Source: Sphingomonas sp.
GTDB taxonomy: Bacteria > Pseudomonadota > Alphaproteobacteria > Sphingomonadales > Sphingomonadaceae
Length of the DNA stretch: 42,173 bases
Assembly (NCBI GenBank): GCA_025935515.1
Contig: JAICVC010000002.1
Coordinates: forward strand, 1 to 42,173
Direction of reading: 5' to 3'
Positions 1 to 42,173 of this stretch are shown piece by piece; the first letter of the stretch is position 1, and each line of letters starts with the position of its first letter. A program made the position numbers and the translations under genes. The notes beneath the pieces are model-generated. The model was not told where the DNA came from, searched no databases, and worked only from the letters and a program-made list of their open reading frames with translations.

Positions 1-2457
1 CGAGCCCGCGCGTTCCAGCAATTCGTCCGCGTCGCGGATCGAGAAGTGGTTGCCGCCCTTATACTTGTCGAGCTCCTCCCATGCGACCGGCGCTGCCACC
101 GGGGCGCCTTCGCGGGCGCGGGCGGAATAAGGCATGACCGCGGTCGCACCGCGCTGGTTGCGCAGCCAGTCGAGGAAGATGCGGCCCTTGCGCTGGACCT
201 TGCGGATGTTGGCCGTGAAGGTTTGCGGCTCCGCTTCCGAGATCGCGCGGCTGAAGCGGTCGGCGAAGCTTTTGACCGTCGGCCAGTCCTTCGACGCGTC
301 GAGCGGCACGACCACGTGGATGCCTTTGCCGCCTGACAGGAGCGGGAAGCTCTTGAGGCCCAGATCCTCGAGCAAGACCTTCAGCCGGACAGCCGCCGAC
401 TTGACCTTGGCGAAGTCGAGGCCGACGTCGGGATCGAGGTCGAATACAAGGCGGTCGGGAAATTCGACCTTGTCGATCTTGCTGCCCCAGCCATGGAATT
501 CGAGCGTGCCCATTTGCACGCTCGCGAGCAGCCCCCGGATGTCATCGAAATAGAGATAGTCCTCGGTGTCGCCATCGCTCTCCTCGATCGGGACCTGCTT
601 CACGTGCGGGCCGAAGGTGCCCTTGTCGTGCTTCTGGAAAAAGCACTCGCCGGTGCGCCCGCCGGGGCAGCGGATCAGGGTCATCGGCCGCCTGGCCGCG
701 TCGATCATGACCAGCGGCTCGACCGTCGCGTAATAGTCCGCGAGGTCCTTCTTGGTGAGTGCGAGCTCGGGGAAGATCACGCGCTCCGGGCTGCTGATCT
801 CGATCCCGAAATCCCCGGCAGTCGCCGCGCCCTTCTTCCCCTTGCGGCTGCTCTTTTTCTCGGTGGCTTTCAGCTTCTGCGGCTCCTCCAAAACGACATC
901 CTTGGCGGGCTTGTCCTCGCGCAGGCCGAGGAAGCTCGGGTGACGCAGGATCCCGTCGTCGGTGAACTCGGTGTAGGCGATCTCGGCGACCAGTTTGGGC
1001 TTGATATAGTGTGCGCCCTTGCGATCGGTGCGCGGCACCTCGACCGGCGCCTTGTCGACGGCAAGCGGCCGCATGCGCTCCATCAGCTCCCGGATCAGCT
1101 CGCCGCTGAAGCCGGTGCCGACCTTGCCGACATAGGTGAGCTTGCGGCCTTCCTTCGCGGCCAGCAGCAGCGAGCGGAAGCCGAGCCGTTTGTCGCTCTC
1201 CGACCAGCCGACGATCACGAATTCCTGGCGCTGGATGCATTTGACCTTGAGCCAGCTGCGGGTGCGGATGCCCTTGTAGGCGGCGTTGGCGACCTTCGAG
1301 ACGATCCCCTCGCCGCCCATCTTGCAGACTTGCGCGAACATCTCATCGCCGCGGCCGATGACGTGGTCGCCGTAGAGGATCGGCGGCGACACCCCTTCGA
1401 GCAGCGCCGCCAGCCGCTGCTTGCGCTCGATGTTCGGCAGCTTCCGAATGTCCTCCCCCCGATCGATCAGCAGGTCGAAGGCGTAGAAGACGAGGTTCGC
1501 ACCTTTTTGCTCCTTCAGCGTCGCCTGCAGCAGCTGGAAGCTGGGCTTGCCCTGGTCGTCGATGGCGACCGCCTCGCCGTCGATCAGGCAGCCGGCGGGC
1601 AGCCTCGCCGCCGCCTTGACCAGCGCCTTGAACTTGTCGCTCCAGTCCTTGCCGTTGCGGGTCCAGGCGGTGGCGACGCCGTCGCCGACCGCGAGCAGCA
1701 GCCGGTAGCCGTCATACTTGTACTCGTGGATCCAGTTGCTGCCGGTGGGCACTTCGTCGACCAGCGTCGCGAGCTGCGGCTCCATGAACGGCGGCGGCGC
1801 CTTGCCGGCCTTCTTCTTCGCGCGCCCGCCCTTCTGGCCGCCGCGGTTCGATTTCCACACGTCCTCGCCGGCGGCGATCTCGGCCATCGTCCGGCCGGTG
1901 GTGACGCTGGTCACGCAATTGTCGACCAGCGCGTCGCCATCATCGGGCTCGGCGAAATCGTCAGTGACTTTCTTCAGCATCCACGGCTCGGCCTTCTCAC
2001 CGGGCTTGGGCTTGAGGCGAAACATCACCCATTCGCCCTTCATCCGCTCGCCTTCGAGCGTGAAGTGGAGGTGGCCCTCCTCGATGGTCCGCAAAGGGTC
2101 CTTGCGCGGGTCGGGCTCCCAGCGCCCCTGGTCCCACAGCATCACTGTGCCGCCGCCATATTCGCCCTTGGGAATCGTGCCTTCGAAATCGCCGTAGTCG
2201 AGCGGATGGTCCTCGGTCCGCATCGCCAGGCGATTCTCGCCGGGGTCGAGGCTCGGCCCCTTGGGTACCGCCCAGCTTTTCAACACGCCGTCGAGCTCCA
2301 GCCGGAAATCCCAGTGAAGCCGCGAGGCGTCGTGCTTCTGGACGACGAAGCTGTCGCCCCTGCCCTTCAGCCTGCGGCCCTTGGGCTCCTTCGTCTTCGA
2401 AAAGTCGCGCTTCCGGTTGTAGGTCTCGATGTCGAGCGGAACCTTACGCGTGGGCAC
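1..2457 (-). CDS. ligD: ATP-dependent DNA ligase LigD (NHEJ; PE, ligase and polymerase domains), truncated at the window edge
   Basis: Minus-strand reading from GTG at 2457 gives VPTRKVPLDIETYNRKRDFSKTKEPKG..FVVQKHDASRLHWDFRLELDGVLKSWAVPKG (PE domain), then EYKYDGYR ligase motif, then a polymerase domain ending PVAWEELDKYKGGNHFSIRDADELLERAGS with no stop before position 1. Not in the ORF track because it is open at the left edge. Confidence 0.93.
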   Translation of the reverse strand, partial: MPTRKVPLDIETYNRKRDFSKTKEPKGRRLKGRGDSFVVQKHDASRLHWDFRLELDGVLKSWAVPKGPSLDPGENRLAMRTEDHPLDYGDFEGTIPKGEYGGGTVMLWDQGRWEPDPRKDPLRTIEEGHLHFTLEGERMKGEWVMFRLKPKPGEKAEPWMLKKVTDDFAEPDDGDALVDNCVTSVTTGRTMAEIAAGEDVWKSNRGGQKGGRAKKKAGKAPPPFMEPQLATLVDEVPTGSNWIHEYKYDGYRLLLAVGDGVATAWTRNGKDWSDKFKALVKAAARLPAGCLIDGEAVAIDDQGKPSFQLLQATLKEQKGANLVFYAFDLLIDRGEDIRKLPNIERKQRLAALLEGVSPPILYGDHVIGRGDEMFAQVCKMGGEGIVSKVANAAYKGIRTRSWLKVKCIQRQEFVIVGWSESDKRLGFRSLLLAAKEGRKLTYVGKVGTGFSGELIRELMERMRPLAVDKAPVEVPRTDRKGAHYIKPKLVAEIAYTEFTDDGILRHPSFLGLREDKPAKDVVLEEPQKLKATEKKSSRKGKKGAATAGDFGIEISSPERVIFPELALTKKDLADYYATVEPLVMIDAARRPMTLIRCPGGRTGECFFQKHDKGTFGPHVKQVPIEESDGDTEDYLYFDDIRGLLASVQMGTLEFHGWGSKIDKVEFPDRLVFDLDPDVGLDFAKVKSAAVRLKVLLEDLGLKSFPLLSGGKGIHVVVPLDASKDWPTVKSFADRFSRAISEAEPQTFTANIRKVQRKGRIFLDWLRNQRGATAVMPYSARAREGAPVAAPVAWEELDKYKGGNHFSIRDADELLERAGS

Positions 2458-2495
2458 TACTCAACCTCCCGTCATCCTCGCAATGACGAAACTCA

Positions 2496-3374
2496 TTACG
2501 CCCGCTTGCGTGCCGGTTCCTTTTTCGCCGCCGGCTTCTTGGCGGCCGGCTTCTTGGTCTTGCCAGCCGCCTTGCCCTTCTTTTCGTCGCCGAGGCTCTT
2601 CTTGAGCGCGGCCATCAGGTCGATGACGTTAGAGCCCCTGGGCGGCGGCGCATCGGCGTCCGGGTCCTCGATGATCTTCTCGCCCTTCGCCTTCTTTTTC
2701 TCTTCGATTAGGCGATGGAGCGCGTCGACGTAGCGATTGTGGAATTCCTTCGGGTCGAACTCACCGGCCTTCCGCTCGATCAGCATCGAGGCCATGTCGA
2801 GCAGGTCCGGATCGGGCTTGGTATCGCCGATGTCGCGGAAGAAGCCCGAGCTCTTGTGGATTTCGTCGGCGTAACGGAGCGTCTCTAGCAGCAGCCCGCG
2901 CCCGCATGGCTTCAGTGCCACCACATATTCCTGCCCGCGCATCGCGAGCTGGCCGACTCCGACCTTCTTGGCGGCCTTGAGCGCGTCCCGAAGCACGACA
3001 TAGGCCTCTTCCGCGAGATCGTCGGCGGGCACGATGTAATAAGGCTTGTCGAAATAGGTCGCGTCGATGTCGTCCTCGTCGACGAACTGGACGAGGTCGA
3101 GAGTCTTGCGGCTCTCGAGCTTGACGCTGTCGATCTCCTCCGGGTCGAGCAGGATGTAGTGGCCCTTGGAGACCTCATAGCCCTTAACGATCTCGTCGCG
3201 GTCGACCGGGCCGATCCCAGGCACGACCTTCTCATATTTGATGCGCTTGCCGGTCGGCTCGTGCACCTGGTGAAACTGGATCTGGGCGCCGCTCTTGGTC
3301 GCCGGGTACAGCTCAACGGGGATCGAGACCAAGGCGAGCCGGATCTGCCCGCGCCAAATCGATCGTGCCGCCAT
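2496..3374 (-). CDS. ku: Ku protein (NHEJ DNA end-binding) with Lys/Ala-rich C-terminal tail
   Basis: 292 aa; MAARSIWRGQIRLALVSIPVELYPATKSGAQIQFHQVHEPTGKRIKYEKVVPGIGPVDRDEIVKGYE is typical bacterial Ku; AAAGGAG Shine-Dalgarno upstream. Confidence 0.96.
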   Translation of the reverse strand: MAARSIWRGQIRLALVSIPVELYPATKSGAQIQFHQVHEPTGKRIKYEKVVPGIGPVDRDEIVKGYEVSKGHYILLDPEEIDSVKLESRKTLDLVQFVDEDDIDATYFDKPYYIVPADDLAEEAYVVLRDALKAAKKVGVGQLAMRGQEYVVALKPCGRGLLLETLRYADEIHKSSGFFRDIGDTKPDPDLLDMASMLIERKAGEFDPKEFHNRYVDALHRLIEEKKKAKGEKIIEDPDADAPPPRGSNVIDLMAALKKSLGDEKKGKAAGKTKKPAAKKPAAKKEPARKRA

Positions 3375-3399
3375 GAACGCGTCTCCTTTGCGGACGGAT

Positions 3400-4188
3400 T
3401 CAATTCATTGCGGCACCGAGTCGTTCCCGAGTGGCCGCCTTCAATGATCGTATCAGCTCCGTAACATCTTCGCCAAGACCGACTTTTTCGACGATTGCCG
3501 AGCCGCAAATGACCCCTCTCGCACCGGCCGAGACGGCGGAGCGGACGTGTTCGGGTTTGGAAATCCCAAAACCGAACACCGCAGGCGGAGCGCCGGCGGC
3601 CTGAAGGCGGCCAATCAGCCGCGAATCGAAGTGGCCGCCGGCATGGGTGCCGGTGATTCCCGCTCGGCTGACGCAATAAATATAGGCTTTCGAAAGCCTT
3701 GCGATGCGTTGGACGGTTGCGTCCGGCGTGTTGGCGGCCGCGATCAGCACCGGCTCGATGCCCCCCTGCTCCATCTTGCGAGCGAACGGATCGGCCTCCA
3801 GCGAGGGAACGTCGGCGATCAGCAGGCTGTCGGCGCCCGCCTCGGCCGCGTCGCGCATGAACCCGGTCCGAGCGGCAACGATATTGGCGTAAGTCAGGAT
3901 GCCGATCGGCACGTCGGTGTGGTGCGACCGCAACGCCGCGATGAGGTCGAGGCAATCGCCGACTCGGACTCCGGCGGCGAGCGCGCGCTGTGCGGCGGCC
4001 TGGATCACGGGCCCGTCCGCGACCGGGTCGGAGAACGGGATCCCGACCTCGATCATGTCGGCGCCGGCATCGACGGCTTGATGGAGCACTCCTGCGCTGG
4101 TTTCGAGATCGGGGTCGCCGAGCATCATGAACGCGCCGAACGCGCCTTCGCCGCCGAGCCGCTCGAACATTGCGGCATAGCGGCTCAT
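3400..4188 (-). CDS. trpA: Tryptophan synthase alpha chain
   Basis: 262 aa; [58 protein letters not shown] overlap with trpB. Confidence 0.96.
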
Positions 4189-5336
4189 GCGAGCAGCCTT
4201 TCCGCTTGCGCGACATCCTTGTCGCCGCGTCCAGAGAGACCAACGAGGATCGCACTGTTCGGTTCGGCTTGCGCGAGCTTCAGCGCGTGGGCGAGCGCAT
4301 GCGCGGATTCGAACGCGCAGATGATGCCCTCGCTTTCGGCCAACGCCTTGAACGCCGCGAGCGCTTCGGCGTCGGTCGCACCGACATATTCGGCACGGCC
4401 GCTGTCCTTCAAATGCGCGTGCTCCGGGCCGACCGCCGGATAGTCGAGTCCGGCCGACACCGACCAGGTATCGGTTATCTGCCCGTCGTCGTCTTGCAGG
4501 AGGTAGGTCTCGGCGCCGTGGAGAATGCCCCGCACACCGCGCAGAAGCGTGGCACCATGCTCGTCGCCGTCGAGGCCCTTGCCGGCGGCCTCCACGCCGA
4601 TCAGCTGCACGCTATCGTCGAGAAAATCCGCGAACAGCCCGATTGCGTTCGACCCGCCGCCGACACAGGCGACAACGGCGTCGGGCAGCCGCTCCAATTG
4701 CTCGACGATCTGAGCCCGCGCTTCGCGGCCGATCACCCGCTGGAACTCCCGCACCATCGTCGGGAACGGGTGCGGGCCTGCGGCCGTCCCGAGCAAATAA
4801 TGGGTAGTCTCGAAGCTCGCCGACCAATCACGCAGCGCCTCGTTGATCGCATCCTTGAGCGTACGCCCACCGCTCTCGACGGGAATGACCTCGGCGCCCA
4901 TCAACTGCATCCGAAAGACATTGAGCTGCTGCCGCTCGACGTCCTCGGCACCCATGTAGATGACCGTCTCGAAGCCGAGCAGTGCTCCCACGAGCGCCGT
5001 GGCGACACCGTGCTGGCCGGCGCCGGTCTCGGCGATCAGCCGGGTCTTGGCCATGCGCCTGGCAAGGAGACCCTGCCCGAGCACCTGGTTGGTCTTGTGT
5101 GCGCCGCCGTGGAGTAGGTCCTCGCGCTTCAGATAGATATTGCCGGGCAGGTTGCGACAGCGGGTCAGGGGGGTCGGGCGGCCGGCGTAATTGGCGAGCA
5201 GATCGTTGAGTTCGCTCGTGAAGTGCGGATCATCCTGCGCGTCGAGAAATGCCGCCTCCAACTGCTCGAGCGCCGGAACGAGGATTTCCGGGACGTAGCA
5301 GCCGCCGAAGCGGCCGAAGCGGCCGTTCAGGCGCAT
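4185..5336 (-). CDS. trpB: Tryptophan synthase beta chain
   Basis: 383 aa; [54 protein letters not shown]. Confidence 0.97.
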
Positions 5337-6712
5337 GCGCGGAGCCGCTGACGCGATGTTGGCCGCAGAACCTCGAACAGCGCCGCGATCTTATCGCGCG
5401 ACTTGCGGCCCGGTCGGACGTCGAGCGCGGAGCCGACGTCGATCGCGTAAGCACCGGCGTGCGTCGCCGCGCGCGCGTTGGTGGGCCCGATCCCGCCTGC
5501 GACGATCGACCGCGACAAATCAGGATGGCCTTTCACCAGACTCCAGTCGAAGCTGCGCCCGCTCCCGCCATCGCCATTGTCGAAGACGAGGCGGTCGCCG
5601 CCGCGGCTGACCAGCGGCTCGCGGCCGACACTGAGCGCGGTCCAGATTTCGCAGGCCCACGGCAGCTCGCGCCGAAGCGCACGGACATATTCGACGTCCT
5701 CGCGACCGTGCAGCTGGACCGCGTGCACATTCATCAAAGTCGCAATGTCGGCGACCATGCCGAGCGGCGCATCGCGGAACACGCCGACCGGGAGCATGCC
5801 CGTTTGGCGTGCGGTTGCGGCCAGCGGCGCGGCTTGCTGTGCCGTGACATGCCGGGGGCTGCCTGGCACGAACACGAAGCCGGCGAATGCCGCTGGCCGG
5901 GCGGCGCGCACATCCGCGCCGCAATTCAATCCGCAGATTTTGGTGCGGCCGAACATCAGTTCCCGCGCGGCCCACGCCGGTTCACTAGCACGCATCAACG
6001 ACGAGCCGACCAGGAAGCCGTCGACCAGTGGAGACAGACGTTCGACGTCAGCGCGATCGCCAATCCCCGATTCCGACACGAGCAGCCGATCCGGCGCCAG
6101 CAAGGCCAGGCGCCTGGTGGTCGAAAGGTCGATGGTGAGGTCGCGAAGGTCGCGGTTGTTGATGCCGATCAGCGGTGCACCGAGCGCCAGTGCCCGCCGC
6201 ATCTCTGACTCATCATGCACCTCGACCAGCGCGTCCATGCCGAAACAGCCGGCTTCCGCGATCATCTCGCGCGCGTTCCCGTCGTCGAGCAACGAAAGCA
6301 TAACCAGGATCGCATCCGCTCCGGCGATGCGAGCCTCGGCAACCTGCCGGCGGTCGACGAAAAAGTCCTTGGCCAGTATGGGGCCATCGAACGCGCCACG
6401 GGCGGCTGCCAGGTCGTCGAGCGAACCGCCGAAGAATGTGCGGTCGGTCAGGACGCTGAGCGCATCGGCGACTCCGTCGTAGCCGCGAGCCAGGGCCGCG
6501 GGGTCCGCGTCGAGGCGGATTGCGCCACCCGATGGAGATGCTTTCTTGATCTCCAGAATGAAGCGCGCGCCGGGCTTGCGGATCGCAGCAGCGAGGCTGC
6601 GGCTGGTGGGCCGAGCGCGATCGCGGAGCGCGTCGAGCGATACGCCGTCGTACCGCAGCCCCAGCTCCTCGCGCTTGGCGGCGGCGATCTTGCCGAGCAC
6701 GCCTTCAGCCAC
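5327..6712 (-). CDS. trpCF: Fused indole-3-glycerol-phosphate synthase / phosphoribosylanthranilate isomerase (TrpC-TrpF)
   Basis: Single ORF: TrpC part ([74 protein letters not shown]) continuing in frame into TrpF part ([44 protein letters not shown]). GTG start at 6712 overlaps the trpD stop (GTGGCTGA). Confidence 0.93.
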
Positions 6713-7772
6713 GGCTGGCCTCGATGAAGGAGTCGAGCACGGCGCGCGCTCGCCGCGAACGCATCGCTTCCATGGCGAAGCCCACGCCGTCCTTGAGATC
6801 GGCGACACGGCCCGCAGTCATCAGCAGCGCGCCGGCATTCAGTGCGACGATTGCGATATCGGCCCGTCCCCCGATCCCCGACAATATGTCTCGGAGCCGG
6901 CGCGCGTTTTCGTCCGGCGCTCCGCCGGCGATCCGATCGACGGGCATGCGCTCGAGGCCGGCTTGCTCGGGGGTGATTTCGAGCTCCTTCAGCTTGCCGT
7001 CACGCAGCGATACGGCCTTGGTGAAGCCGTGAAGCGCGACTTCGTCCAGCCCGGAGCCGTGAACCACGAGGGCACGTTCCACGCCGAGCGCGCACAGCGT
7101 CTCTGCAATCGGCCGCAACAGCTTCGGGTCGGCGACGCCGAGCAACTGCACCCTCGGCCGAGCGGGGTTCAGGCAGGGGCCCAGCAAATTCATGATCGTG
7201 CGCACCTTGAGAGCGCGGCGGACCGGCCCCGCATGGGCAATCCCCGGATGATACCTGGGCGCGAGCAGGAAGCAGAAACCGGTCTGGTCGAGGATTTCGC
7301 GCGATTCCATCGGGCTCAGATCGAGCCGCGCGCCGAGCGCTTCGAGCACGTCGGCCGAGCCGCATTTCGAGGTGAATGACCGGTTGCCGTGCTTGATGAC
7401 CGGCAGGCCGCAGGCCGCAGCGACGAAGGCCGCTGCGGTGGAGACGTTGATCGACCCCGAGAAATCGCCGCCAGTGCCGCAGCTGTCGGCGAACAGGGTC
7501 GCCGGCGACGGGAACGGGCTGGCCGCCGCGCGCAACGCTTCCGCCGCGCCAATCAGTTCCTCGGCGGTTTCGCCTTTAACTCGGAGCGCGACGAAGGCCG
7601 CCGCCATCAAGGGCTCGCTGAGCGAACCGTCCACGATGCGCGCGAACAAGCTACGCGTCGAAGCGCGGTCGAGATCCTCGCCGTCGAGGAGGCGGGTGAT
7701 TGCGGCCTCAGCGTCGGGATCGGCGGCAGGCGCGGCGACCGCAGCACGTGGAAAAGTCAGAACCTGGTTCAT
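6705..7772 (-). CDS. trpD: Anthranilate phosphoribosyltransferase
   Basis: 355 aa; SCGTGGDFSGSINVSTAAAFVAAACGLPVIKHGNRSFTSKCGSADVLEALG. Confidence 0.96.
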   Translation of the reverse strand: MNQVLTFPRAAVAAPAADPDAEAAITRLLDGEDLDRASTRSLFARIVDGSLSEPLMAAAFVALRVKGETAEELIGAAEALRAAASPFPSPATLFADSCGTGGDFSGSINVSTAAAFVAAACGLPVIKHGNRSFTSKCGSADVLEALGARLDLSPMESREILDQTGFCFLLAPRYHPGIAHAGPVRRALKVRTIMNLLGPCLNPARPRVQLLGVADPKLLRPIAETLCALGVERALVVHGSGLDEVALHGFTKAVSLRDGKLKELEITPEQAGLERMPVDRIAGGAPDENARRLRDILSGIGGRADIAIVALNAGALLMTAGRVADLKDGVGFAMEAMRSRRARAVLDSFIEASRG

Positions 7773-7790
7773 GAAAACTCACCTGGAAAC

Positions 7791-7814
7791 AAAAAAGCCC
7801 GCCGGTCGGCGGGC
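7791..7814 (-). terminator. Rho-independent terminator (trp attenuator) upstream of trpD
   Basis: Minus strand GCCCGCC-GACC-GGCGGGC followed by TTTTTT; lies between the TrpL stop and the trpD start. Confidence 0.88.
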
Positions 7815-7842
7815 GGGCAGTCGATGATCGGGTGCTAAGCGA

Positions 7843-7929
7843 TCAGTCGCGCCATCGCGCCGCAAGCGTCGCCCCGCGCCACCAGAAGCGGGCGGTCGAA
7901 GTTGCAGCGATGGCGATCAGGTTCGTCAT
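7843..7929 (-). CDS. trpL: Trp leader peptide TrpL: MTNLIAIAATSTARFWWRGATLAARWRD
   Basis: 28-codon ORF with tandem TGG TGG (7884-7879) plus a third TGG, ending about 30 nt before the attenuator hairpin. Confidence 0.85.
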   Translation of the reverse strand: MTNLIAIAATSTARFWWRGATLAARWRD

Positions 7930-7939
7930 GCGAATCGCG

Positions 7940-7968
7940 TGGTAAGGCACAGCGTCCGGGTTGGTCAA
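7940..7968 (-). promoter_or_regulatory. Candidate sigma70-type promoter of trpL-trpDCFBA (TTGACC-N17-TTACCA)
   Basis: Minus strand TTGACC (7968-7963), 17-nt spacer, TTACCA (7945-7940); 10 nt before the TrpL ATG. Confidence 0.5.
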
Positions 7969-8019
7969 CGGCCGGCGGTTGACGTCGTCGATGCCCAAAT
8001 GGCATTGGCCGGTTCCCGG

Positions 8020-8093
8020 GCGGGTGTAGCTCAATGGTAGAGCAGAAGCCTTCCAAGCTTACGACGAGGGTTCGATTCCCTTCACCCGCTCCA
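8020..8093 (+). tRNA. tRNA-Gly (TCC)
   Basis: GCGGGTG...CACCCGC acceptor stem, T-loop GGTTCGATTCC, anticodon loop CTTCCAA, encoded CCA. Confidence 0.95.
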
Positions 8094-8131
8094 ATTTCGG
8101 AGCTGCCGGGGGCAGCTTTGAAATTGGAGCG
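8087..8131 (+). other. 21-bp RNA-type hairpin overlapping the tRNA-Gly 3' end
   Basis: CGCTCCAATTTCGGAGCTGCC-GGG-GGCAGCTTTGAAATTGGAGCG: 19 Watson-Crick and 2 G.U pairs with no mismatch. Confidence 0.85.
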
Positions 8132-8226
8132 CCCGAGCGACAGCGAGGGGCGACCGGCGCTCACTCCAGCGGGGCGCGTTGACACATCCCAAGCGCGCCG
8201 CCACATGGCGCGCCTGCCTGCACCTT

Positions 8227-8312
8227 GGAGAGGTGGCCGAGTGGTTAAAGGCAGCAGACTGTAAATCTGCCCGCGCAAGCGTACGCTGGTTCGAATCCAG
8301 CCCTCTCCACCA
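8227..8312 (+). tRNA. tRNA-Tyr (GTA)
   Basis: GGAGAGG...CCTCTCC acceptor stem, anticodon context ACTGTAAATCT, long variable arm, GGTTCGAATCC T-arm, encoded CCA. Confidence 0.96.
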
Positions 8313-8603
8313 TTCATCGCGCGCCGGAACGCTGCCACATGCGGAGCCGAGAATCGGCGTATTCCAGCGCCTGAGTCGCCCGCTGTCGCGATCCTAAACT
8401 CCTCCGAATCGGATGGGGTATTCGCGTCGCCCCGAATTTTCCGCCTTGAGCATTAACTAACAAAAGTGCCCCGAACGGAAGATTCGCTCCGATCCACCCC
8501 CCTAACCTTGGTTAAGACTAAAATGGCGTGAAATCAGTGGAAAACTGGCTAATGCTTGCGACATGACTTAATGCTCGTGCGGACTTGAGCTCGGGAGCGC
8601 CGC

Positions 8604-9215
8604 ATGTTGGGCGGGGTGGGTGTTGGCTTGGACAATAATGACGGAGCGCATGATGCGCCTCGTAAACCGGTCGTTTCCAATGCGCCGGACCTGATGGCCG
8701 AGCGCGTCGCCAGGCTTTCGGCCGGTCAGCTCGACTGCCTGCTCCTCGTCGACCAGCACTTGAATTCCAAGGAGATCGCGGCAGAGCTCAAGATCTCGCC
8801 GCACACCGTCGACCAGCGCATCCGCCAGGCGCTGGCAATCCTCGGAGTTGAGCGGCGCTCGCAGGCGGCGCGCATCGTTGGCCAGGTCAAAGAACCATAT
8901 CAGCGATTGATACATCAAACGCCGTACATTTCCGGCAACCCCCAATCCGGCCACCCAGAAGCCGCGGTCAGTAATCAGATTCGGCACGCTGACCGCGCAG
9001 GGGAGTCCGGGGGAGCTGGTTTCAATACCGAGCAGAGGCCCGCATCGTTCCGGTCTTCCCTGCAACCGCCGTTCGCAACCAGGAGCAACCCACGGAATGA
9101 GATGAGCGTCGGCCAGCGGCTGTTCTGGATCGCGGCGATCGCGATCGGCTCAGCCTTCTCGGCGGGCATGTATCTCGCCGGGCTGGAAAGCCTCACACGG
9201 CTTCTCAAGAGCTAG
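8604..9215 (+). CDS. LuxR-type helix-turn-helix protein with C-terminal transmembrane segment
   Basis: LSAGQLDCLLLVDQHLNSKEIAAELKISPHTVDQRIRQALAILGVERRSQAARIV is a GerE/LuxR HTH; LFWIAAIAIGSAFSAGMYLAGL near the C-terminus is hydrophobic. Confidence 0.85.
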   Translation: MLGGVGVGLDNNDGAHDAPRKPVVSNAPDLMAERVARLSAGQLDCLLLVDQHLNSKEIAAELKISPHTVDQRIRQALAILGVERRSQAARIVGQVKEPYQRLIHQTPYISGNPQSGHPEAAVSNQIRHADRAGESGGAGFNTEQRPASFRSSLQPPFATRSNPRNEMSVGQRLFWIAAIAIGSAFSAGMYLAGLESLTRLLKS

Positions 9216-9279
9216 CTGACCGACCCCAGATCAGGCCGACAGCCACTCCGGCGTGGAACGCTCCGGAGAAGGAGCAGTC

Positions 9280-9624
9280 ATGCGCAAACAAATGATCGAA
9301 AATGCCGCCTATGAAGTCGCCACCCAGGTCCGAACCGTCGAAGAATCGATCGACACCGCGCTGGCCGAGATCGCGGAGCTGCAAGCGCGGATGATGCGCG
9401 CGAGCTCGGTTGCCGCAACCGGCTATGGCACCATTCACCCGGCCCTGCAGCAGCTCGCCGCAGCGGTCGCCGGGCTGATCGACACGCGCGGTGCCATCGT
9501 CGAATGCCATTCGGCGCTCGCCGAGGCCAAGGGCAAGGTGCCGGGACTGCGCACGGTTTCGTGGGGCGACGGCGACGATTGTCCGCCGGCGGCGGCCCGT
9601 ACCGATTTGCGCATCGTCGCGTAG
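9280..9624 (+). CDS. Small conserved-type protein of unknown function
   Basis: MRKQMIENAAYEVATQVRTVEESIDTALAEIAELQARMMRASS...; GGAGAAGGAG Shine-Dalgarno upstream; predicted helical. Confidence 0.75.
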   Translation: MRKQMIENAAYEVATQVRTVEESIDTALAEIAELQARMMRASSVAATGYGTIHPALQQLAAAVAGLIDTRGAIVECHSALAEAKGKVPGLRTVSWGDGDDCPPAAARTDLRIVA

Positions 9625-9676
9625 CGCGCGGACGGGGCTTTGACCGGGCCGCAGCAATGTGGTCCGGTCTCGCATC

Positions 9677-10111
9677 ATGAACAAATATATCTTCTGGGCG
9701 CTGCTGCTCGCCACTTGCGGATATGCGCTGTGGCGCGGCCGCAAATATGAGCAGCTGGCAGCCCTGATTTGCATCACCGCGAGCGTGACCTCCGTCCTCG
9801 CGCGCGCGCCATTGCACCAGCGCTATGCCGGGCTCGAGGTTGGCGATCTGGTCATCGATACCGCAGTCTTGCTGGCCTTCGTCGTGATCGCGCTCCGGTC
9901 CGACCGGTTTTGGCCATTGTGGGTCGCGGGGCTCCAGCTGACAATCAGCATGTCGCACCTGTTCAAGGCGATCGATGCCGATCTCGTCCCAATCGCTTAT
10001 GCCGCAGCGGAGCGTTTCTGGAGCTATCCGACGCTGCTGATCATCGCGGTCGGCGCCTGGCGCCAGAATCGCCGGCGGGCGGCCCGGATGCGGATGACCG
10101 CGCCGGCGTGA
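9677..10111 (+). CDS. Small multi-pass membrane protein of unknown function
   Basis: MNKYIFWALLLATCGYALWRGRKYEQLAALICITASVTSVLA... with about four hydrophobic segments. Confidence 0.78.
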   Translation: MNKYIFWALLLATCGYALWRGRKYEQLAALICITASVTSVLARAPLHQRYAGLEVGDLVIDTAVLLAFVVIALRSDRFWPLWVAGLQLTISMSHLFKAIDADLVPIAYAAAERFWSYPTLLIIAVGAWRQNRRRAARMRMTAPA

Positions 10112-10159
10112 CGCCGAACAGTCACGGCTAGACTCCGGCGCCGCTGCGGCTAAGCGGCA

Positions 10160-10909
10160 ATGCCCATGTCCCGCCGCAAGAAATCTCATCAGGGTCACGG
10201 CACGACCAACCGGCCGCGGCTGTGGGGCAAGCATGCGGTCGCCGCGGCGCTCGACAACCCAGAGCGGCGGGTGCTCAAGGCCTGGGCAACGCGCGATTCC
10301 GCCGGCTTCATGCAATTCCCCAACGACGTCATGGTCGCGCTCGCCGAAGCCGCCGATCTCGGCCGGCTGGTTCCCGGCGACGCGCCGCACCAGGGCGTGG
10401 TAATCGAAGTCGAGCCGCTCGAGGAAATCTGGCTCGGTGAGCTTCTGACCGGAGCGCCGGAGCGGGCGGTCCTGCTCGTCCTTGACCAGGTGACCGATCC
10501 GCAAAATGTCGGCGCGATCCTCCGCTCGGCCGCGGCCTTCGGGGCGATCGGGATCGTCACCCAGGACCGCCATTCGCCGCCGGAGAGCGGGGTGGTGGCG
10601 AAGGCCGCCTCGGGCGCGCTCGAACGCGTGCCATGGGCGCGGGTTGTCAACCTCGCCCGGGCGTTGGAGGAGATTGGCGAAGCCGGCTTCTGGCGCATCG
10701 GGCTGGCCGGCGATGCCGGCACCGACCTCAAGGATGCGCTGGGGCCGCCGCGGGTCGCGCTCGTGCTCGGCGCCGAAGGGCCGGGAATGCGGCCCAACAC
10801 GCGCGAGCATTGCGATGCGCTGGCGCGACTGCCGATCGGCGACGCGATCGAAAGCCTCAACGTCTCCAATGCGGCCGCGGTCGCGCTTTATGCAGCGAGC
10901 ATCGCCTGA
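10160..10909 (+). CDS. rlmB: 23S rRNA (guanosine-2'-O-)-methyltransferase RlmB (TrmH/SpoU family)
   Basis: LWGKHAVAAALDNPERRVLKAW; VLLVLDQVTDPQNVGAILRSAAAFG; ALVLGAEGPGMR; LNVSNAAAVALYA. Confidence 0.93.
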   Translation: MPMSRRKKSHQGHGTTNRPRLWGKHAVAAALDNPERRVLKAWATRDSAGFMQFPNDVMVALAEAADLGRLVPGDAPHQGVVIEVEPLEEIWLGELLTGAPERAVLLVLDQVTDPQNVGAILRSAAAFGAIGIVTQDRHSPPESGVVAKAASGALERVPWARVVNLARALEEIGEAGFWRIGLAGDAGTDLKDALGPPRVALVLGAEGPGMRPNTREHCDALARLPIGDAIESLNVSNAAAVALYAASIA

Positions 10910-11526
10910 TGGTCCGGTCGAAGAAGAGCATCAAAAGCCACGTCGAAGCGCTCGCCAGCCGCGAGCCGGCCTTCGCCAGCGTGCTGGAAAAGCATGGCAT
11001 GCCCGAGCCGCGCGCCAGCGAGCAGGGGGCGCAAACCCTGCTCCGCACGATCGTCGGCCAGCAGGTGAGCGTCGCCGCGGCGCGGTCGATGTGGGCCAAG
11101 CTGGAGGCGGCGTTCGGCTCGCCGCCCGACCTCAAGAAACTGCTTGCCGCCTCCGACGAGGAGCTGCGCGCCGCCGGCATGTCGCGGCAGAAGTCGGGCT
11201 ATATCCGAAGCCTCGCCGAGCTGGTCCTGTCGGGCGAGCTCGACCTCGACAACCTGCCGGCGGACGACGAAGAAGCGATCACGCTGCTGACCAGGATCAA
11301 GGGCATCGGCCGCTGGTCGGCGGAAATCTACCTGTTGTTCGCGGAAGGCCGCGCTGACGTCTTTCCTGCCGGCGACCTCGCGGTGATGGTCGAGCTCGGC
11401 CGGCTGATGGGCCTCGCCGAAAAGCCGACCGAGACGCAATTGCGGGAGTTGGCGGAAGCGTGGCGGCCTTATCGCGGCGCGGCCGCGGTGCTGGCTTGGC
11501 ACAGCTATAATTCGAGCGTGCTCTAG
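10909..11526 (+). CDS. DNA-3-methyladenine glycosylase (AlkA-like, HhH-GPD)
   Basis: TLLRTIVGQQVSVAAARSMWAKLEAAFG; LLTRIKGIGRWSAEIYLLFAEGRADVFPAGDLAVM; start overlaps the rlmB stop (TGATG). Confidence 0.92.
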   Translation: MVRSKKSIKSHVEALASREPAFASVLEKHGMPEPRASEQGAQTLLRTIVGQQVSVAAARSMWAKLEAAFGSPPDLKKLLAASDEELRAAGMSRQKSGYIRSLAELVLSGELDLDNLPADDEEAITLLTRIKGIGRWSAEIYLLFAEGRADVFPAGDLAVMVELGRLMGLAEKPTETQLRELAEAWRPYRGAAAVLAWHSYNSSVL

Positions 11527-12737
11527 GTCCGCAAGCTCGCCGGAAGCGGGCGCGCGCCGACGGCCCGGAACTCACGCGCGCCATTGTCGAGCCGAAGCGG
11601 ACCGAGCTTGTCGTGGCCAGTCTCGCGGCCGACCAGATAGGCCGCCGACGTCTGGCCCTTGCCGCCGCTCCACTCATAGAGCGCGTTGAAAGCGATCACC
11701 GGCACGAACGACTTGCGCCCCCCGACGTCGTATTCCTGGATCGCCCCGCGCGGCGCGACGACCTGGCTGGTCATCGTAATGCGCTTCAGGGGCGGAATAG
11801 CGTCGAGGCGGTTCCCTGCCCCCACCGGATTGGCGAAGAATGCGGCGAGCTGCTGGTCCTGCGTCTCGCCCGGATTGAACAGGCTGGCTTCGGCGAGGAC
11901 GGCACGCGCCGGTGCGCTGCCGGCGTTGAACAGGTCGATCTCGAACTCGATCGCGACCTGGTCATCGTCGACCAGGCAGCGCAGCGGCTGCACGCCGATC
12001 TCGATCGAGGGCCGGAGCCGCGAGCTGACGACGCCCGATGGCGCACCGTCCGGCTTCGGCGGCGCCGGAACTGGCGGAAGCGTCGGCTGCGCCGGGCCGG
12101 CCTGCGGCCGCGGCGCTTGCGGGCGCTCCGCGGGCGCGGGCTCCGGCACGACGAACAGGTCGAATTCCGGTCCTGCCGCCAACGCCGTGCGCGGCCGCCG
12201 CTGCCACAGGAAGAAGAGCACGCCGCCGCCGAGCGCAAAGGCGGCGATCAGCCAGGGCAGGAATGGCAGCTTGCGCTCGGGCTCGAGCGTCGCCGGAGCC
12301 GGAGCGGCAGCGGCCCCCGTGGGCTGCGCGGTTGGCGATGGACTTGGGACAGACGGCATCGCCTGCACTGGCGCAACAGGGGGCGGCGCCGATTGCGACG
12401 GGCTCGGGCTAGCCGGGATCGCCTCGACTTGCCTGGTCGCGGGCCGGTCATTGGCTTCGCGCGAGTCGGGCCGCGGCGACGGAGCAGTGGCAACGGCGGA
12501 GTCCGGGGCTCGAGTCACAGGCTGTTGCGCGGTGGTCGCCGGCGCCGGAGCTTGCTCGGCAGGCCTTGTCCTCGTTCCAGGCAGGCTGAAATTCTGCAGC
12601 TCGCGCGGGCCGATCGCGTCCGTCGCGGGCGCGTTGGTGGTCGCCGGTTCGGCCGTGTTTTGGGCAAGCGCCGCCGCCGGCAGAGCCAGCAGCCCGCCGG
12701 TCAGCAATATCGTCCCGAAGCGCAAACCCGCCCGCAT
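11523..12737 (-). CDS. Uncharacterised Pro/Ala-rich secreted/membrane protein
   Basis: Signal peptide-like MRAGLRFGTILLTGGLLALPAAALAQ, long low-complexity P/A/Q region, TM LPFLPWLIAAFALGGGVLFFLWQRR, then a folded-looking C-terminal domain. Confidence 0.75.
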   Translation of the reverse strand: MRAGLRFGTILLTGGLLALPAAALAQNTAEPATTNAPATDAIGPRELQNFSLPGTRTRPAEQAPAPATTAQQPVTRAPDSAVATAPSPRPDSREANDRPATRQVEAIPASPSPSQSAPPPVAPVQAMPSVPSPSPTAQPTGAAAAPAPATLEPERKLPFLPWLIAAFALGGGVLFFLWQRRPRTALAAGPEFDLFVVPEPAPAERPQAPRPQAGPAQPTLPPVPAPPKPDGAPSGVVSSRLRPSIEIGVQPLRCLVDDDQVAIEFEIDLFNAGSAPARAVLAEASLFNPGETQDQQLAAFFANPVGAGNRLDAIPPLKRITMTSQVVAPRGAIQEYDVGGRKSFVPVIAFNALYEWSGGKGQTSAAYLVGRETGHDKLGPLRLDNGAREFRAVGARPLPASLRT

Positions 12738-12860
12738 CAGCTCCCGCTTTGTGCTTGAATCGCCGTTCCACCTTTCGCGGCGTGTGGGCCTCATGCCCGC
12801 CGTCATCACGCTATTCAAGCACAGGCTCGATGAACCGCATCGGACTCGGGGTTTAAGAGC

Positions 12861-13553
12861 CTATCTGGCGTCGACCAGCACCAGCTCGCTATCGTCCTCG
12901 GCAGCGATCTCGACCTTGCTCTCGCCGGTGATTGCGACGCCGTCGCGCGGATTGGCCTCGATCCCGTTCACTCGGACTCGGCCGCTCGGCACTAGATAGA
13001 GGTGGCGCGCCGGATCGGCGTCGATTGCGATCGAATCCCCGGCCTTGACCGTGGCGCCGAGCACCCTGGCGTCGGCGTTGATGGTCAGCGAGCCGTCGTC
13101 CGGGTCGCCGCTGGCGAGCAGCTGGAAAGCGCCGTTCCGCGATTCCTTGGGGAAGGGCATCGCGCCCCAGCTCGGGCTGGCCGACGCTTTGTCGGTCTCG
13201 ATCCAGATCTGGAACAAGGTCGTCTGCTCGTCCTCGAGATTATATTCAGCGTGCTGAACGCCGGTCCCGGCGCTCATCACCTGGACGTCGCCGGCGCCGG
13301 TGCGGCCCTTGTTGCCCATCGAATCCTGGTGGGTGATCGCGCCGGTGCGGACGTAGGTCACGATCTCCATGTCGCGGTGCGGATGGGGCGGAAACCCGCT
13401 CTTTGCCGCGATCTGGTCGTCGTTCCAGACGCGAATACGGCCCCAGCCCATGCGGGACGGGTCGTAATAGTTTGCGAACGAGAAATGGTGGCGGGCGTCG
13501 AGCCAGCCGTGGTCGGCGTGGCCGAGGCTGTCGAAGGGGCGGATGTCGATCAT
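12861..13553 (-). CDS. Pirin family protein (YhaK-like bicupin)
   Basis: HHFSFANYYDPSRMGWGRIRVWNDDQIAAKSGFPPHPHRDMEIVTYVRTGAITHQDSMGNKG..VQVMSAGTGVQHAEYN. Confidence 0.95.
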   Translation of the reverse strand: MIDIRPFDSLGHADHGWLDARHHFSFANYYDPSRMGWGRIRVWNDDQIAAKSGFPPHPHRDMEIVTYVRTGAITHQDSMGNKGRTGAGDVQVMSAGTGVQHAEYNLEDEQTTLFQIWIETDKASASPSWGAMPFPKESRNGAFQLLASGDPDDGSLTINADARVLGATVKAGDSIAIDADPARHLYLVPSGRVRVNGIEANPRDGVAITGESKVEIAAEDDSELVLVDAR

Positions 13554-13780
13554 GGCACTGATTTGGGCAATGTCGTCAGGCCATCAAGTGTCAGCGATGT
13601 GACCGTCACGATGCGTTCGCGAGGGTGACGGGGCGACAAGCACGGGGGGTGAAAACGGGGGTTCTTCCACTTCCTCCACTTTGTGACCGCGCCGGGGCTG
13701 CGGGAGCGGATGAGTTGGCTGCGCTTCAATCACAGTAAGGGCCCTGTAGGACAGCGGAATTTCGCTCGAGCCAGCTAATG

Positions 13781-13802
13781 TCAGCTTTAGATGGAAAGCT
13801 GA
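13781..13802. other. Short hairpin TCAGCTTT-AGATGG-AAAGCTGA downstream of the cupin gene
   Basis: Perfect 8-bp inverted repeat; no T-run follows on the minus strand, so it is a weak terminator candidate only. Confidence 0.4.
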
Positions 13803-13817
13803 TACCAGCCGTTGAGA

Positions 13818-14342
13818 CTAACGAATGAGCAGATCCAGTTGGCGTACATCCAGACCCGCCTGTTGATAGTGATTGCGGGTCAGCTCCAGCATCGAAAAGC
13901 CGTCCTCATAAGCTGCAAACCCGCCGCCTTCCGCCCTGTCCAGATAGATGAGGCCGCCTTCGACCACGAAGAAGATCAACGCCGGCTCAGATGAATCGTC
14001 GGCGATTACCAGCGTATGTGCCTCGCCTGCCGGCTCATAGATGAATGCGCCCGGGCCCGCGACCCAGTCATGTTCAAGATAGCGCCAGCGACCTCGCAAT
14101 GTGTAACCGCGCACAGTCCCAACGTGATAGTGAACGCCAAGCTGAGCGCCGGGCAGGCCCCTCAGAAGGACGCTAAACCCTCCTGACGTGACATCGAAAC
14201 AGCAGGGCTGAATCCAGACTCCTTCGGCATAGGGTACCCACGGACCGTCATCATCGATGCTTGTGTTGGTGATAAAGTGGTCGCGGTTTCTGCGGCTAGG
14301 CTCAAGACCGTCGGAGACGCTGTTGAAAGCGGTTATCGGCAT
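13818..14342 (-). CDS. Cupin-domain protein (2,4'-dihydroxyacetophenone dioxygenase-like / ChrR-like cupin)
   Basis: 174 aa; GVHYHVGTVRGYTLRGRWRYLEHDWVAGPGAFIYEPAGEAHTL. Confidence 0.8.
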   Translation of the reverse strand: MPITAFNSVSDGLEPSRRNRDHFITNTSIDDDGPWVPYAEGVWIQPCCFDVTSGGFSVLLRGLPGAQLGVHYHVGTVRGYTLRGRWRYLEHDWVAGPGAFIYEPAGEAHTLVIADDSSEPALIFFVVEGGLIYLDRAEGGGFAAYEDGFSMLELTRNHYQQAGLDVRQLDLLIR

Positions 14343-14493
14343 TGTTTGCCCCCCTTTTCATCGCATGATGGCGCGCCGCACGAATCTTCCGCTTGCTGGG
14401 ATTTTGCAAGCAATGACCGCAATGGCTCGAAAGCTGACATTCCCGTTTCCGCTGTACCTGGCCCCGGCTAACTCCCTGCGGTGGAGGTGCAAC

Positions 14494-14835
14494 ATGGATC
14501 GATTCACTGGCGGCTGCCTGTGCGGCGACGTGCGGATCGTTGCGACCGGCCGGCCGTACCGCGTTGGCATTTGTCATTGCCTCGATTGCCGGAAGCAGCA
14601 CGGCGCGCTTTTCCATACGTCCGGCATTTTCCCGGAGAAGGCGGTGACGATCGAGGGCGAGACCAACGACTATCGCGGCCGGCATTTTTGCCCGCGCTGC
14701 GGCTCCTCGGTGTTTGGGCTGAGCGGCGAGGAAGTGGACGTGAACCTCGGCGCGCTGGATGCGCCCGACCAGCTCACGCCAACCTACGAGCTGTGGACGG
14801 TTCGGCGCGAGTCCTGGCTCCCGCCCTTCCGGTGA
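14494..14835 (+). CDS. GFA family (glutathione-dependent formaldehyde-activating-like) protein
   Basis: GGCLCGDVRI, CHCLDCRKQHGALF, FCPRCGSSVFG zinc-binding cysteines. Confidence 0.92.
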   Translation: MDRFTGGCLCGDVRIVATGRPYRVGICHCLDCRKQHGALFHTSGIFPEKAVTIEGETNDYRGRHFCPRCGSSVFGLSGEEVDVNLGALDAPDQLTPTYELWTVRRESWLPPFR

Positions 14836-14966
14836 AACGGCCATATGATCGCGATCGCGATTCCGTGGACAGATTCGAGGGCTAATTCACGAAATGCTCA
14901 GGCGGCCCTCATGACGCTCACGACGACTGAACGCATTCCCGGCGTGCAACGAAAAGGGAGAATATC

Positions 14967-16370
14967 GTGCTGAGACATGACGGCGAACGCACTCCGGGTT
15001 TCAAGCTTGCGCTGGCGATCGTCGTCGGCCTGGTCCTCACCATCCCGCTCTTCTCGGTCTGGCTGCTGGTCTACGATCGCAAGACGCAGTCCGAAGAAGC
15101 CACCGCCTCCATAACTGCCGGATGGGGCGGGCCGCAGGCGATCGCGGGACCGGTGATCGTGATCCCCTATCGAGCCACGGCGACCGAAACGGTGATCGAG
15201 AACGGGCAGAGCGTTACCCGAAGCCGCGAGGTACGCCGCGAACTGACGCTCGCCCCGGAAGCGATCGAGTTGACCAGCAGCGTCCGGCCCGAAGTGCGAA
15301 AGCGTTCGATCTACCAGGCCGTGGTCTACGGCGCGCAGATGACGGGCAAGGCGCGTTTCGCCTTCCCGCCGGACCTCGCCCGCACCGGCGTCGACCCCAG
15401 CCAGATGGACATGAGCCGCGCCGAGCTCCGCTTCGGGCTCAGCGATCCGCGCGGGCTCGGCGCCAACCCGCAAGTGAAGGTCGATGGACAGCCTCTTCGC
15501 CTTCAGCCCGGCGGCGGCAGCAGCGGCGGCCGCGGCTTCTTCGCCTGGCTCGACGCCAATGGCCTCAACGCCCGTCCGATCGGTGTCGAATTTGCGTTCG
15601 ACCTCCGCGGCAATGAAGCGCTGAGCCTCGCGCCGCAGGCCGGCGACACACGCTGGACCGTCAGGTCCTCCTGGCCAAGTCCAAGCTTCGGCGGAGAATT
15701 CCTGCCGGCCAACCGAAGCGTCACCGAGAAAGGCTTCACCGCCGTCTACAGGATCGGAAATCTGGCGCTGGGTCGCTCGCTGGTGAGCACCGGCGATGCC
15801 GGCGCGACGAACGTCATCGAACGGGTCTCGCCGCCCTCGCGCACCAACTATGCGACGACGGCGCCAGCTGCGGACACCGGGCCGGTACAGACGGCGCAGA
15901 TCAGCCTGATCCAGCCGGTCGATCCCTATTCGCAGGTCAACCGCGCGACCAAATACGGCTTCCTCTTCATCGGCTTCACCTTCCTCGCGCTCTTGATGTT
16001 CGACGTGATCGGCGGCGTCCGCGTGTCGGCGGTCGAATATCTGCTGATGGGCGCGGCGCTGGTGCTGTTCTTCGTGCTTCTGCTCGCCTTCGCCGAAGTG
16101 ATCGGCTTCACCTTCGCCTATGTCGTCGCGTCGGCGGCAATCGCCGGTCTCAACACTGCTTATTCGGCGGCGGTTCTCTCCAGCTGGGGCCGCGCCGGTT
16201 TCATCGGCGGGCTGCTCGTCGGGCTTTACGCGGTGCTCTACATCCTCCTCAGCCTCGAGGCTTTCTCGCTGCTGATCGGCTCGCTGCTGCTGTTCGCCGC
16301 GCTCGCCGGGGTGATGTATGCGACCCGGCGCATCGACTGGGGCGGAAGGAGGGCTGCGACCGAGGCGTGA
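14967..16370 (+). CDS. creD: Inner membrane protein CreD family
   Basis: 467 aa, GTG start; GPQAIAGPVIVIPYRA, GVEFAFDLRGNEALSLAPQAGDT, KYGFLFIGFTFLALLMFDVIGGVRVSAVEYLLMGAALVLFFVLLLAFAEVIGF. Confidence 0.93.
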   Translation: MLRHDGERTPGFKLALAIVVGLVLTIPLFSVWLLVYDRKTQSEEATASITAGWGGPQAIAGPVIVIPYRATATETVIENGQSVTRSREVRRELTLAPEAIELTSSVRPEVRKRSIYQAVVYGAQMTGKARFAFPPDLARTGVDPSQMDMSRAELRFGLSDPRGLGANPQVKVDGQPLRLQPGGGSSGGRGFFAWLDANGLNARPIGVEFAFDLRGNEALSLAPQAGDTRWTVRSSWPSPSFGGEFLPANRSVTEKGFTAVYRIGNLALGRSLVSTGDAGATNVIERVSPPSRTNYATTAPAADTGPVQTAQISLIQPVDPYSQVNRATKYGFLFIGFTFLALLMFDVIGGVRVSAVEYLLMGAALVLFFVLLLAFAEVIGFTFAYVVASAAIAGLNTAYSAAVLSSWGRAGFIGGLLVGLYAVLYILLSLEAFSLLIGSLLLFAALAGVMYATRRIDWGGRRAATEA

Positions 16371-16401
16371 CGGCGCGAATCTTTGCCGCTAGTCCGCGTC
16401 G

Positions 16402-17304
16402 ATGACTTCACAACCGTTACCACCAAAGCGCATTTTCCCAAGTTCGAAGGTCGACGCACGTGCCGCCGAGCACGTGCCGTCGGTCCCGCAGACCGAGAGC
16501 TCCGCATACAAGCTGGCGTTCCAGGACGCCGAGTTCCTGCTGCGCGAAGACCTGCGCCCGGTCCGCTTCCAGCTCGAGCTACTGAAACCCGAGCTGCTGC
16601 TCAACGAGGCGGACATCGGGTCGACCTTCGTCTTCTACGGCTCGGCGCGGATCCCCTCGCCCGAGATGGCCGACGCGCTGATCGCCGCGGCGACCAATCC
16701 CGAGCAGGAGAAAATCGCGGAGCGGCTGAAGGCCAAGGCCCATTATTACGATATCGCGCGCGAGCTGGCGCGGCTGGCGAGCCGTTGCAGGGCCGACGAG
16801 GAAGGCAAGAAGCATTTCGTCGTCTGCTCCGGCGGCGGCCCGTCGATCATGGAAGCCGCCAACCGCGGTGCGGCCGACGAGGGGCAGGAATCGATCGGCC
16901 TCAACATCGTGCTTCCCCACGAGCAGATGCCCAACCGCTACGTCACCCCGGACCTGAGCTTCCAGTTCCATTATTTCGCGCTGCGCAAGATGCACTTCCT
17001 GCTGCGCGCGCGAGCGGTCGCGGTGTTCCCCGGCGGATACGGCACGTTCGACGAGATGTTCGAGCTTCTTACCCTGATCCAGACCGGCAAGGTGCGGCCG
17101 CTGCCGATCCTGCTGTTCGGCAAGGATTATTGGAACCGCGTCGTCAATTTCGAGGCGATGGTCGAGGAAGGCGTGATTGCGCCGCACGACCTCGACCTCA
17201 TCCATTGGAGCGAGGATGCCGCCGAGGCGTGGGACTTCGTCACCAATTATTACGCCGACCATCCCGCCGGCCCGCCGCCGCGGCAGTCGGGCCCGCCCGA
17301 ATAA
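16402..17304 (+). CDS. LOG family protein (TIGR00730-type)
   Basis: VVCSGGGPSIMEAANRGA; AVAVFPGGYGTFDEMFELLTLIQTGK. Confidence 0.92.
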   Translation: MTSQPLPPKRIFPSSKVDARAAEHVPSVPQTESSAYKLAFQDAEFLLREDLRPVRFQLELLKPELLLNEADIGSTFVFYGSARIPSPEMADALIAAATNPEQEKIAERLKAKAHYYDIARELARLASRCRADEEGKKHFVVCSGGGPSIMEAANRGAADEGQESIGLNIVLPHEQMPNRYVTPDLSFQFHYFALRKMHFLLRARAVAVFPGGYGTFDEMFELLTLIQTGKVRPLPILLFGKDYWNRVVNFEAMVEEGVIAPHDLDLIHWSEDAAEAWDFVTNYYADHPAGPPPRQSGPPE

Positions 17305-17314
17305 GGCGTCGGCC

Positions 17315-18010
17315 CTAGGGCTTCTTGGTCGCCGTGCTCGCGGGACCGGCGACCTTGGGCGCGCCCTCGCCGCCGACATTCTTGGGATTGGCGCCGGTTT
17401 GCTGCTCCGTCAGCACCGGCTCCTTCTCCGCCTTCTGCGGGCCGTTGCCCGGGCCTTCACCCGCGGCGGTCGCCGTCGGCGCCGCCGGAAGCGGCCTCGG
17501 CGCATCGCTGTGCGCGTTCAGGAACGCGATGACGTCGGCGCGGTCCTGCGGGTTGCTGAGGCCGGCAAAGGTCATCTTGGTTCCCGGCGCGAACGTCTTG
17601 GGGCTGTCGAGCCACTTGCTGAGGTTGTCCCAGTTCCAGGTGCCGCCGATCTTCTTCAGCGGATCCGAGAAAGCGAAGCCAGCTTTGCCCTGGGCGATTG
17701 GCTCGTCGATGATATCCCACAGGTTCGGGCCCAGCTGGTTGGCGCCGCCCTTCTCCGCATTGTGGCAGGCCGCGCACTTGTTGAACACCTGCTGGCCCTT
17801 CGCGGGGTCGGCCTTGGCGAGGTAGAATTCGATCGGCTGCTCGGCTTCGGCGCCGCCGCCCTCGCCTTCCTGGACCACGCCCTCGATCGGATAGCCCATC
17901 TTTTCGGGGCGCTCCGAGTGGAACATCTCTCCGGCGACGATCGACGATCCCAAGGCGACGATGCCCGCGAACAGCACCCAGCCGGCAATGGTATTGAAGC
18001 GATCGTCCAT
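17315..18010 (-). CDS. Membrane-anchored cytochrome c family protein
   Basis: N-terminal TM (GWVLFAGIVALGSSIVAG), CAACH heme motif, C-terminal P/A-rich tail. Confidence 0.9.
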   Translation of the reverse strand: MDDRFNTIAGWVLFAGIVALGSSIVAGEMFHSERPEKMGYPIEGVVQEGEGGGAEAEQPIEFYLAKADPAKGQQVFNKCAACHNAEKGGANQLGPNLWDIIDEPIAQGKAGFAFSDPLKKIGGTWNWDNLSKWLDSPKTFAPGTKMTFAGLSNPQDRADVIAFLNAHSDAPRPLPAAPTATAAGEGPGNGPQKAEKEPVLTEQQTGANPKNVGGEGAPKVAGPASTATKKP

Positions 18011-18083
18011 GGAGTTTCCCTGTCGGTGTCAGGATAGAGAGATAAGGATTTGCGCTGCCTCTTAAGGGCGAGTTTGTAAGGCT

Positions 18084-19076
18084 TCAAGCCGCCTGCCGGG
18101 CGGTGAGCGCAAGCTCGGCGGCGCGCCGGTAAAGGGTCGGCAGGCCGGCCGACCCGAGCTGGTCGAGCGGGTGCCACCAGCCCTCGCCTGCCGGTTCCGA
18201 GCCCGCGACTAGCAAGAGGTCGAGGGAGAAATGGGTGAAGACGTGGCGGACGGTGCCGATCGCGTTGAGGAGCTCGGGCGGGCTCGCGGTCCAGTCGCCG
18301 CCCGGAAGCGCCGCCATGCCCCCGAGCAGGCCCTTCGCCGGCCGGCGGACGAGCCAGACCCGGCCGCCTCGCTCGATCCAGTGAGCGACGCCGTACTTGT
18401 GCGGACGCACGGCACGCCGGCGAGGCTCAGGGAAGACCTGCGGAGTCCCGCTCGCGAAAGCGGCGCAGTCCCGGCGGAGCGGGCAATCGCCGCAACATGG
18501 TTTGGTTGGGCGGCAGATGGTCGCTCCGAGATCCATCACCGCTTGGACGAAATCGCCGGGCCGGTCGGCGGGCATGATCGCGAGGACGAGCCGCTCGATC
18601 TCGGCACGGGAAGGGCTTTTGAGGCCGTGCAGCCGCACGATCACGCGCTCGACGTTGGTGTCGACTGCCGGCGCCGTTTGGCCGAACGCAATCGCAGCGA
18701 TGGCGGCCGACGTATAGGCTCCGATGCCCGGCAGCCGGCGCAGCTCCGCGGCGGTGGTCGGGAAAGCCCCGCGCCGCTCGACTTCCCTCGCGCAGGCAAT
18801 CAGGTGGCGGGCGCGGGCGTAATAGCCGAGCCCCGCCCATTCGGAGAGGACGTCCTCGTCGGCTGCGGCGGCCAAGGCGTGGATCGTGGGCCAGCGTTCG
18901 ACGAAACGCTCGAACCGCGGCCGTACCGTCGCCACCGTCGTCTGCTGGAGCATGACTTCGCTCAGCCACACGCGATAGGGGTCGGGCGCCGGCTCGCCGG
19001 GCGGCGAGCGCCATGGCAAGCGCCTGAAGTTATCCACATAATGTTGGAGCAGGCGGCTTGCGGCATTGGCGGTCAC
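18084..19076 (-). CDS. mutY: A/G-specific adenine glycosylase MutY
   Basis: FRRLPWRS..PYRVWLSEVMLQQTTVATVRPRFERFVERWP, LPGIGAYTSAAIAAIAFG, C-terminal FeS cysteines CRPTKPCCGDCPLRRDC. GTG start (VTANAAS) chosen over the longer ATG ORF. Confidence 0.93.
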   Translation of the reverse strand: MTANAASRLLQHYVDNFRRLPWRSPPGEPAPDPYRVWLSEVMLQQTTVATVRPRFERFVERWPTIHALAAAADEDVLSEWAGLGYYARARHLIACAREVERRGAFPTTAAELRRLPGIGAYTSAAIAAIAFGQTAPAVDTNVERVIVRLHGLKSPSRAEIERLVLAIMPADRPGDFVQAVMDLGATICRPTKPCCGDCPLRRDCAAFASGTPQVFPEPRRRAVRPHKYGVAHWIERGGRVWLVRRPAKGLLGGMAALPGGDWTASPPELLNAIGTVRHVFTHFSLDLLLVAGSEPAGEGWWHPLDQLGSAGLPTLYRRAAELALTARQAA

Positions 19077-19085
19077 CTGGACCCT

Positions 19086-19652
19086 ATGGCATGCTCCAAG
19101 GCGATGTCGAAGAGGAAGCCCGAACGAGATTCGCCGCGGAGCTGCCGCGCCCGCGCCGCGGGCGAGCTCGTCGGCGATGTCGGCGGCCAGTCGTTCAAAC
19201 GCTTCGGCTTCGTCCAGCACTCAATCGTCAGCCGTTGGAGCGAGATCGTCGGCGAGCGTTACGCCCGGGCCTCGTGCCCCGAATCGATCAAATTCCCGGC
19301 CGGCAGGAAAGCTGGCGGAGTGCTGACTCTAATGGTCGACGGCGCTCACGCGCCGCTGATCCAGCATCTGACACCGATGATCGTCGAGCGGGTGAACCGC
19401 TTCTTCGGCTATGCGGCGATCAATCGCATCGTCTTCCACCAGGGCCGGCCGCCGACGCCGGCACCAAAGCCGGAGCGGCCGCAGCTGCGCCCAGTGCCGA
19501 AAGAGCTGGGCGAAGGCCTGCGCGAAATCGCCGATCCCGAGCTTCGCTTGTGCCTGGAGTCGCTTGCCGCGCAAATTGCCGCTAGCAGCGGCCCTCCGTC
19601 GCTCGAGAAGAGCGAGGATGACCCCATACCCGCGATCAATCGGAGCAATTGA
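19086..19652 (+). CDS. DUF721 (DciA-like) domain protein
   Basis: GELVGDVGGQSFKRFGFVQHSIVSRWSEIVGERYARASCPESIKFP..; start could also be ATG 19104. Confidence 0.85.
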   Translation: MACSKAMSKRKPERDSPRSCRARAAGELVGDVGGQSFKRFGFVQHSIVSRWSEIVGERYARASCPESIKFPAGRKAGGVLTLMVDGAHAPLIQHLTPMIVERVNRFFGYAAINRIVFHQGRPPTPAPKPERPQLRPVPKELGEGLREIADPELRLCLESLAAQIAASSGPPSLEKSEDDPIPAINRSN

Positions 19653-20405
19653 ATGAAGCCTTCCTTCTTCCTCGCCGGCGCTGCAGCAGTGGTCGCGATT
19701 GCCGGCTGCAATTCCAAGCCCGGCGATGCCAAGAGCAATGCCGAAGCCCCGGTGAAATGGGAGCAGGTCGCTCCGCCCAAGGGCGGCGACTGGACGATGG
19801 TCGTGAATGCGACGCCCGCGGGCGGGTTCATGATGGGCAACCCCAATGCCAAGGTGAAGCTGGTCGAATATGGCTCGCTCACTTGCCCGCACTGCCGCGA
19901 GTTCGACGAAAAGGGCGTGCCGACTTTGATCGATCAATATGTGAAGTCGGGCCAGGTCAGCTGGGAGTTCCGCAATTATGTCCGCGATCCGTTCGACCTC
20001 ACCGCGTCGCTGATCGCGCGCTGCAACGGCGCGAAGAGCTTCTTCCCGCTGATGCGCGCCTTCTACAAGGACCAGGTCGCCTGGGTGACCAAGATCCAGG
20101 AAACGCCCCAGGCGCAGCTCGAAGCGTTGCAGAACCTGCCCCCCAACCAGGAGTTCGTGCAGGCCGCGAAATTTGCCGGATTCCCGGAGTGGGCGGCAGC
20201 GCGGGGCGTTCCCGCCGCCAAGAGCAATCAGTGCTTGAGCAATGAGAACAGCATCAACCAGCTGGTGCAGATGACGGGCGACGCCACCAACCAGTTCCCC
20301 AACTTCCCGGGCACCCCGACCTTCGTCATCAACGGCAAGATGGCGGAGAACACCGCGACCTGGGAGCTGCTCGAGCCGCAGCTCAAGAAGGCGCTCGGCG
20401 GATAA
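19653..20405 (+). CDS. DsbA-family thiol:disulfide oxidoreductase, lipoprotein
   Basis: Lipobox-like AIAGCNS; CPHCREF thioredoxin motif; FPGTPTFVINGK. Confidence 0.9.
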   Translation: MKPSFFLAGAAAVVAIAGCNSKPGDAKSNAEAPVKWEQVAPPKGGDWTMVVNATPAGGFMMGNPNAKVKLVEYGSLTCPHCREFDEKGVPTLIDQYVKSGQVSWEFRNYVRDPFDLTASLIARCNGAKSFFPLMRAFYKDQVAWVTKIQETPQAQLEALQNLPPNQEFVQAAKFAGFPEWAAARGVPAAKSNQCLSNENSINQLVQMTGDATNQFPNFPGTPTFVINGKMAENTATWELLEPQLKKALGG

Positions 20406-20433
20406 GCCCAATGCGGGGGGAGGGCATCGAGGG

Positions 20434-23400
20434 TTGAGGATCCGGCGGCTCAAGCTCAGCGGCTTCAAGAGCTTCGTCGAACCGGCCGAGCTCAGGATCG
20501 AGCCGGGCCTGACCGGCGTCGTGGGCCCCAACGGCTGCGGCAAATCGAACCTGCTCGAGGCGATCCGCTGGACGATGGGGGAATCCAGCCCCAAGTCGCT
20601 CCGCGGCGGGGGCATGGACGATGTCATCTTTGCCGGCACCGCAACGCGGCCGCCGCGCGACTTCGCCGAAGTCTCAATCCTGGTCGAGCGCGACGCCGGA
20701 GACGAAGGCGGTTCCGGGGAGAGCGAGGTCACTCGGCGCATCGAGCGCGGCGCCGGGTCGGCCTACCGGATCGACGGGCGCGACGTACGCGCCAAGGACG
20801 TCTCGCTGCTGTTCGCGGACGCGGCGACGGGGGCCCATTCGCCGGCGCTGGTCAGCCAGGGCAAGATCGGCGCGGTCATCGCCGCCAAGCCCGTCGAGCG
20901 GCGTCAGCTGCTGGAGGAAGCGGCGGGCATTTCCGGGCTTCACGCGCGCCGCAAGGACGCCGAGCAAAAACTCCGCGCGGCCGAGGCCAATCTGACGCGG
21001 CTGGGGGAAATCCTCGGCGACCAGGAGCAGCGCGCGGCCCAGCTGAGACGGCAGGCGCGCGCGGCCGAGCGTTATCGCAAGCTGACCGACCAGATCCGCG
21101 GAGTCGAAGCCCGACTGCTTCACGCCCGCTGGGTCGAAGCCGAGCAGGCGGCTGAAGCCGCTCTAGCGGAAGCGAAGGCCGCGTCCGAGGAAGTCGAGCG
21201 AATCCACCAGGCCATCGCCGAGGCGCAGGCCGCGCACGATCGCGCCAACGAGTCGCTCGCCGCAAAGCGCAACGCGCTCACTGAGCTGCGCGAGCAAGGC
21301 CACCAGCTCGCGCATCAACTCGCGACGGCGCGCGCCCGGCGCGACACGGTGGCGCGCCGGTTCGCCGAATTGGATCGCCTCGATCGGTCGTTGACCGACG
21401 ACATCGCGCGCGAAGAAGCGCTGAAGGGCGATGCCGCGCATGCAATCGCCGTGCTCGAGCAAGAACGCGGGACGATCGCGCGGCGGCTCGAAGACTCTGA
21501 AGCCCACGCGGCCCGGATCGCGACCGAGCTCAGTGCCGCGGAGACTATTTCCCGCGAAGCCGAAGCCGCGCTTGCGGAATTGCTTGCTCGGCAGGCGGCA
21601 ATGCGTGCCGAGCGCCGGGTCGCCGAAGCCGCGCTCGAGGCGGCACGGGCACAACTCGGCCGAACCGAGCAGGAACGGCAGAAGCTCGCCGAGCAGCTCC
21701 AGGCGTTGGGCGATGGCAGCGACCAGGTCCGCGCCCGAGATGAGGCCGAAGCGAAGGCCAAGGCTGCCGCCGAAGCGCTGACGCAAGCCGAGGCGAAGCG
21801 TGTCGAAGCCGAGCAAGGGCGGACTTCGGCGGCCGAAGCGCGCGATTCCGCCGAAAGCCGGCTTGCATCGGCACGCGCCGGACTGTCCGCCGCACGGTCA
21901 GAGCATGAGGCGTTGGCCCGCGCGCTCGAGCACGGCGGCGGCGCGGCGATCGCCAGCCTGAAGGCCGAACCGGGCTATGAACGAGCGCTCGCGGCTGCAT
22001 TGGGGGAGGACGCCGACGCATCGCTTGGCGGCGACGCACCAAGGCGCTGGCAGGGAAGCGAAGTCCGGCCTGACGACCCCTCGTTGCCGGCCGGCACGGA
22101 ATGCCTGGCCGACCATGTCAGCGCGCCGGCGCAACTCATTCGCCGGCTCAGGCAGGTCGCCATTGCCGCTGATGATTTGGGGCAGGCGCTCGCCGTCGGC
22201 CAACGGCTCGTCACGCCCGACGGCCGGCTTCGCCGGTGGGACGGGTTTGTCGCGGCCGGCGCGGGGGCGGCCGCAGCCGAGCGGCTGTTGCGCGCCAATC
22301 GCCTCGCCCAGCTGGCGGACGAATTGCCCAGATTAGAAGCAGCGGTCGAAAAGGCTTCGGCGGAGCGGGACTCGGTGCTCGCGACGATGGAACAATGCCG
22401 CAAGGTCGCTGACGAAGCGCGGACTGCGGCGCTGGCGGCAGAGCGCGATGCGCGCGAGGCCGGCCGGGCGATCGACGCCGCGGCCGCCGCGCTGGAGCGC
22501 ATCGAGGCGCAATGTGCCAGCCTGATCCAGCGCCAGGCCGATCTGGAACCAGTGCTCGAAGCATCGCGCGAGGCCGCCGCGGCTGCGCAGCAGTCGCTGG
22601 CAGCGCTTGCCGATCCAGCCGCGCTCGAGCATGAAGTCGAAGCGTCACGCGCCAGCGCCGCAAGCGCGGCAAGCGCGGTTGCCGACAAGCGCGCCGAAGC
22701 CGCCACCAAGGCCCGCGAGACTGCGGCAGACCGCGAGCGGTCGACTGCTGCGGGGCGCGAACAGGCGGAATGGAGCAAGCGCCAGGCCGATGCCGAGCAT
22801 CGGCTCGGGTCTGCGATCGAGCGCCAGAAACAGCAGTCCAGCGAACGGGCGGACCTCTCGAAGGAACCCGCCGAGCTCGATGCCAGGATCGGCGAGCTCG
22901 AGCATTCCAACGACCAGAGCCAGGTTCGCATTGGCGAAGCCACCGCGGCGGAGCGCGAAGCGGAAGAGGCGGTCCTCGCCGCGAGCCAGGCAGTGTCGGC
23001 GATCAACGAACATTCGGCCGACACTCGGGAACGGCGCGCAGCCGCCGCTGCCCGCGCCGAGGCGCAGCAGGCGCGCAGCGCCGAGTTCGCCAGGGCGGCA
23101 GCCGACAAGTTCGAGGTGGTGCCGCAGCGATTGCCCGAGAAGCTCGGGTTCGATGCCGAGGAGCCGCGCAACGCCGAAGAGGAAGCGGCGGCCCTCGAAC
23201 GGCTGACCGGAGAGCGGGAACGGATCGGGCCGGTCAACCTCGTCGCAGAACAGGAGCTTGCCGAGCTCGACGCCGCACGCACCAAGGGTGCGGAGGAAGC
23301 CGAGGAGCTGACCCAGGCGATCAACCGGCTGCGGGGCTCGATCGGCAATCTGAACCGCGAAGGCCGGGTCCGGCTGCTCGAGGCCTATGAAAAGGTCGAT

Positions 23401-23850
23401 GCCCATTTCCGCCGCCTGTTCACGACCCTGTTCGAAGGCGGCCAGGCCCATCTCGAGCTGGTCGAAAGCGACGACCCGCTCGAAGCCGGGCTTGAGATCA
23501 TGGCCCAGCCGCCGGGCAAGCGGCTGTCGACCCTGACGCTGCTGTCGGGCGGGGAGCAGGCGCTGACCGCGGTCGCGCTGATCTTCGCGATCTTCCTCAC
23601 CAACCCCGCCCCGATTTGCGTGCTCGACGAGGTCGACGCGCCGCTCGACGACGCCAATGTCGAGCGCTTCTGCGAGCTGCTGCAGCGGATGACGCAGGAA
23701 ACCGACACGCGCTACCTGATCGTCACCCACAATGCGGTGACCATGAGCCGCATGGACCGGCTCTACGGCGTGACCATGATCGAGAAAGGCGTCAGCCGAC
23801 TGGTGTCGGTCGACCTGGGCAGCGCGGAGACCCTGCTAGCCGCCGAGTAA
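20434..23850 (+). CDS. smc: Chromosome segregation protein SMC
   Basis: 1138 aa, TTG start; MRIRRLKLSGFKSFVEPAELRIEPGLTGVVGPNGCGKSNLLEAIRW; C-terminal LSGGEQALTAVALIFAIFLTNPAPICVLDEVDAPLDDANVERF. Confidence 0.96.
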   Translation: MRIRRLKLSGFKSFVEPAELRIEPGLTGVVGPNGCGKSNLLEAIRWTMGESSPKSLRGGGMDDVIFAGTATRPPRDFAEVSILVERDAGDEGGSGESEVTRRIERGAGSAYRIDGRDVRAKDVSLLFADAATGAHSPALVSQGKIGAVIAAKPVERRQLLEEAAGISGLHARRKDAEQKLRAAEANLTRLGEILGDQEQRAAQLRRQARAAERYRKLTDQIRGVEARLLHARWVEAEQAAEAALAEAKAASEEVERIHQAIAEAQAAHDRANESLAAKRNALTELREQGHQLAHQLATARARRDTVARRFAELDRLDRSLTDDIAREEALKGDAAHAIAVLEQERGTIARRLEDSEAHAARIATELSAAETISREAEAALAELLARQAAMRAERRVAEAALEAARAQLGRTEQERQKLAEQLQALGDGSDQVRARDEAEAKAKAAAEALTQAEAKRVEAEQGRTSAAEARDSAESRLASARAGLSAARSEHEALARALEHGGGAAIASLKAEPGYERALAAALGEDADASLGGDAPRRWQGSEVRPDDPSLPAGTECLADHVSAPAQLIRRLRQVAIAADDLGQALAVGQRLVTPDGRLRRWDGFVAAGAGAAAAERLLRANRLAQLADELPRLEAAVEKASAERDSVLATMEQCRKVADEARTAALAAERDAREAGRAIDAAAAALERIEAQCASLIQRQADLEPVLEASREAAAAAQQSLAALADPAALEHEVEASRASAASAASAVADKRAEAATKARETAADRERSTAAGREQAEWSKRQADAEHRLGSAIERQKQQSSERADLSKEPAELDARIGELEHSNDQSQVRIGEATAAEREAEEAVLAASQAVSAINEHSADTRERRAAAAARAEAQQARSAEFARAAADKFEVVPQRLPEKLGFDAEEPRNAEEEAAALERLTGERERIGPVNLVAEQELAELDAARTKGAEEAEELTQAINRLRGSIGNLNREGRVRLLEAYEKVDAHFRRLFTTLFEGGQAHLELVESDDPLEAGLEIMAQPPGKRLSTLTLLSGGEQALTAVALIFAIFLTNPAPICVLDEVDAPLDDANVERFCELLQRMTQETDTRYLIVTHNAVTMSRMDRLYGVTMIEKGVSRLVSVDLGSAETLLAAE

Positions 23851-23860
23851 TTCTGCTATT

Positions 23861-23879
23861 GCGAATGACTATCAATAAC
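23861..23879. promoter_or_regulatory. Fur box-like sequence GCGAATGACTATCAATAAC
   Basis: 13/19 match to GATAATGATAATCATTATC by eye, 36 bp upstream of a TonB-dependent siderophore receptor ATG. Confidence 0.6.
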
Positions 23880-23914
23880 GTTAGGCGGGCCCCAAGAAGT
23901 CCAAAGGGGAACGA

Positions 23915-26011
23915 ATGGACCGCCTGTACAAATGCTCTCTCGCCGCTGCCTTGCTTTGCGGCGCGGTCCCAGCTTTCGCCGCGGACACCATGGATGCAGC
24001 GGCCGATGCCGCCGCGGCGGGCCCTGATATCGTCATCACCGGGGAGCGGGTGCCGTATGGCGTGAAGGTCATCAGCAGCGCGACCAAGACCAACACCGAC
24101 ATCAAGAACGTCCCCCAGGCGCTGACCATCGTTTCGAGCGCGCAGATCGGCGACCAGCAGCTGCGGTCGATCGGCGACCTGCTGCTGTTCGTTCCCGGCG
24201 CTTCGTACAATTCGGGCGAGGGCAACCGCGATACTTTGGTCCTGCGCGGCAATTCGAGCACAGCCGACTTCTTCGTCGACGGGGTGCGCGACGACGTCCA
24301 ATATTTCCGGGACTTCTACAACGTCGACCGGGTCGAGGTGCTGAAGGGCCCCAACGCGATGATCTTCGGTCGCGGCGGCGGCGGCGGTGTTCTCAACCGA
24401 GTGCTGAAAAAGCCAAGCTTCACCGTTGCCCGCGGAGTCACACTGGCCGGCGATCGTTGGGGCGGGCGGCGGGTCAGCACCGACCTCGACCAGCCGCTTT
24501 CCGAGACCGTCGGACTTCGGCTCAACGGCGTCTATGAAAACAGCGACAGCTTCCGCCGTCACGTCGACCTGAAGCGCTATGGCATCAACCCGACCGCGGC
24601 GCTGCTCGCCGGCCCCGACACACGGATCGACCTCGGCTACGAATATTTCCACGACCGTCGCACCGCCGACCGCGGCGTGCCGGCGAACGGCGACGAGCCG
24701 ATCCGCGGCTTCACGCGGACCTTTTTCGGCGACCCCGACAAGAGCTTTGCGCGGGCCAACGTCAATCTGGCCACGCTAGCGATCGAGCACCGCTTCGCCG
24801 AAGGCCTAACCCTCAAGAACCGGATGATGTTCGGCGACTATGACAAATTCTACCAGAACATCTTCCCGGCGAGCTTCAGCGCCGCGACTGGGCAGGTCGC
24901 GCTGTCGGGCTACAACAACCGCAACGACCGCCGGAACCTGTTCAGCCAGACCGATCTGGTGTGGGAGAACCGGCTGGCCGGCGTCGACCAGACGCTGCTG
25001 GTCGGCTTCGAAGTCGGCCGCGAACGCTCACGCAACAAGCGCATGACCGCGAGCTTTACCGGCTCGAACACCGTTCCCGTCGCCGATCCCACAGTCGATG
25101 CCAACGTCATCTTCGCGCCATCGGCGACCGATGCCGATAACCGCGTGCGGGCGACGGTCGCGGCGCTCTACGTCCAGGACCAGATCCGGCCCGTCAAATG
25201 GCTGGAGATCGTCGCCGGGCTGCGCTTCGACAGCTTCAAGGTCGACGTCGACGATTTCCGCACGAACGGCGGCGAGTTCAGCCGCCGCGACCACCTCTGG
25301 TCGCCGCGGCTCGGTGTCGTGCTCAAGCCGAGCGACGACCTGTCGATCTACGCCAGCTACAGCCGCTCCTACCTGCCCCAGTCGGGGGACCAGTTCAGCG
25401 GCCTCACTTCGATCACCGAGGCGCTGAAGCCCGAGCGCTTCGACAATTACGAGGTCGGCGCCAAGCTGCAGCTTCCCGGTGGGCTGCTGGCGACCGCGGC
25501 GCTCTACCAGCTCGACCGGACCAACACCCGCGCCACCGATCCGCTGAACCCGGCGAACACGGTCCTGACGGGCACCCAGCGCAGCCGCGGGCTGGAGCTC
25601 GGGCTCGAACGCAGCATCACCAGCCGCTGGCTGATCTCTGCGGGATACACGCTGCAGAAGGCGGAAATCACCAAAACCACCGCGGCGGCGCCCGAAGGGC
25701 GAGCGGTGCCGCTGGTCCCGCGCCACAGCTTCTCGCTGTGGAACCGCTACGATTTCAACAAGACGATCGGCGCCGGCCTGGGCGTGATCGCCCGATCCAA
25801 GTCCTACACGAGCATCAGCAATGCCGTGAAGCTGCCTGGATATGCGCGCGTCGACGCGGCGCTTTATTACCGGCTGCCGTTTGGCGTCGAAGCCCAGGTG
25901 AATGTCGAGAACCTGCTCGGCGCGCATTATTTCCCGACAGCCAATTCGGACAACAACATCTCACCGGGTGCGCCGCGGACGGTAAAGGCGACGGTGGGGT
26001 ACCGGTTCTGA
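23915..26011 (+). CDS. TonB-dependent siderophore receptor (FhuE/catecholate type)
   Basis: 698 aa; signal peptide, plug domain DIKNVPQALTIVSSAQIGDQQLRSIGDLLLFVPGASYNSGEGNRDTLVLRGNSSTADFFVDGVRDDVQYFRDFYNVDRVEVLKGPNAMIFGRGGGGGVLNRVLK; C-terminal VKATVGYRF. Confidence 0.96.
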   Translation: MDRLYKCSLAAALLCGAVPAFAADTMDAAADAAAAGPDIVITGERVPYGVKVISSATKTNTDIKNVPQALTIVSSAQIGDQQLRSIGDLLLFVPGASYNSGEGNRDTLVLRGNSSTADFFVDGVRDDVQYFRDFYNVDRVEVLKGPNAMIFGRGGGGGVLNRVLKKPSFTVARGVTLAGDRWGGRRVSTDLDQPLSETVGLRLNGVYENSDSFRRHVDLKRYGINPTAALLAGPDTRIDLGYEYFHDRRTADRGVPANGDEPIRGFTRTFFGDPDKSFARANVNLATLAIEHRFAEGLTLKNRMMFGDYDKFYQNIFPASFSAATGQVALSGYNNRNDRRNLFSQTDLVWENRLAGVDQTLLVGFEVGRERSRNKRMTASFTGSNTVPVADPTVDANVIFAPSATDADNRVRATVAALYVQDQIRPVKWLEIVAGLRFDSFKVDVDDFRTNGGEFSRRDHLWSPRLGVVLKPSDDLSIYASYSRSYLPQSGDQFSGLTSITEALKPERFDNYEVGAKLQLPGGLLATAALYQLDRTNTRATDPLNPANTVLTGTQRSRGLELGLERSITSRWLISAGYTLQKAEITKTTAAAPEGRAVPLVPRHSFSLWNRYDFNKTIGAGLGVIARSKSYTSISNAVKLPGYARVDAALYYRLPFGVEAQVNVENLLGAHYFPTANSDNNISPGAPRTVKATVGYRF

Positions 26012-26015
26012 TCAT

Positions 26016-26086
26016 CCGTCATTGCGAGGAGCCGAAGGCGACGCGGCAATCCAGATTGGATTGCTTCGCTACGCTCGCAATGACGG
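26016..26086. repeat. REP-like palindromic intergenic repeat
   Basis: 13/13 terminal inverted repeat CCGTCATTGCGAG...CTCGCAATGACGG and a central GCAATCCA-GAT-TGGATTGC palindrome, between convergent genes. Confidence 0.88.
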
Positions 26087-26087
26087 T

Positions 26088-27515
26088 TTAACGGGCGAGC
26101 TCCTCCGCCCGCGCCTTGATGCGTTTGAGGTCGCGGAGGAACAGGCGCCTGCCCTCCCGGCGCGCAGCTTCGTCCGGAGCGCGGAGGATCGAGCTCGGGT
26201 GCGCCGTCACCCAGCATTCGCTGCCGTCGCCGAGCATCAGCGGCTCGCCGCGGACCTTCGAAATGGTCACGGCCTTGCCGACCAGCGAGCGCGCTGCGGT
26301 CGCGCCGAGCGCGACCGTGACCGGCGGTCGGATCAGCTCGCGCTCATGCTCGAGCCACCAGCGGCAGGCGCTGATCTCACCCGCGTCGGGCTTGTTGTGG
26401 ATCCGCCGCTTGCCGCGCATCACGAACTTGAAATGCTTGACCGCATTGGTGACGTAGACCGCCGAACGGTCGATCCCTGCGGCTTCGAGTGCCTCGTCGA
26501 ACAGTTGGCCCGCCGGGCCGACGAACGGCCGTCCGGCGAGATCCTCCTGGTCGCCCGGCTGCTCGCCCACGAACATGATTGAGGCATCGAGCGGACCTTC
26601 GCCGAAGACAGTTTGCGTCCCGAATTTGTAAAGCTCGCAGCGCGTGCACTTGCGCGCGTCTTTCAGCAGCGCCTCCCACGAGGCGCGGAGATTGCCTCCC
26701 GGCTCAATGGAGCGCTCCGCCTCGAGCGCGTGCAGCAATCCTTCCTTGGCATCAGAGCGGTCGATCATCTCCAGCTCGCGCATCCGGGCAGTGGCGATCA
26801 GGGGCTGAACGAGCGAAGTCTCCGGCATGTTGCGCCAATATTTCTTCGGCATCTCCTTCAGCATCGCGCCGACCTTCAGCCGCGCCGGATTGAAGATGCT
26901 CGAATAATAAGTGCGCCACGTCTCTTCGAGCGGATCGCCCGCGGGAGCATCGGCCGGCGCCGCCCCCGGGCCCTCGCTGAGGTTCGTTCCGTCCCAGTGG
27001 ATCGAAAGTTCCGGCGTCAGGATCGACCAGACCATGTTGGTGAAGCGGTCAACGAAAAAGCCCGCGGCCCGGCGGACAATATGATGTTCGGGTTCGAAAA
27101 AGGCCACGAAAAGACCGTCGAGCTCGCGGAACCGGACGAACGCATGCATTTTGTGGACGTCGCGACGAACGGCTTTGGCGAGGTCTTGCAGGCGCCGCAC
27201 CAGCGTGTCGGCGGCATCCTCGAGCGCATGCCTGTCGTACCTAAGACGAAGCAGCAGCGCATAGAGCAAGGCAAACCGCTCTGGGTCCGCATGGCACACG
27301 ACGTCGCCCGCCAGCTCGACGAAGCTTCGCGGCACGGGAAAGCTCGCCGCGGCTGGCTGAGTCGCGTCGGTGCCGAACAGGTCGGCCGCGCCGCCTTCAA
27401 CTTGCCAAACCACCGCACTGGCAGGGACCCCAGCTTCGGCAAGGTCGCGCGCCGCCTCACGCCAGCCGTCGAAGTCGTCCGGCGCCGACAAGGTGACGCG
27501 ATACACGTCGATCAT
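26088..27515 (-). CDS. DUF4130 domain fused to UdgX-type uracil-DNA-binding/glycosylase domain
   Basis: N-terminal MIDVYRVTLSAPDDFDGWREAARDLAEAGV..HKMHAFVRFRE..FEPEHHIVRRAAGFFVDRF..WSILTPE; C-terminal CTRCELYKFGTQTVFGEGPLDASIMFVGEQPGDQEDLAGRPFVGPAGQLFDEALEAAG and KRRIHNKP (26411-26397), the UdgX signature loop. Confidence 0.92.
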   Translation of the reverse strand: MIDVYRVTLSAPDDFDGWREAARDLAEAGVPASAVVWQVEGGAADLFGTDATQPAAASFPVPRSFVELAGDVVCHADPERFALLYALLLRLRYDRHALEDAADTLVRRLQDLAKAVRRDVHKMHAFVRFRELDGLFVAFFEPEHHIVRRAAGFFVDRFTNMVWSILTPELSIHWDGTNLSEGPGAAPADAPAGDPLEETWRTYYSSIFNPARLKVGAMLKEMPKKYWRNMPETSLVQPLIATARMRELEMIDRSDAKEGLLHALEAERSIEPGGNLRASWEALLKDARKCTRCELYKFGTQTVFGEGPLDASIMFVGEQPGDQEDLAGRPFVGPAGQLFDEALEAAGIDRSAVYVTNAVKHFKFVMRGKRRIHNKPDAGEISACRWWLEHERELIRPPVTVALGATAARSLVGKAVTISKVRGEPLMLGDGSECWVTAHPSSILRAPDEAARREGRRLFLRDLKRIKARAEELAR

Positions 27516-27534
27516 TGGCCCCTCGGCTAGCACG

Positions 27535-28782
27535 TCAGGCGGCGAACAGCTCCAGCTGCTGCCTTTTAGGACCGACAAGTGCACGCAAGTCGGCACGGTC
27601 AGTCAGCAATGTCGGGCGCCAATCGGTCGTGCTGATGAATGGGCGGACCTTTGCAACCGACAGCGTCATCCGCGCTATGTCGTCGAGCCTCAGCCTACGC
27701 CAGCGGCGTGAGCTGAGGATTCGCTCGACGGCCTTGATCCCGAGGCCCGGCACGCGGAGAAGCGATTCTCTCGGCGCCCGGTTCACGTCCACCGGAAAGC
27801 GCTCCCGGAACTTGAGCGCCCAGGCGAGCTTGGGGTCGATGTCGAGCGGAAGCATGCCCTGGCTGTCCGTCGCGCCCTGCACCTCCTGCGGAGCGAAGCC
27901 GTAGAAGCGCATCAGCCAATCGGACTGGTAGAGCCGGTGCTCGCGCATCAGCGGCGGCCGCTTGAGCGGAAGGACGGCGCTCGCGTCGGGGATGGGTGAA
28001 AATGCCGAGTAATAGACACGACGTAGACCGAACCGGTCGTAGAGCGTGCTTGCCTTGCCGACGATGTCGCGGTCGCTGGCGCAGTCGGCGCCCACGATCA
28101 TCTGCGTCGACTGACCGGCAGGTGCGAACCTGGGTGCCGACTTGAACCTCTTCGCTGCGTCCTTCGCACCCTCGATCGACGTCTTCATGTCGCTCATCGC
28201 CCCCTCGATCCGCGCTGCGTCCTTTTCGGGAGCCAGCCTTTCGAGCCCGCTTTCGGTTGGGAGCTCAACGTTGATCGACACCCGGTCGGCATAGCGGCCG
28301 GCCTGCCGAACCAGCTCCGGATCGGCGTCGGGAATGGTCTTGAGGTGGATATAGCCGCGAAAGTCGTGATCCTCGCGAAGGCTCCGCGCAACCTCGACGA
28401 TCTGTTCCATCGTGTAATTGGACGAGCGGATAATCCCAGACGAGAGGAACAGCCCTTCGATATAGTTGCGCTTGTAGAAAGCGAGCGTGAGCCGGACGAC
28501 CTCTTCGCTGGTGAAACGGGCGCGGCGGACATTCGAACTCTTGCGGTTGATGCAATAGGCGCAGTCGAAAATGCAGCTGTTGGTCAGCAGGATCTTCAGC
28601 AGCGAAATGCAGCGGCCGTCCGGCGCATAGGCGTGGCAGATGCCCATCCCCGCATCGGTCGAGCCGACGCCGGCTCCCTGCCGCGAATCCCGCCTCACCG
28701 AACCCGACGACGCACAGGACGCGTCGTACTTGGCGGCGTCGGCGAGAATTGCGAGTTTCGCTTGAATATCCAACAGGGCCAT
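27535..28782 (-). CDS. Putative DNA modification/repair radical SAM protein (TIGR03916-type)
   Basis: 415 aa; KLAILADAAKYDASC; CIFDCAYC (28575-28552) radical SAM cysteines; C-terminal HhH-like LLRVPGLGIKAVERILSSRR. Confidence 0.92.
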   Translation of the reverse strand: MALLDIQAKLAILADAAKYDASCASSGSVRRDSRQGAGVGSTDAGMGICHAYAPDGRCISLLKILLTNSCIFDCAYCINRKSSNVRRARFTSEEVVRLTLAFYKRNYIEGLFLSSGIIRSSNYTMEQIVEVARSLREDHDFRGYIHLKTIPDADPELVRQAGRYADRVSINVELPTESGLERLAPEKDAARIEGAMSDMKTSIEGAKDAAKRFKSAPRFAPAGQSTQMIVGADCASDRDIVGKASTLYDRFGLRRVYYSAFSPIPDASAVLPLKRPPLMREHRLYQSDWLMRFYGFAPQEVQGATDSQGMLPLDIDPKLAWALKFRERFPVDVNRAPRESLLRVPGLGIKAVERILSSRRWRRLRLDDIARMTLSVAKVRPFISTTDWRPTLLTDRADLRALVGPKRQQLELFAA

Positions 28783-28784
28783 TC

Positions 28785-28799
28785 GTTCTGCCTATGTTC
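28785..28799. promoter_or_regulatory. LexA (SOS) box, alphaproteobacterial direct-repeat type GTTC-N7-GTTC
   Basis: GTTCTGCCTATGTTC; both half-sites are GTTCT; 2 bp from the radical SAM start codon. Confidence 0.75.
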
Positions 28800-28900
28800 T
28801 CTAACAAGCTGTTGCAACACAATAACTTAGCAAAAGCGTGACTCACCACGAGGAACGCGCGGCTGACGGGGCCGTTCTCAGTTCGCAAGGAGGACGACGC

Positions 28901-29395
28901 ATGGCTGACGACCGGGAAATGGAGAAGCAATTCTGGAGCGCGCTTGAGGACAGCCCCTTCCTGATGCTGGGGGTGGAGGGCGCGCGTGACGGCGCGACGC
29001 AGCCGATGACTGCCAATTGCGAGGATCAGGACCGCGACGCAGCTCAGATGTGGTTTTTCACCGCAAGGGATCACGACCTGACCCGCTCGCTCGGGCAATC
29101 GAATCGCGCAATCGCGACCTACGCGGCCAAAGGCCATGACTTGTTCGCGAGCCTTCGCGGCACGCTCAGCATCTCGAACGATCAGGCGACGATCGATCGC
29201 TTGTGGAGCCCCGTGGTTGCCGAGTGGTATGAGGGAAAGGACGATCCGAAGCTGGCGCTCCTGCGCCTTGACGTCGAGGACGCGAAAATCTGGCAGAGCG
29301 ATATCGGTGGCTTCCTGAGGCCAGCCGTCAACAAGCTGTTCGGACAAAGGCCAGAGGCCGGCATGAATGACAAAGTCGCCGAGATCAGCTTCTGA
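28901..29395 (+). CDS. Pyridoxamine 5'-phosphate oxidase-like general stress protein
   Basis: EKQFWSALEDSPFLMLGVEG..MTANCEDQDRDAAQMWFFTARDHDLTRSL; AAGGAGGA Shine-Dalgarno upstream. Confidence 0.88.
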   Translation: MADDREMEKQFWSALEDSPFLMLGVEGARDGATQPMTANCEDQDRDAAQMWFFTARDHDLTRSLGQSNRAIATYAAKGHDLFASLRGTLSISNDQATIDRLWSPVVAEWYEGKDDPKLALLRLDVEDAKIWQSDIGGFLRPAVNKLFGQRPEAGMNDKVAEISF

Positions 29396-29440
29396 CCCGC
29401 CCGCTTGCGGCGTAGCCGGCCGCTGCGTATCGGCTGGCGC

Positions 29441-31336
29441 ATGACCAAGCTCGCGCTCCGCCTCACCGCCTCGCTAGTGCCGCTGCTCGTCCTGGCCGCG
29501 GCTGCGCCGCCCGTGACGCCGATGACGCCCGACGTCGTTGCCAAGTACGACCCGGTCCTGCCCGAGGCCGACTTCATCAAGCGCGTGGCAATGGTGCCGA
29601 TGCGCGACGGCACCAAGCTCTACACGGTCATCGTGATGAAGAAGGGCACGCGGAACGGGCCGATCCTGCTGTCGCGCACGCCCTATGACGCCAAGGGCAG
29701 CATGAGCCGCGAGAAGAGCCAGTCGGGCGTCGACATCCTGCCGATCATGTACAAGGAGTTCTTCAACGACGGTTACATCATCGTCCAGCAGGACCTCCGC
29801 GGGCTGCACAACAGCGAAGGCACGTTCGTGATGAACCGCCCGATCGTCGGGCCGCTCAACAACAGCGGCATCGACGAGAGCACCGACGCCTACGATGCAA
29901 TCGACTGGCTGGTGAAGAACGTGCCGGAGTCGAACGGCAAGGTCGGCACGATCGGCTCGTCCTACCTCGGCTTCCTGACGCTCGCCTCGGAGATCAACCC
30001 GCACCCGGCGCTGAAGGCCGCGGTGCCGCAGAGCCCGATGGTCGACGGCTGGATGGGCGATGACTGGTTCCACAACGGCGCATTCCGCGTCGGCGGGTTC
30101 GACTTCGCCGTTTCGCAGAGCACGGGCAAAGCTGAAGGCGCCGAGCTCGCGACGGGTCCGGGCGACGATTATACCCGCTATCTCGAAGCCGGCTCGATGG
30201 CGGATTACGCGCGCCGCCTGCAGATCGAACATTATCCGTTCGTCCAGAAGCTAATGCAGAACCCGGCCTACACTGATTTCTGGTCGCTGCAGGCGGTCGA
30301 CAAGTGGATGGCCGCGCGTCCGCTCACCGTCCCGACTTTGATCGAGGTCGGGCAGTGGGATCAGGAGGACAGCTATGGCGGGCCAGCCGTCTACAAGGCG
30401 CTCAAGGACAAATATGAGGGCAGCGGCCTGCTGCACCTCGCGATCGGCCCGTGGCGGCACTCGGGCGCCAACCATTATGGCTACGACCTCGGCGACATCA
30501 TCTTCACCGGCGACACCGCCGACGAATGGCGCGTCAAATGGGTGAAGCCGTTCTTCGACCATTACCTGAAAGGCGCGCCGGACCAGCAGACGCCCAACGT
30601 CCTGACCTACGCGACCGGGATCAATGAATGGCAGGCGAGCCCCAAATGGCCGATGGGCACGCCGACGCCGCTCTATCTGACCGGTAGCGGCCGAGCCGGG
30701 TTCGATCGCCCTCTCGCCGCGGGCCGCGACGAATATGTTTCCGATCCCGCCAACCCGGTGCCGTACCTCCCCCGACCGATCACAGGGGCGCAGTGGCGGA
30801 CCTGGCTGGTGCAGGACCAGCGCTTCGTCACCAACCGTCCCGACGTCATCAGCTACACGACCGCGCCACTGACCAAGCCGGTGCACATCATGGGCGCGCC
30901 TGAGGTCGACCTCTTCGCCGCGACCAGCGGCACCGACAGCGACTGGGTGGTCAAGCTGATCGACGTCTATCCCAACGAAGCGCCCGAAGGCGCGGCGCAG
31001 GGATCGAAGCGCGACATGTCGGGCTATGAGCTGCCGATCGGGATCGAGATCTTCCGCGGCCGCTATGTCGACAGCTTCGCGAGGCCACGCGCATTGCGGG
31101 CCGGCAAGGCCGAGCATTACCGCTGGGGCCTGCCCAACGTGAATCACGTCTTCCTGCCCGGCCACAAGATCGTGGTGCAGATCCAGTCGAGCCTGTTCCC
31201 GGTCTACGACCGGAACCCGCAGACCTTCGTCCCGAACATCTTCTACGCGAAGGCCGGCGATTACCGGAAGGCGACGCAGACCATCTACCGCGGCGGCGCG
31301 ACCGCGAGCGCGGTCTATCTGCCGATCGTGCCCTAG
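29441..31336 (+). CDS. CocE/NonD family hydrolase (X-Pro dipeptidyl-peptidase-like), secreted
   Basis: Signal peptide; VPMRDGTKLYTVIVMKKG, LLSRTPYDAKG, YIIVQQDLRGLHNSEGTF, GKVGTIGSSYLGFL nucleophile elbow, GPWRHSGANHYG. Confidence 0.95.
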   Translation: MTKLALRLTASLVPLLVLAAAAPPVTPMTPDVVAKYDPVLPEADFIKRVAMVPMRDGTKLYTVIVMKKGTRNGPILLSRTPYDAKGSMSREKSQSGVDILPIMYKEFFNDGYIIVQQDLRGLHNSEGTFVMNRPIVGPLNNSGIDESTDAYDAIDWLVKNVPESNGKVGTIGSSYLGFLTLASEINPHPALKAAVPQSPMVDGWMGDDWFHNGAFRVGGFDFAVSQSTGKAEGAELATGPGDDYTRYLEAGSMADYARRLQIEHYPFVQKLMQNPAYTDFWSLQAVDKWMAARPLTVPTLIEVGQWDQEDSYGGPAVYKALKDKYEGSGLLHLAIGPWRHSGANHYGYDLGDIIFTGDTADEWRVKWVKPFFDHYLKGAPDQQTPNVLTYATGINEWQASPKWPMGTPTPLYLTGSGRAGFDRPLAAGRDEYVSDPANPVPYLPRPITGAQWRTWLVQDQRFVTNRPDVISYTTAPLTKPVHIMGAPEVDLFAATSGTDSDWVVKLIDVYPNEAPEGAAQGSKRDMSGYELPIGIEIFRGRYVDSFARPRALRAGKAEHYRWGLPNVNHVFLPGHKIVVQIQSSLFPVYDRNPQTFVPNIFYAKAGDYRKATQTIYRGGATASAVYLPIVP

Positions 31337-32133
31337 CTGACCGCCTCCTCGACCTTGCGCTTGACGTGCTCGGTCGGCGGCTTGTGGATCGACCGGTAGC
31401 GCGCCTCGACCAGCGAATAGGCGCCGAACAGCGCAAGCCCCGCCGCGACCGGGAATTGCAGCGGCCCGCGCAACGCATCGAGCGCCTGCTCGAACCCGCC
31501 AGCCTCTGCGGCGCTGCGGTCCAGTGCAGCCCGGGCGAGCAGCCAGCCGGCGGTCAGGAAGACGATCCCGCGCGCCGCATAGCCGGTCCGGCCGAGCCAT
31601 TTCGCAAGCGGGGCCCGAGCCGCTGGGTCGAGGTGACGGAGGAACGAGCAGCTCGCGGCTTTCCACAGCTGCACCACGCCCGCGCCGGTGAGAACAGCAG
31701 CGGCGATGAGGAGCGCAACGCCCCCCGCCGGCAGGTGCAGAGCCGCCGCGGCATTCTGTTGCACGCCGCCGACATGCGTAGTCTGCCCAAGCATGATCCT
31801 GAGCGCCTTGTAGGCCAGGAACAGATAGATTGCGCCACTCGACCCGGCAGCGATACGCCGACGCCAGGCCTTGGGATGATGCCGGCCGCTGTCCATCCCG
31901 AACGCGGCATCGCTGACCCGCCACAGGCCGTAGCCGCCCATGCCTGCCACCAGGAAGATCATCACGCCCCGGCCGATGCCGTGACTGACAAATTCCATCG
32001 CCCCGGTCAGGTCCTCCGTCCGTCCGGTGCGGATCACCAGCCAGGCGATGACGATGTAGAGCAGGCCACGCGTGACGAAGCCCAAGCGCGCGAGCCACTG
32101 GAAGTTGCTTTCGCGGGCGATGTCGTCGGCCAC
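31333..32133 (-). CDS. DUF1206 family membrane protein
   Basis: ESNFQWLARLGFVTRGLLYIVIAWLVIRTG; three repeated two-helix units including LAKWLGRTGYAARGIVFLTAGWLLARA. Confidence 0.9.
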   Translation of the reverse strand: MADDIARESNFQWLARLGFVTRGLLYIVIAWLVIRTGRTEDLTGAMEFVSHGIGRGVMIFLVAGMGGYGLWRVSDAAFGMDSGRHHPKAWRRRIAAGSSGAIYLFLAYKALRIMLGQTTHVGGVQQNAAAALHLPAGGVALLIAAAVLTGAGVVQLWKAASCSFLRHLDPAARAPLAKWLGRTGYAARGIVFLTAGWLLARAALDRSAAEAGGFEQALDALRGPLQFPVAAGLALFGAYSLVEARYRSIHKPPTEHVKRKVEEAVS

Positions 32134-32166
32134 GCCCGGGACAACGCGGCAGCCTCGATCGCGCTC

Positions 32167-33534
32167 CTAGGCTTTCGCTTCGAGGATTCGGCCGGCCGTT
32201 CGCGCGAACAGCAGCATCAGCAATCCGCCCGCCGCGCCGATGCCCGCGTGCAGCGCCCAGAAAGCGATCGGCGTCATTTTCTCATAGTAAGTGCCGATCC
32301 GGCCGATCAGGTTGTTGGCGACGAACAGGGTAAGGAACACCGACCCCATCATCGTCGCGTTGATTTTCGGCGGCGCCGCGCGCGACACCAGCGCGAGCAG
32401 GGTCGGCCAGAAATACATGAAGGCAACTCCCTCCGCGGCGCAGTAGAGCACCGGCCAAACCCAAAGCACCCGGCCCGGCGACAATGCGATGGCGGCGAGC
32501 AGGATGAGGTTGGCGCCGGCAGCGATGAACGACCCGGTCGCGATCTTCGCCAACGCCGAGGGCTCCCGGCCGCTGACGCGCGCCTGCCAGGTCCACAGGG
32601 CGAAGAGGAAGGGGACCGACAGGATGCTCGCCAGCGGATCGATCGAATAAAACCAGGGGATCGGGATCTGAAACGCGCCCGCGCTGAGGTTCGCGTGCGC
32701 CTGGATCCAGATCGGAAGGGCATTGGCGAGCTGGTAATAAGCGATGTAGGCCAGCACCGTGATTGCCATCACGCCGATCAGCGCTGCGATGATCTTGCGG
32801 TCTTCAGTCGTCAGCGGAGCGTGTGCGTTCCGGGCTTTTCGCTCGACCCGCGCCGGGAGATAGCGGTAACCGCTGAGGTAGGTCGCAAGCGCGCCGAGCA
32901 TGAACAATGCCGCCGCGCCGAAGCCGACATGCCATCCGTAGCGCTCCCCGAGAAACCCGCACAGCAGCGGTCCGACGACTGCACCGAAATTGATCGCCGT
33001 ACTGAAGATCGCGAAGCCGCGCGTCCGGCGCGCCTCGTCGTCGGGCGGATAAACGCTGCCGACCTGCGCCGAGATGTTGCCCTTCAACAGTCCCGAGCCG
33101 ATGATCAGGAGCAGCAGCGCTAGCAGGAAGCTGCGGTCGAAGGCCATGGCGACGTGGCCGCCGCTCATCGACAACGCGCCGAGCACGACGGCGCTGCGCT
33201 GGCCGATGCGGTCGCCGAGCCAGCCGCCGAGCACCGGCGTGAAATAGACGAAGCCCGAGTAGAGCCCGAAAATCTGAGAGGCGAGCGCCTGGGTCGACAT
33301 TGGCCCAAACGCGCCATCGAGCAGGCTACGGAAAGCGGCAAAGCCGGCCACGTGCTCGACGTGGCCGGGCAACAGCAGCTGGTTGACCATGTAAAGCACG
33401 AGCAGCGCCGCCATCCCGTAATAGGAAAAGCGCTCCCAGGCCTCGGTGAAGGCGAGATAAGCGAGGCCGCGCGGATGGCCGAAGAAGGTGCGGCTAGACC
33501 GCTCGTCGAGCGCGATCGCTGGCGCGTTGCTCAA
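32167..33534 (-). CDS. Peptide MFS transporter (POT/PTR2 family)
   Basis: 455 aa, FFGHPRGLAYLAFTEAWERFSYYGMAALLVLYMVNQLL; VYFTPVLGGWLGDRIGQRSAVVLGA. Confidence 0.93.
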   Translation of the reverse strand: MSNAPAIALDERSSRTFFGHPRGLAYLAFTEAWERFSYYGMAALLVLYMVNQLLLPGHVEHVAGFAAFRSLLDGAFGPMSTQALASQIFGLYSGFVYFTPVLGGWLGDRIGQRSAVVLGALSMSGGHVAMAFDRSFLLALLLLIIGSGLLKGNISAQVGSVYPPDDEARRTRGFAIFSTAINFGAVVGPLLCGFLGERYGWHVGFGAAALFMLGALATYLSGYRYLPARVERKARNAHAPLTTEDRKIIAALIGVMAITVLAYIAYYQLANALPIWIQAHANLSAGAFQIPIPWFYSIDPLASILSVPFLFALWTWQARVSGREPSALAKIATGSFIAAGANLILLAAIALSPGRVLWVWPVLYCAAEGVAFMYFWPTLLALVSRAAPPKINATMMGSVFLTLFVANNLIGRIGTYYEKMTPIAFWALHAGIGAAGGLLMLLFARTAGRILEAKA

Positions 33535-33612
33535 AGGCCTGCTCCCCCTCCGGAACGTGGCAGGGACCTAACAAGCCCTGACGGATCCGAACAGAGACAC
33601 GACGGCCGGCGG

Positions 33613-34020
33613 CTATTGCTCGGGCGGCTGGTTGTCCTCGGCCTGCTGCCGGGTCTGCGTCTTGGCTTGCTTGATCGACTGGATCAAGCAACCGGTGTGG
33701 CCGCCCGGCCCGACCGCCGAACAGCTCCCGGTGCCGGTATCGCCGACCGTGGTCAGGACTTTCGATTTCTGCGACCAGGACGTGCGCTCCTGCGGCGTTC
33801 CGCTGGTGCGCAGCTGGTCCGGGATCCGGTAGCGCATGCTTTCCGGCAGCCGCTTGCAGATCATGATCGCATCGTCGGCCGCGCGCGGGCACGGATCGGT
33901 CCCGTAGACGATGATCTCGCCTAGTGTCTGGTTCTGGGCGGCCGCCGGGGTGGGCAAGGCCGCCATGCTGACCAGCACGCCCGCGATGCCGGCGCCGAGA
34001 ATCAGCTTTTTCATCACCAT
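33613..34020 (-). CDS. Secreted hypothetical protein
   Basis: MVMKKLILGAGIAGVLVSMAALPTPAAAQ signal peptide; conserved-looking Cys residues. Confidence 0.75.
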   Translation of the reverse strand: MVMKKLILGAGIAGVLVSMAALPTPAAAQNQTLGEIIVYGTDPCPRAADDAIMICKRLPESMRYRIPDQLRTSGTPQERTSWSQKSKVLTTVGDTGTGSCSAVGPGGHTGCLIQSIKQAKTQTRQQAEDNQPPEQ

Positions 34021-34066
34021 GCCTTCCTTTCACCCGAGTCAGCGGGCGAGGCCCGCCTGAAGTTCC

Positions 34067-34603
34067 TCATATGCGTTTAGAAAGCTCGATTGCCACCCTG
34101 CACCCGGCACGGATCGCCGCAGTCAGGAGGGGATAACCGGGGGCCTGCGCGGCCCCGGCCTGGCGTGCTGTTTCGCGGTGTTCGAGCTCGTCGGCCTGGA
34201 AATCCGCGATATCGGCGGTGAGCTCGGGATCGTCGGTTCCCAGCTGCTTCAGCTGCTGCGAATAATGTCCGTCGATCTCGGTCTCGACCGCGTCGGTGCA
34301 GGCGAGCGCGGCCTTTTCCGAGATCAGGGCGGTCGCTGCACCAAGCGCGAACCCGGCGACGTGCCACAAAGGCTGGAGCGCGGTCGGACGCACCCGGCGC
34401 TCGGCCATCAGTGCATTGAAGCGCTTCAAATGCCGCTCTTCCTGGGCCGCCATTCGCGCGATCAGTTTCGATTCCGGCGCATTGTGGCGGAGCACCGCAA
34501 GCTGGCCGGAATAAATTCGCGTCGCGCCATATTCGCCGGCCTGGTCGACCCGCAGCATCGAGGCCGTGTCCGGTCGCCGCTCGCCGGGGCGCCAGCCGCT
34601 CAT
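34067..34603 (-). CDS. coq7: Demethoxyubiquinone hydroxylase family (Coq7)
   Basis: MLRVDQAGEYGATRIYSGQ, AAQEERHLKRF, ETEIDGHY, DELEHRETA diiron ligands. Confidence 0.94.
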   Translation of the reverse strand: MSGWRPGERRPDTASMLRVDQAGEYGATRIYSGQLAVLRHNAPESKLIARMAAQEERHLKRFNALMAERRVRPTALQPLWHVAGFALGAATALISEKAALACTDAVETEIDGHYSQQLKQLGTDDPELTADIADFQADELEHRETARQAGAAQAPGYPLLTAAIRAGCRVAIELSKRI

Positions 34604-35124
34604 GTGCGCCGGCCGCGACGGCTGAGAAGGACGATCGATGCGGCACCACCCAAGGAGAGGATCGCATTCCAGCCGGCCATCGAAATCCCGAGAAATCGGA
34701 ACTGCACCTCGTCGCAGCGCACCAGTGGCGTCCGGCTGATCTGCTTCAGGAGGTCAGCCGTGCTCAAGCCTCTGCCCGTCGCCGTACAGGTGGTGAAACC
34801 TTCCCACAGCTTGGCTTCGACGCCCGCGTGATAGACGCCAATCGCACCCGAAATAGCGATGGCCAGGGCCGCAATCAGGACGAGATTTCGCGTGCGCGGC
34901 GAGTCAGCCGGCGCGGTGAACGCCAGCGCCGCAAGCACGATCGCTGCGGCGTGGGGCCAGCGCTGCCAGTAGCACATTTCGCATGGGTGGAGCCCGCCGA
35001 AATATTGCGAGCCAAGCGCGCCGCCGAGCAGCGCCACAGGCAGCAAAAGAGCGATCAGCCGGGCAATTGCCGGCGCGGGCAGGCCGACAACGCGATCTGG
35101 CCCGACCGCTACCGTATCGCTCAT
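34600..35124 (-). CDS. dsbB: Disulfide bond formation protein B family
   Basis: HPCEMCYWQRWPHAAAIVLAA and multiple TM segments; 4-bp overlap with coq7. Confidence 0.9.
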   Translation of the reverse strand: MSDTVAVGPDRVVGLPAPAIARLIALLLPVALLGGALGSQYFGGLHPCEMCYWQRWPHAAAIVLAALAFTAPADSPRTRNLVLIAALAIAISGAIGVYHAGVEAKLWEGFTTCTATGRGLSTADLLKQISRTPLVRCDEVQFRFLGISMAGWNAILSLGGAASIVLLSRRGRRT

Positions 35125-35134
35125 TGGCGTGGGC

Positions 35135-36478
35135 CTAGCGCAGCTTCTTGGACGGCGAGGCCGACGCGATCGTGGCGGTCGAGGACAGGCGCTTGATCGT
35201 GTTCAGCGCGTAATAAAGCTGGAAGTCCTTGATGCCCTGCTTTTCCAGCGCGGCGGGGGTCATCATGAACCGGGGGTCGGGCTTGTCGTCGGCCTCGAGC
35301 AGCTTGTCCTCGACGTTGGACTGCGCCAGCAGATGCCGCCTGAGGTCGGCTTCGCGGATCACCTTGCGGTCCTTGTAATCGGGGTCGCTGAGTTGCGGGA
35401 CCGGGATGTCGGGATCGATTCCCCCGGCCTGCACCGAGCGGCCCGAGGGCGTGTAATAGCGCGCGGTCGTCAGCCGGAGCGCGGCCTCCGGACCAGTCTG
35501 CACGACGGTCTGGACCGAGCCCTTGCCGAAGCTCTTCTCGCCCATGATCAGGGCGCGGCGATGGTCCTGGAGCGCGCCGGCGACGATTTCCGATGCGGAC
35601 GCCGTGCCGGCGTCGGTCAGGACAACGACCGGGAGGCCGTGGGCCAGGTCGCCGGGACGAGCATAATAGCGCTCGATATCGTCCTTGGTCCGGCCGCGCT
35701 GCGAGACGATCTCGCCGCTTTCGAGGAAGTCGTCGGCGACATCGACCGCCTGGTCGAGCAGCCCGCCGGGGTTGGAACGCAGGTCGACGACGTAGCCGAG
35801 CGGGTGGCCGCCGGTCGCCTTGTCAATCCCAATCAGCGCGGCCCTGGTCTGCTCGGCGACGTTGCCCGAGAAGGTGTTGATATTGATGTAGCCGATATTG
35901 TCCTTGATCTCCCACTTCACCGCGTGGAGCTCGATCCGCTCGCGGGTGAGGGCGACATCGAGCGGCTTGTCGCGGCCGGGTCGGATGATCGTCAGCTTCA
36001 CCGACGTGCCGGGATCGCCCTTCATCTTGGCGACCGCCTCGTCGAGGCTAAGGCCGTTCAGGAATTCCCCGTTGATGTGGGTGATGTAGTCGCCCGACTT
36101 GATGCCCGCGCGCCAGGCCGGCGTGTCCTCGGTCGGCGCGATCACCTTGACCACGCCGTCTTCCATCGAGACGGTCAGGCCGAGGCCGCCGTAATTGCCG
36201 TCCGTCGTGGCTTTCAGCTGGTCGAAGTCATTCGCCTCGACGTAGGAGCTGTGCGGGTCGAGCGCGGCGAGCATGCCGTCGATCGCGCCCTTGATCAGCG
36301 TCTTGTCGTCGACCTGTTCGACGTAATTGGCCTTCACCCGCTCGTAGACGCTCATGAACTTCTCGAGCTCCTGGTAATTGGTCGTGTCCGCGGCAGCGAA
36401 GGAGCTGGCGGTCACTGGCACCAGGGCGAGCGCTCCAACGAGCGCGAGCGGCGGAAAGAGTTTCGTCTTGGCTTTCAT
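35135..36478 (-). CDS. S41 family C-terminal processing peptidase (CtpA-like)
   Basis: PDZ GGLGLTVSMEDGVVKVIAPTEDTPAWRAGIKSGDYITHING; DLRSNPGGLLDQAVDVAD; GTASASEIVAGALQDHRRALIMGEKSFGKGSVQTV. Confidence 0.95.
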   Translation of the reverse strand: MKAKTKLFPPLALVGALALVPVTASSFAAADTTNYQELEKFMSVYERVKANYVEQVDDKTLIKGAIDGMLAALDPHSSYVEANDFDQLKATTDGNYGGLGLTVSMEDGVVKVIAPTEDTPAWRAGIKSGDYITHINGEFLNGLSLDEAVAKMKGDPGTSVKLTIIRPGRDKPLDVALTRERIELHAVKWEIKDNIGYININTFSGNVAEQTRAALIGIDKATGGHPLGYVVDLRSNPGGLLDQAVDVADDFLESGEIVSQRGRTKDDIERYYARPGDLAHGLPVVVLTDAGTASASEIVAGALQDHRRALIMGEKSFGKGSVQTVVQTGPEAALRLTTARYYTPSGRSVQAGGIDPDIPVPQLSDPDYKDRKVIREADLRRHLLAQSNVEDKLLEADDKPDPRFMMTPAALEKQGIKDFQLYYALNTIKRLSSTATIASASPSKKLR

Positions 36479-36518
36479 GGTCGCGTCCTAAGTCGAGGCG
36501 GCAAGGCCTGTCCGGTTT

Positions 36519-37697
36519 TTAGCCGCCTTTGGCGGCCTTTGACAGGCTTTGAGATGAACCCGCGATGAGAGCAGGCGAGATTCGACGCCCATTCTGGGAC
36601 AATTCGACCTGCAGCGGTCCGAGCGCGCGCCCGACCGGCTCGCCGCGGCGGACCTTGTCGCCAACCTTGAGCGTCGATCCGACGTTGACGATCAGGCTCA
36701 GCCAGCCTCCCCCGTGGTCGATGATCAGCACCCCGTCATAGTCGCGGAACGGCCCCGAATATTTCACCACGCCATCCGCCGGTGCGGCCAGCGGAGCGCC
36801 GCGATAGGTGGCGAGAGCAAGCCCGCGCGACCGGACGCCGCTCGCGTTGACCGCGGCGAGACCTTCCGTGACCGGAGCGACCGCCGGCAACTGATAAGCG
36901 AACGGGGGGCGCGGAACTGCGCCTTCGGGGCGGAAGGGGCTTGGCGGCGACGCTTCTTCTGAAGCGAGTCCCTCGGCGACGCGGCGGATCGACTGACTGC
37001 TGGATTGCTCGCCGCGCAATCTTTCGACGCTTTCACCGGCGGCGATTGCAACATCGCCGCTAATCAGCGCCTGTCCGCCGGACGCCAGCGCCCGCTGCAT
37101 TGTCTTCTGCTCAAGCGCAGCGAAGCGCTGCCGACGCTCGGCAAGGTTGTCGCGGCTTTTCGAGAGCTCAGTGCGGGCGTCGAGCGCGGCCTGCTGAAGC
37201 CGCTGCCCTTCGGCGAGCTCCAGGGACAGGCGGCCGGTCCGGCGGCGGATCACGGGAAGCGTGGAATCGAGCAACAGCCGCACCTTCACCAGTTCGTCGG
37301 GGCCGGCGCGGTCGGCAAGCACCAGCAACGGCGGGCGCTGCGACATGGTCGCGAGCCCGGCGAGCAAGGAGGATAAGGGCTGCTGCTGGGCCGCGAGCTG
37401 CTCCCGGTGGGTGGCGACATAGGCCGAGGCGAGCCTGACGCGGGCATTGGCGGCACTGATCCGCGCTTCCGCGGCGTCGATGGCCTGCGCGGCCGCGGCC
37501 TGCTCGGCGTGAAGGCGCTCGGCTTCGCTGCGGGCCCGGGACGCGGTCTGCTCCAACCGCGCGGCCTCCGCCTCGGCGTCACGCTGCTCGGCCTGGGCAA
37601 CCTTGAGCTGGGCGTCGAGCGTCGGGCCTAGGTTCTGGGCAAGCGCGCTCGCTCCCAGAAGCGGGCAGAGCAGCAATGCGAATGTGGCGCCGCGCAT
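36519..37697 (-). CDS. EnvC-like murein hydrolase activator (M23 domain)
   Basis: Signal peptide, long coiled coil, C-terminal APADGVVKYSGPFRDYDGVLIIDHGGGWLSLIVNVGSTLKVGDKVRRGEPVG. Confidence 0.92.
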   Translation of the reverse strand: MRGATFALLLCPLLGASALAQNLGPTLDAQLKVAQAEQRDAEAEAARLEQTASRARSEAERLHAEQAAAAQAIDAAEARISAANARVRLASAYVATHREQLAAQQQPLSSLLAGLATMSQRPPLLVLADRAGPDELVKVRLLLDSTLPVIRRRTGRLSLELAEGQRLQQAALDARTELSKSRDNLAERRQRFAALEQKTMQRALASGGQALISGDVAIAAGESVERLRGEQSSSQSIRRVAEGLASEEASPPSPFRPEGAVPRPPFAYQLPAVAPVTEGLAAVNASGVRSRGLALATYRGAPLAAPADGVVKYSGPFRDYDGVLIIDHGGGWLSLIVNVGSTLKVGDKVRRGEPVGRALGPLQVELSQNGRRISPALIAGSSQSLSKAAKGG

Positions 37698-37701
37698 GGG
37701 G

Positions 37702-38124
37702 CTAACCTTCGCGATGATAAGGATGGTTCGCAAGGATCGATGTGGCTCGGAACAATTGCTCGGCGAGCATCGCCCGGGCGAGCAAATGCGGCCAGGTCGC
37801 CGGCCCGAAGGACAGCAGGAGGTCGGCGTGGTTTCGTCCCTCCTCGTCGTGGCCGTCAGCGGCGCCGATCAGGAAGCGGCACTCGCGCTTGCCGTTATCG
37901 CGCCAGCTTTCGAGCCTTTTCGCAAGCTCGCCTGAGGTCACCGGCGTCCCACGCTCATCGAGAACGACCGTCACACAATTCGCAGGAAGCTCCGGCATCC
38001 TTCCGCCGCGCTCGGGCAGCTCCGTGACTTTGGTCGGCCAGGCGATCCGCTTAAGGTAACGGTCGACCAGCTCGGCTTCAGGAGAGCGGCCGATCTTCCC
38101 GCGCGCAACGATGTGGAGGAGCAC
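37702..38124 (-). CDS. rlmH: 23S rRNA (pseudouridine1915-N3)-methyltransferase RlmH
   Basis: 140 aa; VVLDERGTPVTSGELAKRLESWRD, FLIGAADGH, RAMLAEQLFRATSILANHPYHREG. Confidence 0.96.
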   Translation of the reverse strand: MLLHIVARGKIGRSPEAELVDRYLKRIAWPTKVTELPERGGRMPELPANCVTVVLDERGTPVTSGELAKRLESWRDNGKRECRFLIGAADGHDEEGRNHADLLLSFGPATWPHLLARAMLAEQLFRATSILANHPYHREG

Positions 38125-38967
38125 CTACTTCTGGTAGGCGGGCGAGCCGAACGGCCAGGCGAACACGGACTTGAACCCGTCGTAGATAGCGCGAGCGGTT
38201 TCGGCGATTGTGTTCGGCCGGTCCCGGCCACCGCGGGCAAAAATCGCCACCGCGACGCGGCGCCCGTCGGGCAAAGTGATGAACCCCACGTCGTCAGTGA
38301 GACCGTCGAGCGTGCCGGTCTTGTGCTCGACCGGCGTGCCCCACGGCAGCAGCGCCTTCATCCGGTTCTTGCCGGTTTGGCACTGAGCCATCAGGTCGAG
38401 GAGGTAATTGCGGCTTTCGGGCTTGATCAGCTCGGCCTTGTAGATGCGCCTCAAGAGGTCGACCATCGCCACCGGAGTGCTGGAATCGCGCCGATCCCAC
38501 AGGTCGCGCTTGGACTTCAAAAGCTGGCCGATCGTGCGGTCGACGCGAAGGCCGGTGACGCCATTGTCCTGCAGCCAGTCGTGGACGGCGTTCGGGCCGC
38601 CGAGGTCGGCAAGCAGGATGTCCGTGGCGCGATTGTCGCTGTGAATGAGCATCCGGGCCATCAGCTTGCGCGCCGAGACGCCGTTGATCGTGTCGTCCAG
38701 AGAACGGCGGCCGTGATCGACCTGGGCAAGATAGAGCGCAGCGATCGCGACCTTGACGGTGCTGGCCATGGGGAAGGGCGTATTGCCCTTGATGCTGACG
38801 GTCTCGCCGGTGTTGAGGTCGAGCGCGGCAACGCCGACGTCCGCGGACTTGGTCGCGACGATCGACGCCAATTGCTGTTCGAGGCTCGTCAGGCTGGGCG
38901 AAGAAGCCGCAATGGCGGGCTGCGCGAAAAACGCCAGAATCGACAAGAATGCCGCAATGAACCGCAT
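38125..38967 (-). CDS. Class A beta-lactamase-like serine hydrolase, secreted
   Basis: MASTVKVAIAALYL (SxxK), HSDNRATDILL (SDN), EHKTGTLDGLTDDVG (KTG); signal peptide; Glu166 and Asn170 equivalents not seen. Confidence 0.9.
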   Translation of the reverse strand: MRFIAAFLSILAFFAQPAIAASSPSLTSLEQQLASIVATKSADVGVAALDLNTGETVSIKGNTPFPMASTVKVAIAALYLAQVDHGRRSLDDTINGVSARKLMARMLIHSDNRATDILLADLGGPNAVHDWLQDNGVTGLRVDRTIGQLLKSKRDLWDRRDSSTPVAMVDLLRRIYKAELIKPESRNYLLDLMAQCQTGKNRMKALLPWGTPVEHKTGTLDGLTDDVGFITLPDGRRVAVAIFARGGRDRPNTIAETARAIYDGFKSVFAWPFGSPAYQK

Positions 38968-38975
38968 ATTCCGCC

Positions 38976-39383
38976 CTACCCGCGCGCTGCCGCGTTCACG
39001 CCCGAATCATCGCCAAACGCCCACATTCGTTCCAAATTGTAAAAATTTCTCACTTCGGGACGGAATATGTGCACGATGACGTCGTCGGCGTCGATCAGCA
39101 CCCAGTCGGCGGCGGGAAGCCCTTCGATCCGGACGTTCTTGCCAAATCGCTCCTTGATCTTGTCCGCGAGCTTGGCCGCCATCGAGGCGACCTGCCGGGT
39201 CGAGCGGCCCGACGCGATAACCATGTGGTCGGCGATATTGGACTTGCCCATCAGTGGAATGGTCACGACTTCCTGCGCCTGATCGTCGTCGAGCGACTGA
39301 AGAACGAGCTTGTGGAGGTCCTCGACGTCGACGGGAGCGCGCCCGGCCTTGCCGGCGGCGGTTTCAACGGGATGTTCGGTCAA
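38976..39383 (-). CDS. rsfS: Ribosomal silencing factor RsfS
   Basis: LHKLVLQSLDDDQAQEVVTIPLMGKSNIADHMVIASGRSTRQVASMAAKLADKI..EGLPAADWVLIDADDVIVHIFRPEVRNFYNLERMW; TTG start with AGGAG Shine-Dalgarno. Confidence 0.95.
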   Translation of the reverse strand: MTEHPVETAAGKAGRAPVDVEDLHKLVLQSLDDDQAQEVVTIPLMGKSNIADHMVIASGRSTRQVASMAAKLADKIKERFGKNVRIEGLPAADWVLIDADDVIVHIFRPEVRNFYNLERMWAFGDDSGVNAAARG

Positions 39384-40026
39384 GGGGTCTCCTGGCGAAC
39401 AAGGGCAGGCCGGTACGCTTGACGCGCTGCGCGCGTTTGGGCGATCGGCGATACCAGTGTGGGTCTTGCGCGCGAATAGCGGTTGCGGAGGTCGGATCGG
39501 GCGGCAGGCGAAGGAAAAGGATCGCCGGTGCACTCCACTCCGTCCACTGCTTTGCCTGGCTCGAAGGATGGACGAACCCTCGCAGCCAACCCATCGCGCG
39601 CGCCGCGTGGGCAGTTGAATCATAACCGCGGCGGCGAATCACCGCAATCGGCACTTCGCGGACTAACCCCCTCCAATTACGCCATTTGTGAAAATTTGGC
39701 AGGGTGTCGCTTCCAAGCAACCAGATGAAGCGGTGCCGCGGGTGGCGCAGCTTCAACTTTCGCACCGTGTCAACCGAGTAGCGCGTCGCTTCACGCTGCT
39801 CGAAGTCGCTGACCCGGATCCGCGCGCCGCGGGCCATCCGCTCCGCAGACTCGAGGCGCGCCTCGAACGGCGCCATGTCGGTCGCGCCTTCCTTCAGCGG
39901 ATTGCCGGGCGAAACCAGCCACCACACTTCGTCGAGGCCAAGCGCCCGCATCGCGTCCACGCTGATGCGCCGGTGAGCCCGATGCGCCGGGTTGAACGAG
40001 CCGCCGAGTAGGCCGATGCGCGCCAT
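39364..40026 (-). CDS. nadD: Nicotinate-nucleotide adenylyltransferase
   Basis: RIGLLGGSFNPAHRAHRRISVDAMRALGLDEVWWLVSPGNPLK; FIWLLGSDTLPNFHKWRNW. Confidence 0.96.
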   Translation of the reverse strand: MARIGLLGGSFNPAHRAHRRISVDAMRALGLDEVWWLVSPGNPLKEGATDMAPFEARLESAERMARGARIRVSDFEQREATRYSVDTVRKLKLRHPRHRFIWLLGSDTLPNFHKWRNWRGLVREVPIAVIRRRGYDSTAHAARAMGWLRGFVHPSSQAKQWTEWSAPAILFLRLPPDPTSATAIRAQDPHWYRRSPKRAQRVKRTGLPLFARRPLDRTSR

Positions 40027-40080
40027 TGCCCACGGCTAGCATGCACAAATCAGCGCGCCTAATATGGCAAAGGGGGTGCG

Positions 40081-41130
40081 ATGGACGGGATTGAGGCAGT
40101 CGGCGACGCGGTGACTGGCGGCCTGCTTGCACGGGCAGTCGAGCCTCAAGCCGGCGAAGCGACCGATCCGGGCCACGCCCATGAGAATAATTGCCTGAAC
40201 TGCGGGGCCAAACTCGCCGGCCCTTATTGCTCGGCCTGCGGCCAGAAATCGCACGTCCACCGGTCGGTACGCGCCTTCTTCCAGGACTTCATCGCCGGGA
40301 TGGTGAATTTCGAAGGCAAGATCTGGCGCACGCTGCCGATGCTCGCCTGGCAGCCGGGCGAGATGACGCGCCGTTATATCGCCGGCGAGCGGGCGCGGTT
40401 CATCTCGCCGGTAGCGCTCTATCTTTTCACTGTCTTCGCGATGTTCGCCGTGCTCAATTTCAACGGCGCGCTTAGTCCCGGCACAGCCACAAAGGACATG
40501 AAAGAAGGCCTGCGAACGGCGATTGCTGCCGATCAACAGGATATTGTCGACCTGCAAGCCAAGCGCAAAGTCGCTTTGGCGGCAGGGAAAAGCACGGCCA
40601 ACATCGATCGCAAGATCACCAAACGTCAGGCCGATCTCGCCGAAAGTCAGAAGGTGCTGAGCGGTCAGCTTACGACAATGACGGACGCCGACGATGAAGG
40701 GGACGCGCCTGATTGGCTGCGTCCGTTCATCAAGAATGTGCAGGACAACCCCGAAGTGGTCTCGATGAAGATCCAGGATGCGGCGTCCAAGTACAGCTGG
40801 CTGCTGATCCCGCTGTCGGTGCCGTTCCTGTGGCTGCTATTCCCGTTCCGGCGGCGCTACAACACCTACGACCACACGGTGTTCGTCACCTACTCGCTGT
40901 CGTTCATGATGATGCTGGTGATTGCCGGCGGCCTGTTCGTTGCGATGGGTCTGACGACGCTTGCGAGCCTGCTGTTCTTCGTGCCGCCGTTCCACATGTA
41001 CCGGCATTTGAAGGGCGCCTACCAGCTGGGCCGGTTCAGCGCGGTGTTGCGAACCATGGCGCTGGTGACCTTCGCCTTCATCGCGGCATCGTTGTTTGCC
41101 GCCGCGACGGTGGCTATCGGCGCGATGTAA
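40081..41130 (+). CDS. DUF3667 family zinc-ribbon membrane protein
   Basis: CLNCGAKLAGPYCSACGQKSHVHRSVRAFFQDF..NFEGKIWRTLPMLAWQPGEMTRRYIAGERARFISPVALYLFTVFAMF. Confidence 0.9.
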   Translation: MDGIEAVGDAVTGGLLARAVEPQAGEATDPGHAHENNCLNCGAKLAGPYCSACGQKSHVHRSVRAFFQDFIAGMVNFEGKIWRTLPMLAWQPGEMTRRYIAGERARFISPVALYLFTVFAMFAVLNFNGALSPGTATKDMKEGLRTAIAADQQDIVDLQAKRKVALAAGKSTANIDRKITKRQADLAESQKVLSGQLTTMTDADDEGDAPDWLRPFIKNVQDNPEVVSMKIQDAASKYSWLLIPLSVPFLWLLFPFRRRYNTYDHTVFVTYSLSFMMMLVIAGGLFVAMGLTTLASLLFFVPPFHMYRHLKGAYQLGRFSAVLRTMALVTFAFIAASLFAAATVAIGAM

Positions 41131-41131
41131 A

Positions 41132-41521
41132 TCAGCGGCGGCAGGGGTATTTTCGCTGGAGCACGCGGATCATCGCCTGCTTGAGGCTCATATTGGCGCG
41201 TTCACCCGCGGGGATTGCCGCGAGCCCGTCGATGAACTCGAAGCTGCCGAGCTTGGCCCGCGCAGTCGGCGAGCAATAAAGGATCGGCCGGCCGGCGCGC
41301 TCGTCCGCGATGCGGTCGTCGCCGATCGACTTGCCGACCGCGGTCGCCTCGGCCTTCAGCCGGCCGTAATCGCTGTCGAAGAAGGCGAGCGGTCCCTTGG
41401 CCTTCAGGCGGTTGGCGCGGTCGAGGAAATTCTGCGCGGTACCCGGCGGAGCCGCGAGGACCGGCATCGAGACCGAAAGAGCCACAGCCAGAAGTATCGT
41501 CTTGCGCATGAGAAAAGCCAC
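41132..41521 (-). CDS. Secreted hypothetical protein
   Basis: MAFLMRKTILLAVALSVSMPVLAAPPGTAQNFLDRANRLKAKGPLAFFDSDYGRLKAEATAVGKSIGDDR; signal peptide. Confidence 0.75.
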   Translation of the reverse strand: MAFLMRKTILLAVALSVSMPVLAAPPGTAQNFLDRANRLKAKGPLAFFDSDYGRLKAEATAVGKSIGDDRIADERAGRPILYCSPTARAKLGSFEFIDGLAAIPAGERANMSLKQAMIRVLQRKYPCRR

Positions 41522-41572
41522 TCCGCGGAGTTAGTGCCGCAGACTGGCCTTTTGGTTTGAACGGCCAGTGAA

Positions 41573-42173
41573 CTAGGTGCCGGCCGCGGCCGGCCCGCCG
41601 ATCGAGCCCGCCTTGGGCCGCTTGGCCTTCGGGATCGAGGAGCCGGCGGCCGGAATCGCCGGGCCCTTGGTGCCGCCCCGGTCGATACTCTCGCCGGCGA
41701 GGACCTTCTGGATCTCGTCGCCCGACAGAGTCTCATATTCCAGCAGCGCCTGCGCCAGCGATTCTAGCTGGCCGCGATGCTCGTCGAGCAGGTGCTTGGC
41801 TCGCGCATAGCCGTCCTCGACGACCTTGCGGATTTCCTTGTCGATCGCCTGCGCGGTCTCGTTCGACATCTGGCGCTGACGGTTCACCGAATAGCCGAGG
41901 AACACCTCTTCATCGGGTTCCGCGTACTGCAGCGGCCCGAGCGCGTCGGACATGCCCCAGCGGGTGACCATGTCGCGCGCGAGCTGGGTTGCGTACTGGA
42001 TGTCGGACGAGGCACCGGAAGAGACCTTGTCGTAGCCGAAGATGACTTCCTCGGCGACGCGGCCGCCCATGGCGACCGCAAGGTCCGCATAGGCCTTACG
42101 GCGCGTCAGCGACACCTGATCGCGCTCCGGCAAACGCATGACCATCCCAAGTGCACGGCCACGCGGGATGATC
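41573..42173 (-). CDS. ftsH: ATP-dependent zinc metalloprotease FtsH (C-terminal part, truncated at the window edge)
   Basis: IIPRGRALGMVMRLPERDQVSLTRRKAYADLAVAMGGRVAEEVIFGYDKVSSGASSDIQYATQLARDMVTRWGMSDALGPLQY. Confidence 0.97.
   Translation of the reverse strand, partial: IIPRGRALGMVMRLPERDQVSLTRRKAYADLAVAMGGRVAEEVIFGYDKVSSGASSDIQYATQLARDMVTRWGMSDALGPLQYAEPDEEVFLGYSVNRQRQMSNETAQAIDKEIRKVVEDGYARAKHLLDEHRGQLESLAQALLEYETLSGDEIQKVLAGESIDRGGTKGPAIPAAGSSIPKAKRPKAGSIGGPAAAGT

Follow-up and report, generated by a model that had tools for sequence, protein, structure and literature searches.

The window, by which we mean the whole 42,173-nucleotide stretch of Sphingomonas sp. DNA that was analyzed, comes from a draft genome (77% complete, 1.89 Mb) and carries a radical-SAM gene followed, after a gap of 19 bp, by a gene for a DUF4130-UdgX fusion (Table 1). 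A first-pass annotation made from the sequence alone had described two co-directional genes with this spacing; both are real and lie on the minus strand, which it left unstated. The interval that it gave ended at 28799, the last position of a LexA-type box that its text did not name. A divergent plus-strand gene (28838-29395), which resembles pyridoxamine-phosphate-oxidase-type stress proteins, starts near this box and could share it.

Table 1. Features of the radical-SAM/DUF4130-UdgX operon in the window.
Feature	Position	Strand	Basis
Radical-SAM/HhH protein P0001, 415 aa	27535..28782	-	TIGR03916; CX3CX2C C70/C74/C77, conserved C23/C49/C58, C-terminal HhH
DUF4130-UdgX fusion CDS, complete, P0002, 475 aa	26088..27515	-	Start 19 bp past radical-SAM stop codon
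DUF4130 (TIGR03915) domain, N-terminal part of P0002	26817..27485	-	NCBIfam and Pfam matches; pairing in 39/39 genomes
UdgX (TIGR03914) domain, C-terminal part of P0002	26118..26813	-	Profile match, MsmUdgX residue matches, AlphaFold fold match
Predicted sliding-clamp (DnaN) docking motif QLELFA, residues 409-414 of radical-SAM protein	27541..27558	-	Homologue conservation
LexA-type SOS box GAACATAGGCAGAAC	28785..28799	-	2 bp 5' of radical-SAM start codon; box in 75/80 relatives

Profile searches with TIGR03914/15/16 and Pfam bear out the family assignments proposed in the first-pass annotation. The whole radical-SAM protein scores 564.2 bits against TIGR03916 (cut-off, 343.5). Residues 11-233 of the fusion, encoded beside the radical-SAM gene, belong to TIGR03915 (205.6 bits; cut-off, 112.25), residues 235-465 belong to TIGR03914 (313 bits; cut-off, 190), and the fusion protein also matches Pfam DUF4130 and Pfam UDG. 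The HhH-like segment that had been noticed at the radical-SAM C terminus scores poorly here (PF12836, E 0.006, under the cut-off) but recurs in all 17 diverse homologues scanned. The operon copy in the window is typical, with no departure from the TIGR03914/15/16 family.

Radical-SAM protein and its C-terminal tail

The cysteines recognized at the outset form a CX3CX2C motif for the SAM-binding cluster, and C70, C74, and C77 are invariant in the homologue alignments, as expected of TIGR03916 members. All 69 sequences compared share four further residues, C23, C49, H50, and C58, which are also retained in Bacteroidota, Bacillota, and Gammaproteobacteria and may bind a second iron-sulfur cluster, residues 23-48 being modeled at low confidence. 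A divergent Gemmatirosa homologue, for which no DUF4130 neighbor was detected, lacks all four. The AlphaFold model is confident (mean pLDDT, 86) and shows a radical-SAM core with helical elements after it, where the HhH region lies. Among its 50 best PDB matches, the top ones are MgmA, pyruvate-formate-lyase activating enzyme (PFL-AE), HydG, HydE, and biotin synthase (BioB), and no solved structure matches beyond weak HhH or core similarity.

The last residues of the protein, QLELFAA, follow a variable linker rich in proline. Q409 occurs in every one of 69 aligned homologues; 64 have L or M at position 410, 66 have L at position 412, and 65 have F, L, or I at position 413. Of 81 homologue tails, 71 fit the strict pattern Q[LM]xL[FLI], versus 2 of 731 tails of other ORFs from the same loci, and shuffled tails give 0.8 matches per set. 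Tails of beta- and gammaproteobacterial members read QMALW, QLSLF, QASLF, and similar. The bacterial clamp-binding consensus is a C-terminal QL(S/D)LF (PMC9690074), and QLELF is a motif of this type at the same end of the protein. A docking motif with an invariant Q at the radical-SAM C terminus suggests that the predicted radical-SAM/DUF4130 complex is probably clamp bound. We found no description of a clamp tail in this radical-SAM family in the literature searched, an absence that is not proof.

DUF4130 and UdgX domains

Both UdgX signatures singled out in the first-pass annotation, GEQPGDQED and KRRIH, are present, and the cross-linking residues are intact. The domain has the GEQPG motif A, the KRRIH R-loop with the counterparts of R107 and H109, and the HPS..LR motif B that define UdgX (PMC10359453). 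Residues E318, Q319, N357, R371, H373, H439, and R445 match E52, Q53, N91, R107, H109, H178, and R184 of MsmUdgX, all shown or proposed to be important in the Mycobacterium smegmatis protein, the cellular role of which is described as largely unknown (PMC10359453). The cross-linking histidine, H373, is conserved in 60/60 fusions. A CXXC pair in the fused UdgX, taken to be iron-sulfur ligands, is missing from six of these fusions that retain H373 (L119, L099, L117, L126, L122, and L097).

The AlphaFold model of the UdgX domain superimposes on MsmUdgX (6ajo) with a TM score of 0.88 by target length and 49% identity. DUF4130 is also modeled confidently (pLDDT mostly >90). All of the 50 rows listed by the fold search with the fusion model are UDG-domain matches, none being to DUF4130; no solved structure matched the latter domain, and the search for a second Pfam family gave no consistent candidate for it.

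Core pair and accessory UdgX

Conserved linkage of the radical-SAM and DUF4130 genes, which the first-pass annotation had noted from the NCBIfam models, holds across genomes. Among 190 genomes of Alphaproteobacteria, TIGR03916 exceeds its cut-off in 10 and DUF4130 in 10, with both in 9; the two genomes with one family only are G045, where the contig ends, and G182, whose radical-SAM gene is fragmentary. Caulobacter crescentus is a species in which all three families are present. Among 249 genomes of Pseudomonadota, a sample that overlaps in part with the first, radical-SAM is found in 39 and DUF4130 in 41, and every radical-SAM genome has both (39/39; 39/41 for DUF4130; hypergeometric P of ∼1e-43, uncorrected for relatedness). 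The pair is thus carried by ∼16% of the 249 genomes sampled. It also occurs in Bacteroidota and Bacillota; for pairing outside Pseudomonadota, the analysis covered named control genomes and individual loci. The pair is rarely broken: one locus (L068) has a radical-SAM gene and no DUF4130 within 6 kb downstream, and one genome (G389, locus L190) has DUF4130-UdgX and no radical-SAM gene in the 5 kb examined or elsewhere in the genome.

UdgX behaves differently. Six of the nine alphaproteobacterial pairs have it as a fusion and the other three lack it, and it occurs without the pair in ∼10 of the 190 genomes. At 80 named loci, UdgX accompanies DUF4130 in 68 (including L115, where an apparent frameshift splits the two domains), and DUF4130 stands alone without UdgX in the locus in 8; of the remaining four, two are truncated where the contig stops, and two have no DUF4130, one of these last lying at the edge of its contig. 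Several beta- and gammaproteobacterial genomes likewise have standalone DUF4130 without UdgX. Since pairing is near-total and UdgX is often missing or solitary, we conclude that radical-SAM/DUF4130 forms the core, to which UdgX is an accessory.

In six Sphingomonas and Sphingobium loci (L058, L059, L060, L083, L085, and L122), a hemerythrin-like gene lies between the radical-SAM and DUF4130-UdgX genes. Its product weakly matches the PA2171 persister family and the iron-sulfur repair protein RIC; the insert is absent from the window.

LexA boxes upstream of the operon

The window holds three boxes of the GAACN7GAAC type versus 1.08 expected, so that the operon box has no significance by itself; what is significant is that it is conserved across relatives. 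The two other matches lie at 21662-21676 and 41559-41573, with about one expected by chance. Of 80 named relatives, mostly alphaproteobacterial, 75 have an exact GAACN7GAAC or GTTCN7GTTC ≤150 bp upstream of the operon, versus 0.40 expected as estimated from the remainder of the same loci. Two xanthomonads, Acidovorax, a Chthoniobacteraceae bin, and one Niveispirillum make up the five without such a box. In 11 genomes assigned to the beta- and gammaproteobacteria by inference from phylum, differing class, and sequence, the E. coli-type CTGTN8ACAG occurs in 8 and CTGN10CAG in 1, ∼55 bp from the start at most; in addition to these, the Caballeronia operon has CTGTATAAATATACAG upstream. A plasmid locus of Pusillibacter (Clostridia) has two GAACN4GTTC sites ∼150 to 190 bp upstream.

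The host genome contains a lexA gene with a GTTCN7GTTC site directly upstream, and four exact GAACATN5GAAC sites versus none for a control pattern. These include the site at the operon, one directly upstream of a uvrA-like ORF, whose product we provisionally read as UvrA, and one directly upstream of a radical-SAM gene of the PA0069 family. The conserved promoter box makes the operon a predicted member of the LexA regulon, and the boxes suggest that LexA represses both genes. That SOS control is kept while the operator follows the LexA type of the host is strong evidence of selection on SOS regulation. On these sequence grounds, the "SOS-type" label of the first-pass annotation is supported.

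We take COG4277 to be the radical-SAM/HhH family of the present operon. A COG1573-COG4277 operon labeled "putative base excision repair" is described as SOS controlled in Bacteroidetes, with prior reports of such control in Verrucomicrobia and Alphaproteobacteria (PMC8565304). The open Caulobacter papers searched yielded no mention of the operon genes for the terms tried.

A GTCTCAN5TGAGAC palindrome lies ∼30 to 40 bp upstream of the radical-SAM start in Xanthomonas, Pseudoxanthomonas, and genome G270 (L114, L132, and L184, the last being the locus of L148 and L171), all without a known LexA box. It does not recur in the 1.42 Mb of sequence examined and is a candidate operator of a different repressor.

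Discussion

We consider it fairly probable that the operon encodes an SOS-induced DNA-lesion-processing complex that docks on the replication clamp and carries a covalent uracil/AP-site trap. LexA would repress both genes until SOS induction lifts the repression. The radical-SAM protein would then bind DNA through its HhH domain, a property of the family, and, as its invariant C-terminal QLELF suggests, the beta clamp, where it could process a base lesion by means of a 5'-deoxyadenosyl radical. DUF4130, to judge from co-occurrence, would be its dedicated partner, presumably in a physical complex, and in the fused form would bring UdgX to the same site. There, UdgX would excise uracil and covalently cap the abasic site, as established for MsmUdgX, whose residues are intact here, and would so shield the site until it is resolved. 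As the pair can do without UdgX, its core activity must be something other than this shielding. More tentatively, we suggest that the core may be a replication-fork radical-SAM enzyme, clamp docked with DUF4130, that performs an undescribed radical reaction on damaged bases and often brings along an abasic-capping glycosylase. DNA repair is also where earlier authors independently arrived (PMC3765255, PMC8565304).

The first-pass annotation proposed a DNA lesion or the UdgX-DNA adduct as the substrate of the radical-SAM protein and DUF4130. Processing or removal of the covalent adduct by the pair would agree with the fusion or operon linkage of UdgX to it in 68 of 80 relatives. We nevertheless regard this reading as improbable: 3 of 9 intact alphaproteobacterial pairs have no fused UdgX, standalone DUF4130 occurs without UdgX at 8 of the 80 loci and in the beta- and gammaproteobacterial genomes noted above, and UdgX has no pair to process its adduct in ∼10 of the 190 genomes. 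The 2013 paper that reported the gene association proposed that DUF4130 is a mutagenesis-related enzyme that might modify thymines (PMC3765255), from which one could picture a system in which thymine or some other base is modified by the pair and mutations are fixed with the help of UdgX. Both the SOS control and the clamp motif, which is of the translesion-polymerase kind, would suit such a system; we think it unlikely, however, as the two-gene unit has no polymerase gene and UdgX removes and caps uracil and does not make it.

Reversal of pyrimidine dimers by a photoproduct lyase of the SplB kind would fit a radical-SAM, DNA-binding, SOS-regulated protein that has been termed SplB-like (PMC3765255). 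Against this, which makes it quite improbable in our view, no SPL model appears among the NCBIfam matches up to an E value of 1, and the SplB fold is absent from the 50 best PDB structural matches of the radical-SAM model. SplB is also not known to depend on a DUF4130 partner. Finally, "modification/repair" in the NCBIfam name and the frequent location on plasmids (158 plasmid records) could point to DNA modification or defense against phages and not to repair. LexA control and the clamp motif speak against such a role, which we hold to be very improbable; its anti-phage form was rejected because there is no PADLOC match and phage or viral copies are very few.

That the pair is widespread and keeps SOS control with differing LexA sites suggests that it answers a damage problem common to many bacteria. 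The clamp-docking tail makes its site of action directly testable, the separation of the core from UdgX directs attention first to the radical-SAM/DUF4130 reaction, and the operon gives UdgX a genomic setting. The novelty claimed for the system at the outset stands in part: the DUF4130/radical-SAM/UDG association (2013, PMC3765255) and SOS control (PMC8565304) were already published, but we found no description of the radical-SAM/DUF4130 chemistry in the literature searched.

Comparison with known systems

HMCES/SRAP proteins are damage-linked abasic-site shields that act by covalent capture. They are unrelated to UdgX in fold and nucleophile, and their likeness to the last step proposed here, covalent capture of an abasic site, is by analogy alone. 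SplB has radical-SAM DNA repair in common with the proposed system, but neither HMM nor structure searches place the two in one family. The UdgX of M. smegmatis (6ajo, 6ail) shares all active-site residues, 49 to 51% identity, and a close fold with the domain in the window; unlike that single-domain protein, UdgX is here fused to DUF4130 and encoded next to a radical-SAM gene. Closest is the NCBIfam set TIGR03914/TIGR03915/TIGR03916, as covered in earlier work (PMC8565304, PMC3765255), with the same families, gene order, fusion, and SOS control; the clamp motif, the extra cysteines, and the core/accessory split were not found there, within the literature searched. The operon is a known SOS gene pair; what the present analysis adds is the clamp tail, the change of operator with LexA type, and the division into core and accessory parts.
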